From positions 3,167,001 through 3,231,000 of the forward strand of contig NC_014221.1 in the NCBI RefSeq assembly GCF_000092425.1: 64,000 nucleotides of DNA. The letters run 5' to 3'. Positions 1-64,000 of this stretch are shown piece after piece. Both the position numbers and the translations under genes were made by a program. Under the pieces are notes generated by a model that saw only the letters and a list, made by a program, of their open reading frames with translations, had not been told where the DNA came from and ran no database searches. This DNA is from Truepera radiovictrix DSM 17093 (GTDB lineage Bacteria; Deinococcota; Deinococci; Deinococcales; Trueperaceae). The first letter of the stretch is position 1. Each line of letters begins with the position of its first letter.

Positions 1-61
1 GGGACGGTAAGGTATAAGCGGTAAGGTAGACCGTACACTTCACTTTCGTCGGGAGGCTTTG

Positions 62-817
62 ATGACACCCTCAACACAAGCGTGGTTCTGGCTCGGGGCC
101 ATGGGCATGATGGTCGGCGCCCTCTACTTCGGCCTAGGCGCCTACAGCGCGCGCAAGCTGCACAACGGCCGCGCCGAGATCGTTTTTCAGCTGACCTTTT
201 TTGCGTGCCTCGTGGCCGTAGCGCTCTACCTCGCGCTGGCGTCGGGCTACGGCGCCATCGAGGGGACGTTTAACACCGGCGAAGGCGCGGGCACCCGCAC
301 GGTGTGGGCGCGTTACGTCGCCTGGACGCTCTCCACGCCGCTGCTCGTCACCCTCTTCGCGTACCTCGGCCGCAGCCGCCTCGCGACCACCACCGCGCTC
401 CTCGGTACAAACGCCGCGATGGTCGGCGCCGGCTTTTTGGCGACGCTCGCGGTCGGGCCGAGCAAGTACCTCTTTTTCGTCCTGGGGCTCGGCCTCTACG
501 CCGCGCTCGCCTATCTGCTGCTGCGCCCCTACCGTGAGGAGGCGCACGCGCACCTCCCCGAGCATAGAGCCGTCATCGACCGCCTGATCGGCGCCTACGT
601 CACCCTCTGGGCGCTCTACCCGATCCTGTGGCTTCTGGGGCCCGAGGGGTGGCGCGCCTACGGCGCGACGATGGAGGCCTCCCTCTTTACCATCTTCGAC
701 CTCGCGCTCAAGGTCGGTTTCGGCCTCCTGGCCGCCGCCACGCTCGCGCACATCGACGGCGGCGAACCGATCCGCCCCGCCGAGCTCGGCCGCTCGACGC
801 GCTCACCGTCGCACTAG
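62..817 (+). CDS. microbial (type I) rhodopsin with non-canonical Ala-Ser-Leu motif
   Basis: Seven-helix retinal protein of 251 residues. The retinal lysine is K217 in helix G (FDLALKVGFG), with the helix G counterion D213 four residues before it. Helix C reads WARYVAWTLSTPLL. Aligned with bacteriorhodopsin, R84 is Arg82, but the proton acceptor Asp85 is A87, Thr89 is S91 and the donor Asp96 is L98. The LSTP stretch resembles halorhodopsin (Thr-Ser-Ala), yet the key Thr is Ala here. Normal proton pumping is therefore unlikely; anion transport, sensing or a photochemical role are open inferences. ATG at 62 is preferred over TTG at 59 because GGGAGG at 51-56 is then correctly spaced. No transducer gene lies beside it; a cytochrome c follows after a terminator. 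Confidence 0.9.
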   Translation: MTPSTQAWFWLGAMGMMVGALYFGLGAYSARKLHNGRAEIVFQLTFFACLVAVALYLALASGYGAIEGTFNTGEGAGTRTVWARYVAWTLSTPLLVTLFAYLGRSRLATTTALLGTNAAMVGAGFLATLAVGPSKYLFFVLGLGLYAALAYLLLRPYREEAHAHLPEHRAVIDRLIGAYVTLWALYPILWLLGPEGWRAYGATMEASLFTIFDLALKVGFGLLAAATLAHIDGGEPIRPAELGRSTRSPSH

Positions 818-838
818 CTCCGGCCCAGCGTCACCCGT

Positions 839-864
839 AGCGCGCCCGCAGGGGCGCGCTTTTT
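839..864 (+). terminator. rho-independent terminator after the rhodopsin gene
   Basis: A perfect 9-bp stem (839-847 with 852-860), a GCAG loop and a run of five T form a textbook intrinsic terminator 21 bases after the rhodopsin stop. It separates the rhodopsin from the cytochrome gene. Confidence 0.9.
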
Positions 865-923
865 GGTCTGTTTAGCCGACGCCCTTGGCCAACAAGGCGC
901 GGGCTCTGGTATAAGCTGCCGCT

Positions 924-1355
924 ATGACCCACCCCGCGCGCTTGGTCGGCTCCCTCCTCGCGCTCGCGGCGCTCAGCTTTGGGAGCGCTCTAGCACCCCG
1001 TGGCGCCGGCGCGCTGGGCGAGGCGCTCTACGGGCGCCGCTGCGCCGTCTGCCACGGACCAACTGGCTTGGGGCTCGAGGAGGCGCGCCTCGCGTTTCCC
1101 GAAAGCCACCGCCGCTGCACGCAGTGCCACAAGTCGGGCGGCTATAAGCGCCTCACCTACCCCATCAACGACCGCCACATGTTCGACGTCGGGCGCGCGC
1201 CGCCGCTGCGCGGCCCGGGCGCCTTGGAGGCGCTCCGCGACCCCGCCGCTTTGCGCGCCTACATCCAAGCGGCGATGCCGCGCCACGCCCCGGGGACCCT
1301 CAGCGCGGCCGAAGCCGACGCCCTCGCGACGTTTCTCGAGGGGCTCAGGCCCTAG
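924..1355 (+). CDS. small secreted c-type cytochrome, probably diheme
   Basis: The 143-residue protein starts with an N-terminal signal or anchor segment (LVGSLLALAALSFGSALA) and then two heme-c attachment motifs, CAVCH and CTQCH. A C-terminal stretch (AAMPRHAPGTLSAAEADALATFL) looks like the methionine-ligand region of class I cytochromes c. It should act outside the cytoplasmic membrane as an electron carrier; the partner is unknown. The two CxxCH motifs are close together, so either both bind heme or one is vestigial. The start is ATG at 924 with no Shine-Dalgarno sequence; TAAGCT at 912-917 lies six bases upstream, fitting a leaderless transcript. Confidence 0.82.
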   Translation: MTHPARLVGSLLALAALSFGSALAPRGAGALGEALYGRRCAVCHGPTGLGLEEARLAFPESHRRCTQCHKSGGYKRLTYPINDRHMFDVGRAPPLRGPGALEALRDPAALRAYIQAAMPRHAPGTLSAAEADALATFLEGLRP

Positions 1356-1440
1356 TCCCGTTTTTGCAACGTCCCCACAAGTACCGCCGTGTCACCTGCG
1401 CGTGTTGGCTTACACGCGCTCCCGCGGCGAAAGCCAAAGG

Positions 1441-2484
1441 CTACTGGCTCCGCGGGTCGAACACGTCCCTAAACGCGTCACCCAACAGGTTCCACCCCAG
1501 CACGAAGAGCAAGATGGTCACGCCCGGCCAGAAGGAGACGAACCAGTAGCCGAAGGGGTCGCCGGGCGGGCCGATGATCCACTGGCGCGCAAACGAGATC
1601 ATCTGCCCCCAGTCGGCGTAACCGACCGGCGTGCCGAGACCCAAAAACGACAGCGAGGCGGCGATCAGCACCACCGAGCCGATGTCTAAGCTGGCGATCA
1701 CGAGCAGCGAGGAGATGGCGTTCGGAAGCACGTGCCGAAAGATGATGCTGGGACCGCGCGCACCCAGAGCCCGCGCGCTCTGCACGTACTCGAGCTCCTT
1801 GACCCGCAAGATGTCGCCGCGCAGCAGCCGGGCGTACGCGGGCCACTGCGTGAGGGCGATCGCCAACATCAGGTTGAAGATGCTGTTACCGAAGACGGTG
1901 ATCAGCACGAGCGCCAGCACGAGCGAGGGGAGCGACAAGACGATGTCGGTAAAACGCATGAGCGCGTTGTCCACCCAACCGCCGAAGTAGCCGGCGATGC
2001 TGCCGAAGATAATCCCCACCACGAGACCGAAGCCCACCACGAAAAGGCCGATCAAAAAGGCCGTGCGGGTGCCCCAGACGAGGCCGTAAAAGATGTCGTA
2101 GCCGCCGCTCGTCGTGCCCATGATCGAGCCCTCGGCGGGGCCGACGGGAATAGGCGAAAAGGTCGTGCGCGGCACCGTGTAGCACGCGTGGTCGGGTGGC
2201 ACGACGATCGCCCGCCAGAAGACGCCGGAGAGCGGGTTGCGCACCTCGCTCACCGTCTCAGCCGTTAGGCCGAGGTCGCGCAAGCAGTTGCGGGCGTCCG
2301 GGCCGAGCGTCAGCTGCGGCGCGAAAATCGCCACGAGCGCGAACGCCACCGAGATAAGGACCCCGACGATAGCCAGCGGGTTGCGCCGAAAGCGCCGCAT
2401 CGCCTTGCTCCGCCACCAGCGGGCGAGGGCGCCGGGGCGCCTGTCGTCGTGCGCTACGCCGAGCTCGAGGTTCACGCTATCCAT
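1441..2484 (-). CDS. peptide/oligopeptide ABC transporter permease, DppC/OppC type
   Basis: Inner-membrane permease of 347 residues. It has an N-terminal cytoplasmic stretch and a first membrane helix (NPLAIVGVLISVAFALVAIF), then a periplasmic insert and the BPD_transp_1 domain. The EAA-type loop that contacts the ATPase is visible around YVQSARALGARGPSIIFRHVLPN. It is the last gene of the minus-strand set binding protein - DppB - DppC, 53 bases after the DppB stop. Peptides are the usual substrate of this family, but nickel or sugars are possible. No dppD/dppF-type ATPase gene is adjacent, so the ATPases must be encoded elsewhere. Confidence 0.92.
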   Translation of the reverse strand: MDSVNLELGVAHDDRRPGALARWWRSKAMRRFRRNPLAIVGVLISVAFALVAIFAPQLTLGPDARNCLRDLGLTAETVSEVRNPLSGVFWRAIVVPPDHACYTVPRTTFSPIPVGPAEGSIMGTTSGGYDIFYGLVWGTRTAFLIGLFVVGFGLVVGIIFGSIAGYFGGWVDNALMRFTDIVLSLPSLVLALVLITVFGNSIFNLMLAIALTQWPAYARLLRGDILRVKELEYVQSARALGARGPSIIFRHVLPNAISSLLVIASLDIGSVVLIAASLSFLGLGTPVGYADWGQMISFARQWIIGPPGDPFGYWFVSFWPGVTILLFVLGWNLLGDAFRDVFDPRSQ

Positions 2485-2537
2485 GCCGCGCTACCCCGCG
2501 ACGCCCCGAAACCCACGTGCGCGGCCCATTAAGCGCG

Positions 2538-3563
2538 CTAGTCATAACGGATCCTCGGGTCGACGACCCCGTAAGCGATGTCGACGAGCAGGTTGCCGAG
2601 CACCACCACCACGGCGGTAAAGACCGCAAACCCCATGATCGAGGCGTAGTCGAGCTGCGTCGCCGCGGCGGCCGCCCACTGCCCCAGACCGGGGTAGTTA
2701 AAGATCGTTTCGGTGATCACCAGGCCGCTGATAAGGCCGATGAGCACAAAACCCGCGAGCGTCACCACGGGGATGAGCGCGTTGCGGCGGGCGTGCTTGT
2801 TGTTAACCACGCGCTGATCCAACCCCTTGGCGCGCGCCGTGCGCACGTAGTCTTGCGAGAGCGCGTCGAGGAGCGACGAGCGCATCACCCGCATGATCTG
2901 CGCGGCTTGCACCACCGCCAGGGTGATCACCGGCAGGATCAGGTGCTTGAGCGCGTCCCAGAAGATGTCCAAGCGGCCGTTGAGGAGCGCGTCGACGGTC
3001 AGCATCCCCGTGACGTGCGAGAAGCCGCCGCGGGCGACCTGAATCTGATAGGTCGTCGACAGCCGCCCCGGCTCGAGCCACCCCAGCACGCCGTAAAAGA
3101 TCACGAGCAGCCAGATGCCGAGCACAAAGGTCGGCAGCGACCAGCCGACGATGGAGAGCACGCGGGTGAACTGGTCGATGAAGCGGTCGCGGTGGATGGC
3201 GGCGGCCGAACCCAACCACACCCCGAGCGCGATCACCGGGACGATCGCGTAGAGGGTGAGCTCTAGGGTGACCGGAAAGCGCCGCTGCAGGGTCGTCCAC
3301 ACCGGTTCGCTGGTGACGCGCGAGTAGCCCAGGTTGCCCCGAAAGACCTGACCGAGCCAGCGCCCGTACTGCTCGTACCAGGGGTCCTCGAGGCCGTACT
3401 GTTCGATGATCGCTTCGATGTTGCGCAGCTGCGCCTCGCTCTGCACAAAGGCCGCCGCGCGCTGATAGGGTGCTAGGAGCTGCATGAGCAACACGATCAG
3501 CAGCGTCACGCCGAAAAACACGACGGGTAAAAAGAGCAAACGCCGAATGATAAACACGAGCAC
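2538..3563 (-). CDS. peptide/oligopeptide ABC transporter permease, DppB/OppB type
   Basis: First permease of the importer, 341 residues. The N-terminus (FIIRRLLFLPVVFFGVTLLI) is the conserved DppB start helix; five further membrane helices follow. The ATPase-contact loop is visible at DYVRTARAKGLDQRVVNNKHARRNALIPVV. The start is probably ATG at 3563, with GGAGAAC a few bases upstream. A strong terminator lies between this gene and the upstream binding-protein gene, so permease mRNA is probably less abundant than binding-protein mRNA. Confidence 0.93.
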   Translation of the reverse strand: MLVFIIRRLLFLPVVFFGVTLLIVLLMQLLAPYQRAAAFVQSEAQLRNIEAIIEQYGLEDPWYEQYGRWLGQVFRGNLGYSRVTSEPVWTTLQRRFPVTLELTLYAIVPVIALGVWLGSAAAIHRDRFIDQFTRVLSIVGWSLPTFVLGIWLLVIFYGVLGWLEPGRLSTTYQIQVARGGFSHVTGMLTVDALLNGRLDIFWDALKHLILPVITLAVVQAAQIMRVMRSSLLDALSQDYVRTARAKGLDQRVVNNKHARRNALIPVVTLAGFVLIGLISGLVITETIFNYPGLGQWAAAAATQLDYASIMGFAVFTAVVVVLGNLLVDIAYGVVDPRIRYD

Positions 3564-3756
3564 GGGGGTTCTCCTCGGGCGCCATCATACTCCCTACGTT
3601 CAAAAAAGCAACGCGCTGCAGGGCTGAGCGGCACAAACCGCCCACCTGATCCAAAGGTCCCCCCCAGAACGCACGTGACGCGCGTTAGGGTGCTTCTCCG
3701 GGCGCTTTGGGCGCCGAGAACCTGGAGACCGCGAGGCAGAAAGCGGGGTACGAAAC

Positions 3757-3794
3757 GAAAAGCGAGGGGCCCCCGAAGAGGGGGGCCCCTCGCT
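3757..3794 (-). terminator. intra-operon terminator between binding protein and permease genes
   Basis: A perfect 14-bp GC-rich stem (3761-3774 with 3781-3794), a six-base loop and, on the minus strand, a TTTT tract form an intrinsic terminator just after the binding-protein stop. It probably lets only some transcripts read on into the permeases, giving an excess of binding protein. Confidence 0.88.
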
Positions 3795-3806
3795 TAAAGG
3801 CTCAGC

Positions 3807-5567
3807 TCAGTTTTTCGAGAGGTCTTTCCAGAAGAAGTTGCCCGAGAGCATGGGGTTGTAGTAGTAGCCCTGCAGGTTCTCGCGCACGGCGAGGTAGTCG
3901 AACTGCGCGGGTACGATAATGAGCGGCGCGAGCTCGTAGTGGAGCTGCCCGATCTCCTGGTAGAGGGCCGCGCGCTCCTCCTGGTCGATGATGCTGTTGG
4001 CCTGATCGATCAAAGCCTGCATCTCGGGGAAGTCGATCGAGGTGCGCGCGGCGTAAAAGCCCTCGTTCGAGTAGAAGGTGTTGATGAAGTTGCGCGGGTC
4101 GGCGTAGTCGGCCGCCCAACCGAGCGCGAAGAGGGGCGCGAGGCGCTGGTCGGTGCGCGAGAGGTAGTCCGCCCACGGCAGGCCGCGCACGTTCATCCGG
4201 AAGTTGGGGTTGAGCTCGCTTAAGTTCTGCGCGATGATCTGCAGCGCGATCTGCCGCGCCGTGTTGCCCTCGTTGTAGAGCGCGGTGAACTGGAAGCCGG
4301 TGTCCCAGAGCTCACCGCCATAGGCCGCGCGGAAGTGCTCCTCGGCCGCCTCGAGGTCGAGCGTGCGGATCTCGACGTCGGGGTTGTAGCCCAAGAAGGT
4401 CGGCGGCAGCCCCATGGTGAGCGCTTGCCCCTGACCCTCTAAGACCTGGTCGACGAACGCCTGCTGGTCGAAAAGGTGCGCAAAGCCCAGCCGGACGTTT
4501 TCGTCCTGGAAGAAGTCGGCTGGGATGCCGTTGCCGTCGAGCTGCCCCGACCCGACGTCTTCGTTGTTGGCGGTGTTGATGTCGTAGTTGAAAAAGATCG
4601 AGGTGACCACGGTGGTCAAGAAGGGTTCGCCCGCCTCGTTCTGCTCGACGACGCGCACCCCGGGCGCCCCGCGGAGCTGCGCCAGACCGGCGCGGTCGCC
4701 CAAAACGATGCGGTCGGCGTCGCCTTGGGTGAGCGCCAAGATGTTGGTGGCCTGCTCGTCGACGTAGTTGTACACCACCGCCTCGAGCGCGGGGGCGCCG
4801 CCCCAGTAGTCGTCGAAGCGTTCGGCGATAAGCGAGTTTGTCTCCCAGCTCACCAAGCGGTAGGCGCCCGTACCGCTCGCTTGGTTCTGCATGAATTCCT
4901 GGGTCAGGTCGCGCCCGATCCACTCGGTCCAGGTCGCTTCCGTACCGTCCCACATGCCGTTCTCGATCGCCCACTGCGAATCCACGATGCTAAAGGCGGA
5001 GTAGACGATGATCGACAAGAAAGCGGGGTCGGCCTGACGCAGGGTGAACTGCACCGTCAGCCCGTCGTCGCCGTCGGGGCACTCGATAGCGCCGTCGATG
5101 TCGGCAAACGAGACCTCCTGCTGGTACGCCTCGGGGTCGGTGCCGTCGGTCTGGGTGCCTAGGAGCTGCGCCCCTAAAAGGTACGAAAAAGCCCCCTCGG
5201 GGTGCGCGGTGACAAAACCGCGCTCGAACGAGTACTCGACGTCGCGGCAGGTCAGGGTGTTGCCGCTATGAAAGGGCACCCCTTCGCGGAGCGTAAAGGT
5301 GTAGACGGTGCCGTCTTCGGACACCTCGTAGCCGGTGGCGAGCTGCGGCACAAAGGCGTCGATGGCTTCGCCGTCGTAGGTGTAGAGGGTTTCGTAGAGG
5401 TTCTCGATGATCTCGCTCGAGGCCGAGTCGTAGTTGCGGGCCGGGTCGAGCGTGACGGGGGCGCCGAACTGGTTGACCACGTAGGTGTCGGCGGGCGCTT
5501 GGGCGAGCGCGGCGGGCGCCGCTGCCAGCGCGAGGGCGAGGAGAGCGCGTCGGGTGGGTCGTGTCAC
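3807..5567 (-). CDS. extracytoplasmic peptide-binding protein, SBP family 5
   Basis: Secreted solute-binding protein of 586 residues. It has a Sec signal peptide (RRALLALALAAAPAALAQA) without a lipobox cysteine, then the family-5 fold typical of DppA/OppA: LDPARNYDSASSEIIENLYE near the N-terminus, and a ligand-cleft region with W and D/N residues further on. It delivers ligand to the two permeases encoded downstream. The start is GTG at 5567 with AGGAGA upstream. Lack of a lipid anchor is unusual for cells with a single membrane and fits a diderm envelope. The substrate cannot be named from sequence alone. Confidence 0.92.
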   Translation of the reverse strand: MTRPTRRALLALALAAAPAALAQAPADTYVVNQFGAPVTLDPARNYDSASSEIIENLYETLYTYDGEAIDAFVPQLATGYEVSEDGTVYTFTLREGVPFHSGNTLTCRDVEYSFERGFVTAHPEGAFSYLLGAQLLGTQTDGTDPEAYQQEVSFADIDGAIECPDGDDGLTVQFTLRQADPAFLSIIVYSAFSIVDSQWAIENGMWDGTEATWTEWIGRDLTQEFMQNQASGTGAYRLVSWETNSLIAERFDDYWGGAPALEAVVYNYVDEQATNILALTQGDADRIVLGDRAGLAQLRGAPGVRVVEQNEAGEPFLTTVVTSIFFNYDINTANNEDVGSGQLDGNGIPADFFQDENVRLGFAHLFDQQAFVDQVLEGQGQALTMGLPPTFLGYNPDVEIRTLDLEAAEEHFRAAYGGELWDTGFQFTALYNEGNTARQIALQIIAQNLSELNPNFRMNVRGLPWADYLSRTDQRLAPLFALGWAADYADPRNFINTFYSNEGFYAARTSIDFPEMQALIDQANSIIDQEERAALYQEIGQLHYELAPLIIVPAQFDYLAVRENLQGYYYNPMLSGNFFWKDLSKN

Positions 5568-5695
5568 GGTGTCTCCTAGGTTGGAGCGAGAGTTGGGCTG
5601 TTAAAGGGAGCTGCTGACGAAAAAGGTGCGGCGGTGCCCGGTAGGTCCCCCTTTCGAACGGGGCGCGCTTGGGCGCCCAGAACAGCGATGGCGCT

Positions 5696-5723
5696 AGTGT
5701 AGCAGACTCGCCCGCCGTGTCAA
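5696..5723 (-). promoter_or_regulatory. sigma-A promoter of the peptide importer
   Basis: On the minus strand, TTGACA (5718-5723) and TACACT (5696-5701) are separated by 16 bases. Transcription would begin about 120 bases before the GTG of the binding protein, leaving a long leader with an inverted repeat around CTGGGCGCCCAAG. Confidence 0.75.
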
Positions 5724-5783
5724 CGCGCGCCCCGAGCGCGCGGGAAACCCCTCGAGGCGCCCACGATGCGGTAGAGTAGCCCC

Positions 5784-6416
5784 GTGAAGGTGTCTACCCG
5801 TAGCGCTCCCGCTCCCCGCGGCCCCCGCAACAGGCGCCGTTGGGGGCTCTGGGCGGCGGCCCTCGCCGCGCTGCTCGCGGGGTGCGTGAGCCGCGGCGAC
5901 TCGCTCGCCCCCGTGATCACCGTTACCGAACCGCGCAGCGCGGCGGTGCGCAGCGGCGACGATGTGCGCGTCGTCGGTTACGTCCTCGACGATGCCGGGA
6001 TCGTCTCGCTGCAGGTCGACGGCACCGACCTGTTGGCTGACCCCGCGTTCGCCAGCGAACGGGGCAAGCGGCTCATCAACTTCGGCTTCCGCCCCCGGCA
6101 GCTCGCCGAGGGGACCTGGCGCCCCCGCATCACCGCCACCGACGTCAACGGGCGCACCACCACCCTGGAGGTGCCCCTAGAGGTCGACGGCACCCCGCCG
6201 ACGATTGAGATCACCGCCGTCGAGAGCTTGGGAGGCGGGCGCAGCCGCGTCTCGGGCGTTGTGCGCGACGACGACGCGGTGGGCAGCATCAGCGTCAACG
6301 GCGTCGCGCTCTCCTTTACCCCCGCCCCCGAGGTGACCTTTACGCAGGACGTCGAAGGGCCGCTCGTGATCGAGGTCGCCGACCAAGCGGGGAACCGGGC
6401 GACGCTCGGCCCTTGA
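5784..6416 (+). CDS. lipoprotein with bacterial Ig-like domains
   Basis: The 210-residue protein has a basic N-terminus, a hydrophobic stretch and a lipobox (AALLAGC, Cys near residue 34), so it should be lipid-anchored outside the inner membrane. The rest reads as two Ig-like repeats: one from PVITVTEP to LEVPLEVDG, a second from TPPTIEITAVE to ADQAGNRATL. Such domains usually mediate protein or polysaccharide contacts; no catalytic motif is seen. The start is GTG at 5784, six bases after TAGAGT (5772-5777). The aminotransferase gene begins only 7 bases after the stop, so the two are probably cotranscribed. Confidence 0.75.
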   Translation: MKVSTRSAPAPRGPRNRRRWGLWAAALAALLAGCVSRGDSLAPVITVTEPRSAAVRSGDDVRVVGYVLDDAGIVSLQVDGTDLLADPAFASERGKRLINFGFRPRQLAEGTWRPRITATDVNGRTTTLEVPLEVDGTPPTIEITAVESLGGGRSRVSGVVRDDDAVGSISVNGVALSFTPAPEVTFTQDVEGPLVIEVADQAGNRATLGP

Positions 6417-6423
6417 ACCCCCC

Positions 6424-7884
6424 GTGAGCGCCTCCGGCCTTCGCCGCGACAGCGACGCCGCAGCCCCCCCCAGCGGGCTCGTGCGCACGGACGAGGTCTT
6501 CGCCGGCCTCGAGCCGGCGCGCTTGGGGGCGCTTGAACGCGCGCACGGCAACGGCGACCTCGTGCGGGTTTTAGAGGCGCTCGGGATCGCCGGCCCCTTC
6601 GTCGCCGTCACCCCCTGGGAGCTCGAGGGGCCCGCCGGCGAGCGGCTCATCAACGCGGGCGGGTACGCGGCGCTCCCCTTCGGCGAGGCGTACCCGCCGC
6701 TCGTGGCCTTCGTGGCGCGCTACCTCGAGGCGAACCGCTGGATGGGGTTGCCGCAGCAGGCGCTCTCCCCGTGGCGCGGGGCGCTGGAGGCCAACCTGGT
6801 GGCGCTGTTAGCGCGCGAGGCGCCGAGCCACGCCGACTCGCAGGTGTTCTTCTCCAATAGCGGCGCCGAGGCGGTCGAAACCGCCCTCAAGCTCGTGCGC
6901 GCCGCTCGGCCGGGGGCGCGTTACCTCATCAACTTCGCGCGCGCCTATCACGGCAAGACCCTGGGGGCGCTCTCGCTGACCCCCAACGAGGAGTTTCAGG
7001 CGCCCTTTCGGCCCCTTTTGGAGGGCGTCGTCACGCTCCCCTACGGCGACGCGCAGCGCCTCGAGGACGCCGTGCGCAAGCTCGGCCCCGACAACGTCGC
7101 CGGCGTGATCGTCGAACCCGTACAGGGCGAGGGCGGGGTCATCACCCCACCGGCGGAGTTTTTGCCCGCCCTAGAGCGCTTACGTCAGCGCTACGGGTTG
7201 GTGGTCGTCGCCGACGAGATTCAGACCGGTCTAGGGCGCTGCGGGGCGCTCTTTAAAGCGCTCGCCATGGGGCTCGAACCCGACGTCATCACGCTCGCCA
7301 AACCGCTCGGCGGCGGGCTCGTACCGGTCGGCGCGACCCTGGCGCGGCGCGCGATCATGGCGCGCGCGTTGGGGGGGCTCGCCAGCAAACGGCACTCGAA
7401 CACCTTCGGCGGCGGCTCCCTCGCCATGGCGGTCGCGCTCAAGTCCCTCGAGATCATCCTCGACGAGGACCTACCGCACCGCGCGCGCGTCCTCGGCGAA
7501 CGCGGTTTGGCGCGCCTCGAGGCGCTGCAGGCGCGCTACCCGGGGCTGTTGCGGGCGGTGCGGGGCTCCGGGATGCTCTTCGCACTGCAGCTGCAGCCCC
7601 TCCTCTCGCCGCGCACCCGCCTCCCTCAGGAGCTCGTGTCGCAGCTCGGCAGCGCGCTCGCCCTGCGCGCGCTGCATAGGGGCGGTATTCACGCCTGCTA
7701 CACGCTCAATTCGAGCCGCACGGTGCGCCTAACGCCCGCGCTGACGATGCCCGAGAGCGTCTTTGAAGCGATGCTCGCGCGCCTCGAGGAGGTCGCTAGG
7801 CGCACGCCGCAGGCGTGGCGGCTCCCTCTGCAGACCCCGCCGCACGTCCTGTCGGGGCTCGCTCGGCTCGCCCTCAAGGGCTAG
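6424..7884 (+). CDS. class III aminotransferase (ornithine/acetylornithine/putrescine type)
   Basis: PLP-dependent enzyme of 486 residues. Visible family marks are FSNSGAEAVETALKL (phosphate-binding SGAEA), AYHGKTLGALSLT, VIVEPVQGEGG, the cofactor aspartate in VVADEIQTGLGR and the Schiff-base lysine in TLAKPLGGG (about residue 293). An N-terminal extension of about 60 residues precedes the usual start of the fold, as in putrescine and some ornithine aminotransferases. The amino donor is probably an omega-amine or ornithine, but the substrate is not fixed by the sequence. The start is GTG at 6424, close behind the lipoprotein gene; the functional link between the two is unclear. Confidence 0.9.
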   Translation: MSASGLRRDSDAAAPPSGLVRTDEVFAGLEPARLGALERAHGNGDLVRVLEALGIAGPFVAVTPWELEGPAGERLINAGGYAALPFGEAYPPLVAFVARYLEANRWMGLPQQALSPWRGALEANLVALLAREAPSHADSQVFFSNSGAEAVETALKLVRAARPGARYLINFARAYHGKTLGALSLTPNEEFQAPFRPLLEGVVTLPYGDAQRLEDAVRKLGPDNVAGVIVEPVQGEGGVITPPAEFLPALERLRQRYGLVVVADEIQTGLGRCGALFKALAMGLEPDVITLAKPLGGGLVPVGATLARRAIMARALGGLASKRHSNTFGGGSLAMAVALKSLEIILDEDLPHRARVLGERGLARLEALQARYPGLLRAVRGSGMLFALQLQPLLSPRTRLPQELVSQLGSALALRALHRGGIHACYTLNSSRTVRLTPALTMPESVFEAMLARLEEVARRTPQAWRLPLQTPPHVLSGLARLALKG

Positions 7885-8012
7885 GGCTGGCCAACGGGGT
7901 CGCTGGAACCGCTGGTCTAGCGTCGGGGCAGGCGCCCGTGGCGGTCGGGCGTGATCCACGAGCTGCCCTTGCACGAGCCCACGCCGACGCCGACCGGGCG
8001 CAGAACCTGGCC

Positions 8013-9323
8013 CTAGGCGCTCGTGGCCTTCGGGTCACCGCGCCGCGTCACCTCGAGGTAGCGCTCCTGCAGACGCCGGTGGTCGTCCTCCAACAGCGCC
8101 TTCTGAGCGCCCTCGACGGTGAGCCGCGCCTCCTCGCGGAGGGTGCGGTGGAGCGCCCCGTCGTCGGTGAGCTCGAGCAGCTTCCCGAGCGTCCCCAAGA
8201 GGTGCAGCGAGTAGAGCATGTTGTCCGCCGTAGCGCGCCGCATCTCCCCCAAGGTGCTGTGCACGAGGCGCGAGAGGTCGTAGTCGGGGACGAGCAGCCG
8301 GAGCGCCCCCCCTTCCCCGCGGTACTGCGTCGGGCGCTCGCGGGCGCAGAGCCGCTTGATCCCCTCGGCGATCCGGTCGGTGCAGCGCATGGCGGTAACG
8401 GGGTCGTTGACCCCCCTGGAGAGCGCCCGCAGCGCCATCTCGGAGAGCTCATCGAACAAAAAGTCGAGGTCGCGCGCCGAGGTGCGGCGGGGGCCTATGG
8501 TAAACGCACCGAGGAGCTCCTCGCGCGCCCCCGCGTCCAAAGCACCCCAAACGCGTACGAGCGGCTGCCCCTCCAGCAAAAAGGCGCCCGTTTCGTGCAG
8601 CACCTCGAGGACCACCCCGCGCCGGTCGGCGAAGGTGATGAGCCCCTGGCGGTCGAACCCCTGGAGGTAACCGCCCCGCGGCGCAACGAGGAGCACCCCC
8701 TCCCCCGGCGGCCGCGGGAGGTGTTCTCGGCGCTCGCCCCGCGCCTCGGGGTAGAGCCGCTCGGTGAGCGCCGCGAGATCGCGAGCGATGCGCGTGGTGA
8801 TGCTCGAGGCCTGCACCGACTGCGCGGTGTGGTGGATGAAGTAGACGAGCACACCCAAGCTGGCGAGCGCGAAGAGGATCGCGAGCAGCACGGCGAGGTG
8901 CGGAACGAACTCGTCGCCGGAGATCGCCCCCCCTTCGCGAATCGCGCGCATCACGAAGATGCAGTAGATAAAGGTCGACACGAAGGTGCCGAGCACCACC
9001 TGGTTACCGGTGTCGCGCATGAAGTTATTCAGCAGCCGCGAACCGAACTGCGACGAGGTGAGCTGCAACACGGCCAACGTGATCGAAAAGATGGTGCCCG
9101 CGACGGTGATCATCGAGCTCGCGATGGTCGAGACGAGCGCGCGCGCCCCGGCCGGCTCGTTGAAGTGGACAAACCCCAGGTCGCGAAAGAGCTCCTGGTC
9201 TAGATCGCCGCCCAGCCGCAACACGAGCGACGCGAGCAGCGCCGCCCCTAACGACATCACTCCGGGGATAAACCAGTAGCTCGAGAGGAGCGCGTCCTTG
9301 ACGCTTTCAAAGCGGTTACGCAC
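8013..9323 (-). CDS. DUF2254 family integral membrane protein
   Basis: The 436-residue protein has four membrane helices in its first 165 residues (SLGAALLASLVLRLG; ASSMITVAGTIFSITLAVLQL; VVLGTFVSTFIYCIFVM; LAVLLAILFALASLGVLVYFIHH) and then a long soluble C-terminal domain. The motifs FSITLAVLQLTSSQFGSRLLNNFMRD and LSRGVNDPVTAMRCTDRI are characteristic of DUF2254. The biochemical function of this family is not established. The start is GTG at 9323 with GGAG upstream. It is a single gene between unlinked plus-strand genes. Confidence 0.9.
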   Translation of the reverse strand: MRNRFESVKDALLSSYWFIPGVMSLGAALLASLVLRLGGDLDQELFRDLGFVHFNEPAGARALVSTIASSMITVAGTIFSITLAVLQLTSSQFGSRLLNNFMRDTGNQVVLGTFVSTFIYCIFVMRAIREGGAISGDEFVPHLAVLLAILFALASLGVLVYFIHHTAQSVQASSITTRIARDLAALTERLYPEARGERREHLPRPPGEGVLLVAPRGGYLQGFDRQGLITFADRRGVVLEVLHETGAFLLEGQPLVRVWGALDAGAREELLGAFTIGPRRTSARDLDFLFDELSEMALRALSRGVNDPVTAMRCTDRIAEGIKRLCARERPTQYRGEGGALRLLVPDYDLSRLVHSTLGEMRRATADNMLYSLHLLGTLGKLLELTDDGALHRTLREEARLTVEGAQKALLEDDHRRLQERYLEVTRRGDPKATSA

Positions 9324-9520
9324 CGGTTTCTCCGGTGCGCCTGGTGCACGTTAGCGGCTTCACAACGCCATCATATCCACCAAGGTCCTCGGACGCGCGC
9401 CGCACCGAAGCTTAAAGCGGCCTCCACGAGGCGCCTGGGGGCGAGCCCCCTCGGGCGGGCTCTTTAAGCGTTGAAAAATTTCTAACAGCGCGCGGCGCGG
9501 CGCTCGCCTAAGGTGGGTGG

Positions 9521-11284
9521 ATGAACCGGCCCAGGTCGACGACGCTCGCCACGCCGCTCGCCCCCCCGAGCAGCGGCACCCTCACAACGGGCGTTCCAAA
9601 ACGCCCGTCACCCCCCCGCCCCCGTGGCCTCACCCTTTGGCTCCTTCTCGCTTTTGTGCTGAGCGCTTGCGGGGGTCAGAAGGAGGTGCCCGAGCTCGAG
9701 CCCAGTGCGCGTCCCCGCCTGGTGCTCGTCACCGAAACCGGCGTCACCCCCCTCGCGGGCCGCACGGTCTCGGAGCGGGTCACGGTGCGGTTGCAAGGCG
9801 CCGCGGCGGCGCGCGGCGTCGCGTTTTTCTTGAGCGGCCCCGAGGGTCAACGAGCACCGCTACACGTCGCCAAACGCGCCCCCTTCGACGCCGCGATCGA
9901 CCCCTCGGCGCTTCGGCCGGGGCGCTATACGCTCACCGCCACCCTCACGCCCAGCGAGGGGCGGCGGGTGCAAGCGAGCGCCACCTTTCGTGTGCAGCGC
10001 GCCCAGCGCGCCGCTCAGACCTACTACCTCGACTGCCACGCCGGCGACGACCGCCACGCCGGTACCACCCCGGAACGCGCCTGGAGGACGCTTTCACGGG
10101 CCCACCGGGCCGAGCTGAGAGCGGGCGACGCGCTCCTCTTGAAGCGCGGCTGCGCCTGGCGCGGACCGCTCGAGGTGCGCTGGCACGGCACCGCCGAGCG
10201 CCCCGTCCGGGTCGGTGCCTACGGCGTGGGGGCAGATCCTCTCATCCACGACGGGGCTTGGGTCAACGTCGACGTCACCGGCTCGCACGTGGTGGTCGAG
10301 CACGTAGAGGCGACCATGGACACCACCGCGATGCCCCGCGACCCCACGTGCGACGACCAACCCTACGGTTGGCGCGTCGGTTTTCATCTGGCACCGGGCG
10401 CCGAGCACGTCACCTTGCGCCACGTCAAGGCTTCGGGGCACACTGCGGGCGTTCACGTCGCCAAAGGGGCCCGTTACAACCGGGTCGTCCACAGCGCGTT
10501 CACCCACAACACGGTGATGAGCCAGCTGAGCCGCGCGCACCCCGACGACGACTCGGGCGCTTGGGGGGTGCTCCTTAACGGCGACCACAACGTGGTGGCC
10601 TACAACCGTTTCGGCGACAACGTCGGGTGCTCGCACGATTACGGCGAGGATGGCGCGGCCGTCGAGGTCTACGGCGCGGTGGGCAACGCGGTGCACCACA
10701 ACCTCTCGGTCGACGACCTCGCCTTTTCGGAGCTCGGTGGGGAGCGTGGCAGCCGCACCCGCGACACCCTCTACGCGTACAACCTCGTCGTCTCGAGACG
10801 CCAGGGTGCGCAATTTCTGGTTTTGAGGGGGGCCCAGAGCGCTTGGGGGCCGACCGCCAACACCGAGGTCTACCACAACACGGTGTACCTCACGGGCGCG
10901 CGCAGCGAGGGTCTGGTCTGCTACGGCGGCTGCAGCGAGGGGGTCCTCGCGGCCCACAACAACGTCTTCTGGGTCGAACACAAGGCGATCTACGCCGACG
11001 GCCCGTTCTCGGAATCGCACAACCTCTTCTGGCGTAGCGGCGGCGACCCGTGGCTCGACCTCACGGGGACGCGCTTGCACGCTACCTCGAAGATCGCTCG
11101 GCCCCGCTTCGTCGACCCCGACGCCATCGATTTCAGACCCCGCCCCGACAGCCCGACGGTCGACGCGGGCGCCCCCCTCGCGCGCAGCTTCGGCGCCGAC
11201 CTCGGCGGGGTACCGGTGCCGCAGCGCGGCGCGGCCGACATCGGTGCCTACGAGTGGGACGGCCCCCTCAGGGCGAGCTTTTAG
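9521..11284 (+). CDS. lipoprotein with right-handed parallel beta-helix domain
   Basis: Surface or periplasmic protein of 587 residues. A lipobox (LLAFVLSAC) follows a long basic N-terminus, giving a mature protein from about residue 50. An Ig-like segment comes next (about 60-160). Then comes a pectate-lyase-like beta-helix that opens with DCHAGDDRHAGTTPERAWRT (a DUF1565-like entry) and continues through repeated short coils rich in N, H and V, such as NRVVHSAFTHNTV and HNVVAYNRFGDN. The C-terminus (SPTVDAGAPL, GAADIGAYEW) is the usual end of such helices. Polysaccharide binding or cleavage is plausible; no catalytic triad can be assigned. TAAGGT at 9509-9514 is six bases from the ATG. Confidence 0.82.
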   Translation: MNRPRSTTLATPLAPPSSGTLTTGVPKRPSPPRPRGLTLWLLLAFVLSACGGQKEVPELEPSARPRLVLVTETGVTPLAGRTVSERVTVRLQGAAAARGVAFFLSGPEGQRAPLHVAKRAPFDAAIDPSALRPGRYTLTATLTPSEGRRVQASATFRVQRAQRAAQTYYLDCHAGDDRHAGTTPERAWRTLSRAHRAELRAGDALLLKRGCAWRGPLEVRWHGTAERPVRVGAYGVGADPLIHDGAWVNVDVTGSHVVVEHVEATMDTTAMPRDPTCDDQPYGWRVGFHLAPGAEHVTLRHVKASGHTAGVHVAKGARYNRVVHSAFTHNTVMSQLSRAHPDDDSGAWGVLLNGDHNVVAYNRFGDNVGCSHDYGEDGAAVEVYGAVGNAVHHNLSVDDLAFSELGGERGSRTRDTLYAYNLVVSRRQGAQFLVLRGAQSAWGPTANTEVYHNTVYLTGARSEGLVCYGGCSEGVLAAHNNVFWVEHKAIYADGPFSESHNLFWRSGGDPWLDLTGTRLHATSKIARPRFVDPDAIDFRPRPDSPTVDAGAPLARSFGADLGGVPVPQRGAADIGAYEWDGPLRASF

Positions 11285-11337
11285 GGCGGTCCCACCGAGA
11301 GAGCCCCTCGGCAGCAGCGGCGTCACCGTGTCACCGT

Positions 11338-11343
11338 TATGAT
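11338..11343 (+). promoter_or_regulatory. -10 box of a leaderless gene
   Basis: TATGAT lies seven bases before the ATG at 11351. It overlaps the two upstream in-frame ATG codons (11339, 11342), which argues against their use. Confidence 0.65.
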
Positions 11344-11350
11344 GTGGCCC

Positions 11351-12238
11351 ATGGCAGCAGCGCAACCCACCAACGTCGCCTTTATCGGTCTCGGTACGAT
11401 GGGCGCCCCCATGGCCGCGCGCCTCGTAGCGGCGGGGTTCGACGTCACCGTGCACAACCGCACCCGCGAGCGCGAACGGCTGGTCTCGGGGGCGCGCCGC
11501 GCGCCGACGCCGCGGGCCGCTGCAGAGGGCCAGGACGTGGTGATCACCATGGTGAGCGACACCGCCGACGTCGAGGCCGTCGTGCTCGGCCCGGAGGGCG
11601 CGCTCCACGGGATGCGGTCCGGAGCCGTGCTCATCGACATGAGCACGATCAGCCCGACGCGAACGCGCGAGGTCGCGCAGGCGCTACAAGCGCGCGGCGT
11701 GGCGATGCTCGACGCGCCCGTTTCGGGCGGCTCCGAGGGGGCGGAGCGGGGCACGCTGACGATCATGGTCGGCGGTGACGCCGCGGTGCTGGCGCGGGTC
11801 CGCCACGTCTTGGCACAGCTCGGGCGCACGGTCACGCACGTCGGACCTTCGGGGAGCGGCCAGCTCGCCAAAGCGATCAACCAGGTGATCATCGCGGGGA
11901 CCTACGCGGCGGTCGCCGAGGGGATGGCCTTGGGGCTCGCGGCGGGGCTCGAGATGGACGGGGTCGTCGCGGCCCTCGCAGAGGGGGCGGCGGGGTCGTG
12001 GGTGCTGCAAAACCGCAGCACCAACATGCTTAAGGGCAGCTACCCCTTGGGGTTTCGCACGCGGCTGCACCGCAAGGACTTGGGGATCGCCCTCGCCGAA
12101 GCGCGCGCGCTAGGGGTGCCGCTGCCCGTCGCGGCCTTTGTCGAACAGTTAGAAACCGGCCTCATCGCGCGCGGTTACGGTGACGAGGACGTCTCGAACC
12201 TCGCCCGCACGGTGCGCGAGGCGGCGGGGCTCGACTGA
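11351..12238 (+). CDS. 3-hydroxyisobutyrate dehydrogenase / 2-hydroxy-3-oxopropionate reductase family
   Basis: NAD(P)-dependent beta-hydroxyacid dehydrogenase of 295 residues. The Rossmann motif GLGTMGAPMA is at the N-terminus, the substrate motif DAPVSGGSEGAERGTL near residue 120, and the catalytic lysine is in GSGQLAKAINQVI. The C-terminal helical domain has the expected KDLGIALAEA. Candidate substrates are 3-hydroxyisobutyrate (valine breakdown) or tartronate semialdehyde (glycerate pathway). A glycerate 2-kinase gene occurs elsewhere in the window, but linkage is too weak to decide. The start is chosen at 11351 rather than 11339 because of the -10 box placement. Confidence 0.9.
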   Translation: MAAAQPTNVAFIGLGTMGAPMAARLVAAGFDVTVHNRTRERERLVSGARRAPTPRAAAEGQDVVITMVSDTADVEAVVLGPEGALHGMRSGAVLIDMSTISPTRTREVAQALQARGVAMLDAPVSGGSEGAERGTLTIMVGGDAAVLARVRHVLAQLGRTVTHVGPSGSGQLAKAINQVIIAGTYAAVAEGMALGLAAGLEMDGVVAALAEGAAGSWVLQNRSTNMLKGSYPLGFRTRLHRKDLGIALAEARALGVPLPVAAFVEQLETGLIARGYGDEDVSNLARTVREAAGLD

Positions 12239-12249
12239 GCGCCCCAAAG

Positions 12250-12290
12250 CGTTGCGGCGCAGCGCGTAGGGGGTGCGCTGCGCCGCAACG
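12250..12290. terminator. bidirectional hairpin between convergent genes
   Basis: A perfect 16-bp inverted repeat (12250-12265 with 12275-12290) around a nine-base loop sits between the dehydrogenase and hsp20 stops. There is no T tract on either side, so termination strength is uncertain. Confidence 0.65.
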
Positions 12291-12305
12291 GGGAAGCTCG
12301 GCTGC

Positions 12306-12773
12306 TTAGCCGCTGGTGATTTCGATCTTGCGCGCTTTGGCCGCCGCCGCTTTGGGCATGGTGAGCGTCAGGAGCCCTTCGTGCACGCTCGCCTGGATGT
12401 TGTCGAGTTCGACGCTGGCGGGCAGGCTGACGGTGCGGCTAAACTGACCGCGGGGGATCGTCTGCAGCCAGTAACGGCGCCCTTCGTCGGCGACGTTGGG
12501 CAGCGTACCGCTGATGGTCAGCTGGCGCCCCTCGACGCTGACGTCGAGATCCTGGACGTGCACGCCGGGAACGGCCATCTCGAGCACCACGTTGTCAGCG
12601 GTTTCGTAGAGGTCGACCGGGTAACCGTACGCCCACGAGCTGGTGTTGAGCATCGGCGAGGCGAGCTGTTCAAAGAGCCGGTCGAACTCCCTGAAAAGGC
12701 TCCCCGCACCCTCCGTGAGATCCCAGCGCTGAACTGGCACCGGGCGCGCATCTTGAGCACGAACCATGGCCAT
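12306..12773 (-). CDS. small heat shock protein Hsp20
   Basis: Alpha-crystallin-type chaperone of 155 residues. It holds unfolding proteins without ATP and passes them to ATP-dependent chaperones. The N-terminus (FREFDRLFEQLASPML) is typical. The crystallin domain spans about residues 45-140, with VDLYETADNVVLEMAVPGV at its start, GTLP, and FSRTVSLPASVELDNIQA followed by EGLLTLTMPKA. The C-terminal IxI-type motif is weak (RKIEITSG). The start is ATG at 12773 with AGGAGG upstream. It is a single gene under a consensus promoter; no CIRCE element is found upstream of it. Confidence 0.94.
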   Translation of the reverse strand: MAMVRAQDARPVPVQRWDLTEGAGSLFREFDRLFEQLASPMLNTSSWAYGYPVDLYETADNVVLEMAVPGVHVQDLDVSVEGRQLTISGTLPNVADEGRRYWLQTIPRGQFSRTVSLPASVELDNIQASVHEGLLTLTMPKAAAAKARKIEITSG

Positions 12774-12823
12774 ACTGAAACCTCCTCGTGTGCTGTGATT
12801 AAGGCTTTCGCCTTACACTGGGC

Positions 12824-12852
12824 ATTATAAAACATGAGCCTGTTCTTGTCAA
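12824..12852 (-). promoter_or_regulatory. perfect consensus sigma-A promoter of hsp20
   Basis: On the minus strand TTGACA (12847-12852) and TATAAT (12824-12829) match consensus at all twelve positions with a 17-base spacer. Transcription would begin some 40-45 bases before the ATG. Confidence 0.9.
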
Positions 12853-12855
12853 GTA

Positions 12856-12892
12856 TTCTCACCGCTTCTCATCATATTTTCTCGTGTTCTCA
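12856..12892 (-). repeat. three phased TGAGAA repeats directly upstream of the hsp20 -35 box
   Basis: On the minus strand TGAGAA occurs at 12892-12887, 12871-12866 and 12861-12856. The starts are 21 and 10 bases apart, close to two and one helical turns, so all lie on one DNA face, ending 3 bases before the -35 box. A degenerate copy (CGAGAA) is at 12884-12879. This is where an activator or repressor would bind. Confidence 0.55.
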
Positions 12893-12961
12893 CAGTAACC
12901 ACATTGCGCCGCGGTGGTGTACGCTGCGCTTTTACGGGGCGCTAACGCATAGACTGTCCTC

Positions 12962-14272
12962 ATGACCACGCTTTTTCCCCGGCACCCGGTGTGGGGCGAC
13001 CTGCCCGCCTACCGGCGCGACCCGCTCGGGTTTGGCCGCACGTTGACCGCGCAGCGCCGAGTTGCGCGCGCGCGCTTCTTTACCAAGCGCGTCTTTTTTA
13101 TCACCGAGCCCGAGCTTATCCACCAGGTGCTGGTGCGCGACGCCGCCAAGTTCCGCAAGTCCCCCGCGTACAAGGTGCTCGAGCCCACCTTGGGGCAGGG
13201 GCTCTTGACCTCGGACGGCGACTTCTGGCGGCGGCAGCGGCGGCTCGCCCAACCTGCCTTTCACCACGCGCGCGTCGCGAGCTACGCCGACATCATGGTG
13301 CGCTACGCCCAAGAGCGCCGCGCGTCGTGGCGCCCCGGCCAGCTCCTGGCGATCAACCACGAGATGATGGCGCTCACCCTGCGGGTCGTCGCCAAGGCCT
13401 TGTTCGACACCGACATCACCGCCCAGGCAGGGCGCGTCAAGGAGGCCCTCGAAACCCTGCTGCACGTCGCTACCGAGACCATCACGACGCCCATCCCGCT
13501 CCCCGCTTGGCTACCGACGCCCCGCAACCGGCGCTCGCAGCGCGCCACCAGAGCGCTCGACGAGATCGTTTACGAGATGATCGACGCGCGGCGCCGCTCG
13601 GGCGACGACACCGGCGACCTGTTGTCGATGCTGCTCGCCGCCGTCGACGACGAGGGCCAGGGGATGAGCGACAAAGCCGTGCGCGACGAGGCGGTGACGC
13701 TCATCCTAGCGGGACACGAAACCACCGCGAACGCGCTGACCTGGGCCTTTTACCTCCTCGCGCAGCACCCCGAGGTCGAGGCGGCGCTGCGCGAGGAGGT
13801 GGCGCGCGTCCTGGGCGGGCGCGCGCCGACCTTCGCCGACCTGAGCGCGCTGCGCTACACCGACCTCATCGTCAAAGAGACCATGCGCCTCTTTCCCCCC
13901 GCCCCCGAGATCGGCCGCCTCGCGACCGAAGAGGTCGCGCTCGGCGACACGGTGGTCCCCGCCGGGAGCATCGTCGTCATCCCCATCCACGTCGTTCACC
14001 GCGATCCGCGGTGGTTTCGCGAGCCCGAGGCGTTCCGACCGGAGCGCTTCGCCGACACCGCGGCGCTCCCCAAGTTCGCCTATCTCCCCTTCGGCGGTGG
14101 TCCACGCATCTGCATCGGCAACGCCTTTGCCCAGATGGAGGCGACGCTGCTGCTCGCGACCCTGATCCAGGGGCGCCGCTTGTGCCTAGCGCCCGGCCAG
14201 ACGGTCACGCCGGAAGCGACGCTGACCCTAAGACCCAAGCGCGACCTTTTGATGCGCGTCTTGAGCGCCTAG
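12962..14272 (+). CDS. cytochrome P450
   Basis: Heme-thiolate monooxygenase of 436 residues. Diagnostic marks are the I-helix oxygen-activation motif AGHETTANALTW, the ExxR motif in KETMRLFPP, FRPERF, and the heme loop FGGGPRICIG with the ligand Cys near residue 384. No membrane anchor is present, so it is a soluble class needing separate ferredoxin or flavodoxin partners. The wide I-helix motif and overall layout recall the carotenoid hydroxylase CYP175A1 of Thermus, but the substrate is not proven; fatty acid hydroxylation is an alternative. TAGACT (12950-12955) sits six bases before the ATG, indicating a leaderless mRNA. Confidence 0.93.
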   Translation: MTTLFPRHPVWGDLPAYRRDPLGFGRTLTAQRRVARARFFTKRVFFITEPELIHQVLVRDAAKFRKSPAYKVLEPTLGQGLLTSDGDFWRRQRRLAQPAFHHARVASYADIMVRYAQERRASWRPGQLLAINHEMMALTLRVVAKALFDTDITAQAGRVKEALETLLHVATETITTPIPLPAWLPTPRNRRSQRATRALDEIVYEMIDARRRSGDDTGDLLSMLLAAVDDEGQGMSDKAVRDEAVTLILAGHETTANALTWAFYLLAQHPEVEAALREEVARVLGGRAPTFADLSALRYTDLIVKETMRLFPPAPEIGRLATEEVALGDTVVPAGSIVVIPIHVVHRDPRWFREPEAFRPERFADTAALPKFAYLPFGGGPRICIGNAFAQMEATLLLATLIQGRRLCLAPGQTVTPEATLTLRPKRDLLMRVLSA

Positions 14273-14297
14273 GCGCCCGGGGCGAGCCGAGCGCGCA

Positions 14298-15047
14298 TCA
14301 GGGGCGCGCCACGACCCAGACGCGCTCGGTTTCCGGAGTCGGCGCGTCGGCGTCTGGATAGGTGACCGCGCGCACCGAGGAGAAACCGGCAGCGCGCAGC
14401 AGCGCCTCGATCTCGGGCGGGTCGTAGGGGCGCTCGACATGCACCTCGGTAAAGCTGCGGCCCCCGCGCTCGCAGTAGGCGACCACCTGGGCGAGCCCGG
14501 TCGTTTCGTCAAACGTGTGCTCCCAGAGGTAGTACACGTCGTCCACCCACCCCTCGGCGCGCCCCCCCTCCCACAGCTCGCGCAACCCGTGGGTCGTGTT
14601 GACGTCGAAGACGAACGCCCCGTGGGGCTCGAGGTGCGCCAAGACGCGCTCCCCGCAGCGGCGAAGGTCACCGGGCTCGAGCAGGTTGTTGAGCGCGTCG
14701 AAGACCGACACCACGAGGTCGAAACGCCCCGGGAGGGAGAAGTCGGTAAAGGTCGCCCGCACAAAGCGCGCCTCCGGCAGTTTGCGGCGCGCCACCTCGA
14801 GCATCCGCTCGGCGGCGTCGAGCCCCACGACCTGCATGCCGCGCGCGACGAAGGGCGCCGCGGAGTTGCCGGTGCCGCAGCCGAGGTCTAAAAGGCGCGT
14901 GCGCGCCGGCGCGGGCAGCTCGGCACCGGCGCGCTGCGCGAGCTGCAGGATAAACGCTGCCCAGGCGTCGTACGCGATGTCGCTCATGATGGCGTCGTAG
15001 ACGTCGGCGAGGCGGCTAAAGGGCGGCGGGACGTTCTGCGGCGGCAC
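14298..15047 (-). CDS. class I SAM-dependent methyltransferase
   Basis: The 249-residue protein has the SAM-binding motif I LLDLGCGTGNSA, the acidic ribose-binding motif VVGLDAAERML, and motif IV FDLVVSVFDALNNL. Its N-terminus (FSRLADVYDAIMSDIAYDAWAAFI) is typical of the Methyltransf_25/31 group that modifies small molecules or tRNA. The acceptor is unknown. The start is taken as GTG at 15047 with GAGGG just upstream; the longer reading frame would run antisense into the flavin reductase gene. It converges with the P450 gene, 25 bases apart. Confidence 0.85.
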   Translation of the reverse strand: MPPQNVPPPFSRLADVYDAIMSDIAYDAWAAFILQLAQRAGAELPAPARTRLLDLGCGTGNSAAPFVARGMQVVGLDAAERMLEVARRKLPEARFVRATFTDFSLPGRFDLVVSVFDALNNLLEPGDLRRCGERVLAHLEPHGAFVFDVNTTHGLRELWEGGRAEGWVDDVYYLWEHTFDETTGLAQVVAYCERGGRSFTEVHVERPYDPPEIEALLRAAGFSSVRAVTYPDADAPTPETERVWVVARP

Positions 15048-15129
15048 GCCCTCTACTTTAAGGCAGCCGGGGCGCAAGGGGGCGCTTCGGACGCCAGCCG
15101 AGGAGTAAGCTGGTCGTAGGAGGTCGGAG

Positions 15130-15615
15130 ATGGATGCACGCGAGTTTCGCAACGCGCTGGGGCGGTTTGCTACCGGCGTCACGGTGGTGACGGTACCGAA
15201 CGGCGAAGGGGTGCGCGGCATCACCGCCAACGCCTTTATGTCGGTGTCGCTCAACCCCCCGTTGGTGGTCGTCTCCATCGACAAAAAGGCGCGCGCCCAC
15301 GCGCTCTTGCTCCAAGCCGAGCGCTACGGCGTCAGCATCTTGCGTGAGGACCAGGAGGCGCTCAGCAACCACTTCGCGGGGCTAGAGGGCGGCGCCGAAC
15401 CCGCGCTCGGCACCTTTGCCGGCCTGCTAGTCGTCGAGGGGGCGCTCGCGCACCTCGTGTGCCGCACCGTCGACCGCCACGAAGCGGGCGACCACACCCT
15501 TTTCATCGGCGAGGTCGAAGCGCTGCGCTACCGCGAGGGGCGCCCGCTCCTCTACTTTAGGGGCAAGTACGGGCACTTCCGGCACCCCGAAGAGGCGCCC
15601 GAGCTGACCGTCTAG
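15130..15615 (+). CDS. flavin reductase domain protein (FMN-binding, HpaC-like)
   Basis: The 161-residue protein belongs to the family that reduces free FMN/FAD with NAD(P)H for two-component monooxygenases. Marks: FRNALGRFATGVTVVTV, GITANAFMSVSLNPPLVVVSID (flavin phosphate region), YGVSILREDQEALSNHFAG, and a GxxHxxF-like end (YGHFRHPEE). No monooxygenase partner is adjacent. The start is ATG at 15130 with AGGAGG at 15118-15123. The gene is divergent from the methyltransferase, sharing an 82-base promoter region. Confidence 0.9.
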   Translation: MDAREFRNALGRFATGVTVVTVPNGEGVRGITANAFMSVSLNPPLVVVSIDKKARAHALLLQAERYGVSILREDQEALSNHFAGLEGGAEPALGTFAGLLVVEGALAHLVCRTVDRHEAGDHTLFIGEVEALRYREGRPLLYFRGKYGHFRHPEEAPELTV

Positions 15616-15709
15616 GGGCGCATCAGCAGAGCCCCTTAACGCCTCAGCGCCCCCCGGAAAGCGGCCCCCCTGACGTTGGGGGGCGCATGGGTCTCGGTAC
15701 ACTCCCCCT

Positions 15710-16015
15710 ATGAAACTGCTTCAGCTCGAGTTCAACCACTTTTTCGAAGTCGTCGCCGAGACGAAACGGGCGCAGGCCGCCGTGATGACGCTGCCGCCGG
15801 GCCAGCGCACGGGCGGCGAGGACAACGTCCACGAAACGAGCGACCAGTGGCTCTTCGTGGTCTCGGGCCGGGGGGAGGCGACCGTCGCGGGGGAGCGGGT
15901 CACGCTCGCGCCGGGGAGCCTCCTCATCATCGAGGCGGGGGAGACGCACGAGATCGCTGCCCAGAGCGCCGAGCCGCTGCGAACGCTCAACCTCTACACG
16001 CCGCCCGAGTACTAG
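15710..16015 (+). CDS. small cupin-domain protein
   Basis: Single-domain cupin of 101 residues. The metal-binding motif 1 region is NVHETSDQWLFVVSGRGEATV, with His and Glu-like ligands, and motif 2 is PGSLLIIEAGETHEI with the final His. Such proteins bind a metal and a small ligand; function ranges from isomerase to sensor and cannot be set here. TACACT (15698-15703) is six bases before the ATG with no Shine-Dalgarno, as for other leaderless genes in the window. It is the last chromosomal-type gene before the insertion-sequence region. Confidence 0.85.
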   Translation: MKLLQLEFNHFFEVVAETKRAQAAVMTLPPGQRTGGEDNVHETSDQWLFVVSGRGEATVAGERVTLAPGSLLIIEAGETHEIAAQSAEPLRTLNLYTPPEY

Positions 16016-16210
16016 GGACCCCAAGTAAAGGACCCCGCTTTTCGCTAAAGCCACGCCAAAACCCGGGGCTTTTCTCTAGAGCGTCTCTGCAGCCGCCCCC
16101 GAGGTGTTCCAAGCGCCCCGCGCTGGTCCAGATCCTCCGAAGGAGCACAAGTTTACGAGGTAAGGCGGAATAGCCTCAGGAGGCAATACACACTCCAAAG
16201 TCTCCAAGTA

Positions 16211-17204
16211 GTGCTCGAAGCTTTACTTAAGGAAAGAAAATTAAAGGGAAGTCTCTACTGGCAGTCGCTGATCCTGTGCCTGATGACGTTAGCCAAGCTT
16301 TATGGGTACCACGCCTATACCACAATGGCACGCTTCGTGCGCAACCACTCTTACCGCCCGCCGCTATTAGGCGCCCCTACTTACCCTGTGGCGATACCTT
16401 CCGCTACGCTATGCGTCATCTTGATGTCGAGCGATATGAGCGTGCTTGAACACATTAGGTGCAGCGGAGCAAGACAGTTCCTTTGCTACGCAGCAAAGGG
16501 TAAGACCTTGGGTGGTAGCGCTGATGTGCTCAAGGGGCAGAAGGCAACGCATCTGCTATCGTTTGTTCATCAGCGCTACCGCAGCACGGTTGCCCAGCAG
16601 CAAGTTTCCGGCAAGCGCAACGAAATCAGCACTGCCAAGAGCCTATTGGGTGGCCTGAACTCAACAGGTATGCTGATCACCGCCGATGCTTTACTAACAC
16701 ACAAAGGGTTTACGGCTGTGATTGAGCAGCAAGGACGCTACCTGCTACTGGTGAAGGAGAATCAGCAACAGCCACAAGAGCTTCTCGCAGAGGTGTTTCG
16801 TGAGGGCCTTCCCTCCCCAGCCTTTTGCAACCACCCACCAGATGAGTGAGGTGCACAAGGGCTGGCTTGAGAAACGTTCCTTGCAGTTGGTGCCCCCGAA
16901 CTTCGGCGTTGAAGATTTTGCAAGCGTGAAGCATGTAGGGAAGCTGGCACGCTACCTCATAACAAACCTTTCTCCACAGGAGGCGGAAGCCAAGCAGGTG
17001 CTGACCTGGTTGTGGGGGCACTGGACGATCGAAAACCACCTCCACAGAACGCGGGATGTACAGAATGCAAGAGGTGCCTTACGCATTCGTCGGTATCAGG
17101 CGGCAAGGGTGTTAGCGGGCTTGTCCAGTGCCATCATTGGTCTCCTGACGCGACGGGGCTCTGCTCCATCAAACATGTGGTTGAGCTGTTTCGTACTCAG
17201 CTAA
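16211..17204 (+). pseudogene. decayed ISAs1-like transposase, frameshifted
   Basis: Two reading frames together give an ISAs1-type DDE transposase. The first (16211-16849) carries GKTLGGSADVLKGQKATHLLSFVHQ, KRNEI and the second acidic site in LITADALLTHKG. The second (from about 16800 to 17204) carries KGWLEKRSLQL and HWTIENHLHRTRDVQNARGALR with the last acidic residues. A frameshift near 16800-16845 separates them. The usual first catalytic Asp (DGKT in the family) is Lys here (AKGKT), so the product would be dead even if the frame were restored. Base composition is clearly less GC-rich than the flanks. Terminal repeats were not resolved. Confidence 0.8.
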
Positions 17205-17418
17205 CCTTGGCTCTTGACCTCATGGCTCGTGCTGCTTAGAATTTTCGGAAGCTCGACCCTCACATCGTTCTCTTGCTCATTCCCTGTGTTTCCGCTAAAC
17301 TGGTGAGGCTTCGCGTAAGCTGCTCATGCTGCTTACCACAGATAAACCCTAGAGGGTAAACCTAAGTATGATGCTATGTGGTTTGGCTTGACGAAGCCGC
17401 AAGATTAGGAGCCTATGG

Positions 17419-18219
17419 ATGTTAGTACTCGCAAACGGAGCTTTTAAATCGGGATCTACCTGGCTTTTCGAAATCCTTTCGGCGACCGAGCGCTTCAGTT
17501 ATGTCCCATACGAATATAGTAGGTTACCATATCCTGCCCGTCCTTGGCTAGCACAAAGCAAAATAAAGCCATTCTTAGCAACCGGTCTTCATCACAAAGA
17601 AAACTATCTCACCAAAATGCACCTTTTTTCAGAGCGTCTACGTGATACGTTGTTATCATATGACGACGTTTTTATCTTTGACATCAAACGTGACATCAAA
17701 GACTCCCTCGTTTCCCACTACTATCACATAATACGCGAAGGTAAGTTTCAGGAGAAGTATGCGAAGCAAGAATACATCAAAGACGGATTCAGGAAGTATT
17801 ACTGGCGCTTCGGGCGATATAAAGCACAGCAACTTGTTATATACCATAAGGTTTGGAGTATTCCTTCCCCAAAAATTTACATTACGTCGTTTGAAGTTTT
17901 AAAAAATGATTTTGAAAATGAGGTTAGTAAAATTACCGATTTCCTCGGGATGCCTCTAACTCCAGTTGATATTAAAAAAATCAGAGACAAAACCACATTG
18001 AGCAATCTCCAAAAAGTGCGGGGGCAGGACAAACTCGAGGAACACAAACGCTTTTTTCGTAAAGGCGTCATCGGTGAATGGCGGCAACATTTTGACTCAG
18101 AGATGCTTGCGGACGTTGAAAGGATCGAACAGCAAGGTTTGGGAACTTTTGATATGTTACGCTACCACGCTGTTTTTGAACTAATTGAAGTGAGAAAAAA
18201 GCTAAAAAAGGTGTTATAA
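17419..18219 (+). CDS. AT-rich sulfotransferase-family gene, probably acquired
   Basis: The 266-residue protein has the sulfotransferase fold marks: a PAPS 5'-phosphosulfate loop GAFKSGSTWLFEIL at the N-terminus, the 3'-phosphate motif in IKRDIKDSLVSHYYHI, and the C-terminal RKGVIGEWRQHF loop that closes over PAPS. It probably sulfates a surface sugar or small molecule. Its codons are far richer in A and T than any neighbouring chromosomal gene, and it lies between insertion-sequence remnants. Both facts indicate horizontal transfer. The frame is intact. The start is ATG at 17419 with TAGGAG at 17406-17411; an overlapping ATG at 17415 stops quickly. Confidence 0.88.
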   Translation: MLVLANGAFKSGSTWLFEILSATERFSYVPYEYSRLPYPARPWLAQSKIKPFLATGLHHKENYLTKMHLFSERLRDTLLSYDDVFIFDIKRDIKDSLVSHYYHIIREGKFQEKYAKQEYIKDGFRKYYWRFGRYKAQQLVIYHKVWSIPSPKIYITSFEVLKNDFENEVSKITDFLGMPLTPVDIKKIRDKTTLSNLQKVRGQDKLEEHKRFFRKGVIGEWRQHFDSEMLADVERIEQQGLGTFDMLRYHAVFELIEVRKKLKKVL

Positions 18220-18311
18220 ACTAAAAAACCTGTACAACACAGAGAGGCGAGCACATTTTGTTAGCTAGAGCGCCCTACAGCAAATCGTGAACCAGCCCAA
18301 GAACGCGTAGA

Positions 18312-19127
18312 TTAAGCAGGGATAAGCAGATGTCTAAGGCATAAGAGGATGGCGGAGAGGAGCACGTAGGCGCGATAATGAGCGGCTTTGCGGTCGTAGC
18401 GTACGACGCGTCCTCGGCAATGGTCATGCCAAGTGTTGACCCGCTCGACCATCCAGCGTCCCAGGCTCACGGGGTAGAGCTTAGGATGCGCCCCCTTCTG
18501 CCTGCGTTTACCACGGCGCTTGCGTTCAGGAGCTGAAGCTTTGATGCCACATCTACGTAGCGACCGTCGCACTGCTTGAGAGTCGAAGGCAGTATCCATC
18601 GCCAACGCTTTGCTGCGCTTTTTCGGTCGCCTCCGCCATGTACTGGGAACACGAATCTGCGCCGGCGTCGGCAGTGCAAGCCGCAACTCATGGAGGCTGT
18701 GGGGGGCTTAGCAGAAAAGCGACGGGTAGGCCATGGCCTTCGCTCACGACCATCAGAGTTGAACCTTTGCCTTTGCGTCCATGGTCGACTTGCTCACCCC
18801 CCTTTTCGCAGGTACGAAGCTGCCGTCCAAACTGCCTTTACTCAGGTCGAGCTTGCCGTCTCTTTCCACAAGGCTCAGCAGCTCCTGCCAGATCCGCGCC
18901 CGTACACCCCGCTTCAGACCACGTTTTGAGTCAGTGGTAGGGGTGGTGCGTGGGGCGTACTCAGCTGTGCGTGGCAAGTCGCGGTAACGGGCGCCCGTAG
19001 CCAAGCGATAGACCAAGCTGTTGAGCACTTCTCGGTCATGCTCCCGTCTGCGTCCAGTGCGGGGTTGAGGAGGTAGCAGCGGCTCGATAACGGCCCACTG
19101 CTCGTCACTCAGTTTCGCTTCGTTCAT
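18312..19127 (-). pseudogene. decayed IS5-family transposase (copy A)
   Basis: Read on the minus strand, the first piece (19127-18753) has the IS5 N-terminus LSDEQWAVIEPLLPPQPRTGRRREHD. A middle frame then reads HGRKGKGSTLMVVSEGHGLPVAF, and the last piece (18686-18312) has KALAMDTAFDSQAVRRSLRRCGI, RWMVERVNTW and YDRKAAHYRAYVLLSAILLCLRHLL. Three frames are needed. One shift (near the KSTMDAK/VDHGRK junction) could be a programmed ORFA/ORFB frameshift, but the second, after SPPQPP, looks like mutation. No convincing terminal inverted repeats were found, so at least one end may be missing. Confidence 0.8.
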
Positions 19128-19440
19128 CCCTAGAGCCCAACCAGCTCCTGCATAGCTTTGAATGCTTGGACTACTTCACACGTGCATGGAGCTTGAACCC
19201 GTAGACCATACCCATCGTTGACAAGCCCTTGCTCGCCCCGAGACATCTTGTACGCTCGGCACGCCTGCCTTTAGCGACATGCAGCGGTTTGGCGTCTGCG
19301 AGCTTAACGCCAATAGCGCCGCTACCCGCCACCTCGACCGCTAGCGTTGCCCACAGCTTTTCGGCGTTGCATACCACACGGTGGTAACGTCTACACTCGG
19401 GCGGCTTGGGAAACAAGTCGCAGTAGCTTTGACGCATCAG

Positions 19441-20367
19441 CTAGGGTCTGTCTGACAGAACCGTTGAAGGTGGTTTAGGGTAGGGAAATGGCACGAACGG
19501 ACCTAAGCGAGAAACAGTGGCAAGCACTTGAGCCGCATTTACCTGCGAATCCCCGACGAGGACACGCCTACGTTGATCATCGCCGCGTTATCGACGGCAT
19601 TCTGTGGCGTTTAAAAACAGGGGCACCCTGGCGAGATGTTCCTGAGCGCTACGGAGCTTGGCAAACGTGTTGGGACCGGTTCACGAGGTGGGAGCGTGGA
19701 CGGTACGTAGAGGCACATCCTGCAAACGCTTCAGGCTCATGCTGACGCCAGGGGCGATATTGATTGGGACGGGGCAGCCTTGGACAGCAGCCACATCAAA
19801 GCTCACCATAGTGCTGCGGGCGCAAGGAAGCAGCCTGCCGAGGGAGAAAAAAGGGGGATGTAGCGGACGAGTGGCTGGGTCAGTTGCGCGGTGGCCACAC
19901 CAGCAAAGTTCATGTCTGTGCCGACGGCAAGGTTCGACCCCTATCCCTGGTAGTAAGTGCTGGGCAATGCAACGACGCTGCCTGGTTGGAGCGGGTTTTA
20001 GATAAGATTCGGGTGCCCCGCTTAGGCACAGGGCAACCGAGAAAACGACCTCCACGGCTCCGCTTAGACCGCGCCTACAGCTTTAAGAAGCAACGCCAAG
20101 TGTTGAGACGCCAGGGCATCCGCTGTATCAGCCCTGAGCGAGAAGATGCCAAGAAGCATCGGCTTGCCAAGGGTTCTAAGGGTGGGCGTCCACCCGTTTG
20201 TGACACTGAGGCTTACAAAGGTCGCAACGTCATTGAGCGTTGCATCAATCGGCTCAAAGACTTCCGGGCCGTGGCGACCCGCTACGACAAACGCGGCAGA
20301 AACTACCTCGCTGGCGTACTTGTAGCCTCCATAGTCCTCTGGCTCTAATCAGTCAGACAGACCCTAG
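19441..20367 (+). mobile_element. IS5-family insertion sequence (copy B) with terminal inverted repeats
   Basis: The left end CTAGGGTCTGTCTGAC (19441-19456) is the exact reverse complement of the right end (20352-20367). The outermost CTAG is itself palindromic and is best read as a 4-bp target duplication, giving an element of about 919 bp (19445-20363). Inside lies one transposase gene on the plus strand. The element interrupts the IS982-like gene. Confidence 0.85.
19488..20348 (+). pseudogene. transposase of IS5-like copy B, interrupted
   Basis: The N-terminal part (19488-19745) has [20 protein letters not shown] and [19 protein letters not shown]. The middle, in another frame, reads [19 protein letters not shown] then [18 protein letters not shown] with the first catalytic Asp. 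The C-terminal part (to 20348) has [32 protein letters not shown] and [23 protein letters not shown] frameshift plus a TAG in place of a conserved Trp codon break the first junction. The second junction falls on GAAAAAAGGGGG near 19850, a slippery run of the kind used for programmed frameshifting in this family. Confidence 0.8.
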
Positions 20368-20625
20368 TACCAGATCGACCTATAGAGCTGAGCCACCAAC
20401 TCGCCGACGACTGCGATGGTGAACAGCTCGCCGTAAGACGCAACTTGTCAGAACTGCTTGGGCAACGCAGAACGCGTTTCATGCTCCTTGAGCCAGTCAT
20501 CAACTAAGATGTAAACGCGCAAAAACAGCTCCTTAAGGCTATGCTGGTACCGGGGTTGTAGGTTCATAGACAAAACCACCATCCCCTTTCTTTACCGCTT
20601 CTTCAAGTAGCAAATGGGGTACTTG

Positions 20626-20655
20626 TTTTTATCTGGCTGCTTTTTATCTAGCTGC
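20626..20655. repeat. tandem 15-bp duplication near the groEL terminator
   Basis: TTTTTATCTGGCTGC (20626-20640) is followed directly by the same 15-mer with one mismatch (20641-20655), just beyond the groEL terminator. It looks like a slippage or element-border relic. Confidence 0.6.
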
Positions 20656-20671
20656 AACCAAGCTACAAAAG

Positions 20672-20695
20672 AAAAAAGAGCGGCCGAAGCCGCTC
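20672..20695 (-). terminator. rho-independent terminator of groES-groEL
   Basis: On the minus strand a 7-bp stem GAGCGGC/GCCGCTC with a TTCG loop is followed by six T. It lies 34 bases after the groEL stop. Confidence 0.93.
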
Positions 20696-20728
20696 CTTGA
20701 CCTTTCACTGTTTCGCGAGGTGCGGGAC

Positions 20729-22390
<1,662 letters not shown>

Positions 22391-22393
22391 CTA

Positions 22394-22681
22394 CTAAGCG
22401 ATGATCGCGTGGATGTCGCGCTCGCTGAGAATCATCAGCTCTTTGCCGTCTAAGGTGACTTCGGTGCCGCCGTACTTGGCGAACATCACGGTGTCACCTT
22501 CGTTGACCTCGAGAGCCGCACGCTGGCCGTTGTCGAGCAGCTTGCCGGGGCCGACGGCGATGACTTTGCCCTTCTGGCTCTTTTCCTTGGCCGTGTCGGG
22601 CAACACGATCCCGCTCGCCGTGGTCTGCGGCTCGTCGATCACTTCGACGATGACCTTGTCGCCTAAGGGTCGTAGCGTCAT
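22394..22681 (-). CDS. groES: co-chaperonin GroES (10 kDa)
   Basis: Heptameric lid of the GroEL chamber, 95 residues, the usual length. It begins [29 protein letters not shown], where the E-to-G mobile loop ([15 protein letters not shown]) contacts GroEL, and ends [20 protein letters not shown] at 22681 follows AGGAGG. It is the promoter-proximal gene of the operon; the CIRCE element lies 29-55 bases upstream. Confidence 0.99.
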
Positions 22682-22709
22682 GGATGGGACCTCCTGTGGG
22701 GACAGCTTT

Positions 22710-22736
22710 TTAGCACTCGGCCTGTGCGAGTGCTAA
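22710..22736. promoter_or_regulatory. CIRCE operator (HrcA binding site)
   Basis: TTAGCACTC (22710-22718), nine spacer bases, and GAGTGCTAA (22728-22736) match the CIRCE consensus exactly on both arms. HrcA repressor binds this site in unstressed cells, so a chromosomal hrcA gene is implied although it is not in the window. Confidence 0.97.
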
Positions 22737-22745
22737 CCAAAGCCG

Positions 22746-22775
22746 ATGATACGCACGCCGCGCGGCGGATGTCAA
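22746..22775 (-). promoter_or_regulatory. sigma-A promoter of groES-groEL
   Basis: On the minus strand TTGACA (22770-22775) and TATCAT (22746-22751) are 18 bases apart, immediately upstream of CIRCE, so that HrcA would block the start site. Confidence 0.85.
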
Positions 22776-22845
22776 GACCCCGGTATCAAATAGCTTGAGC
22801 CCGCTGCGCTCACAATCCCTGCCTAAACCCGGAGACCCGAGGCCG

Positions 22846-23199
22846 CTACCCGCGCTGCAACCCGACCACGAAGCCCGGTACGAAAGCGGCGGCGAAGGGG
22901 AGGTTGAGGGTCAACAAGGCGAGCAGGTTGCGCCACAACCCCTCGAGCGCGTCGGGTTGCAGCAGCGGATCGACGTGGCGCTGGATCTGCAACCAGTTCA
23001 CCTCGACGAAACCGAAGTAGGCGAGCAGCTGGAGGAGGATGAAAAAGATCCCCAACGCGATGGCGGCGAGCTTACCGACCTTTTTGAGGGCGTAGCCCGC
23101 GGCAAAACCGGCGAGCGCGCCGAAGGTGAGCTGTCCGAGCACGGGCGCTAAGATCTCGACGCGCGGTAGCTGCACGGTATCGGGGAGCCGGAGCGACAC
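22846..23199 (-). CDS. FUN14-domain membrane protein
   Basis: The 117-residue protein has a FUN14-type core: a glycine-rich helix pair (GQLTFGALAGFAAGYALKKVGKLAAIALGIFFILLQLLAYFG) and a second C-terminal membrane segment (LPFAAAFVPGFVVGLQRG). Bacterial members are uncharacterised; in eukaryotes FUNDC1 is an outer-mitochondrial-membrane protein. The start is GTG at 23199. TAGACT on the minus strand (23207-23212) lies seven bases before it, so the mRNA is probably leaderless. It is divergent from the lactonase gene, 121 bases apart. Confidence 0.85.
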   Translation of the reverse strand: MSLRLPDTVQLPRVEILAPVLGQLTFGALAGFAAGYALKKVGKLAAIALGIFFILLQLLAYFGFVEVNWLQIQRHVDPLLQPDALEGLWRNLLALLTLNLPFAAAFVPGFVVGLQRG

Positions 23200-23320
23200 G
23201 CCCGCGAGTCTAACACGCGTTCGCGGCTGGGCAGGTCGCCGCTACGTGGCAGCGTTTAGCGGCCGGGGAAATCGGGTACAGGCGGCTTTTTGGGCGTCGG
23301 CGCCGCGTTAACGTAGCGGT

Positions 23321-24148
23321 ATGGACATCCTCGTTCAAGCCAACTGCAAACTCGGCGAAAACCCCTTGTGGGACACGCGCGAAGCTTGCCTCTACTGGAC
23401 CGACATCGACGGCGGCACCCTGCACCGCTTCAAGGATGGGGGGCATGACGTCATCTACTCGGGGGAGAAAGTCGGCGGGTTCACCCTGCAAGACGACGGG
23501 AGCTTGCTCCTCTTTCGCGTGCGCGACATTGCGCGGCTCGTCGTCGGCGAAGAGGCGGTGGTGCTGCGGGAGGTCGACGAACCCGGGATGGCGCGCTTTA
23601 ACGACGTGATCGCCGCACCTAACGGCGAGGTCTTCGCGGGCACCATCGGTGCGAGCAAGACCTCCGGCGGCCTCTACCGCGTCGGCCTAGACGGCAGCGT
23701 GACGAAGCTTTTTGGGGGCACGGGCACGGCCAACGGCATGGGCTTCTCGCCGGATTTGAGCGCGTTTTACTGGACCGATTCGACCGCGCGGCATATCTAC
23801 CGCTTCGCCTACGACGCCGACACGAACGCGCTCTCGGCCCGCGAGCGGGTCTACGCCGCCGCCGAGGACGAGGGCACCCCCGACGGGCTGGCGATGGCCG
23901 CCGACGGGAGCTTCTACTCGGCGCGCTTTCGCGGCGGGGCGATTTTGCACCACGCCCCCGACGGGGAGGTGTTAGAACGCCTCGCAGTCGACGCCCAGAA
24001 CGTCTCCTCGGCGGCTTTCGGAGGGCCTAACTTCGACGAGCTCTTCGTCACCACGGCTCAAGGGGACGGCGCGGGGGCGGGGGCAATCTTTCACCACAAG
24101 GTCGGCCACAAGGGGCGGCTGGAGTTTCGCTCGAGGGTGCTGTTGTAG
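23321..24148 (+). CDS. SMP-30/gluconolactonase family protein
   Basis: Six-bladed beta-propeller metal-dependent lactonase of 275 residues. Family marks are LGENPLWDTREACLYWTDIDGG (with the metal-ligand Glu), MARFNDVIAAPNGEVFAGTIG (Asn ligand), ANGMGFSPDLSAFYWTDS, and DGLAMAADGSFYSARFRGG (Asp ligand). It hydrolyses sugar-acid lactones; the exact sugar is unknown. TAACGT (23309-23314) is six bases before the ATG. It is a single gene. Confidence 0.9.
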   Translation: MDILVQANCKLGENPLWDTREACLYWTDIDGGTLHRFKDGGHDVIYSGEKVGGFTLQDDGSLLLFRVRDIARLVVGEEAVVLREVDEPGMARFNDVIAAPNGEVFAGTIGASKTSGGLYRVGLDGSVTKLFGGTGTANGMGFSPDLSAFYWTDSTARHIYRFAYDADTNALSARERVYAAAEDEGTPDGLAMAADGSFYSARFRGGAILHHAPDGEVLERLAVDAQNVSSAAFGGPNFDELFVTTAQGDGAGAGAIFHHKVGHKGRLEFRSRVLL

Positions 24149-24277
24149 CCTCGGCTCTTCAGCCGCTTAGCGCCCCTGGCCCCGAGCGCCCGCGGCCCGT
24201 GGTGGAATCTGACTGAGACCCTAAGCTCCCGGTCAGCCGCGCACCTCGGGGAGCGCCGCACTATGCTAGGCTCAAGC

Positions 24278-26662
24278 ATGGCTGGAGCGGCTCCCCACGA
24301 CCTCGAAGCGGACGCGGAAATCCGCGGCGACACCCTCGGCAAAGAAGCGCCTAAAAAGCGCCTCGTCGCAGAAAACTTTATCACCGAGATCATCGACCGT
24401 GACCTCGAGGAGGGGCGCTACCCAGGGGTCGTCACCCGCTTCCCCCCCGAACCCAACGGCTACTTGCACATCGGGCACGCCAAGAGCATCTGCCTGAACT
24501 TCGGGTTGGCACACGACTACGGCGGCCTCTGCACCCTCCGCTTCGACGACACCAACCCCGAGACCGAAGACCCTGAGTTCGTCGAGAGCATTGTGGCGGA
24601 CGTACGCTGGCTCGGCTTCGAACCCGCGCAGGTGCGTTTTGCCAGCGACTACTTCGACCGCTTTTACGCCTGCGCCGTGCAGCTCGTCAAAGACGGGCTC
24701 GCGTACGTCGACTCGGTCTCCGAAGACGAGATGCGCGAGCTTCGCGGGACGACCACCCAACCCGGCCGCCCGAGCCCCTACCGCGACCGCAGCGTAGCGG
24801 AGAACCTCGACCTCTTAGAGCGCATGCGAGCGGGCGAGTTCGCCAACGGCGCCCACGTGCTGCGCGCCAAGATCGACCTCGCCCACCCCAACTTCAAGCT
24901 GCGAGACCCCGTGCTCTACCGCATCGTCAACGCCCCCCACTACCGCACGGGGGACGCGTGGCACATCTACCCGATGTACGACTTTGCCCACCCCTTAGAG
25001 GACTTTATCGAGGGGGTGACGCACTCGCTATGCACCCTCGAGTTCGAGAACAACCGCGCGGTGTACGACTGGCTGCTCGAAGCGCTGCGCGGCAAGGTCG
25101 GTTTTCCCGCGGCGCCGCGGCCCTACCAGTACGAGTTCGCCCGCTTCAACATGACCTACACGGTGCTGAGTAAGCGCAAGCTGATCGGGCTCGTCAAAGG
25201 GGGGCACGTCCGGGGTTGGGACGACCCCCGCATGCCGACGCTCTCCGGCTTTCGGCGCCGCGGGGTGACGCCGGAGGCGATCCGCACCTTTTTCACCGAG
25301 CGCATCGGGGTCGCCAAGACGAATTCGCGCGCCGACATCGGCCTTTTGGAGGCCACCATCCGCGACGACCTCAACTACCGCGCGCCGCGGGTGATGGCGG
25401 TCCTCGACCCCCTCAAGGTGGTCGTGACGAACCTCCCCGAGGGGCACACCGAACCCCTCAGCGTCCCCTATTGGCCGCACGACGTCCCCAAAGAGGGCGC
25501 GCGCACGGTGCCCTTTGGGCGCGAGCTCTACATCGAACGCAGCGACTTCCAGGAGCACCCCGAACGCGGCTTTCGGCGCCTCTCCCCCGGGGCGAAGGTG
25601 CGGTTGCGCCACGCCTACGTCATCCGCTGCGACGAGGTCATCAAAGACGACGAGGGCGCGGTGACGGAGCTGCGCTGCACCTACGAACCGGACTCGTTCG
25701 GCAAAGCGCCGAGCGAGGGGGTCAAGGGGGTGATCCACTGGGTCGCCGCCGCGGGGGCGGTGCCCGCCGAGTTCCGCCTCTACGAGCGGCTCTTTAGCGT
25801 ACCCAACCCCGAAGAGGGTGAGGGGAGCTACGTCCAGCACCTGACGCCGGACTCGCTCGTGGTCAAACGGGGCGTCGTCGAACCGAGCGTACGCGACGAC
25901 CCCGCCGACACCCGCTACCAGTTCGAGCGGCAGGGGTACTTCTGGCGCGACCCGGTCGACTCGAGGCCCGACGCGCTCGTCTTCAACCGCATCATCGGGC
26001 TGAGCGTGACGCCGAGCCCCAGAGCGTCCGCGCGCCCCGAAGCGCGCTACAAAGCCGAAGCGACAGCCAAACCTGCCCCGCTGCAGACCGAACCGCAAGA
26101 CCCCGCCGCTCGGCTCTCGGGGGCGGCGAGGGAGGCGTTTGAACGCTACCTGACGCTCGGCGCCAACCGCGAGGAGGCCGCCGCGCTCGCCAAAGACGCG
26201 GCGCTCGGCGCCTTTTTCGAGGCGGCGCAGCGCGCGCAGCCGAGCCCGCAGCTCGCCAGCTGGGTCGTCAGCGAGGTCGCGCGGCTCGTCAAAGAGGGCT
26301 CGGCTGCGCGCCTCACCCCGGGCGCGCTAGCCGAGCTCGTCGCGTTCGTCGATGACGGTACGCTGAGCGCGCGGCTGGGCAAGGAGGTGCTGGCCGAGAT
26401 GGCGGCGACCGGCCAGAGCGCCGCGCAGCTCGTCGAGCAGCGGGGCCTTAAGCAGGTCTCGAGCGCTGAGGCGCTGCGGCCCATCGTCGAGGCGGTGCTC
26501 GCCGAGCACCCCGACAAGATCGGCGCCTACCGCGGCGGCAAGGTCGGCTTGCTCGGCTTTTTCGTGGGTCAAGTGATGCGCAAAACCGGCGGCAAGGCCA
26601 ACCCGCAGCAGGCCCAAGCGCTCCTCAAAGAGGCGCTAGCGGGGGGCGCTCAAAACCCTTGA
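24278..26662 (+). CDS. glnS: glutaminyl-tRNA synthetase with C-terminal YqeY-like domain
   Basis: Charges tRNA-Gln directly with glutamine. Class I marks are PNGYLHIGHAKS (HIGH motif) and TVLSKRKL (KMSKS equivalent). Catalytic and acceptor-binding regions cover about residues 30-350 and the beta-barrel anticodon domains about 350-570. From about residue 610 to the end (AAREAFERYLTLGANREEAAALAKD to GQVMRKTGGKANPQQAQALLKEAL) comes a YqeY/GatB-tail-like domain, an arrangement known from Deinococcus GlnRS. ATG at 24278 is preferred to 24263, because TATGCT (24262-24267) overlaps the latter and looks like a -10 box. Direct glutaminylation does not exclude a parallel GatCAB route. Confidence 0.97.
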   Translation: MAGAAPHDLEADAEIRGDTLGKEAPKKRLVAENFITEIIDRDLEEGRYPGVVTRFPPEPNGYLHIGHAKSICLNFGLAHDYGGLCTLRFDDTNPETEDPEFVESIVADVRWLGFEPAQVRFASDYFDRFYACAVQLVKDGLAYVDSVSEDEMRELRGTTTQPGRPSPYRDRSVAENLDLLERMRAGEFANGAHVLRAKIDLAHPNFKLRDPVLYRIVNAPHYRTGDAWHIYPMYDFAHPLEDFIEGVTHSLCTLEFENNRAVYDWLLEALRGKVGFPAAPRPYQYEFARFNMTYTVLSKRKLIGLVKGGHVRGWDDPRMPTLSGFRRRGVTPEAIRTFFTERIGVAKTNSRADIGLLEATIRDDLNYRAPRVMAVLDPLKVVVTNLPEGHTEPLSVPYWPHDVPKEGARTVPFGRELYIERSDFQEHPERGFRRLSPGAKVRLRHAYVIRCDEVIKDDEGAVTELRCTYEPDSFGKAPSEGVKGVIHWVAAAGAVPAEFRLYERLFSVPNPEEGEGSYVQHLTPDSLVVKRGVVEPSVRDDPADTRYQFERQGYFWRDPVDSRPDALVFNRIIGLSVTPSPRASARPEARYKAEATAKPAPLQTEPQDPAARLSGAAREAFERYLTLGANREEAAALAKDAALGAFFEAAQRAQPSPQLASWVVSEVARLVKEGSAARLTPGALAELVAFVDDGTLSARLGKEVLAEMAATGQSAAQLVEQRGLKQVSSAEALRPIVEAVLAEHPDKIGAYRGGKVGLLGFFVGQVMRKTGGKANPQQAQALLKEALAGGAQNP

Positions 26663-26711
26663 CGCGCGCGCAGAGCGCGTGATAGGCTTTTGAGCGCTAC
26701 GACGTCGGCGC

Positions 26712-26788
26712 GGGCGATTAGCTCAGTTGGTTAGAGCGCGTCGCTGATAACGACGAGGTCAGTGGTTCAAATCCACTATCGCCCACCA
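26712..26788 (+). tRNA. tRNA-Ile (GAT anticodon), CCA encoded
   Basis: The acceptor stem GGGCGAT pairs with ATCGCCC, followed by ACCA. The D arm is TAGCTCAGTTGGTTAGAGC, the anticodon arm is CGTCG-CTGATAA-CGACG with GAT at 26746-26748, and the T arm contains GGTTCAAATCC. It is a single gene, not in a ribosomal RNA operon. Confidence 0.98.
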
Positions 26789-26802
26789 GAGCGCCGTTAG
26801 CG

Positions 26803-26833
26803 AGCGCCCCCGAGATGGGGGCGCTGCTTTTTT
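26803..26833 (+). terminator. terminator of tRNA-Ile
   Basis: A 9-bp stem AGCGCCCCC/GGGGGCGCT (26803-26811 with 26817-26825) is followed by a run of six T at 26828-26833. Confidence 0.92.
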
Positions 26834-26852
26834 GTGCCGCCCCGCCGGCGCG

Positions 26853-28340
26853 CTACCGGCCGAAGACCGCGCGGCGCGCGCCGAGCTCGAGGGGGAGCAG
26901 CAACCGCTCCTCGCCGCGCTGCACCTCGAGCTCGACGGTCTGACCGATCGCCCGGCGGCGGATCACGCTCGTCAGAGCGTCGTAGGTTGGGGTGCTCTCG
27001 CCGTCGACGGAGACGATCACGTCGGCCACGGGGCGCAGCGCCTGTAGGGCGCCGTCACGGTAGACCTCCTCTTGCCGCGCGCTGCGCAGCCCGGCCCGCT
27101 CGGCAGGGCTCCCCGGCGCGACCTGGCCGACGACCACCCCCGGGCGCGGCCCGAGCACCCGGTCGGGAAACAGGCGCGGGTCGTAGCTCTGGCCGACCCC
27201 CTGCACCCCCAGGGTAAAGCCGATCACCGGCACGTCGCGCTGCACCCCCTCGCGGAGCCCCGCCAAAACGTCGCTCTCGGCCGAGACCGGCACCGCGTAC
27301 GACGCGAAGGTGCTCGTCAGCTCGCGCTGCGGCAGCCTCAGGAAGGGGAAGCGGTTGCGCTCCGGGGTGATCTCGGGGTGCCCTTCGGGGAGCGCGTCGG
27401 GGAGCGTGTCCAAACCGGGGGGACGCCCCGGCTGCGCGGTGATGGCGATATAGCTCACCACCCCGACGACCTCGCCGTCGCGGTTTAGCACCGGCCCACC
27501 GGAGTCGCCGGGGGCGAGCGAGGCGGTCAGCTCGGAGGTGCCGTCGGCGAAGTCGGCCCGCGCCGCCCGGACGTCCAAACGGCGCACCCGCCCGACGCGC
27601 CCCGCCAAAAACTCGCCGCGGCTGTTGCCGATAGCGACGATTTCGCTCCCAACCTCGAGCGCGCGGCGCGCGAGCGGCAAGCTCGGTACCTCGGTAACCC
27701 CGGCGCTCTGCAGGTCGGCTTGCAGCACCGCGAGGTCGCGGTAGGCGTCGAAGCCGACGAGCTCGAGCCCGTAGCGCGCACCGTCCGGACCGACCGCCTC
27801 GAGCGCGCCGCGGCGGGCGAAGCCCAAGGTGGTGTCGACGACGTGATAGGCGGTGAGCACCTCACCGTCCGGCGAGATGAAAAAACCCGTGCCGATGCCC
27901 TGCGGGGAACCCGAGGGATGCCCCGGGACGCGCAACTCGATCTGCAAGGTCGCGGGGCGCGCCGCCTCGAAGACGCGCAGCAGCTCCCCCTCGGGGCGCT
28001 CGACTTCGGGCAGCGCGCTGAGGCCACGCTGCACGAAAAGGGGCGCCGGCGGGGTCGGCCCCGCGCTGCGGTAGAGGAGCAGCGCCCCGACGAAGAGCAG
28101 CGCCAGGAGCAGAAGCCGCAGCCCGAAGAGCGCGCGGCGGCGAGCGGAAACGGGCAGCGCGGCCGCCCCCCCGATGCCGGTACCCTCGCTATCGCTCCCG
28201 GCCACGCCCGCACCCTCCGGGACACCCGTCACGTCGGCGCGGAGGTCGCCCTCACGCTCCCCAGTAGCACCCGGCAACGCGCGCGGGGGAGCGGCGTCGA
28301 CCGCTGCCTCCGTGGGCCCTTCAGCTCGCTTGTCCAGCAC
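26853..28340 (-). CDS. membrane-anchored HtrA-like serine protease with PDZ domain
   Basis: The 495-residue protein has a long acidic, low-complexity cytoplasmic N-terminus (about 1-65), one membrane anchor (ALFGLRLLLLALLFVGALLLY), then a trypsin-like protease domain outside the membrane. The triad is visible as His in LTAYHVVDTT, Asp in YRDLAVLQ and Ser in LAPGDSGGPVLNRDG. A C-terminal PDZ domain spans about 385-490 (GVVVGQVAPGSPAERAGLR, VSVDGESTPTYDAL). It probably degrades or refolds damaged envelope proteins. An insert between protease and PDZ (about 300-380) is longer than in DegP. GTG at 28340 follows AGGAGG. It is divergent from nrnA. Confidence 0.92.
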   Translation of the reverse strand: MLDKRAEGPTEAAVDAAPPRALPGATGEREGDLRADVTGVPEGAGVAGSDSEGTGIGGAAALPVSARRRALFGLRLLLLALLFVGALLLYRSAGPTPPAPLFVQRGLSALPEVERPEGELLRVFEAARPATLQIELRVPGHPSGSPQGIGTGFFISPDGEVLTAYHVVDTTLGFARRGALEAVGPDGARYGLELVGFDAYRDLAVLQADLQSAGVTEVPSLPLARRALEVGSEIVAIGNSRGEFLAGRVGRVRRLDVRAARADFADGTSELTASLAPGDSGGPVLNRDGEVVGVVSYIAITAQPGRPPGLDTLPDALPEGHPEITPERNRFPFLRLPQRELTSTFASYAVPVSAESDVLAGLREGVQRDVPVIGFTLGVQGVGQSYDPRLFPDRVLGPRPGVVVGQVAPGSPAERAGLRSARQEEVYRDGALQALRPVADVIVSVDGESTPTYDALTSVIRRRAIGQTVELEVQRGEERLLLPLELGARRAVFGR

Positions 28341-28473
28341 CGCTTCCTCCTACCGGGGCGCGCCCTTGGCAGCAACTGCCTCTCGTCCCCTCCAGGGTAG
28401 CCCGTCAGGGCAGGCGTCGCCGTGTGGAACGCTACCCTCAACAGACTCAAGGGGGCGCTCGGTATAGTGCCCC

Positions 28474-29502
28474 ATGACCTCGGATCACGCCGAACACCCC
28501 GACAAGCCAGCACAGCTCGCCCAGAAGCTACGAGACTGGGCGGGTCCCATCGTCCTCGCTTCACACGAGAGCCCCGACGGCGACGCCTTCGGCAGCGCGC
28601 TCGCGCTCAAAAGGGCGCTCGACCGGCTCGGCAAACGCACCACCTTGCCGCTCACTCCCCCTCGCTACCTCGCCTTCCTGGCCGAAGCGGGCGAGCTCTC
28701 AGCGCCTCTAACGCACCTTGAACCAAACACGTTGGTCATCGTGCTCGACGTCGAGGTGAGCCGCCGCTTGGTGGGGGTGCCGGTTACGGACGAGCGCGTC
28801 GAGGGGGCCGCGCTCACGGTGGTGATCGACCACCACGGCACCAACAACGGCGCTGGCGACCTGCTCTGGGTCGAACCGGGCCGCGCGGCCACCGCCCACA
28901 TGGTCAAAGACCTGATCAGCGCCCTCGGCGTCCCCTGGGACGCGGCGCTCGCCACCCCCTGTTTGACGGGTATCCTCACCGACACCGGCGGCTTCCGCTT
29001 CGGCAACACGACGCCAGAGGTGCTGCGCGCGGCGGGGGAGCTGATCGCGTGCGGCGTCGCCTATAGCGACCTGACCGACCGTCTGGCGTGGCGTCACCCC
29101 GACTTTTTCCGGATGCTCGGCAAGGTGATGGGGACCGTTGAGTTCCCCCTGGGCGGCCTCGTCGCCTACGCCGAGTTGACCGAGGCGATGCGCCAAGAGA
29201 TCGGCCCGACCGACGACGACTCGAGCGACTACGTGGGGCAGATCCGCTACGCCGAGGGCACCGTCGTGGCGCTTTTTCTGCGCGAGGAGCGCCAAGACGG
29301 AACCCCGCAGACCAAGGTTTCGGTGCGCTCGCGCGCGGGGGTCTCGGCGCAGGCCATCTGCGTCGCGCTCGGCGGTGGTGGGCACGTCGCGGCGGCGGGG
29401 GCGACGGTCGCCGCCGACCTCGCGACCACCAAAGCGCGCGCCCTCGAGGCGACCCGGGCGGAGCTCGCGCGCTGCGGTTACGACGTCCCGCCGACGGCGT
29501 AG
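28474..29502 (+). CDS. nrnA: DHH-family oligoribonuclease / pAp phosphatase NrnA
   Basis: Degrades short RNA oligomers and dephosphorylates 3'-phosphoadenosine 5'-phosphate. At 342 residues it has the usual length. The manganese-binding motifs are visible: SHESPDGDAFGSALAL, VLDVEVSRR, VVIDHHGTNN (DHH) and GILTDTGGFRFGNT. The DHHA1 substrate domain ends with GGGGHVAAAGATV. TATAGT (28463-28468) is five bases before the ATG, so the mRNA should be leaderless. If it removes pAp, it could also serve the sulfotransferase reaction elsewhere in the window; that link is only inference. Confidence 0.95.
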   Translation: MTSDHAEHPDKPAQLAQKLRDWAGPIVLASHESPDGDAFGSALALKRALDRLGKRTTLPLTPPRYLAFLAEAGELSAPLTHLEPNTLVIVLDVEVSRRLVGVPVTDERVEGAALTVVIDHHGTNNGAGDLLWVEPGRAATAHMVKDLISALGVPWDAALATPCLTGILTDTGGFRFGNTTPEVLRAAGELIACGVAYSDLTDRLAWRHPDFFRMLGKVMGTVEFPLGGLVAYAELTEAMRQEIGPTDDDSSDYVGQIRYAEGTVVALFLREERQDGTPQTKVSVRSRAGVSAQAICVALGGGGHVAAAGATVAADLATTKARALEATRAELARCGYDVPPTA

Positions 29503-29513
29503 CGGCCCGAACG

Positions 29514-30653
29514 CTAGCTAGGTCCCAGCGCGCGCGGCGTGGCACCTAGGGGAGCGTGCGGCGCCCGCGGCAGGGCGACGTAGAAGGTGCTGCCGCGCCC
29601 GAGCTCGCTCGCGACCCAGATGCGCCCGCCGTGCAGCTCGACGATGCGCCGCGCGAGCGCGAGCCCGAGCCCCGCCCCGCGGTGCTGCCGAGCGCTCGAG
29701 GCGTCAACCAGAAAAAACGGCGAGAACACCCCCTCGTGGTGCTCCGGGGCGATGCCGATGCCGTCGTCGCGCACCATCAGCACGACCTCGCTCTCGCGCA
29801 GCTCGGCGCTCACCCAAACCCGGCCGCCGAGCGGGGTGAACTTCACCGCGTTCGATAGCAGCGCCCCGAGCACCTGCGCGAGCCGCGCGGGGTCGCCGTA
29901 GAGCGCCGCCTCTGGCGGCGGTTGCAGCGTCACCGAGAGCCCCTTGGCGCGGGCTTCGGCGCCGACGCCCGCCACACCCGCCCGCAAAAGCTCGGCGACG
30001 GCCACGGGGCGGCGCTGCAGCGCCACGTCCCCGGCCTCTAGGCGCGAGAGGTCTAAAAGGTCGTCGATAAGCCGCATGAGCTGCAACCCAGAGGTGTAGA
30101 TCGTCTCGGCGTAGGCGCGCTGTTTGTCGTTCAGGGGGCCTATGATCTCGTCGCCCAAGACCTGGGCGTAGCCGATAACCGAGGTGAGCGGGGTGCGCAG
30201 CTCGTGCGACAAGATCCCCAAAAACTCGCGCTGCACGCGGTTGGCCCGCTCGAGGTCGCTGTTTTTGCGCTCGAGCGTCGCTTGGTAGCGCCGCAGCGCG
30301 CTCTGGGCGCTCGTCGCCAGACTGACCCCGCGCACCGCGACGAGCTCGACGGGGCGGCCCTGAAACCGCCAGGGACGCCAGAGCAGTTCGACCGGCAGCT
30401 CTTTGCCCCCCCACAGGGTCAGCGTCCCCTCGAGGGGTTGCGGCGCGCGCCGCAGCGCCTCTAACACCCCCCCTTCAGCCGGGGGCTCCACGCGCACCAG
30501 CGACCCGAGCGCGCGCCCCCACAGCTCGTGCGGCGCGCACCCCACAAGCGCCCCTAGGGCCCCGTTGGCCGCGACGACGCGCCCCCCTTCGAGGGCGGCC
30601 AGGGCGTCGAAACTCACCTCGAGCGCCGCCGCTAGCGCCCCCTGCCAGGTCAC
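29514..30653 (-). CDS. PAS-type sensor histidine kinase, apparently cytosolic
   Basis: The 379-residue protein has no membrane helix. A PAS-like domain covers about 1-110 (VSFDALAALEGGRVVAANGALGALVGCAPHELWG). A coiled linker follows (YQATLERKNSDLERANRVQREF). The phosphoacceptor H150 is in FLGILSHELRTPLTSVIGY, and the ATP-binding domain has the N box (LLSNAVKFTP), G1 (VRDDGIGIAPE) and G2 (RGAGLGLALARRIVELHGG). GTG at 30653 overlaps the TGA of the HMG-CoA-lyase-like gene by four bases, so the two are translationally coupled. No response regulator gene is adjacent. Confidence 0.9.
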   Translation of the reverse strand: MTWQGALAAALEVSFDALAALEGGRVVAANGALGALVGCAPHELWGRALGSLVRVEPPAEGGVLEALRRAPQPLEGTLTLWGGKELPVELLWRPWRFQGRPVELVAVRGVSLATSAQSALRRYQATLERKNSDLERANRVQREFLGILSHELRTPLTSVIGYAQVLGDEIIGPLNDKQRAYAETIYTSGLQLMRLIDDLLDLSRLEAGDVALQRRPVAVAELLRAGVAGVGAEARAKGLSVTLQPPPEAALYGDPARLAQVLGALLSNAVKFTPLGGRVWVSAELRESEVVLMVRDDGIGIAPEHHEGVFSPFFLVDASSARQHRGAGLGLALARRIVELHGGRIWVASELGRGSTFYVALPRAPHAPLGATPRALGPS

Positions 30654-31549
30654 GCCGCGCCCCCCCGCTCGGGGGGCCGCGGTAGGTCGTAGCGCTCGCG
30701 CAGGGCGCGCGCCGCCGCCGCCAGGTCTCCCAGCGGCGCCCCGGCGGGCGTCACCGAGAAACCGCGCTCGAGCAAAAAGGGCAAGACCGCTTCGGTCGGT
30801 AGGTTGCCCGTGCGCGCGTCCGCCGCGAACGGGCACCCGCCGAGCCCCCCCAAGGCCCCCTCGAACCAACGCACCCCGCGCGCCAGCGCGAGCGCGACCG
30901 TCGCCTGCCAGCCCCCCGGGGGGGCGTGCAGGTGCAGCCCGAGCTCGCTCGCCGCCGCCCCCTCCCGAGCGGCCGCCTCAAGCACCGCCTCGAGGCGCTC
31001 CGGCGTAGCGGTCCCGACCGTGTCGGCGAGCACCACGCGCGTCACCCCGTGCTGGCGCACCCGCGCGAGCGCGCGCGCCGTGTCCTCAGGGCGCCACGGC
31101 TCCCCGTAGGGGTTGCCGAAACCCATCGACAGGTAGACCGTGAACCCTAGCCCCGCCGCGCGCGCGGCCGCCTGCAGGCGCGCCAAGAGCGCCCACGCCT
31201 CCGCGAGCGTCTGACGGGCGTTGCGCCGCTGAAAGGTTTCGCTCACCGAGAGCGGAAAGCCGACGTGCGTCGCGCGCGTCGTCGCGGCCCGCTCGACCCC
31301 GCGCTCGTTGAGCACCACGCAGCTGAGCTCGACCCCCTCGGGCACCGTGAGCGCAGCGAGGAGCGCCTCGGTGTCGGCGGTTTGCGGCACCGCCCGCGGC
31401 GAGACGAACGACCCGAGGTCGAGGCGCGTAAACCCCGCCTCGAGGAGCGAACGCACGTACCCCACCTTGACCTCCGTGGGGATCACGGTAGCGAACCCCT
31501 GCCACGCGTCGCGGGGGCACTCGACGTAGACGCACGCGGTACCGGGCAT
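30650..31549 (-). CDS. HMG-CoA lyase-like aldolase
   Basis: TIM-barrel lyase of 299 residues from the HMGL-like family. Visible marks are ECPRDAWQGF (metal Asp and Arg of the active site), FVSPRAVPQTAD, LADTVGTATP and the C-terminal signature GGLGGCPFAADARTGNLPTE, containing the flexible-loop Cys. The usual H-x-H metal pair appears as LHLHAPPGG. Likely substrates are HMG-CoA (leucine breakdown) or a related hydroxyacyl-CoA. The start at 31549 (MPGTACVYVEC) fits family length better than 31612. It is the upstream member of a two-gene unit with the sensor kinase. Confidence 0.87.
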   Translation of the reverse strand: MPGTACVYVECPRDAWQGFATVIPTEVKVGYVRSLLEAGFTRLDLGSFVSPRAVPQTADTEALLAALTVPEGVELSCVVLNERGVERAATTRATHVGFPLSVSETFQRRNARQTLAEAWALLARLQAAARAAGLGFTVYLSMGFGNPYGEPWRPEDTARALARVRQHGVTRVVLADTVGTATPERLEAVLEAAAREGAAASELGLHLHAPPGGWQATVALALARGVRWFEGALGGLGGCPFAADARTGNLPTEAVLPFLLERGFSVTPAGAPLGDLAAAARALRERYDLPRPPERGGAA

Positions 31550-31684
31550 GCTGGGGGCAGTATAAACCGCCCCCCAGGGGCGCGCTAGGGCAGGTGCGGG
31601 CCGCGCGCGCAAGTGTTAGCTTTTTGGCACTTTGGGAGCCGCGGGCTCGGGGGGCGGGGTACGTTTGGGCGGTCTGAGCGGCGC

Positions 31685-31690
31685 TATACT
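31685..31690 (+). promoter_or_regulatory. -10 box of leaderless recN
   Basis: TATACT is followed by six bases and then the GTG of recN at 31697. No Shine-Dalgarno sequence is present. Confidence 0.7.
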
Positions 31691-31696
31691 GGGCGG

Positions 31697-33355
31697 GTGC
31701 TGGTCGCCCTCGAGCTGCGAGACTTCGCGATTATCGACGCTTTGCGCCTCGAGTTCGCCCCCGGCCTCAACGTCCTCACCGGCGAGACGGGGGCGGGCAA
31801 ATCCATCCTGGTCGACGCCCTAGCGCTCCTTATCGGCGGCCGCGCCGACGCCAAAGCCGTGCGCACGGGGGCGCAGAGCGCGCTCGTCCAGGGGTTTTTC
31901 GCCCCGCATCCAAACCCTAGCGAGGAGGCGCTTTCGAGCGTCGCGCGGCGCGTGCAGGCCTCGGGCCGGAGCACCGCGCGGCTCGACGGCGAGGTCGTGA
32001 CCGTCGGCGAGCTCGCCCAGGTCGGCGCGCAGCGCCTCGCCATCCACGGTCAGCACGCTTCGCAGACGCTTCTAGAGAGCGCCGAGCAGCGGCGGCTTCT
32101 GGACAACCTGCTGAGCCCCGAGGCGCAGGCGCAGCGGGCGCGCTACGGCGCGCGCTACGCGCGCTTGACCGAGGTCGAACGCGAGCTCGCCGCGCTCGAG
32201 GCGGCTTCGCGCGAACGGGCGCGGCGGCTCGACATCCTGGCGTTTCAGGTCGAGGAGATCGACCGCGCCAAGCTCCAAGTCGACGAGGAGGGGGCGCTGC
32301 GCGCGGCGCTCGAGAGCCTGCGCCACGCCGAGCGCATCCAGAGCGCGCTCGGCGTGGCCTTGGGCGCGCTTAGCGAGGGGGAGCCGAACGCGCTCGGGCT
32401 GCTCGGGGGGGCGCTGCGCGAGCTAGAGACGGCGGGGCGCTACCACGCCACCCCCGCGGCGCTCGCCGGAGAGCTGCGCGACGCGGTCGCCAGCGTGCAG
32501 GCGATCGCCGCCGAGGTCGCCGGCTTCGTCGACGACTTCGAGGGGAGCGCCGAGCGCTTAGAGGAGCTCGAGGCGCGGCTGCAGCTCCTTGAGACCCTCA
32601 AACGCAAGTACGGCGACACGCTCGCTGCGGTGCTCAGCTACCGCGACGAGGCGGCGCGCGAACTCGCGGCGTTAGGGCGCGCCGAAGAGAGCGCGCTCGA
32701 GCTGCAAACGGAGCGGGACGCCCTGAGGGGGGAGCTTGAAGGTCTCGCCGCCGCGCTCACCAGCGCGCGCCGGGCCGCCGCCGCCGCGCTCTCCGAAGCG
32801 GTGACCCGCGAGCTGCGCCCCTTGGGGATGGGCAACGCCCAGTTTCGCGTGCACCTCGAACCGCTCCCGGCGCTCGCCGCGCACGGCAGGGACAAGGTCA
32901 CGTTTTTGCTGCGCGCCAACCTGGGCGAAGAGGCTGCCCCCCTCGCGGCGGTCGCCTCGGGGGGGGAGCTCTCGCGGGTCATGCTGTCGCTCAACGTCGT
33001 CACCGGTACGGAGCTCCCCACGCTCGTCTTCGACGAGGTCGACGCGGGGTTAGGCGGCCAGACCGCGCGCACCGTGGGCGCGCTTTTAAAACGGCTCGCC
33101 GCGCAGCACCAGGTCCTGGTCGTGACGCACCTGCCGCAGGTCGCCGCCTTCGCCGACGCGCACTTTCGGGTCGAGAAGCGCGAACGCGGGGGGCGCACCG
33201 TCACCCGCGTGGAGCGCCTTACGGGCCGCGAACGCGAGGCCGAGCTCGCGCGGATGCTCTCCGGCGCGGCCACCAAGACGGCGCTCGCGCACGCCCGGGA
33301 GCTGCTCGAGAGCGTCGCCGGTGAGAGCCCCTCGGCCGGCGCGGTAGGGAGCTAG
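31697..33355 (+). CDS. recN: DNA repair ATPase RecN
   Basis: SMC-like ATPase of 552 residues involved in double-strand break repair. Walker A is in VLTGETGAGKSILVDALALL near the N-terminus. Two coiled-coil arms follow, rich in Ala/Glu/Arg/Leu (about 165-390), around a short hinge. The signature and Walker B region are at VASGGELSRVMLSLNVV and LVFDEVDAGLGGQTARTVGALL, followed by the H-loop VVTHLPQVAAFAD. GTG at 31697 gives the canonical start (LVALELRDFAIIDALRLEF). Important for a radiation-resistant lineage. Confidence 0.97.
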   Translation: MLVALELRDFAIIDALRLEFAPGLNVLTGETGAGKSILVDALALLIGGRADAKAVRTGAQSALVQGFFAPHPNPSEEALSSVARRVQASGRSTARLDGEVVTVGELAQVGAQRLAIHGQHASQTLLESAEQRRLLDNLLSPEAQAQRARYGARYARLTEVERELAALEAASRERARRLDILAFQVEEIDRAKLQVDEEGALRAALESLRHAERIQSALGVALGALSEGEPNALGLLGGALRELETAGRYHATPAALAGELRDAVASVQAIAAEVAGFVDDFEGSAERLEELEARLQLLETLKRKYGDTLAAVLSYRDEAARELAALGRAEESALELQTERDALRGELEGLAAALTSARRAAAAALSEAVTRELRPLGMGNAQFRVHLEPLPALAAHGRDKVTFLLRANLGEEAAPLAAVASGGELSRVMLSLNVVTGTELPTLVFDEVDAGLGGQTARTVGALLKRLAAQHQVLVVTHLPQVAAFADAHFRVEKRERGGRTVTRVERLTGREREAELARMLSGAATKTALAHARELLESVAGESPSAGAVGS

Positions 33356-33385
33356 CGCCCTCACACCCAGCGCCCCTGCTAGGGG

Positions 33386-34606
33386 CTACGCCAACGCCCC
33401 CAGCGCCTCGAGCGCCGCGTCGACCTCCTCAAAGCTGGTGTAGTGCAGCGCGCTGAGCCGCACCGCGCCGCCGCGCGCCGCGAGGCCAAGGTGTTTCATC
33501 ACCAGCTCATGGGCGTAGAAGTGGCCCCAAGCAGCGCCGACGCCGCGCGCGGCGAGGTGCCCCGCGACCTCTTTGGGGGCGCGCCCAGGTAGGTTAAACG
33601 CGACCGTCGCCGTGCGACCCGACGTGCCCAAGAGCCCGTAGCGTTCGGCGCCGAGCCGCTCTAGACCCGCAAGCAGCCGCGTTGTCAGCGCCCGCTCGTG
33701 CGCCGCGAAGCGCGCAAACACGGCGGCCCACGCCCCGCGCCCCGACCCCGCGACGCCCAGCTGCGCGGCGACCTCGTCGAGGTAACGGAAGACCCCGCCG
33801 AAGGCGACGATCGCCTCGTGGCTCTGCGTCCCCGGCTCCCAGGCGATGGGCTCTGATGCCGGCAAAAAGGCGAGGCGCGGGGCTGGCAGCGCCCCTAACG
33901 CCGCGTCGCTCAGGTAGAGCACCCCGAGGTGGGGCCCGAAGACCTTGTAGGGGCTAAAGACGAGCATATCGGCGCCCCACGCGCGCACGTCCGGTAGGGC
34001 GTGCGGGGCGTAGTGTACGGCGTCGACCATGAGTCGCGCCCCGACCGCGTGCACCCGCTCGGCGATCGCCGGGAGGTCGGTGAGCGTGCCGAGCGCGTTG
34101 CTCGCCGCCGTGACGGCGACCAGCTTGGTCTTGGAACCGAGGAGCCCCTCCAGGTCACCCAGCTCGAGCCGCACCTGCGGTCCCACGGGCACCCACGTTT
34201 TCAGCACCGCGCCGCGCGCCGCGAGGCGCCGCCACGGGTCGATGTTGGCGTGGTGGTCTAAACCCGTGACGATCACCTCGTCCCCCGGCGCGAGGGTTTC
34301 ACCGACGCTCTGCGCGAGCAGCGCGACGAGCGTCGTGGCGTTCGGGCCGAAGATAACGTTGTGCGGCGCCCCCCCGAGAAACTCGGCGACGCGGGCGCGC
34401 ACTCCCTCCTTGGCCGCCGTGACCCGCCTCGAGGCGGCGTAGGCGCCCCCTTTGTTGACCTGCATGGTGCTCATCGCGTGGTGCAGCGCACCCAACACCG
34501 CCCGCGGCACCTGCGCGCCGGCGGCGTTGTCGAGCCACACCTCGCCGCTACTCAGCGCGGGAAACTGCGCGCGGATCCACTCGAGCGGGTAGGCCGCACC
34601 GGTCAC
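33386..34606 (-). CDS. class V aminotransferase, cysteine-desulfurase-like (VC1184 group)
   Basis: PLP enzyme of 406 residues. Marks are VWLDNAAGAQVPRAVLGA at the N-terminus, FGPNATTLVALLAQSV, GLDHHANIDPW, VDAVHYAPHALPDV with the cofactor Asp, and the Schiff-base Lys in VFSPYKVFGPHLGVLY. The pattern matches the subgroup named after VC1184, related to SufS but with a different active-site loop; sulfur transfer is not proven. The start is GTG at 34606. It converges with recN. Confidence 0.88.
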   Translation of the reverse strand: MTGAAYPLEWIRAQFPALSSGEVWLDNAAGAQVPRAVLGALHHAMSTMQVNKGGAYAASRRVTAAKEGVRARVAEFLGGAPHNVIFGPNATTLVALLAQSVGETLAPGDEVIVTGLDHHANIDPWRRLAARGAVLKTWVPVGPQVRLELGDLEGLLGSKTKLVAVTAASNALGTLTDLPAIAERVHAVGARLMVDAVHYAPHALPDVRAWGADMLVFSPYKVFGPHLGVLYLSDAALGALPAPRLAFLPASEPIAWEPGTQSHEAIVAFGGVFRYLDEVAAQLGVAGSGRGAWAAVFARFAAHERALTTRLLAGLERLGAERYGLLGTSGRTATVAFNLPGRAPKEVAGHLAARGVGAAWGHFYAHELVMKHLGLAARGGAVRLSALHYTSFEEVDAALEALGALA

Positions 34607-34667
34607 GAGCGACCCCCAAACAGATAGCGCGTTTCAAAGAGTCGTGCAGCCACCGCGCACCTCCCCC

Positions 34668-35419
34668 TTAGCGCTCGGGCAGGCGAGCGCCGACAACCTC
34701 CCTAGCGGCCGGCCGGACGGAGACCCGGGCACGGCCCTCAGCCGACACCGCGAGCGTCCTCGGCACCACCTGCAGGCTCAACCGAGCGGTGTAGAAAAGC
34801 CAACCGACGATGCCAAAGAGCTTGGCGCTGTCCTCGAAAAAGAGCTCGAGACCGGCGCGCAGCGAGGCGACGCGTGACAGCCCACCGATGTCGATAAAGA
34901 TGGAGAGCGTGAAAAAGGCGAGCGCCGCGACGAGCGGCAGAAAATCGCTCTGCAGGATGAACAGCCGAAACCGCCACAGAAGTAGCGCGGTCAAAAGCCC
35001 ATACAGGAGGAAGGTGACCTCTTCGGGGATGCCGAACAGGCGCAGAAACACCTCCTCGTGAAACATAAAGAGGTCGTCCAGCGCGAGCGCGGCCGTAAGC
35101 CAACCCAGGGACCAGAAGAAAGCGCGCGCCTCACGCGCCCTTTCACTATGAGCAGGAGCGCTCGGCTTAAAAAACAGACGACCGCGGCGCTCCACCAGAG
35201 CAGCACGCCGACGTTCGAGATCGCGCCGCGGTAAAACGGAACGCCAGCAAGAGCGTTCGGGTCGCGAAAGAGCTCGCCCACGCGCACCCACCGCGCGCCG
35301 ACGGCGAGAGCGATCAGGACGAGGAACAACGCGAGCGGCAGGTAAGCTCGCAAAAGGGGATCGACCACCGACCACTGCGCCCGTAGGCGCGCGCGCGCCA
35401 GCGCGAGAAGCCCCCTCAA
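34668..35419 (-). pseudogene. six-helix membrane protein broken by one frameshift at a T6 tract
   Basis: The N-terminal part, from TTG at 35419, has two helices (AYLPLALFLVLIALAVGARW; ISNVGVLLWWSAAVVCF). The C-terminal part, in the next frame down to 34668, has four more: FFWSLGWLTAALALDDLFMFHEE, VTFLLYGLLTALLLW, LVAALAFFTLSIFIDIG and LFFEDSAKLFGIVGWLFYTA. The frames cross exactly at a run of six T on the coding strand (plus strand A6, 35169-35174); one added T would join them as VVCFFKPSAPAHSERAREARAFFW. Both halves are otherwise intact, so this may be slippage, phase variation, a recent mutation or a sequencing indel. Buried DD, HE and E/D-K residues suggest a metal site, but the family is not recognised. 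Confidence 0.7.
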
Positions 35420-35614
35420 CCGCTTCCACTCATCGCGCCAACGCGGCGCGCGCAGCGCTCGCCCCCTCCGCCGCGCGTACGTGGGCGTTTCCCGTTGCCC
35501 TCACCGCTACATCCGAGGGGGGACGCTCGGACGGCAACCTGTGTCATACAACCATCATGCCATTGTCAGGGAGGGGATGCAAGGATGACCTCGTGCCCAC
35601 ACACCGCCCTACGG

Positions 35615-36427
35615 CTACCTCTCCCAATCCCGCCCGTCGCCGGGGTCGACCAGGCGCTCACCCCGGTCGAGCGCCGCGACGCGCGCCATCTCCTCTTCGG
35701 AGAGCGCGAAGTCGAAGATGTCGAGGTTGCGCTCGCGGTTCTCCGCCGATGCGGCTTTGGGGATCGCCGCGACGCGTTGCTGCACGAGCCAGCGCAGCGC
35801 GACCTGACCGGGGGTCTTGCCGTGCGCCTCGCCGATCTCTCGGAGCGTGGGATCTTTTGACACCTTGCCGCGCGCCACCGGGCTGTAGGCGGTGAGCAGG
35901 TAGTCGAGCTCCCGCGCCTGCGCGAGGAGCCGCGCCTGTGACAGGTACGGGTGGTACTCGACCTGATTGGCGAACACGTCGGCGTAGCGGCGCGCCTCTA
36001 GCACCTGCGACGGGGTGAAGTTGCTGACCCCCACATGCCGCACGGCACCCCCGTCTTGCAGCTCGCGCAGCGCCCCCAAGGTCTCCTCGACGGGCACCTC
36101 CGAGCTCGGCCAGTGCAGCAGCAGCAGGTCGACGTAGTCGGTGCGGAGCTTGCGCAGGCTCTCCCGCACGCTCTTAGCCGCTCTGAGCCGCGAGAAGTTC
36201 GCTGGTTTGACCTTGGTCACCAAAAAGACCGCGTCCCGCGGCACGCCGCTCCGCGCCAACGCCAACCCGACCTGCTCCTCGTTGTCGTAGCCTTGCGCCG
36301 TGTCCAGGTGCCGGTAGCCGAGGGCGAGGGCGTGCTCGACAGCTTCGGTGCAGGCGTCTCCGCGAAGCTCCCAGGTGCCCAAACCAAGCGCTGGAACCCG
36401 GGTGCCGCGCCGTTCAAGGTGCTCCAT
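35615..36427 (-). CDS. aldo/keto reductase
   Basis: NADPH-dependent (beta/alpha)8 oxidoreductase of 270 residues, of the 2,5-diketo-D-gluconate reductase group. The catalytic tetrad is visible: D42 and Y47 in HLDTAQGYDNE, K72 in FLVTKVKPAN, H105 in LLLLHWPSSE. Cofactor marks are VGVSNFTP, NQVEYHPYL and AIPKAASAENRERNLDIFDF. It reduces a broad range of carbonyls, so the physiological substrate is unknown. ATG at 36427 with GGAGGT upstream. It is divergent from ppgK. Confidence 0.93.
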   Translation of the reverse strand: MEHLERRGTRVPALGLGTWELRGDACTEAVEHALALGYRHLDTAQGYDNEEQVGLALARSGVPRDAVFLVTKVKPANFSRLRAAKSVRESLRKLRTDYVDLLLLHWPSSEVPVEETLGALRELQDGGAVRHVGVSNFTPSQVLEARRYADVFANQVEYHPYLSQARLLAQARELDYLLTAYSPVARGKVSKDPTLREIGEAHGKTPGQVALRWLVQQRVAAIPKAASAENRERNLDIFDFALSEEEMARVAALDRGERLVDPGDGRDWER

Positions 36428-36534
36428 CGTACCTCCAGAGGCCTACGCTACACCGGTAAGCTGAGCAGCACGTCGGCGTAGCGCCCACTTGGGCGCGGGG
36501 TGCGCGGCAGGTAACGCAGGTCATAATGGGGGCC

Positions 36535-37287
36535 GTGAAGCACGTTTTAGGTATCGACATCGGCGGTTCGGGGATTAAAGGTGCGCTCGTCGACATCGAA
36601 GCGGGGGGGCTCGCGACCGAGCGCTACCGCCTCGAGACCCCCCAGCCCGCGACGCCGGAAGCCGTCGCCGAGACGGTCGGGAAGATCGTCGCGCACTTTG
36701 CCTACAGCGGGCCCATCGGCTGCACCTTCCCCGCCATCGTCCGGCACGGGGTGACGCTCTCGGCGGCCAACGTCGACAAGAGCTGGATCGGCACGGACGC
36801 CGACGCGCTCTTTTCCCGCGTCACGGGGCTCGAGGTCCACCTGCTGAATGACGCGGACGCCGCGGGCGAAGCCGAGATGCGTTTCGGGGCGGGCAGGGGG
36901 AGAAGCGGCACGGTCATCATGCTCACCTTCGGCACGGGCATCGGGAGCGCGGTGTTTCTAGACGGTAAGCTGCTGCCCAACACCGAGTTCGGGCACCTCT
37001 ACCTCGAGGGGGGGCAGGAGGCCGAAGCGTGGGCGTCGGACCGCGCGCGCAAACTGGCGGACCTCAGCTGGAAAAAGTGGGCCGCCCGGGTACAGACCTA
37101 CCTTAAGCACCTCGAGTTCCTCTTCTCCCCCGACCTCTTTATCGTCGGCGGCGGCGTCAGCAAAAAGAGCGACAAGTTCCTCCCCTTGCTCGAGCTCGGC
37201 ACCGAGGTCGTAGCGGCGGAGCTGCGCAACGAAGCGGGAATTGTGGGCGCGGCCCTAGCGGTCGCTCGCGGGGCTCGTGAAGGGTGA
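36535..37287 (+). CDS. ppgK: polyphosphate glucokinase (ROK family)
   Basis: Phosphorylates glucose using polyphosphate, and often ATP, as donor. The 250-residue protein has the phosphate motif [24 protein letters not shown], the catalytic Asp in [33 protein letters not shown] and the polyphosphate-type segment [37 protein letters not shown] at 36535 is preferred over ATG at 36526 because CATAAT (36522-36527) is then a correctly placed -10 box. It is the first gene of a probable three-gene operon with the ferredoxin and a small membrane protein. Confidence 0.93.
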
Positions 37288-37312
37288 AAGGGGTGGGCTA
37301 TTGGAGGATGAC

Positions 37313-37705
37313 ATGCCGACTGTGACCGTAAACGGCGCTCAAGGAGAGTTCCCCGACGACACGCGCTTGGTGCTCGCCATCGAGGCGCTGGGCGTCCCCA
37401 TCGGGCACCGCTGCGGCGGCAAAGCGCGCTGCACGACCTGCCGCGTGCGCTTTACGCGGGGCGAACCCGAGACGATGACGCGCGCCGAGTTCGTTAAGCT
37501 GGGGCTCGACCAGGGCGTCAAACCCGACTACCGCCTATCGTGCCAGATCCTCTGCACGCACGACATGGAGGTCGAAGCGCTTATGACCCTAGACAACCAG
37601 AGCTGGAGCGACACCGGTCCCGCTCCGAACCCCCACGTCGAACCCGAGGCGCAGTGGTACACGCCCGACGAGCTTCGGCTCGAGCTTCAAGGAGGGGCGC
37701 AGTGA
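37313..37705 (+). CDS. 2Fe-2S ferredoxin
   Basis: Plant-type ferredoxin of 130 residues. The iron-sulfur ligands are three clustered cysteines in HRCGGKARCTTCRV (CxxxxCxxC) and a fourth Cys far downstream in YRLSCQILC. An acidic C-terminal tail of about 40 residues (DTGPAPNPHVEPEAQWYTPDELRLEL) is longer than usual. It could feed electrons to the P450 encoded elsewhere in the window, but linkage is weak. ATG at 37313 with GGAGG at 37303-37307; GTG at 37277 would lack a site. Confidence 0.9.
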   Translation: MPTVTVNGAQGEFPDDTRLVLAIEALGVPIGHRCGGKARCTTCRVRFTRGEPETMTRAEFVKLGLDQGVKPDYRLSCQILCTHDMEVEALMTLDNQSWSDTGPAPNPHVEPEAQWYTPDELRLELQGGAQ

Positions 37706-38100
37706 CGACCCAAACGCCCATGCTACCCACCTTGGCCGTGATCATCGGCCTTCTACTTATCATCGCCGGGTTTCTCAGCTACCTGCTCGCCGGCGCCACG
37801 AGCCTCACCGCCCTCATCCCCGCCTTTCTGGGGGGGCTGTTAGCGCTCTGCGGCTACATCGGGCAGCGCCACGAGGGCGCGCGCCGACACGCCATGCACG
37901 CGGCGGCGGTCGTTGCGCTGCTCGGGTTTTTGGGCACCTTTAGCGGCGTGGTGTCCTTTTTCGTCCTCTTGGGCGGCGGCTTCGTGCTGCGCCCTTTCGC
38001 CGTCACCATGCAGGCGCTGACCGCCGTGTTGTGCGCCATTTTCTTGCTCCTCGCCGTGCGCTCGTTTGTCCAGGCGCGCCGCTGGCGGTCGCGGGAGTAA
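37702..38100 (+). CDS. small four-helix membrane protein
   Basis: The 132-residue protein starts at GTG 37702, overlapping the ferredoxin stop by four bases and preceded by GGAGG. Four hydrophobic helices are visible: TLAVIIGLLLIIAGFLSYLL, ALIPAFLGGLLALCGYIG, HAAAVVALLGFLGTFSGVVSFFVLL and TMQALTAVLCAIFLLLAVRSF. An arginine-rich loop (GQRHEGARRHAMH) lies between helices two and three. No known family was recognised. Translational coupling to the ferredoxin suggests a joint role, perhaps at the membrane. Confidence 0.8.
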   Translation: MTTQTPMLPTLAVIIGLLLIIAGFLSYLLAGATSLTALIPAFLGGLLALCGYIGQRHEGARRHAMHAAAVVALLGFLGTFSGVVSFFVLLGGGFVLRPFAVTMQALTAVLCAIFLLLAVRSFVQARRWRSRE

Positions 38101-38107
38101 CGTACGC

Positions 38108-38143
38108 CGCTGTGAGAGCGCCGACGCGGGCGCTCTCGCAGCG
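38108..38143 (+). terminator. hairpin at the end of the ppgK operon
   Basis: A long stem with one T/G mismatch (38108-38122 with 38129-38143) and loop GACGCG lies just after the membrane-protein stop. No clear T tract follows. Confidence 0.6.
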
Positions 38144-38242
38144 TGACGGTTCACCACCCTCACCCCAACCCTCGGTCGGACGCTTTAGACCACGTTAGAC
38201 CACGCCAGCCGCGCGACCTGACCGCACCCGACCGAGAACCCG

Positions 38243-39127
38243 CTACGCCGTCTGCACCTCCCAGTCGTAACCTTCGGCCTTGCTCATGCGCGTCGCCGCG
38301 GCGGCGAGCAGGACGCCGTAGATCACCTTGGAGGTGACGTCGGCGACGGTGTAGGTTAGGTGCCGGGCCACGACGGCTGACTCGCTGAGCGCCGGCTCGA
38401 GCGAAAAGCTGTATAAGTAGGGCATCAAGTAGGCGCCCGGATAGAGCATCCAGGAGATGAGAAAAAGGGGCCAGATCGCGCCCAACATCCCCTTGGCCGA
38501 GTCCGGCGCGTTCTCGACCCCCTCTTTAATCACGCGCCGCATCACGATCAGGATGTGGATGAAAAAGACGGTCGAAATGCTGCCCCAGAGGAAGAAAAGA
38601 CCCGGCCGGGTGACCTCGTAGAACTGACCGACGTAACCGGTAATGATCATCGCGACGCCCGAAAACCAGAACTGGTTGCGCACCGACGCAAACGAACTGC
38701 GGCTCAAGGTGACGACGAAGAGGATCTGAAAGAGCAGCATCGGCACGTCGATCAGCCAGTTGAGGTAGCGGTAACCGTTGTTAAAGAGGTCGCCGGCGGT
38801 GACGATACCCTCGACCCCCTCGGGGGCGAGCCTGTAGCGCGCCGTTGCGGGGTCGAACTGCAGGGCGCTGGTCCAGTTGAGCTGCTGGATCAGGAGCAGC
38901 AGAAAGGCCGAGACCATGACCACGACCGAGAGGATCGACGACATCCGGTAGCGCGGCCTAACCTGCCGGATCGTCAGGATAAAGTAGATGAGCGCCGCTA
39001 ACATGATGGCGTAACCGACCGTCAGCACATGCGCCGACATCTGATAGGCCATCTCGGTGTAGCCCGATTCCAAACCTACGTAGTTCTCGAACGTGGCGTT
39101 ACCCAAGCGGTGTGGAGACGGCTGCAT
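38243..39127 (-). CDS. light-driven sodium-pump rhodopsin (NDQ motif)
   Basis: Seven-helix retinal protein of 294 residues, closely similar in layout to flavobacterial KR2. Helix C reads NNGYRYLNWLIDVPMLLFQ, giving N123, D127 and Q134, the NDQ set that defines sodium-pumping rhodopsins. The retinal lysine is K267 in VADVTSKVIYG, with D263 as counterion. The N-terminus (GNATFENYVGLESGYTEMAYQ) matches the capping helix of the family. In light it should export Na+ (or H+ when Na+ is lacking), building a gradient usable in alkaline or saline habitats. ATG at 39127 follows AGGAGG. It is a single gene with its own AT-rich promoter region. Confidence 0.95.
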   Translation of the reverse strand: MQPSPHRLGNATFENYVGLESGYTEMAYQMSAHVLTVGYAIMLAALIYFILTIRQVRPRYRMSSILSVVVMVSAFLLLLIQQLNWTSALQFDPATARYRLAPEGVEGIVTAGDLFNNGYRYLNWLIDVPMLLFQILFVVTLSRSSFASVRNQFWFSGVAMIITGYVGQFYEVTRPGLFFLWGSISTVFFIHILIVMRRVIKEGVENAPDSAKGMLGAIWPLFLISWMLYPGAYLMPYLYSFSLEPALSESAVVARHLTYTVADVTSKVIYGVLLAAAATRMSKAEGYDWEVQTA

Positions 39128-39180
39128 AGAGACCTCCTACAGCGGGGGCAGAGGCACCGCGGTACCCAAAGCGCGCACAA

Positions 39181-39192
39181 GAACGGCCGTTC
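39181..39192. promoter_or_regulatory. 12-bp palindrome in the leader of the sodium-pump rhodopsin
   Basis: GAACGGCCGTTC is a perfect dyad between the proposed promoter and the start codon (54 bases upstream of the ATG). It sits where a repressor would act. Confidence 0.4.
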
Positions 39193-39222
39193 GTTAGATA
39201 ACCCTACACCAAAAACGAACAA

Positions 39223-39252
39223 AACATAGCGTTTTATGTCTCAAATGCTCAA
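39223..39252 (-). promoter_or_regulatory. candidate promoter of the sodium-pump rhodopsin
   Basis: On the minus strand TTGAGC (39247-39252) and TATGTT (39223-39228) are 18 bases apart within an AT-rich stretch. Other -10 choices nearby are possible. Confidence 0.5.
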
Positions 39253-39398
39253 CAAACGTTCTTTTTGTGACACGTATGACATTGGTGCGTAAGGCGCAGA
39301 GGTCTCACAACACCGGCGGTCGCGGCTTTGTCACCGGCGGTCTCGTCGGCGTCAACCTGCAGCCAGCGCGTCCACACTGCCAGCCCGAGTGCTGCGCC

Positions 39399-40727
39399 TC
39401 ACCCAAAGCGCTCCCGCCAAGCGCCCCGGGCGTCATCGACCAGCACCATCCGCACGTCGTTGACGTTCGTCAGCGTCGGGCCGGTTTTGACGAGCCCGCC
39501 GGCGCGCTCGAAAAAGGTGTAGGCGTCGTTCGCTCCCAGGTAGCGCCGCGCGGCGAGCGGCCCAAGCGTGCCCAGCGTCGCCGGCGTCACCAGCGCGCCC
39601 GCCGCATCCTCGGTGCCGTCGACCCCGTCGGTGTCGGCGGCGAGCGCGTAGACGTCCGGCAGGCCACCGAGGGAGAGCGCCAGCGAGAGGGCGAACTCGA
39701 GGTTGCGCCCCCCGCGCCCGGGCCCCCGCACCGTGACCGAGGTCTCGCCGCCCGAAAGGAGCACCGCGGGCGGGCGCACGGGCTGCCCGTAGCGCTTGAT
39801 CTGCCGCGCCACGGCGGCGTGCACCTTGGCGACCTCTCTCGCCTCGCCGGTCACCGCATCACCGAGGATCAGCGGCGTAACGCCGCGCGCCGCAAACCAC
39901 GCCGCGGCCGCCTCCAACATCCCTTGCGCGCTCCCGACGAGGCGGTTTTCGACCCGCGCGAAGAGGGGGTCGCCCGGTTTGGGCGTCTCGGGCACCTCGC
40001 CGCGGGCGCCCCGCTCCAGGTGGGCGCGCGCGGCGGGGGCGTCGATCTCGTAGCGCGTCAAGACCTCGAGCGCCTCCCCAAACGTCGTCGGGTCGGGGAC
40101 CGTCGGCCCCGACGCCACCGCCGCGAGATCGTCGCCGGGGACGTCCGAGAGGATGAGCGACACGACCCGCGCCGGGGAGGCGGCGCGGGCGAGGCCGCCC
40201 CCCTTGACCCGCGAGAGGTGCTTGCGCACGGCGTTCATCTCGCCGATCTCCGCTCCCGAGCGCAAGAGCGCGCGGGTGAGCGCCGCTTTCTCGGCGAGGG
40301 TCACGCCCTCTGGGGCGCAGAGGAGCGCCGACCCGCCCCCCGAGAGGAGGCAGAGCAGCAGGTCGTCTTCACGCAAGGACGCAGCGAGCGCCAGGATCCT
40401 CGAGCTCGCCTCGACCCCCGCTGCGTCCGGCACGGGGTGCGCCGCCTCGACGACCTCGAGCCGCTCGGGCCGCCGCGCCGGGTCCAGGTGGCCGTAGCGG
40501 GTGATCACGAGCCCCGTGACCGCGGCTTCCGGAGAGGCCGCGCGGAGGTGAGCTTCGGTCGCCCACGCCATCGCCGCGGCCGCCTTGCCCGCCCCTACGA
40601 CGACGAGCCGCCCCTTTGGCGGGGGCGGCAGGTGCGCGCCCAGCACCCGCGCCGGATCGACCGCCTCGAGCGCGTGCGCGAGCGCCCCGCGCAGGAGCTC
40701 AGGCGCCGCTCGCGGGCCTACCGCCAC
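39399..40727 (-). CDS. glycerate 2-kinase (DUF4147/MOFRL family)
   Basis: Phosphorylates D-glycerate to 2-phosphoglycerate. The 442-residue protein has an N-terminal DUF4147 domain (RLVVVGAGKAAAAMAWATE; LLCLLSGGGSALLCAPEGVTL; RKHLSRVKGG) and a C-terminal MOFRL domain. The latter shows the name-giving type of motif (VLLSGGETSVTVRGPGRGGRNLEFAL) and AADTDGVDGTEDAAGALV. GTG at 40727 fits family length and follows AGGGGG; the longer frame adds an arginine-rich tail unlike the family. It could act with the tartronate-semialdehyde-type reductase at 11.3 kb in glycerate metabolism, though the genes are far apart. Confidence 0.92.
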   Translation of the reverse strand: MAVGPRAAPELLRGALAHALEAVDPARVLGAHLPPPPKGRLVVVGAGKAAAAMAWATEAHLRAASPEAAVTGLVITRYGHLDPARRPERLEVVEAAHPVPDAAGVEASSRILALAASLREDDLLLCLLSGGGSALLCAPEGVTLAEKAALTRALLRSGAEIGEMNAVRKHLSRVKGGGLARAASPARVVSLILSDVPGDDLAAVASGPTVPDPTTFGEALEVLTRYEIDAPAARAHLERGARGEVPETPKPGDPLFARVENRLVGSAQGMLEAAAAWFAARGVTPLILGDAVTGEAREVAKVHAAVARQIKRYGQPVRPPAVLLSGGETSVTVRGPGRGGRNLEFALSLALSLGGLPDVYALAADTDGVDGTEDAAGALVTPATLGTLGPLAARRYLGANDAYTFFERAGGLVKTGPTLTNVNDVRMVLVDDARGAWRERFG

Positions 40728-40843
40728 GCCCCGGCCCCCTGACCTGCGTGGGCTCGCTGCCTTCTCGCCATGCGCCCACCTTACTACGCGCGCCCCGAAC
40801 GCGTGCGGCCCGCACCCCACCGGGCGGCCGGTATGATGCCCCT

Positions 40844-41191
40844 ATGAGCCGAACCGCCGACATCCGCATCGCCGTCACCCGCAGTGGCGACGGCGACATC
40901 GGGCGCATCCGCTGGAGCGCCACCGACGCCCCCGTCTCGGGCCCCCAGGACGCCAAGGCGATGTTTTTGGCCCTCTGGGACGCCGAAGCGCGCACCTCGC
41001 TGCGCATCGACCTGTGGACGCATGACATGACGGTCGACGACATGAACGACTTCGTCTTCCAAACGCTCCTCACCTTGGGCGACACCTACCACAACGCTAC
41101 CAAGGACGTCGAGCTGATGGCTGAAATCAAGACCTTCGCCCGCACCTTTGCGGAAAAAGCGGCGAAAGCCGCCGCCCGCGCGCGCGGCTAG
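40844..41191 (+). CDS. gldC: GldC-family protein
   Basis: The 115-residue protein matches the GldC family of Bacteroidota gliding proteins in several places: GRIRWSATDAP, AKAMFLALWDAEARTSLRIDLWTHDM, VDDMNDFVFQTLLTLGDTYHNAT and the closing FARTFAEKA. It is cytoplasmic, with no signal peptide or helix. No other gld genes are present and Deinococcota are not known to glide by that machinery, so the role must be more general. TATGAT (40832-40837) lies six bases before the ATG. The next gene begins two bases after the stop, so they form an operon. Confidence 0.85.
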   Translation: MSRTADIRIAVTRSGDGDIGRIRWSATDAPVSGPQDAKAMFLALWDAEARTSLRIDLWTHDMTVDDMNDFVFQTLLTLGDTYHNATKDVELMAEIKTFARTFAEKAAKAAARARG

Positions 41192-41193
41192 CG

Positions 41194-42003
41194 ATGCGCA
41201 TCGGCATCCTCGGGTGCGGCTGGGTCGGCGCGGCGCTCGGCAGGGTGCTCGTCGCGCGCGGCCACGCCGTGACGGGGACGGTGACGACCCCGGACGGACT
41301 GGCGGCGCTCGAGGCCGCCGGCATCCGCGCGGTGCAGCTTGTGCTCACCCCCGCCCTCGTGGGCGACCCGGCGGACCTCTTCGAGGCCGACGCCCTCGTG
41401 CTGACGCTCCCCCCCAAACGCCGCGCCGACGACGTGCGGACGCGCTACCCGGCGCAGATCGCCGAGGCGCTGCGCCACACCCCAGCGACGACCCACGTGC
41501 TCTTTACCGGCTCGACCTCGGTCTACGCCGACGGGACGCTCGAGGCGCGGGGGCGCGAGGTCCGCGAGGCGGACGCGGGCGGCGCGGTGAGCGCGAGCGG
41601 CGCCGCCCTCCTCGCGGCCGAAGCGCTCCTCCGCGAACGGCGCGCCACCGTGCTGCGCCTCGCCGGGCTCTACGGCTACGACCGGCAACCGGGCCAGCGG
41701 CTCGCGGGGCGCGAGGTCACGGGCGGCGACGCGCGGGTCAACCTCGTCCACCGCGACGACGTCGTCGCGGTGATGACGCGCGTGCTCGAGGAGGGGCTCT
41801 GGGGGGAGACCCTCAACGTCTGCGCCCCCTTGCACCCCACCCGCCGCGCGCTCTACACCCGCTACGCCGCGCGCAGCGGCCTCCCTCCGCCCCGCTTCGT
41901 CCCGCCCCACGCGGTCCCCTTCAAGGTGGTGCGCAGCGACAAGCTGGCGCAGACGCTCGGGTACCGCTTCATCCACCCCGACCCCTCAGCCGACGCACCC
42001 TAG
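41194..42003 (+). CDS. NAD(P)-binding nucleotide-sugar-epimerase-like protein (YeeZ-like)
   Basis: Rossmann-fold protein of 269 residues. The cofactor motif MRIGILGCGWVGAALGRVL is at the N-terminus, then LFTGSTSVYADGTL and a short catalytic region where the usual YxxxK is not clear (SASGAALLAAEALL). This resembles YeeZ and other atypical SDR proteins that bind NAD without classical catalysis. VNLVHRDDVVAVMTRVLE and LNVCAPLHPTRRALY follow in family order. It lies two bases downstream of the gldC-like gene. Substrate unknown. Confidence 0.85.
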   Translation: MRIGILGCGWVGAALGRVLVARGHAVTGTVTTPDGLAALEAAGIRAVQLVLTPALVGDPADLFEADALVLTLPPKRRADDVRTRYPAQIAEALRHTPATTHVLFTGSTSVYADGTLEARGREVREADAGGAVSASGAALLAAEALLRERRATVLRLAGLYGYDRQPGQRLAGREVTGGDARVNLVHRDDVVAVMTRVLEEGLWGETLNVCAPLHPTRRALYTRYAARSGLPPPRFVPPHAVPFKVVRSDKLAQTLGYRFIHPDPSADAP

Positions 42004-42036
42004 CGCGTCCCCCCTCACCCTTCGTGGAGGCCGCCC

Positions 42037-42420
42037 GTGAAAACCCCGCTCACGTTCGCCCTTTTGAGCGCGCTCGCCGCTTCGGCGGCCGCTACCGCCC
42101 CCCAGGACGCCCTGTTCGACCTGAGAGCGGCGCTGGTTCAGAACCTGCGCGTCGTCGAAACGGTCTGCCCCACGGGGCTCGCGCTCGCAGCGCCGCGGTG
42201 CTTCGAGCACGGCTACCCCAGCGTGTTCGACTTTAAAGAGGCGCTTGGCGCCCTCGAGCTCGAACCCACCGAGCTCTGGCATACCACCACCCTCGTCGCC
42301 GGCGGCGACGCGGGACCCGCCTACAGCGCGTCGTTCCGGACGCCGCGTGACCTGCGCGTCACCTTGACCTTCGTCGAGGGGACGCTGCTGGTGCTCGAGG
42401 CCGAGGACGAGACCCCGTAG
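42037..42420 (+). CDS. secreted protein of unknown function
   Basis: The 127-residue protein has a Sec signal peptide (KTPLTFALLSALAASAAATA) followed by about 105 residues with two cysteines (ETVCPTG and APRCFEHG) that may form a disulfide. The first half is helical (DALFDLRAALVQNLRVV) and the C-terminus is beta-rich (DLRVTLTFVEGTLLVLEAED). No family was recognised. GTG at 42037 follows GGAGG. It may be cotranscribed with the preceding two genes (33-base gap). Confidence 0.7.
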   Translation: MKTPLTFALLSALAASAAATAPQDALFDLRAALVQNLRVVETVCPTGLALAAPRCFEHGYPSVFDFKEALGALELEPTELWHTTTLVAGGDAGPAYSASFRTPRDLRVTLTFVEGTLLVLEAEDETP

Positions 42421-42715
42421 CTCGGGCCGTCGCCGCGGCCCCGGGCTTCTGCCCCCGCCAGACCGAGACCGGTGTGCGGGGAGAGGTGTAACGCGGGTGG
42501 TGTTTTCGTCACCCCCATAGGCCACAGTGATGCGCGCAAGCAGCGTTTATAGTAAAGGAACACCCCAACGTCCGGCGGCAGCGCGTCCGGGCCGACCTGT
42601 CGACCCTCCGCCTCGCGGTGAAGGGCGTTCTAGACGCGTCGCCGACCGGACCCTTCGGTCGGACCCGACCGCCACGACGTCCTAAGCCTGCAACGGCAGC
42701 TTGCGGAGGAGAACC

Positions 42716-44644
42716 ATGAACGTAGCGCCGATGAACGCGGCGTCGCCCCAGACGGCGCCCCCCACGCCCGTCCACACCGCCTCGCCGCAGGCGGGGCGCG
42801 TCCTCTTGGGGCGCACCCTGCCCTCGCTTTTAGACGAGGCGTGCCACAACAACCCGAACCCGCTCGCCTTTAACCAGCCGACCCCGTCGGGGTGGAAGAC
42901 GCTCTCCACCGAAGCGTTTCGCGCTCGAGCGGAGGCGCTCGCGCTGAGCTTCGCCGACCTGGGCCTCGCCCACGGCGACCGGATGGCGCTCTACACCCAT
43001 AGCGACCTGTCGTTCTGCCTCCCGGATATGGCGGGGCTCATCATGGGGGTCGTCGGCGTCCCCTTGTACCTCACCCACGGCGACGAGGCGTTTCGCTTTA
43101 TCCTCGGGCAGACCGAACCCAAGCTGCTCGTCGTCTCCGACGAGGCGCTCTTGGAGAAGATGGCGCCGCACGTGCGCGCCGCCAAGATCCCCCACGTGCT
43201 CCTCGGCGACCCCTTCGAGAGCCCCGCGCCCGAAGCGCTGCGGGCGCTCCAGGACCGCCTCGGGGAGGCGCAGCTGCACACCCTCACGGCGCTCGTCGAG
43301 CGCGGCGAGGCGCTGCGAGCGGAGAACCCGGGGGCGCTCAAGCGGCTGCGGGAGAGGGTCCAAGCCGACGACCTCGCGACCATCATCTACACCTCGGGGA
43401 CGACGGGCCGCCCCAAAGGGGTGATGCTCAGCCAGCAGAACATCTCCTCAAACGCGCTCGCCGCCTTTAGCGGGTTGCCGGGGCTCAAGCGCGGGGGCGA
43501 GACGGCGCTCTCGTTCCTGCCGCTCACGCACATTTTCGCCCGCACCCTGCACTACGGCCTCACGGCGTGGGGTACGGCGGTCTACTTCAGCGCCCCGGAG
43601 ACGGTGCGCGACCACCTCAAAGAGGTGCAGCCGACGATCCTCGCGACCGTGCCGCGCGTGCTCGAAAAAGTCTACGAGGGCATCTTAAAAGCGGGGGGCG
43701 AACTGACCGGGGTGAAAAAGTCGCTGTTCGACTGGTCGGTGTCGCTCGCCCGCCGCTACGACCCCGAAAAGGGGACCTCGACGTTCTACAGCACCCAACG
43801 GCTCGCCGCCGACAAACTCGTCTACGACAAGTGGCGCGAGGCGCTCGGCAGCCGCCTGCGGCTGGTGATCGTCGGCGGCGCGGCGCTGCGGCCTGAGCTG
43901 GTGCGCGTCTTCGGCGCCGCCGGTATTCACGTGCTGCAGGGCTACGGGCTGACCGAGACGAGCCCGATCATCTCGTACAACCGGCCGCACGCCAACCGGC
44001 CCGGCACCGTCGGTCAGCTTCTCGCCGGGGTCGAGGTCAAAATCAGCCCTCAGGGCGAGATCCTTACCCGCGGCCCGCACGTCATGAAGGGCTACTTCAA
44101 CGCCCCCGAGGAGACCGCCAAGGTGCTCGACGCCGACGGCTGGCTGCACACCGGCGACCTGGGCGAGATGTCGGACGACGGGTTTCTCACGATCACCGGG
44201 AGGCTCAAAAACCTCTTCAAGCTCTCGACCGGCAAGTTCGTCATGCCACAACCCCTCGAGGGGCGGCTCGAGGAGAGCCCCTTGGTCGAGCACGCGCTCG
44301 TCGTCGGCGAGGGCGAAAAGTACACCGCCGCGCTCCTCTTCCTGGCCCCCGACACCGACCCCGGCGCTACCCAAGAGGCGCTCCGCGAGCTCGTGCGCGC
44401 GGCCAACCGCGACCTGCCGGCGTGGTCGCAGATTAAACGCGCGGCCTTGGTGCGGGGCACGTTGAGCGTCGACAACGGCCTGCTCACCCCGACGCTCAAA
44501 GTCAGGCGCCCGCAGGTGCTCGCCAAGTACGAAGGCGTGCTCGAGGCGCTCTTCGGCCGCGCCCCCCACGCTGAAGGCCCAGCGTCGGAGGACTTTAGTA
44601 TCCTAGAGGTGTCGGAGGCGCCCGCCAAAGGGGCGACGGCGTAG
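42716..44644 (+). CDS. fadD: long-chain acyl-CoA synthetase (AMP-binding)
   Basis: Activates fatty acids to acyl-CoA via an acyl-adenylate. The 642-residue enzyme has the P-loop [21 protein letters not shown], the A5 motif [25 protein letters not shown] with the ribose-binding Asp, and the linker and C-terminal lysine region ([21 protein letters not shown]). It belongs to the bacterial/plant-like long-chain group rather than the E. coli FadD group. ATG at 42716 with GGAGGA at 42705-42710. An acyl-CoA dehydrogenase follows 61 bases later, suggesting a fatty-acid degradation pair. Confidence 0.93.
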
Positions 44645-44705
44645 CCTCCCAAAACCGCCTACCACCCGTTACCAGCACCGGAAATCCGGTAGAAAGCAAG
44701 GACGC

Positions 44706-46061
44706 ATGATGGCACTTAAAGACATGGGGAAAGTGATGGCGCTCGCCAGCAAGATCGATATGGCCAAGGTCGCCAAACTGTCGGAGAAAGTCGACCTCAA
44801 CGAGCTGCTCGGGTTGGTGTCCAACATGGACGAAAAGACCCTCAAGCAGATGATGAAGCTCGCCGCGCCCAAAACGCCCAAAGCGCCGCCCGAGATTAAC
44901 GGCGACTTCTACGATATCGGCGCGCTCCTCACGCCGCGGCAGCGCGAGATCCAGCTGCGGGTACGCGCGTTTATGGAGCGCGAGGTCGAACCCATCATCA
45001 ACGACTACTGGCAACGCGACGAGTTTCCAAAGGAGCTCATCGGCAAGTTTCGCGAGCTCGACCTGATCAAGGAGATCTTCGACGACGAGGGCAACCGCAC
45101 CCCCGACGCCGCCGTTTTAGAGGGCATTACGGGGATGGAGATGGCCCGCGTCGACGTCTCGACCACCACCTTTTTCGGGGTGCACGCGGGGCTCGCCATG
45201 TGCTCGATTTTGGTCGGCGGCTCCGAGGCGCAGCGGCGCGAGTGGCTCCCCCGGATGCGCCGCTTCGAGGTCATCGGGGCGTTCGGCCTCACCGAACCGG
45301 AGGTCGGTTCGGCCATCTCGCAGGGGATGACCACGACCTGCCGCCGCGAGGGCGACACCTGGGTGTTAAACGGCGAAAAGTACTGGATCGGCAACGCGAC
45401 CTTTAGCGACATCACCATCGTTTGGGCGCGCGACGAGGCCGACAACCAGGTCAAGGGGTTTATCGTCCGCCGCGACAACCCCGGCTTTAGCGTCCGCAAG
45501 ATCGCGAACAAGATCGCCCTGCGCGCGGTTGAAAACGGTCACATCACGCTTCAAAACTGCCGCGTTCCGGAGAGCGACCGGCTGCAAAACGCCACCTCGT
45601 TTCGCACCACCGCCGACGTCTTGCGCATGACCCGCGCCGGCGTCGCTTGGCAGGGGGTCGGCTGCGCCATGGGCGCGTATGAAAAGTCGCTCGCCTATGC
45701 CCAGAAGCGCCTGCAGTTCGGCCGCCCCATCGCCAACTTCCAGCTCGTGCAGAACCTCTTGGTGCAGATGCTCGGCAACGTCACCGCGATGCAGACGATG
45801 TGCTTCCGGCTCGCGCAGCTCCAGGACGCGGGCGTGATGACCGACGAGCAGGCGTCTTTGGCGAAGGTGTTTACCGCCAAGCGCTGCCGCGAGACGGTGG
45901 CCTTGGCGCGCGAGCTGCACGGCGGTAAGGGGATCCTCTTGGACCACCACGTGGCGCGCTACTTCGCCGACACCGAGGCCATCTACTCGTACGAGGGCAC
46001 GAACGAGATCAACACGCTCGTCGTCGGGCGCGCGATCACCGGAACCGGGGCGTTCGTCTAA
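44706..46061 (+). CDS. acyl-CoA dehydrogenase with N-terminal helical extension
   Basis: FAD enzyme of 451 residues, close in layout to glutaryl-CoA dehydrogenase. The core begins at about residue 75 and shows [39 protein letters not shown] (substrate and FAD contacts) and the catalytic glutamate in [21 protein letters not shown]. Before it is a 60-70 residue extension ([20 protein letters not shown]..., [20 protein letters not shown]) of amphipathic helices and a Pro/Ala linker, which is not usual for the family. It might mediate membrane or partner contact. Two adjacent ATG codons (44706, 44709); AAGGA lies upstream. Confidence 0.93.
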
Positions 46062-46083
46062 ACCGCAAGGCGGCGCCGCAATA

Positions 46084-46127
46084 GCGAAGCAGGCGCTAGC
46101 GTGAAAGCGCTGCGCCTGCTCGCTTTT
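46084..46127. terminator. terminator hairpin between convergent genes
   Basis: A stem with two single-base bulges (46084-46101 with 46108-46123) is followed on the plus strand by TTTT. It ends the fadD-dehydrogenase transcript and may work weakly in the other direction. Confidence 0.7.
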
Positions 46128-46157
46128 GCTGTTGTACCTGCTGCTCTCGCCCTGGCG

Positions 46158-47777
46158 CTACGACGGCCTCGAGCGCGCCTTGACCGGCTGGGCCGCGGTG
46201 GGTGGCGGGAGCGGTGCGACCACGAGCGGGTCGTCTTGCAGCTCCCCTTCGTAGGCGTAGCGGTAGCTCGCTGCGCGCGCGCGGGCACCGGTACCGCGCG
46301 GGACAAAGGTCGCGGCGATCCCGAAGATGCGCACGCCGCTACGCTGTAGCAGCTCGACCGCGTCGGTAAGCGCCTGCGGGTCGGTCTCCTGCAGGCTCGC
46401 GACCAGGACCGTTCCGGTGCATAGGGGCGCGATGGTGAGCGTGTCCGCGACGTCCAACAGGGGCGCCGAGTCGATGACGATGACGTCGTAGTCCTGCTGC
46501 CAGCTCTCCAAGCAGCTCGGGAACCCCAGGCTGAGGAGCTCCGTGGGCGACGGCGCGGCGCGGAAGGTCGGGATGATGTCGAGCGTCTGAGCGAGGTTGA
46601 CCCCGACGTGCGCGGCCTCGTAGCTCCCGTGGGGGTTCTCGAGGTGGGTGCGCAGCGGCATGTGGCGTTTGTCGTCTAAGTTGTACTCGCGGGCGATCAC
46701 CGGTTTGCGCAGGTCGGCGTCGACTAGAAGCGTGCGGTAGTTTGCGCGGGTAAAGGACTCGGCGAGGCTGATCGCGACGCTCGACTTGCCCTCGCCGTGG
46801 TGCGGGCTGGTTACCAAGATCACCTTGGGGTGCACCTTGGGGGTCGCCAAGAGCAGGTTGGTCCGCAGGTACCCCGACGCCTCGCGCGGCAGCCGGCGCG
46901 TCTTTTTGGGCGACTTGGCGAACTCGGCGAGGATCGGCAAACCGCTGACCGCCTCGAGGTCCTCGACGCTGCGCAGCCGCGTGTCGAGCAGGTTGCGTAG
47001 CAGCAGGATGCCGTAGCCGAGGACGAAGCCCAAAAAGCCGGCGATCACGGCGTCTAGCGGCGGGCGCGGCGACACGGGGCGCAGGGGCGGAACCGCCGCT
47101 TGGATCACGCTGAGGCGGCTTGTGGCGGTGCCGATATTCGCCTCCGCCTCGTCGCGGTTGGCGAGCTGGTTGTTAAGGCGGTTTTGCAGACGCCCGATCT
47201 GGTCGGGGGGCGCACCCTCGGCCTGCAGGCGCGCGATCTCGGCTTGGGTGTTGGCGATGCTGCGGTCGAGCTGCGCGATGCTCTGGGCGAGGGCGTTTTC
47301 GGCGCGCAGCAGGTCCCACTCGATGAGCGAGCGGGCGAGCGCGTTGGCGAGCGCCGCCGAGCCCTCGGCGCTGCCCTCTTCGACTTGCAAGATGAGCTGG
47401 CTCGAGTCGCGCGCCGCCGCGCTCTCGCGTGGTAGCGCGGCGGTGCGGTTACGCACCCCCTGCACCTGCTGCGGCGTGACGGTTTCGGCCCCTAGCGCGA
47501 CGAGCGCCTCCTCGATCACCTCGCTGCTCTCGGCGGCGGTCGCGTACGCGCTCGCGTCAAGGGGTGGGGCGACGATCACAGGGGCGCTAAAGGCGCCCAG
47601 GTTGAGGTCGCCGCGCGTAATCAGCAGCGTCGTCTCGGCGCGGTAGAGGGGCTCCCGGAGGCCGCTCAGGACGTAGGCGAGCCCAGCCCCCAAAGCGGCG
47701 AGCAGCAGCGCGAGCAGAAACCCGCGCCGCAAAAAGCGGAAGACGTCACCTAAGCTGACACTAATCTCTTGTTGCAT
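46158..47777 (-). CDS. Wzz-domain tyrosine autokinase for exopolysaccharide (BY-kinase)
   Basis: The 539-residue protein has two parts. The N-terminal Wzz domain has two membrane helices (FLLALLLAALGAGLAYVLSG; PRPPLDAVIAGFLGFVLGYGILLL) flanking a coiled periplasmic stretch. The cytoplasmic kinase domain has Walker A VTSPHHGEGKSSVAISLAES, Walker A' RTLLVDADLRKP and Walker B DVIVIDSAPLLDVADT. The tail has a small Tyr cluster (SYRYAYEGE), the usual autophosphorylation site. It regulates polymer length in capsule or EPS export. No other export genes are adjacent. The start at 47777 (MQQEISVSLGD) is chosen by family fit; 47801 is possible. Confidence 0.9.
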   Translation of the reverse strand: MQQEISVSLGDVFRFLRRGFLLALLLAALGAGLAYVLSGLREPLYRAETTLLITRGDLNLGAFSAPVIVAPPLDASAYATAAESSEVIEEALVALGAETVTPQQVQGVRNRTAALPRESAAARDSSQLILQVEEGSAEGSAALANALARSLIEWDLLRAENALAQSIAQLDRSIANTQAEIARLQAEGAPPDQIGRLQNRLNNQLANRDEAEANIGTATSRLSVIQAAVPPLRPVSPRPPLDAVIAGFLGFVLGYGILLLRNLLDTRLRSVEDLEAVSGLPILAEFAKSPKKTRRLPREASGYLRTNLLLATPKVHPKVILVTSPHHGEGKSSVAISLAESFTRANYRTLLVDADLRKPVIAREYNLDDKRHMPLRTHLENPHGSYEAAHVGVNLAQTLDIIPTFRAAPSPTELLSLGFPSCLESWQQDYDVIVIDSAPLLDVADTLTIAPLCTGTVLVASLQETDPQALTDAVELLQRSGVRIFGIAATFVPRGTGARARAASYRYAYEGELQDDPLVVAPLPPPTAAQPVKARSRPS

Positions 47778-48154
47778 CCTCGTCCCATTCCACCTGATCA
47801 TCAGGCTCTAGCGACCGCACCGACGTGTACCAAGGCGTTCTGGCCACGTTCGCTATCATCCCCGCGTCATCCCCGCCTCGGCGCGCCCCGCTCTCCTGTG
47901 GACGCGACGCTTGGGTTCCCGAGCACCCACAGACGCCTCTAGGCTAATGGCTGCCGCCCCGCTAGGGGCATGGCGCACTCTAACAGATTCGTACCGGGTC
48001 ACTCTGCGCAGATTTCACATACGCCCGCCTTGACGCGCGCCTCGGGTGCACCCAGCTCCTTGGAAGCGCCTGCGGCCTCGAGGCCGCAGGCGCGGCTGGT
48101 ACTTTTGTTTACCACGCGAGGATGAGAGCGCGCGTAACGCCCGACGCAGGGGCG
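47778..48154. other. intergenic region upstream of the tyrosine kinase
   Basis: No gene is seen. It should contain the minus-strand kinase promoter, which was not identified with confidence. It holds a perfect 28-base palindrome (48066-48093) followed on the plus strand by a T-rich stretch, and part of a second hairpin (48132-48142 with 48150-48160) that overlaps the miaA stop. Confidence 0.6.
48066..48093. repeat. perfect 28-base palindrome
   Basis: Fourteen bases are followed directly by their reverse complement, centred on CTCGAG. It can act as a terminator hairpin or a protein-binding dyad; its GC-rich arms and the nearby T-rich tract on the plus strand favour a terminator. Confidence 0.7.
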
Positions 48155-49072
48155 TTACGCGTCCTTACGCAGCCACGCCGACAGCTCCTCGAGCAGCGCC
48201 CCCCCCTCGTCACCCCCGACCTCCCGAAGGTGCGCCCTTGGCTCCTTGCGAAACCACGTCCGCTGGCGCTTGGCGTAGCGCAAGGTGGCGCTAAGCACCG
48301 CCTGCCGCGCCTCCGCTAACGACGCGCGGCCCTCTAGGTGGGCGCGCACCTCCTTGTAGCCGATCGCCTGCAGCGCGGTCGTCGCCCCGGGATAGCGCGC
48401 CAAGAGCCGCGCAACCTCCGCGACAAGCCCCGCGCGAAACATCGCCTCGGTGCGGCGCTCGATCGCGCGCGCGAGCGCCGCCGGCTCCGGCAGCAAGACC
48501 CATTTGCGGTACGTAAAGCGTGGCGGGGAGGGCGGAAAATCGGCGGGGGAGCGGCCGGTGCGGTGCCAGACCTCGAGCGCGCGCACGACGCGGCGCGGGT
48601 TGCGCTGCGCCCGCAGCGCGTCACGCGGGCTGCGCGCCGCGAGTTCGCGCTCGAGCTCGGCGAGCCCTTCGCGCGCCAAGCGCTCCCAGAGGGGGTGCTG
48701 CACCGCCGGGTCGGCCGGGGGAACGGTCGGCAACCCCTCGGAGAGCGCTCGGATGTAAAACCCCGTCCCGCCGACGACGAGCGGTAGCGCGCCGCGCGCC
48801 AACACCTCGGTGATCGCCGCCTCCGCCAACGTGACAAAGGTCGCGACGTCGAAGGGTTCGTCCGGTGCGACGACGTCGATGAGGTGGTGCGGCACCCTCC
48901 GGCGCTCTTCCGGCGAGGGTTTGGCCGTCCCGATGTCCATCCCCCGGTACACCATCATGGCATCGGCGGAGATGATCTCGAGCGGCTGGCGCTCGGCGAG
49001 GCGCAGCGCGAGCGCGCTTTTGCCCGACGCCGTCGGACCGGCGAGCACGGGGATAGACGGGGGCCGCTGCAC
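48155..49072 (-). CDS. miaA: tRNA dimethylallyltransferase MiaA
   Basis: Adds the isopentenyl group to A37 of tRNAs reading UNN codons. The 305-residue enzyme has the P-loop [19 protein letters not shown], the catalytic region [59 protein letters not shown] and a C-terminal [19 protein letters not shown] at 49072 is preceded by six bases and TATCGT on the minus strand (49079-49084), again a leaderless layout. Confidence 0.97.
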
Positions 49073-49229
49073 CCTCGTACGATACCAAGCCCCGCAGAAC
49101 GCCCCACCGCTCGGCGAACGCCACCCGGCACAGCCGAGCTGGGCGCGCTAGGTGCTGGACGCGAGGGTGCTAGACGGAGGGTGCTAGACGTCGGTGCGCT
49201 CGGGTGTAGCGCGTTTGTGACTGGGGGCG

Positions 49230-49258
49230 TTGTCAAGCCCGAGCCGCTGCTATAGACT
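49230..49258 (+). promoter_or_regulatory. promoter of the second hsp20-like gene
   Basis: TTGTCA (49230-49235), a 17-base spacer and TAGACT (49253-49258) are followed by seven bases and the ATG, so transcription probably begins at or next to the start codon. Confidence 0.7.
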
Positions 49259-49265
49259 TCGCGCT

Positions 49266-49646
49266 ATGGAGTTGGACAAACGCGGGGGTACCGAGAGCGA
49301 CCTGCAGCGGCTTTTTATCTTGCGTGAGCGCGTCAGCGAGCTCGCCGAGGGGCTCGAACCCGGCAGCCTCGAGCCGAGCGTCGACCTCATCGACACCGGC
49401 GACACCTACCGGCTCATCTTCGACTTGCCCGGCGTCTCCCAGGATGACCTCGAGATCGCCTTGCGCGGTCGCCAGCTGACCATCGCGGGCCTGCGCGAGA
49501 GCGGCGGCGAGCAGAACTTTCTCATGCGCGAGCGTCCGCGCGGGCACTTCCAGCGCTCGGTCGAGCTGCCCTCAGACGTCCTTTACGAGGAGAGCAACGC
49601 GCAGCTGCGCGAAGGCCTGCTGATCTTACACCTGCCCAAAGCCTGA
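49266..49646 (+). CDS. Hsp20/alpha-crystallin-like protein (second copy)
   Basis: The 126-residue protein is shorter and more divergent than the Hsp20 at 12.3 kb. The crystallin domain begins at PSVDLIDTGDTYRLIFDLPGVSQDDLEIALRGRQL and ends FQRSVELPSDVLYEESNAQLREGLLILHLPKA. The C-terminal IxI motif is absent because the protein ends at LPKA, so oligomer assembly would differ. The N-terminus (DLQRLFILRERVSELAEGL) is helical. ATG at 49266; its promoter shows no TGAGAA repeats, so control differs from the other copy. Confidence 0.88.
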   Translation: MELDKRGGTESDLQRLFILRERVSELAEGLEPGSLEPSVDLIDTGDTYRLIFDLPGVSQDDLEIALRGRQLTIAGLRESGGEQNFLMRERPRGHFQRSVELPSDVLYEESNAQLREGLLILHLPKA

Positions 49647-49680
49647 CCCCGCCCCTTTTAGCGTCCCCAAACCCTCAGCG

Positions 49681-50580
49681 CTACTCCCCCGCCTCGCCGG
49701 CCCCCTCCGCAGCGGGCGCCACTGCGCCGGCTCCCCCCACGCCGTCTTCGAGCGTCAGCGTCGCCCGGACGCTGCCGCGCACCACGACATCGTTGCTTTC
49801 AAGGTCGTACACCAAGACCTCGCCGGAGACCTCGCCCTCGGCGTCGCGGCTGCGCGCGGGCGAGCCGCGCAGCACGGCCACGCCCGCCTGTTCGTCGAGC
49901 TCGAGCTCGTCCGCTTCGCTGACGCGCCCCTCCGCTTCGACGCGCACGCCGCCGCGGAGCGTCTGCAGCTCGTCGTCGACGTTAAAGAGCAGGGCGTTCG
50001 AGGAGGCTTGCAGCGCCGGCGCCTCCCCCGCCGCGCGGCGCTCGAGCGCGATAGGCCCTCGCATCTCACCGATGCCCGACGCGTTGTCGTAGCGCAGCGC
50101 CCCCCCCTGCACCGTGGTGCGGCCCTCGCGCAGCGTCACCCGGTCCTCGGGGTTGCGCACCAGGTTGTCGGGGCAGAGGGTCTCGGGGTTGAGCTCTAAA
50201 GAGCCGCCGAAAAAGTCGAGGACCGCCTCGTCTTGCGCGTCCCCGCCTTCGGTGGTGCGCTCAGAGCGCGGCTGCTCGCGCAAGACGACGCGCGAGCTGA
50301 TGCGCAGCTCGCCGACTGTCGTCTCGATCAGCTTGGGTTCGGGGGCGTAGTAGAAGGAGAGGTCGAAGCCGTCGCGGCAGTTACCGCCGCGCGGGATGGC
50401 GATCCCCCCCTCCGCGTCCGTCGCGGTCTGCTGCACCACGATGGTGCGGTCGCCGCGGCGCAGCTCGAACGAGGGCAGGTTGGCGTCAAGCGGCGCTGCC
50501 CCCCCCGGTGCGGCGCTCACGAGGGCGCCCGACAGGGCGAGGCCAACGGCGGCGGGGGCGAAGCGCCTGGGGGGACGCAT
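49681..50580 (-). CDS. OstA/LptA-like periplasmic protein (third gene of the set)
   Basis: The 299-residue protein has a signal peptide (FAPAAVGLALSGALVSAAPGGAA) and repeated short beta segments with the OstA pattern of alternating hydrophobic residues (LRISSRVVLREQPR; TTVQGGALRYDNASGIGEMRGPIAL; NALLFNVDDELQTLRGGVRVE; LELDEQAGVAVLRGSPAR). The C-terminus is Ala/Gly/Glu-rich. It is the last gene of a three-gene minus-strand unit with LptC-like and LptA-like proteins, 5 bases from its neighbour. It probably forms part of a beta-jellyroll bridge carrying lipid across the periplasm. Confidence 0.78.
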   Translation of the reverse strand: MRPPRRFAPAAVGLALSGALVSAAPGGAAPLDANLPSFELRRGDRTIVVQQTATDAEGGIAIPRGGNCRDGFDLSFYYAPEPKLIETTVGELRISSRVVLREQPRSERTTEGGDAQDEAVLDFFGGSLELNPETLCPDNLVRNPEDRVTLREGRTTVQGGALRYDNASGIGEMRGPIALERRAAGEAPALQASSNALLFNVDDELQTLRGGVRVEAEGRVSEADELELDEQAGVAVLRGSPARSRDAEGEVSGEVLVYDLESNDVVVRGSVRATLTLEDGVGGAGAVAPAAEGAGEAGE

Positions 50581-50585
50581 GCGCC

Positions 50586-51668
50586 TCAGCCCGCACCCCC
50601 CGCACCTTCGGCGTCGCCTTCCACTTCGGAAGAGAGGTCAAAGGCGCTGACATCAAAGCTCGGCTCCGTACCGCTCAGCTGCCGCACCGCGTTGATGTCG
50701 GTGCGCTGCTCGAGCCGCCCCCCCGTGACGCGCGACCCGAAGGCCTCGTCGACCGAGACCGCCGGGTTGCCGATCACCTCGGCGCGGGAGGCCGCGTCGT
50801 CGTAAAAGACCAAGTCGCCCGTGGTGGTGGTGTCGCCGTCGACGATGGTGACGTTGCCGACGCCCAAGAGCGTGTCCTCGGCCGTCAGCACCCGCACCTC
50901 GTCGGCGGTGATAGTTAAAAAGGTGCCGTCGTCGTTTTCGCGCTGCACCGTCACCTGGCCCCCCGCGCTCGCGAGCACCGCGAGGTCGCGCCCCTCCTCG
51001 AAGATGAGCTCCTCCGCCTCGGCCCCCTGGTTGCCGCTCGTCAGGGTGACGTTGCCGCGGCTCACGCTGGTGTCGGTGTCGACGTCGAAGGTCACCTCGT
51101 CGGTAAAGATGACGACCTCGTCGTCCTCTTCGGTCTCGGGGGTGACGATGATCTCCGTACGCTCGGGCATCACGCCGCGACCCGTGGCCTCACTGTAGTG
51201 CAGCGCCTCCCCCGTCGCCGTCAGCCGCCCCCGCTCGACCCGCACGCCGCCGTCAAAGCTCGCTTCGCGCTGCCCCTCGGCTTCGCCGATGAGCACCCCT
51301 TCGGGCGCGCGCAGCTCGCCGCGCTGGGTGTAGATCGTCAGGTTAGACACCTGGGCGACGATGCCGTCTGGCTCCGGGTGCTCGTAGAGGTAGGGGCCGT
51401 AGCGCAAGTCCGGGCTGCTCCGCGTACCGCCGTCGTAGGTGATGGTGATAAGGCGCCCCGCCGCTGGGGTTTCGGCGTCCGTGGGGGCGCTCGTAAGCGG
51501 CGCGCCGCCCGTCTGAGCCCCCCCTACCGGCGCCCCACCCGTCTGCGCCCCACCCGTCTCGGCGCCCCCCGTGGGTTGGGCGTACGTCAGCGTCCACACC
51601 ACCCCCCCAGCGATGAAGAGGAGACCGAAGGGTCGAGGGCGAAAGAGGCTGCGGTTGGCGTGGGGCAT
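50586..51668 (-). CDS. OstA/LptA-like periplasmic protein with GGA repeat linker
   Basis: The 360-residue protein has an N-terminal hydrophobic segment (FGLLFIAGGVVWTLTYA). A low-complexity linker of repeated TGGAx pentapeptides follows (about residues 31-60). Beta-jellyroll repeats of the OstA type come next (LTIYTQRGELRAPEGVLIGE; GGVRVERGRLTATGEALHYSEATGRGVMP; VTFDVDTDTSVSRGNVTLTSGNQGAEAEELIFEEGRDL). The chaining of repeats suggests a longer bridge than E. coli LptA (about 185 residues). ATG at 51668 follows AAAGGAG. Confidence 0.8.
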   Translation of the reverse strand: MPHANRSLFRPRPFGLLFIAGGVVWTLTYAQPTGGAETGGAQTGGAPVGGAQTGGAPLTSAPTDAETPAAGRLITITYDGGTRSSPDLRYGPYLYEHPEPDGIVAQVSNLTIYTQRGELRAPEGVLIGEAEGQREASFDGGVRVERGRLTATGEALHYSEATGRGVMPERTEIIVTPETEEDDEVVIFTDEVTFDVDTDTSVSRGNVTLTSGNQGAEAEELIFEEGRDLAVLASAGGQVTVQRENDDGTFLTITADEVRVLTAEDTLLGVGNVTIVDGDTTTTGDLVFYDDAASRAEVIGNPAVSVDEAFGSRVTGGRLEQRTDINAVRQLSGTEPSFDVSAFDLSSEVEGDAEGAGGAG

Positions 51669-51721
51669 ACGGGGCTCCTTTAGGGTGGCGTCAGGTTGGT
51701 CGACGGCTCTTTACGAGCGCG

Positions 51722-52288
51722 TCACTCGCCGCGGCTCGGCGCCTGGCGGTCGCGAAAGGCGTCACGGTTCTGGGTTCCCTCACCGCCGGAGGTGAACTCG
51801 GTGAGGTCGAAGTTCATCCCGGCGTTGGCCGACACGCTCTCGATGTCGCGGCCGGAGATGCTCAAAAGGGGCGCCTCGAAGCGGCCGCGCGCCTGGTCGA
51901 TAAGCACCGGCACGCCGTTTTGCCCGCGCATGTCGAGCGTCCACTCGGCGTCGAGGATAAAGACCACGACGTGATCGCTGAGGAGGTTGTCCTGCACGTC
52001 GATGACGACCCGGTCGGCCTCGAGCGTAAAGTCGGTCTCGTCACCAAGACGCCGCTCGGCGTCTCGGATCGTGTGGAGCGTGGTCTCGCCGATGTCGGGC
52101 TCGTATTCGACCCGCTCGGCGCTAAAGTGCCAGACCGCCTCGGGGTCAGCTTGCGGGTAGAGCGTCAGGCGCGCGTTGGTAAGGGCGACCGTACCCGCCG
52201 GAACCGTGCGCTCGCGCTGCGGCAACAACGAGAGGACGACGAGCCCTACGACCGTTACCGACAGGGCGAGGAGCGCAAGCCGAAACAC
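51722..52288 (-). CDS. lptC: LptC-like membrane-anchored protein
   Basis: The 188-residue protein has one N-terminal membrane anchor (LALLALSVTVVGLVVLSLL) and then a single LptC/OstA jellyroll: LTNARLTLYPQADPEAVWHFSAERVEYEPDIGETTL, DFTLEADRVVIDVQDNLLSDHVVVFI. In the Lpt system LptC receives lipid from the inner-membrane ABC complex and hands it to LptA. The two LptA-like genes follow. TAGATT on the minus strand (52295-52300) lies six bases before the GTG at 52288, so the operon starts leaderless. Confidence 0.8.
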   Translation of the reverse strand: MFRLALLALSVTVVGLVVLSLLPQRERTVPAGTVALTNARLTLYPQADPEAVWHFSAERVEYEPDIGETTLHTIRDAERRLGDETDFTLEADRVVIDVQDNLLSDHVVVFILDAEWTLDMRGQNGVPVLIDQARGRFEAPLLSISGRDIESVSANAGMNFDLTEFTSGGEGTQNRDAFRDRQAPSRGE

Positions 52289-52762
52289 GCCCCCAATCTA
52301 TCAGCCCGGGGGGGTGAGAAGCGTGATGCACGCGTAAAGGGGCGCCAAGACCCCCACACGCACGCCGGCGCGCTAAGACGGGGCCCAAGGGGTAAGGCCC
52401 GGGCGCGTCGGCTCCTAAAAGACTGCTTAAAGGCGCGCTTTATGCTATACTTGACACTTGGCGCGGCGTGAAACCGGGTCGCGCACGGGTGACCAGAGGG
52501 AGGTTGCAGCCTTTTTCGCGTACCGTTTTGCCTCAGCCCTTGCCCAACGCCACCCTGGCAACTTCTGCACTCACGCCGCAGGGCCAGCTCGAATGTAACA
52601 CGACGTCATGGTGCATAGCTACCCACGCTAAAACCGCACAACGCCGCTCTCAGGGCTCTGCCCAGAATAGCGCCCTTGGGACTTAGGCTACCGGCGCCAC
52701 CACGCGCGCCCACACGACCACACGACCACACGACCACACGATCCGCAAGGTAAGGAGACGCG
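52289..52762. other. long rpoD leader region
   Basis: No gene is seen. A -10-like TATACT (52446-52451) would start transcription near 52458. The first bases of that RNA (52460-52470) can pair with 52701-52710 through a ten-base-pair helix with one bulge, closing a loop of about 230 bases. Just before the rpoD ribosome site lie four copies of an octamer. The region may be a regulatory leader or contain a small RNA. Confidence 0.45.
52711..52742 (+). repeat. four tandem octamers in the rpoD leader
   Basis: CACACGAC occurs three times in tandem, followed by CACACGAT, ending 20 bases before the rpoD ATG and next to AAGGTAAGGAG. Copy-number change by slippage could alter leader structure or spacing. 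Confidence 0.85.
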
Positions 52763-54103
<1,341 letters not shown>

Positions 54104-54144
54104 CGCTCTCACTTCGCCCCGCCTGCTGACGGCGAGGCCCAGAA

Positions 54145-54176
54145 CAAAACGGGCGAGCTAAAGCTCGCCCGTTTTG
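54145..54176. terminator. bidirectional terminator between rpoD and greA
   Basis: A perfect 15-base inverted repeat (54145-54159 with 54162-54176) contains AAAAC/GTTTT at its ends, so each strand sees a GC stem followed by T residues. Confidence 0.92.
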
Positions 54177-54192
54177 CGTGCGCGCCCCAGCG

Positions 54193-54669
54193 CTACTCGA
54201 AACCGACCTCGACCACCGTGTACTCGCTCCGGGTACGGCCGAGCGCCAAGTTGACCTTGTCGCCGACGCGCTTGCCGAGGAGCTCACGGCCCAAGGGCGA
54301 CTCGTCGGAGATGCGGTTTTCAAAGATGTCCGCTTCGTGCGTGCCCACGAGGTAGAAGGTCGTCTGCTGGCCGCTCTCGTCCTCGAGCGTCAAACTCGCG
54401 CCGAGGCGCGCGACCGCCAGCTCCCCCTCCTGGTTCTCGACGACCACCGCGCGGTGCAAGATCTCTTCGAGGTCGGCGATGCGCGCCTCGTTGGCGCTCT
54501 GCTCCATGCGCGCTTCGTCGTAGGCGGCGCTCTCGCGAAGGTCGCCGTCGGCAATCGCGGTGCCCATGTTTTCAGCGATCTGCTGGCGCTTGACCTCGAC
54601 GAGGTAGCGCAGCTCCTCTTTGATCTTCTCGTATCCCTGTGGGGTCAGGTACACCGGTTTTTTGGTCAC
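54193..54669 (-). CDS. greA: transcription elongation factor GreA
   Basis: Binds the RNA polymerase secondary channel and stimulates cleavage of backtracked RNA. The 158-residue protein has an N-terminal coiled coil (TPQGYEKIKEELRYLVEVKRQQIAENMGTAIADGDLRESAAYDEARMEQ) whose tip carries the catalytic acidic pair in GDLRESAAY. The FKBP-like C-terminal domain reads DESPLGRELLGKRVGDKVNLAL. The start is GTG at 54669 after AGGAGG; an upstream frame exists but is not family-like. It is head to head with gfh1. Confidence 0.96.
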   Translation of the reverse strand: MTKKPVYLTPQGYEKIKEELRYLVEVKRQQIAENMGTAIADGDLRESAAYDEARMEQSANEARIADLEEILHRAVVVENQEGELAVARLGASLTLEDESGQQTTFYLVGTHEADIFENRISDESPLGRELLGKRVGDKVNLALGRTRSEYTVVEVGFE

Positions 54670-54949
54670 AGGGTCACCTCCTTGTGTGCCGCCCCCGCTG
54701 GCGCCCCCGTCGGGGCGGCTGTGGTAGCGGATCAGTATACCCCACCGCCGGCGCCCCGACGCCGCCAAGGGTTTTCCCAACACCCCTAGCGGTTTGCGCT
54801 AGAATGGGTCGCTAGCGCGAAACCTAGAAGGGCTCGGGGTCACGGACGACAAGTGGGCATCTGCAGCACAGCTGCCTGGCGGTAGCGTGACGGGGGGCGC
54901 TAGGTCTAGGTCGCAAAGACGTCTAGCATTCGCGACATGAGGAGGCACG

Positions 54950-55414
54950 ATGACGCGAGAGGTTTACGTTACCCCCGAGGGGATGCGGCGGCTTCAGGCG
55001 ACGCTCCAAGAGGAGTACAAGCGGCTCGAGGAGGCCACCCGCATCCTGCAGGAGCTGACCAGCTCGTCCGACGACTACGACGACTCGGGTCTCGAGGACG
55101 CCAAACAGGAAAAAGCGCGGCTTGAGCGCCGCATCGACCAGCTCGAGGAGCAGCTGAGCCGCGCCGTGGTGATCGAGGAGCACGCCCGCACACAAGCGGA
55201 TCTGGGCTCGATCGTCACGCTGCAAGGCGACGGCGAGGAGATCACCGTGCAGCTCGTCGCCCCCGTTGAAGCGGAGGTGATCAGCGAGGACATCCCGCAT
55301 ATCTCCAACGAGTCGCCCCTAGGCAAGGCGCTGATGGGCCGCAAGGTCGGGGAGCGCTTCGAAGTCAAGCTGGGCCGGCGCACCGCCGCTTACACCGTGC
55401 AGAGCATCCGCTAG
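54950..55414 (+). CDS. gfh1: Gfh1-type anti-cleavage RNA polymerase factor
   Basis: Gre-fold protein of 154 residues that in Thermus opposes GreA and inhibits RNA polymerase. The coiled coil reads LQEEYKRLEEATRILQELTSSSDDYDDSGLEDAKQEKARLERRIDQLE. The tip DDYDD, with four aspartates instead of the GreA acidic pair, matches Thermus Gfh1 closely. The C-terminal domain has HISNESPLGKALMGRKVGERFEV. In Thermus activity depends on pH-driven domain rotation; whether this holds here is untested. ATG at 54950 with AGGAGG upstream. lysS follows after 40 bases. Confidence 0.93.
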   Translation: MTREVYVTPEGMRRLQATLQEEYKRLEEATRILQELTSSSDDYDDSGLEDAKQEKARLERRIDQLEEQLSRAVVIEEHARTQADLGSIVTLQGDGEEITVQLVAPVEAEVISEDIPHISNESPLGKALMGRKVGERFEVKLGRRTAAYTVQSIR

Positions 55415-55454
55415 GCGCTTAGGGCGGTAACGGGGGCGGGATAAACTAGGCGCT

Positions 55455-56939
55455 ATGGAGAAGTCCCTCAGCGAACAGCGCGCGCAGCGCCTGCGCAACC
55501 TAGACGCCCTCGCGGAGCGCGGGTTCGAGCGCTACCCCTACCGTTACCGCCCCACGCACACCGCCGCCGCGTTGCACGCCGAGCACCCTAAAGCGGCGCT
55601 GCAACCCGGCGACACCTTCCCGGGGGAGGTCACGGTCGCGGGCCGCGTGATGCTGCTGCGCGGCATGGGCAAAGCGACCTTCGCGACCCTGCAAGACGCT
55701 TCGGGGCAGATCCAGGCGTACTTTCAAAAGGACCACCTAGAGCACTACAACGCCCTTAAAAAGATAGACCTAGGCGACTGGCTCGAGGTCACGGGGACGC
55801 TCTTCGTCACCAAGACGGGCGAGCTCACCGTCCAGGCGCAGCGCTTTCGCCCCCTCGTCAAGTCGCTTCGGCCGCTGCCGGACAAGTTCCACGGCCTCGC
55901 CGACAAAGAGGTGCGCTACCGCCAGCGGCACCTCGACCTCTTGGTCTCGCCGGAGGTCAAGCGCGCCTTTGTGCTGCGCTCGCGGGCGGTGTCGTTTATC
56001 CGGCGCTACTTAGACGACCTGGGCTTTTTAGAGGTCGAGACGCCCGTGCTGCAGAGCGTCCCCGGGGGCGCCGAGGCGCGGCCCTTTACAACGCACCACA
56101 ACGCCCTGTCGCACGACTTTCACCTGCGCATCTCCTTAGAGCTCTACCTCAAACGGCTGATCATCGGCGGTTTCGACGCGGTCTACGAGATCGGCCGCAA
56201 CTTCCGCAACGAGGGGCTCTCGCCCAAGCACAACCCCGAGTACACCATGTTGGAGCTCTACTGGGCGGGCCGCGACTACGAGGACATCTTGGCCCTGGTC
56301 GAGGACATGTATAGCCGGCTCGTCGAGACGCTCACGGGTTCGACCAAGCTCGTCTACCAGGGCGTCACGCTCGACTTCACCCCGCCCTGGCCGCGCGTCG
56401 ACTACACGGGCGAGCTCAAAAAGCGCGCCGGGATGGACTTCGACCCCTTAGACGAGGCCAAGCTGCGCGACTGGGTGCGGGCGCACCACCCGCCCAAAGA
56501 GGGGCCGGCTTTGGCGGACAGGCCCCTCAACGAGGTGTACAACAAGCTCTACGACCTCTACCTCGAGCCCTGTATCGAGCAGCCCACCTTCGTCATGGAT
56601 CACCCGCTGGCCATTAGCCCGCTCGCCAAAGCCCACCGCACCCGCCCCGGTTTGGTCGAACGCTTCGAACCGGTCTGTATGGGCATGGAGCTCGGCAACG
56701 CCTTTAGCGAGCTCAACGACCCCCTGGAGCAGCGCGCGCGTTTCGAGGCGCAGCAGCGCTTACGTGAAGCGGGCGACGAGGAGGCGCACCCCTTGGACGA
56801 GGAGTTTTTGGCGGCCCTCGAGGTCGGCATGCCGCCCACGGGGGGTCTGGGGCTCGGTATCGACCGTCTGGCGATGCTCTTAGCCGACGCGCCCAGCATC
56901 CGCGACGTGATCTTGTTTCCGCTGCTGAAACCGGAGTAG
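55455..56939 (+). CDS. lysS: lysyl-tRNA synthetase, class II
   Basis: Charges tRNA-Lys. The 494-residue enzyme has an N-terminal OB-fold anticodon domain ([36 protein letters not shown]) and a class II catalytic core. Motif 1 ends at [21 protein letters not shown], motif 2 is [28 protein letters not shown], and motif 3 is [22 protein letters not shown] (55442-55447) sits seven bases before the ATG, so although close to gfh1 it may have its own leaderless promoter. Confidence 0.98.
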
Positions 56940-57360
56940 GAAGGCGCTCCCCTCGACGCGATCCCGAGGCTGACGGGTAGGGCACGACCGAGGCGGTGAC
57001 GCACGCTCTCGAGCGCTGTCAGGCCGAGCTGATAGCAGAACGCGACGCCGAAGCGGCCATCGCTGCCGTTAAACAGCACCATTGCCTCTACGCTTTGCCG
57101 TGCCGAGGCGGGGGGCCAACGAACAGGGGCAGCAAGAAGCGCTCGGGTTGTCGTGGTTCTCGACCCGAGCGCCCTGCTGCACGTCCCCTTTGAGGAACCC
57201 GGTAAAAAGAGAGCAGCCGTTAGCTTCTAAATCAGTCCGGCGGAGAACCGCCCTCTTTCTTGGACGACTTGAATCACACCGACCTCGCCGCCATCTGCCC
57301 CCCTTCGCACCGTGACGCGCCCGCCCACGCTGCGCCCGCGTCTCCCCTACACTGGGGCTT
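56940..57360. other. intergenic region between lysS and the glycosidase gene
   Basis: No convincing gene is seen. A structured inverted repeat occupies 57126-57188: a perfect 10-bp stem (57139-57148 with 57163-57172), then an outer stem GCAGCA/TGCTGC (57129-57134 with 57175-57180) and further G/C pairs. At the right end TACACT (57348-57353) is the -10 box of the next gene. Confidence 0.5.
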
Positions 57361-58812
<1,452 letters not shown>

Positions 58813-58884
58813 CGCCCCTTACCCCGGGCCCGTGGGCGAGATGTGGTTAAGTGGAGCTGGCGGTGAGAAGGGCGCCGCTCGGGC

Positions 58885-60465
58885 ATGCAGAGCAAACACC
58901 AACGGAGGCTAGCCGGGCGCCTCGAGCGGCCCAGGGGCGGCGCGCGGGGCGCCGTGACCCTCATGATCGGCACGCTCGCAAGCCGCGTCACGGGGCTCCT
59001 CAAGCAGTCGCTGCTCGTGCAGCTCTTCGACCGCAGCGTCACCGACGCCTTTAACGTGGCGCTGCGGGTGCCCAACTTGTTCCGCGAACTTCTCGCCGAA
59101 GGGGCCCTCACGAACGCCTTCGTCCCCGTTTACAAGGGGCTCGGCGCGGCGGAGGCGCGGCGCCTCTCCGGCGCCCTGTTGAGCCTGCTGCTTTTTGTCA
59201 ACGCGCTCTTGGTGCTGCTCGCGGTGTGGGCGGCGCCGTGGCTCGTCACGCGGTTGCTGGTCGCGCCGGACACGCCCCTCGACGTCCCCTTGATCATCAC
59301 GCTCACCCGCATCGTCTTTCCGGTGCTCGCCGCGCTCTCGTTTTCGGCGCTGGCGATGGGGGTGCTCAACGCCGAAGAGCGCTTTTTCGCGCCCGCGTGG
59401 GCGCCCGTGGTGCTCAACGTGGTCACGGTCGCCCTGATGCTCGCCTTTCCCGGGCAGGCCGTGATGCTCGCCGTCGCGTTCGTCGTGGGGGGCGCGGCGC
59501 AGCTCCTCTTCCAGCTCCCCGCGCTCGCCCGCGCGGGGCTCCTGCCGCGGCTCGGGGTGTGGTGGCACCCGCAGCTTCTGGGCGTCCTCACCCTGATGGT
59601 GCCCTTTACCTTCTCGACCAGCGCGCGGCAGTTTCTCAACGTGGTGTCGAGCCGCCTGCTGAGCACCCTCCCCGAGGGCAGCGTCACGGCCTTTAGCAAC
59701 GCCGACCTCTTTTTGAGCCTCGCGCTGGGGCTTTTTAGCATCTCCCCGGCGCTCGCCTTCTATTCGCGCCTCTCCGGGCAGACGGGCGACCCGGAGGCGT
59801 TTCGCGCGACGCTCGGGGAGGGCCTCGGGCTCATCGCCCTTTTGACCGCGCCGGCGGGGGTCTTTCTGAGCGTGTGGGCCACCCCCGTGGTGGTGAGCGT
59901 GCTCGACTGGACCCCCGTGCTGGGCGGTTCGGGGATGGGCGACACGCTCGTGCACTTCTCCGCCGCCGCGCTCTGGCCGCTCGGTTTGGCGGTCTTTCCG
60001 GTCGGCCTGAACAACCTGCTGCTGCGGACCCTCTACGCGCGGCGGCGCGTGCGGACCCCCGTGGCGCTCAGCGTCGCGTTTTTGGGGTTGCACGCCCTCC
60101 TCTACGCGCTGCTAGCCCCCCGCTACGGGCTCGTCGGGCTCTCGGCGGCGACGGCGGCGGTCGGCTGGCTGCAGCTCGGCGTCCTGCTCGCGCTGGTGTG
60201 GCGCCGCGAGCGCTTCGACCTCAGGCGGCTCTGGCGCTCGAGCCTCAAGGTGTGGCTGGCCGCGGCGCTCAGCGCCCTCTTGGTGCGGACGCTCCTCGAG
60301 CCGCTCGCGCTCCCCGGCGGATGGGTGGGGGCCGCTTTGGAGGTCGTGCTCGCCGGCGTCGGGGTGCTCGCCCTCTACGCCGCTCTCTGCGTCCGCTTGC
60401 GGGTCCCCGAAGCGGCGCGGTTCGCTAGCGCAAAAACGCCTCCGGCAACCCCCCGTCGACGCTGA
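58885..60465 (+). CDS. murJ: lipid II flippase MurJ (MviN)
   Basis: Membrane protein of 526 residues with about 14 helices that moves lipid II across the membrane for peptidoglycan synthesis. The MviN signature is at the start: VTLMIGTLASRVTGLLKQSLLVQLFDRSVTDAFNVALRVPNLFRELLAEGALTNAFVPVYKGL. VMLAVAFVVGGAAQLLFQLPAL and SRLLSTLPEGSVTAFSNADLFLSLALGLFSISPALAFYSRLS follow as in the family. The start at ATG 58885 is provisional. Its 3' end overlaps the convergent aldolase/dehydrogenase gene by 41 bases, so both proteins end in shared DNA. Confidence 0.93.
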   Translation: MQSKHQRRLAGRLERPRGGARGAVTLMIGTLASRVTGLLKQSLLVQLFDRSVTDAFNVALRVPNLFRELLAEGALTNAFVPVYKGLGAAEARRLSGALLSLLLFVNALLVLLAVWAAPWLVTRLLVAPDTPLDVPLIITLTRIVFPVLAALSFSALAMGVLNAEERFFAPAWAPVVLNVVTVALMLAFPGQAVMLAVAFVVGGAAQLLFQLPALARAGLLPRLGVWWHPQLLGVLTLMVPFTFSTSARQFLNVVSSRLLSTLPEGSVTAFSNADLFLSLALGLFSISPALAFYSRLSGQTGDPEAFRATLGEGLGLIALLTAPAGVFLSVWATPVVVSVLDWTPVLGGSGMGDTLVHFSAAALWPLGLAVFPVGLNNLLLRTLYARRRVRTPVALSVAFLGLHALLYALLAPRYGLVGLSAATAAVGWLQLGVLLALVWRRERFDLRRLWRSSLKVWLAAALSALLVRTLLEPLALPGGWVGAALEVVLAGVGVLALYAALCVRLRVPEAARFASAKTPPATPRRR

Positions 60466-62608
60466 GGATCTGCCCCGTGGTCTTCGAGAGCTTCGCGCTC
60501 GCGAGCAGGTAGGCCGCCTCGGCCTGGTCTGCTAGGGTGATGGGCGTCTTGGTGAGGGTGCGCTCCGCGTAGAAGGCGGCGAGCTTGCCCCGCAGCGCCT
60601 CGGTGCTCTCGTCGTCGGAGAAAGGCACGTCGTACTTGGTGAGTGAGCTCTTCACGCGCTCGCGCGGGAACATGCTGCTCCCCTCGACGACGGTCGCGGG
60701 GGCGAGACCGTTGACGCGCACCAGCGGGGCGAGCTCGAGCGCCAGCTCGCGCACGAGGTGGTTGAGCGCCGCTTTGGAGGCGTCGTAGGCCAGCGACCCC
60801 GTTTTGACCACGGCCGCGTTTACGCTGCTAGTCAAGACCAAGCTCCCCCGAAGCCCCTGCGCCTCCCACACGCGCCGCGCCTCGTCGGCCACCAGGTAGC
60901 TGCCCATGACGTTGACGTCGAAGGTGCGCCGCCACCCCTCGTCGGGGATGCGGCCCTGCGCGTCGGGGGTGACGAAGATCCCGGCGGTGACGATCACCGC
61001 GTCCACGCCGCCGTAGGCCAGCACGGCCCGCTCGAAAAGCCTCCGGACGCTCTCCCGGTCCGTCACGTCGACCTGCGCGCCGATCGCCGGACCGCAACCC
61101 GACACGCCGGTGCCGGCGACCCCGATGCCGACCCCGTGGGCGTCCGTCAGGGCCCTCGCCGCCCCTTCGGCCGCCTCGGCGCTTAAGTCAGCGCAGACCA
61201 CGTGCGCCCCCTCGAGCGCGACGCGCTCACAGGTCGCGCGGCCGATCCCGCTCCCCGCGCCGACGACCACCACCACGTGGCGGGCAAATTCGCGTTCGGG
61301 GGGCATCCGGCGCAGTTTGGCCTCCTCCAGGGCCCAGTACTCGATGTCAAACGCCTCCTGCGGCGGCAGGGCGGTGTAGCGGCTCACCGCCTCGGCCCCG
61401 CGCATGACCGCCACGGCGCTCGCGTAGAACTCGGCGGTGACGCGCGACTCGCTCTTGTTCTTGCCAAAGGCGAGCATCCCGACGCCGGGGATGAGGACCA
61501 CCGTGGGGTTGGGGTCGCGCATGGGGGGCGAGTCGGGGCGCCTACGCGCTTCGTAGTAGGCGGCGTAGCGGTCGCGGTAGTGCGCCAACCCCGCCTCCAG
61601 CTTCGCCACGAGCGCCCCCGCCCCCTCCTCGGGCCGCCAGTCGACGTAGAGGGGGCGGATCTTGGTGCGCAGAAAGTGGTCGGGGCAGGAGGTGCCGAGC
61701 TCGGCCAGCCGGGGGGCGTCGTGGCTGCAGACGAACTCGAGCACCTCGGGGCGCGCCTCGAGGGTGGCGATCATCCGGTTTTCCTTGGAGACCAGCCCCC
61801 GCAGCCTCGGCAGCACCCCCTGCAGCAGCGCCGCTCGCTCCCCCTCCCCCAAGGGCGCCACCTTCTGGCCGCCGAACGCCTGCGCGCCCCTGTCCTTGGC
61901 TTCCAAAAAGCGCGCCGCCCGCTCGATCAAACTTAGCGTCCGCTCGTAACACGCCTTGTCGTCGTCCGCCCAGGTGATGAGCCCGTGCTGCCCCATCACG
62001 AACCCCTTGAGCTCGGGGTTGTCGCGCAAAAGCCGCGCCATCACCAACCCGAGGTCGAAACCGGGGCGCTGCCACGGCACCCAACCGACCTCGCCCCCGT
62101 AGATCTCGCGGGTCAGGGCCTCGCCATCTTCAGCAGCGGCGATCGCGATCACCGCGTTTGGGTGGGTGTGGTCGACGTGCTTGGCGGGGATAAAGGCGTG
62201 GAGCGGGGTGTCGATGGAGGCGGCGCGCGGGTTGAGGCCGAAAGTGGCGTGCGGGTACATCCCGACCATCTCGTCCTCGATGCTGGTCTTGACGCCCCTT
62301 TCGGGCGCCGCCTCGTAGCGCGCCCTGAGCTGCGCCAGCTTGTCCAGGTAGAGCGAGGCGAAGTGCTCGCGCCCCGCGGTGCGCAGGTCGCCGCCGGAGC
62401 CCTTGACCCAGAGCACCTGGACCTCGTCGCCGCTTAGGGGGTCGCGCATGGGGAGCTTCGACGAGGTGTTGCCGCCCCCCGTGTTGGTCACGCGCTGGTC
62501 GCTGCCCAAGAGGTTTGAGCGGTAGACGAGGCGCGCGACGGGGTCTAACCCCGCGGCGACGGCGTCGTCCCAGGCGTAGGTGACGTGTTTGAAGTCGGTG
62601 GCATTCAT
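60425..62608 (-). CDS. bifunctional rhamnulose-1-phosphate aldolase / short-chain alcohol dehydrogenase
   Basis: The 727-residue fusion has an N-terminal class II aldolase domain (about 1-400), with zinc-binding histidines in AKHVDHTHPNAVIAIAA and GQHGLITW. The C-terminal SDR domain (about 460-727) shows the NAD motif VVVVGAGSGIGRATCERVA, the catalytic YDASKAAL and LAPATVVEGSSMF. In this family the aldolase cleaves rhamnulose-1-phosphate and the dehydrogenase converts lactaldehyde. ATG at 62608 overlaps the lutC stop (ATGA), so the genes are translationally coupled. The adjacent lactate-utilization genes fit further oxidation of lactate. Confidence 0.92.
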   Translation of the reverse strand: MNATDFKHVTYAWDDAVAAGLDPVARLVYRSNLLGSDQRVTNTGGGNTSSKLPMRDPLSGDEVQVLWVKGSGGDLRTAGREHFASLYLDKLAQLRARYEAAPERGVKTSIEDEMVGMYPHATFGLNPRAASIDTPLHAFIPAKHVDHTHPNAVIAIAAAEDGEALTREIYGGEVGWVPWQRPGFDLGLVMARLLRDNPELKGFVMGQHGLITWADDDKACYERTLSLIERAARFLEAKDRGAQAFGGQKVAPLGEGERAALLQGVLPRLRGLVSKENRMIATLEARPEVLEFVCSHDAPRLAELGTSCPDHFLRTKIRPLYVDWRPEEGAGALVAKLEAGLAHYRDRYAAYYEARRRPDSPPMRDPNPTVVLIPGVGMLAFGKNKSESRVTAEFYASAVAVMRGAEAVSRYTALPPQEAFDIEYWALEEAKLRRMPPEREFARHVVVVVGAGSGIGRATCERVALEGAHVVCADLSAEAAEGAARALTDAHGVGIGVAGTGVSGCGPAIGAQVDVTDRESVRRLFERAVLAYGGVDAVIVTAGIFVTPDAQGRIPDEGWRRTFDVNVMGSYLVADEARRVWEAQGLRGSLVLTSSVNAAVVKTGSLAYDASKAALNHLVRELALELAPLVRVNGLAPATVVEGSSMFPRERVKSSLTKYDVPFSDDESTEALRGKLAAFYAERTLTKTPITLADQAEAAYLLASAKLSKTTGQILSVDGGLPEAFLR

Positions 62609-63246
62609 GGAGCGCTCCTGACGAGCAACAGGACGAGGTTGCGAGGGCCGTGCACGCCCTCGACGCGACTCAGCTCGATGTCCGAGGTCGCCGACGGCCC
62701 CGAGATGAGCGTCAGCGGCCGCCGCGCCGCCCCCTCGAGCGCCGCGACCGCCTCGGGCACCGTGCCGACGATCTGGCGCTCGAAGACCACGCAGAGGTGC
62801 AGGTCGGGGAGCAGCGTGAGCGCCCGCCGCCCCTGATGGGCGCCGCCGTCTAGGACCACGGTGCCGGTCTGCGCCACGGCGAGCGCGCACCCCGTGAGCA
62901 CGCCGTCCAGGTTGGCGAGCTCGAGGTGCGTCAGGGCGTGGTCGCGAACGCCGGTGACGCCCTCGGGGAGCCACGCCTCCGGCAGGTCGGGCGGCACGGC
63001 GAGCCTAGCGGCGCTGTGGTCGCGGCACACGGCGGCGACGCGCTCGCGCAGCTCCGACTCAGAGAGCCGGTGCACCGCCGCGCGGTAGTCGCTCGCGCGT
63101 TCGACGAAGTCGTGCACCAAACGCTCGCGCTCGGCGCCGCTCGCGCGCTGATAGGCACGCGGGACAGCGACCTCGCTGGGCGCCCCAGCGAGCGCCGCGC
63201 GGATGCGCCCCAGCACCGCCTCCTTGGCGTCCCCCGCGTCCGTCAC
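62605..63246 (-). CDS. lutC: LUD-domain lactate utilization protein LutC
   Basis: The 213-residue subunit of the LutABC L-lactate oxidation complex has the LUD-domain marks: LDGVLTGCALAVAQTGTVVLDGGAHQGRRALTLLPDLHLCVV and LISGPSATSDIELSRVEGVHGPRNLVLLLV. GTG at 63246 overlaps the lutB stop by four bases (GTGA). The middle position in lutB-lutC-aldolase suggests that lactate from rhamnose lactaldehyde is oxidised to pyruvate. Confidence 0.92.
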   Translation of the reverse strand: MTDAGDAKEAVLGRIRAALAGAPSEVAVPRAYQRASGAERERLVHDFVERASDYRAAVHRLSESELRERVAAVCRDHSAARLAVPPDLPEAWLPEGVTGVRDHALTHLELANLDGVLTGCALAVAQTGTVVLDGGAHQGRRALTLLPDLHLCVVFERQIVGTVPEAVAALEGAARRPLTLISGPSATSDIELSRVEGVHGPRNLVLLLVRSAP

Positions 63247-64000
63247 GCCGCCCCCCGCGCGCGCCACCACTCGCGGAAGGTCTGCGGCGGCACCGCCCTA
63301 AGGTCGCGCACCGCCGACCACCCCGACAGCGGCGGGGGGAGGCTCGAGACGAGGCCGCGCCGCGCGAAGGGCCACTGCGCGAGCCGCGCGAGGCGCTGCG
63401 CGCGCTCGTAGCGCGCGGGCGAGGCGAACACGCGCGCAGCCGCCGCCATCGCCAAGCGCTCGGCGCTCGGCCGCTCGCGCTGCGCGTCCACGACGCGCGC
63501 GCGCAGGTGCACCAAGACCTCGGGGATGTTGATCTTGACGGGGCACACCTCAAAGCAGGCGCCGCAGAGCGAGGAGGCGTAGGGGAGCGAGGGGGCGTTC
63601 TCGAGTCCGCGGAGCTGGGGCGTGAGGATCGCGCCGATGGGCCCCGGGTAGACGGAGCCGTAGGCGTGCCCGCCCGCGCGCTCGTAGACCGGGCAGACGT
63701 TTAAGCAGGCGCTGCAGCGGATGCAGTGGAGCGCAGATCGCCCGACCGCGTCGGCCAAGACCTGCGTGCGGCCGTTATCGAGCAGCACGAGGTGAAACGC
63801 CTGCGGCCCGTCGCCCGGCGTCACCCCGGTCCAGAACGAGGTGTACGGGTTCATCCGCTCGCCGGTCGAGGAGCGCGGCAGGAGCTGCAAGAAGACCTCG
63901 AGGTCGCGCCAGGTCGGCAAGAGCTTCTCGATGCCCATGACGGTGATCAAGACCTCGGGGAGCGTCACGCACATCCGGCCGTTGCCCTCCGACTCGACCA
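63243..64000 (-). CDS. lutB: iron-sulfur lactate utilization protein LutB, partial
   Basis: Only the C-terminal part is in the window; the gene runs off the right edge and the frame is open to base 64000 (VESEGNGRMCVTLPEVLITVMG). Two 4Fe-4S motifs are visible: CIRCSACLNVCPVYE, and CGACFEVCPVKINIPEVL. The C-terminal DUF3390-like region ends RAVPPQTFREWWRARG. It acts with LutA and LutC in L-lactate oxidation; lutA is presumably further right. Confidence 0.93.
   Translation of the reverse strand, partial: VESEGNGRMCVTLPEVLITVMGIEKLLPTWRDLEVFLQLLPRSSTGERMNPYTSFWTGVTPGDGPQAFHLVLLDNGRTQVLADAVGRSALHCIRCSACLNVCPVYERAGGHAYGSVYPGPIGAILTPQLRGLENAPSLPYASSLCGACFEVCPVKINIPEVLVHLRARVVDAQRERPSAERLAMAAAARVFASPARYERAQRLARLAQWPFARRGLVSSLPPPLSGWSAVRDLRAVPPQTFREWWRARGAA

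Follow-up and report, generated by a model that had tools for sequence, protein, structure and literature searches.

What can a microbial rhodopsin do when the position of the primary counterion, Asp85 of bacteriorhodopsin (BR), holds an alanine? The question is raised by a gene of the radiation-resistant bacterium Truepera radiovictrix DSM 17093 located at 62–817 on the forward strand of the window, the 64,000-nucleotide stretch of NC_014221.1 (positions 3,167,001 to 3,231,000) that was analysed here. An earlier note had read the motif of its product as Ala-Ser-Leu and had proposed an anion transporter with altered selectivity, a light sensor or a chromophore protein with a slow photocycle.

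An alanine at BR position 85

The gene starts with ATG (an in-frame TTG is also found at 59), stops at 815–817 and is translated without internal stop into a protein of 251 amino acids, of which residues 5–229 match the Pfam family Bac_rhodopsin (E 4.1e-37); zero NCBIfam models match it. A likely ribosome binding site, GGGAGG, can be read at 50–55 (+), 6 bases before the ATG. Just past the gene, a terminator-like hairpin with a T run (839–860, +; 9 pairs, 8 GC) suggests that the rhodopsin gene has its own transcript, the terminator-like sites in the region numbering 3 against 1.7 expected by chance.

Helix C of the protein is RYVAWTLSTPLLVTL, its residues running R84-Y-V-A87-W-T-L-S91-T-P-L-L-V-T-L98. 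As the earlier note stated, Ala, Ser and Leu stand at BR positions 85, 89 and 96; in the translated frame these are Ala87 (320–322, codon gcc; BR D85, SyHR T74), Ser91 (332–334; BR T89, SyHR S78), which is a conserved chloride ligand, and Leu98 (353–355; BR D96, SyHR D85), all on the forward strand. The retinal-binding Lys217 (710–712, +) and Asp213 (698–700, +; BR D212, SyHR D201), the remaining counterion, are likewise intact, and Arg84 (311–313, +; BR R82, SyHR R71) is conserved. The alignment shows that a true substitution, and no artefact, underlies Ala87 at BR position 85, since helix C aligns without gaps with MrHR, SyHR and the orthologue from a Truepera MAG, and since this orthologue shows T-S-V at the same columns. 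A shifted helix C, which would have undone the reading of the motif, was thereby ruled out. Across about 90 aligned rhodopsins of several groups, a few truncated fragments of which yield no meaningful letter, position 85 was Asp, Thr or Asn, and Ala was seen in the Truepera rhodopsin only; the claim that Ala at this position lies outside the known sets thus holds. Thr occupies the column in the 27 cyanobacterial relatives, the MAG orthologue, four archaeal halorhodopsins and the Deinococcus relative. In our literature search we recognised no paper that names a rhodopsin motif ASL.

Descent and the chloride path

Relatives were gathered as 34 loci, mostly cyanobacterial, from a scan of a genome collection, plus three close members from a sample of 386 genomes of the phylum to which one of these loci belongs; no viral relatives of the Truepera rhodopsin were found. 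In the maximum-likelihood tree it pairs with the MAG orthologue (100/100), and the pair is sister to the 27 cyanobacterial sequences, MrHR and SyHR included (100/96), and thus lies outside the purely cyanobacterial set. Next to them on the outside, less firmly supported (93/88), stands the plasmid rhodopsin of Deinococcus aetherius (TTQ); archaeal halorhodopsins, bacteriorhodopsins and sodium pumps occupy other parts of the tree. The closest solved structures by sequence are also the chloride pumps MrHR and SyHR (E about 1e-51 to 1e-49, the next best being 1e-29), and the same two are the best match of the AlphaFold2 model (pLDDT 84.1, pTM 0.81), with TM-scores of 0.94–0.96 normalised to the target and rmsd of 1.2–2.0. 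From its sister position to the cyanobacterial halorhodopsin (CyHR) clade, the Truepera rhodopsin is of the anion-pump lineage by descent.

The helix C of these neighbours, which the earlier note had pointed to as informative, reads T-S-D in 23 and T-S-I in 4 of the 27 cyanobacterial proteins, with the Val of the MAG orthologue and the Leu studied here as further variants of the third position. The CyHR clade itself includes proteins whose donor site is neutral, and the Leu noted earlier at this site is unremarkable within the lineage. The list of pump motifs used for that first comparison had omitted the relevant class, described as "predominantly TSD with TSV/TSL/TSI" (PMC9617919). Loss of the Asp at the third position (SyHR Asp85) is paired with loss of Asn39, which is Ser in four T-S-I proteins and Thr in both Truepera proteins. 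The T-S-I halorhodopsins with Ser at this position are those of Nodosilinea and Leptolyngbya (L020, L027, L028, L031). Among other cyanobacteria, the halorhodopsin genes of Scytonema and Iningainema (L035, L037, L038) appear broken, their frames being split or the N-terminal part missing.

We then compared the protein with the known systems residue by residue. It is about 40% identical to MrHR and SyHR and keeps (SyHR numbering) Leu49, Arg71, Trp75, Ser78, Asn104, Trp171, Glu193 (Glu205 here), Thr198, Asp201, Lys205 and Phe208, so that the Schiff base and uptake residues of the clade (Arg84, Asp213, Lys217 and Glu205) are all present. In contrast, Thr74, His167 and Ser204, which all 27 cyanobacterial members share with the MAG orthologue, are replaced in the Truepera rhodopsin only, by Ala87, Tyr179 (596–598, +) and Leu216 (707–709, +), the latter two in the exit cavity (PMC11995866). 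Further differences are Asn39 to Thr and Ser212 to Ala, both common to the Truepera rhodopsin and the MAG orthologue, and a longer B-C loop. The CyHR clade has Thr-Ser at BR 85/89 (TSD/TSX) and, in helix F, His167, a trait described as exclusive to this clade (PMC9617919). Since the Truepera rhodopsin has Ala-Ser and Tyr179 instead, it is, on these residue signatures, akin to CyHR by descent but not a standard member. Its nearest homologue, the MAG orthologue (L006/L012), is 64% identical and lies in the same gene order, but retains the three residues.

Other classes are more remote. Archaeal halorhodopsins (TSA) have Ser at 89, a hydrophobic residue at 96 and an expected balance of the Schiff base by chloride; however, they form a separate clade, are 21–23% identical and carry Thr at 85. 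The D. aetherius protein and the glycylhalorhodopsin 8xx8 of Salinarimonas soli (TTG), both related bacterial rhodopsins, also lack a carboxylate at 85 and vary at the third position, but they keep Thr at 85 and have Thr instead of Ser at 89. The T-T-Q motif of the former, encoded on plasmid pDAETH-2 (L046:2800-3537), resembles the TTG of 8xx8. Bacterial NTQ chloride pumps and NDQ sodium pumps, the two of this genome among the latter, have the microbial rhodopsin fold and no carboxylate at 85, but have Asn there, and the NDQ proteins belong to a distant clade (about 17% identity). Outward proton pumps (DTD/DTE) have Asp at 85 and a carboxylate at 96, where the Truepera rhodopsin has Ala and Leu.

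The roles of the altered residues are described for SyHR, where Thr74, Ser78 and water bind the chloride, and where Thr74 is reoriented towards the Schiff base in the chloride-free, sulfate crystal form (PMC9617919). In the O state of NpHR, the equivalent Thr126 takes the place left empty by chloride. The exit of chloride is believed to lead past His167. In SyHR, this residue together with Leu170, Trp171 and Ser204 lines a transient cytoplasmic anion cavity (PMC11995866); two of these four residues are altered in the Truepera rhodopsin. The SyHR mutants H167A and H167I retain 18–33% of wild-type pumping without a build-up of the O state, whereas H167Q pumps about normally (PMC11995866), meaning that polarity at 167 matters. 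By analogy, the exit route may still work with Tyr179, which is polar. The slow photocycle proposed earlier is reasonable on the same grounds, other replacements of His167 in SyHR slowing the cycle or blocking the O state (PMC11995866). For the Thr-to-Ala mutants (T126A of halorhodopsin and T74A), no relevant literature was found by a search whose scope excluded the characterisation paper of MrHR (PMC4697170).

We put at about one half the probability that the Truepera rhodopsin is a divergent inward anion pump of the CyHR type, with chloride binding weakened and release slowed or altered. With no carboxylate at 85, Asp213 and a bound anion would balance the protonated Schiff base and Arg84, and Ser91 and water would hold this anion. 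Loss of the Thr hydroxyl would lower the affinity for chloride, with a Kd expected above the 0.1–0.6 mM of SyHR, and leave a roomier site. After photoisomerisation the anion would exit past Tyr179 and Leu216 instead of His and Ser, and release would thus be slower or would favour a different anion. Among the functions first proposed, the anion transporter with altered selectivity fits best, as the tree position and the fold, both close to the cyanobacterial chloride pumps, and the altered chloride site indicate. Nevertheless, the pump may be dead, for it has exchanged both a chloride ligand that no relative has given up and a residue on which efficient release depends.

Evolutionary rate, retinal supply and gene neighbourhood

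A dead or failing pump would be a former chloride pump under relaxed selection, which may fold and bind retinal and would transport poorly or not at all, the species no longer making retinal reliably. We regard this explanation as possible, though with the odds against it. Of 65 columns that do not vary among the clade and the orthologue, 12 are changed in the Truepera rhodopsin, against 1 in the orthologue at equivalent columns, and its branch in the tree is five times longer (compare 0.63 with 0.12). Tajima-type tests with five cyanobacterial outgroups gave 27–31 lineage-specific changes in the rhodopsin vs 9–12 in the orthologue (p 0.0007–0.024); with the more distant Deinococcus outgroup the numbers were 23 and 13 (p 0.13). 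On these counts the rhodopsin is evolving 2–3 times faster than its orthologue. A genome-wide acceleration as the cause is unsupported, the neighbouring OppC gene, the one neighbour tested, having no excess on this branch (22–31 vs 34–46, in the opposite direction). The pairwise dN/dS with the MAG orthologue, for which synonymous sites are near saturation so that a recent relaxation could be hidden, was 0.30 for the rhodopsin, 0.27 for OppC and 0.28 for the cytochrome c gene (0.15–0.28 for the neighbours overall). Taken together with the relative-rate excess, this means that the gene, though under constraint overall by these estimates, is unusually divergent. Its unique changes were not significantly concentrated in the named ion-path residues (5 of 12, Fisher p 0.49), and adaptation therefore cannot be told from partial relaxation.

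The supply of retinal bears on all the rhodopsins of the genome. The only retinal-forming candidate found, a gene of the BCD/Blh family (blh, C1:196,077-196,926), changes frame at about C1:196,250, so that its coding sequence lies in two frames, and a search for RPE65-family enzymes in the genome gave none. Just upstream of blh, a xenorhodopsin-like gene with a DTA motif (C1:195,283-195,860; L009 ~4278-4900) begins, without its N-terminal part, immediately behind a TnpB gene and is frameshifted before the helix G lysine. The apparent frameshift of blh keeps loss of function alive as an explanation for every rhodopsin of this genome; it may reflect an error of the reference or a strain without this retinal-forming route. 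Relaxed selection is opposed by the frame of the gene at 62–817, which is open between a plausible ribosome binding site and a terminator, by its dN/dS of about 0.3 and by its intact retinal lysine and counterion, and the frameshifts in blh and the xenorhodopsin-like gene could be sequencing errors of the reference. The two Na+-pump (NDQ) genes of the same genome are also open. One of them lies in the window (38243–39127, −) and is strongly similar to sodium-pumping rhodopsins (E 1e-102). The two fit TrNaR1 and TrNaR2 described for T. radiovictrix, and the gene in the window is presumably one of these.

We also looked at the genes around the rhodopsin. The order flavoprotein reductase, rhodopsin, cytochrome c (924–1355, +) and OppC, of a peptide ABC transporter, is common to the window and the MAG. 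In three family members (G083, G084 and G093), which have no rhodopsin match in a phylum-wide Pfam scan, the cytochrome c gene adjoins the OppC/peptide-transporter genes without a rhodopsin. This pairing rules out a functional link between cytochrome c and rhodopsin drawn from the conserved order; it indicates that the rhodopsin probably joined a pre-existing block, and thus the neighbours do not tell its function. A clear match to the Truepera rhodopsin was found in 2 of 111 Deinococcota genomes, both Truepera, in a search that missed the two NDQ rhodopsins of the genome itself and could overlook distant relatives. The 26 rhodopsins with a readable motif that were drawn from other Deinococcota genomes are all DTE.

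Remaining explanations and significance

An unlikely alternative is that the protein is a halorhodopsin-type pump which, having lost the conserved Thr and the exit His, would use its enlarged site and a Tyr/Leu gate for a larger or polyatomic anion. Improbable as well, and more so, is a protein that has given up pumping for a new role as a photosensor or slow-cycling chromoprotein and signals through protein contacts. With Thr74 and His167 gone, the photocycle would be slower, and slow photocycles are typical of sensory rhodopsins. However, the protein has no transducer or signalling domain, and no transducer gene was recognised among the ORFs within 12 kb on either side, part of which were searched against a family library. 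The flanking genes are those for a flavoprotein reductase, cytochrome c and the peptide ABC transporter, a cytochrome c/ABC block that relatives have without any rhodopsin. The light sensor of the earlier note is thus left without support, no transducer having been recognised next to the gene. That the protein transports protons, inward or outward, by means of Asp213 or Tyr179 is very improbable: MrHR T74D pumps protons (PMC8020794), meaning that the scaffold tolerates conversion, but there is neither an acceptor carboxylate at 85 nor a donor at 96 here, and Ala and Leu are the opposite of the converting mutation. Finally, a sequencing error, with Thr ACC read as GCC, is scarcely credible, for although the codons are one base apart and one genome of the species was at hand, the protein differs at eleven more columns that are invariant elsewhere, including two of the exit cavity, which points to real divergence.

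Altogether, as far as sequence can tell, the Truepera rhodopsin is a natural variant of the cyanobacterial-type light-driven chloride pump that has lost one chloride ligand and two residues of the exit route. In halorhodopsins, the Thr at position 85 counts both as one of the signature residues and as a moving part of the chloride cycle. The Truepera rhodopsin, which lacks this Thr, and its close orthologue, which has it, form a natural pair with which one can ask whether a pump needs the Thr and the exit His, and with which function calls based on motifs can be put to test. If the Truepera rhodopsin does not pump, it would document the loss of function in a pump lineage. If it does pump without the Thr and the exit His, the Thr switch would be dispensable and the set of anion pumps for optogenetics would be wider.
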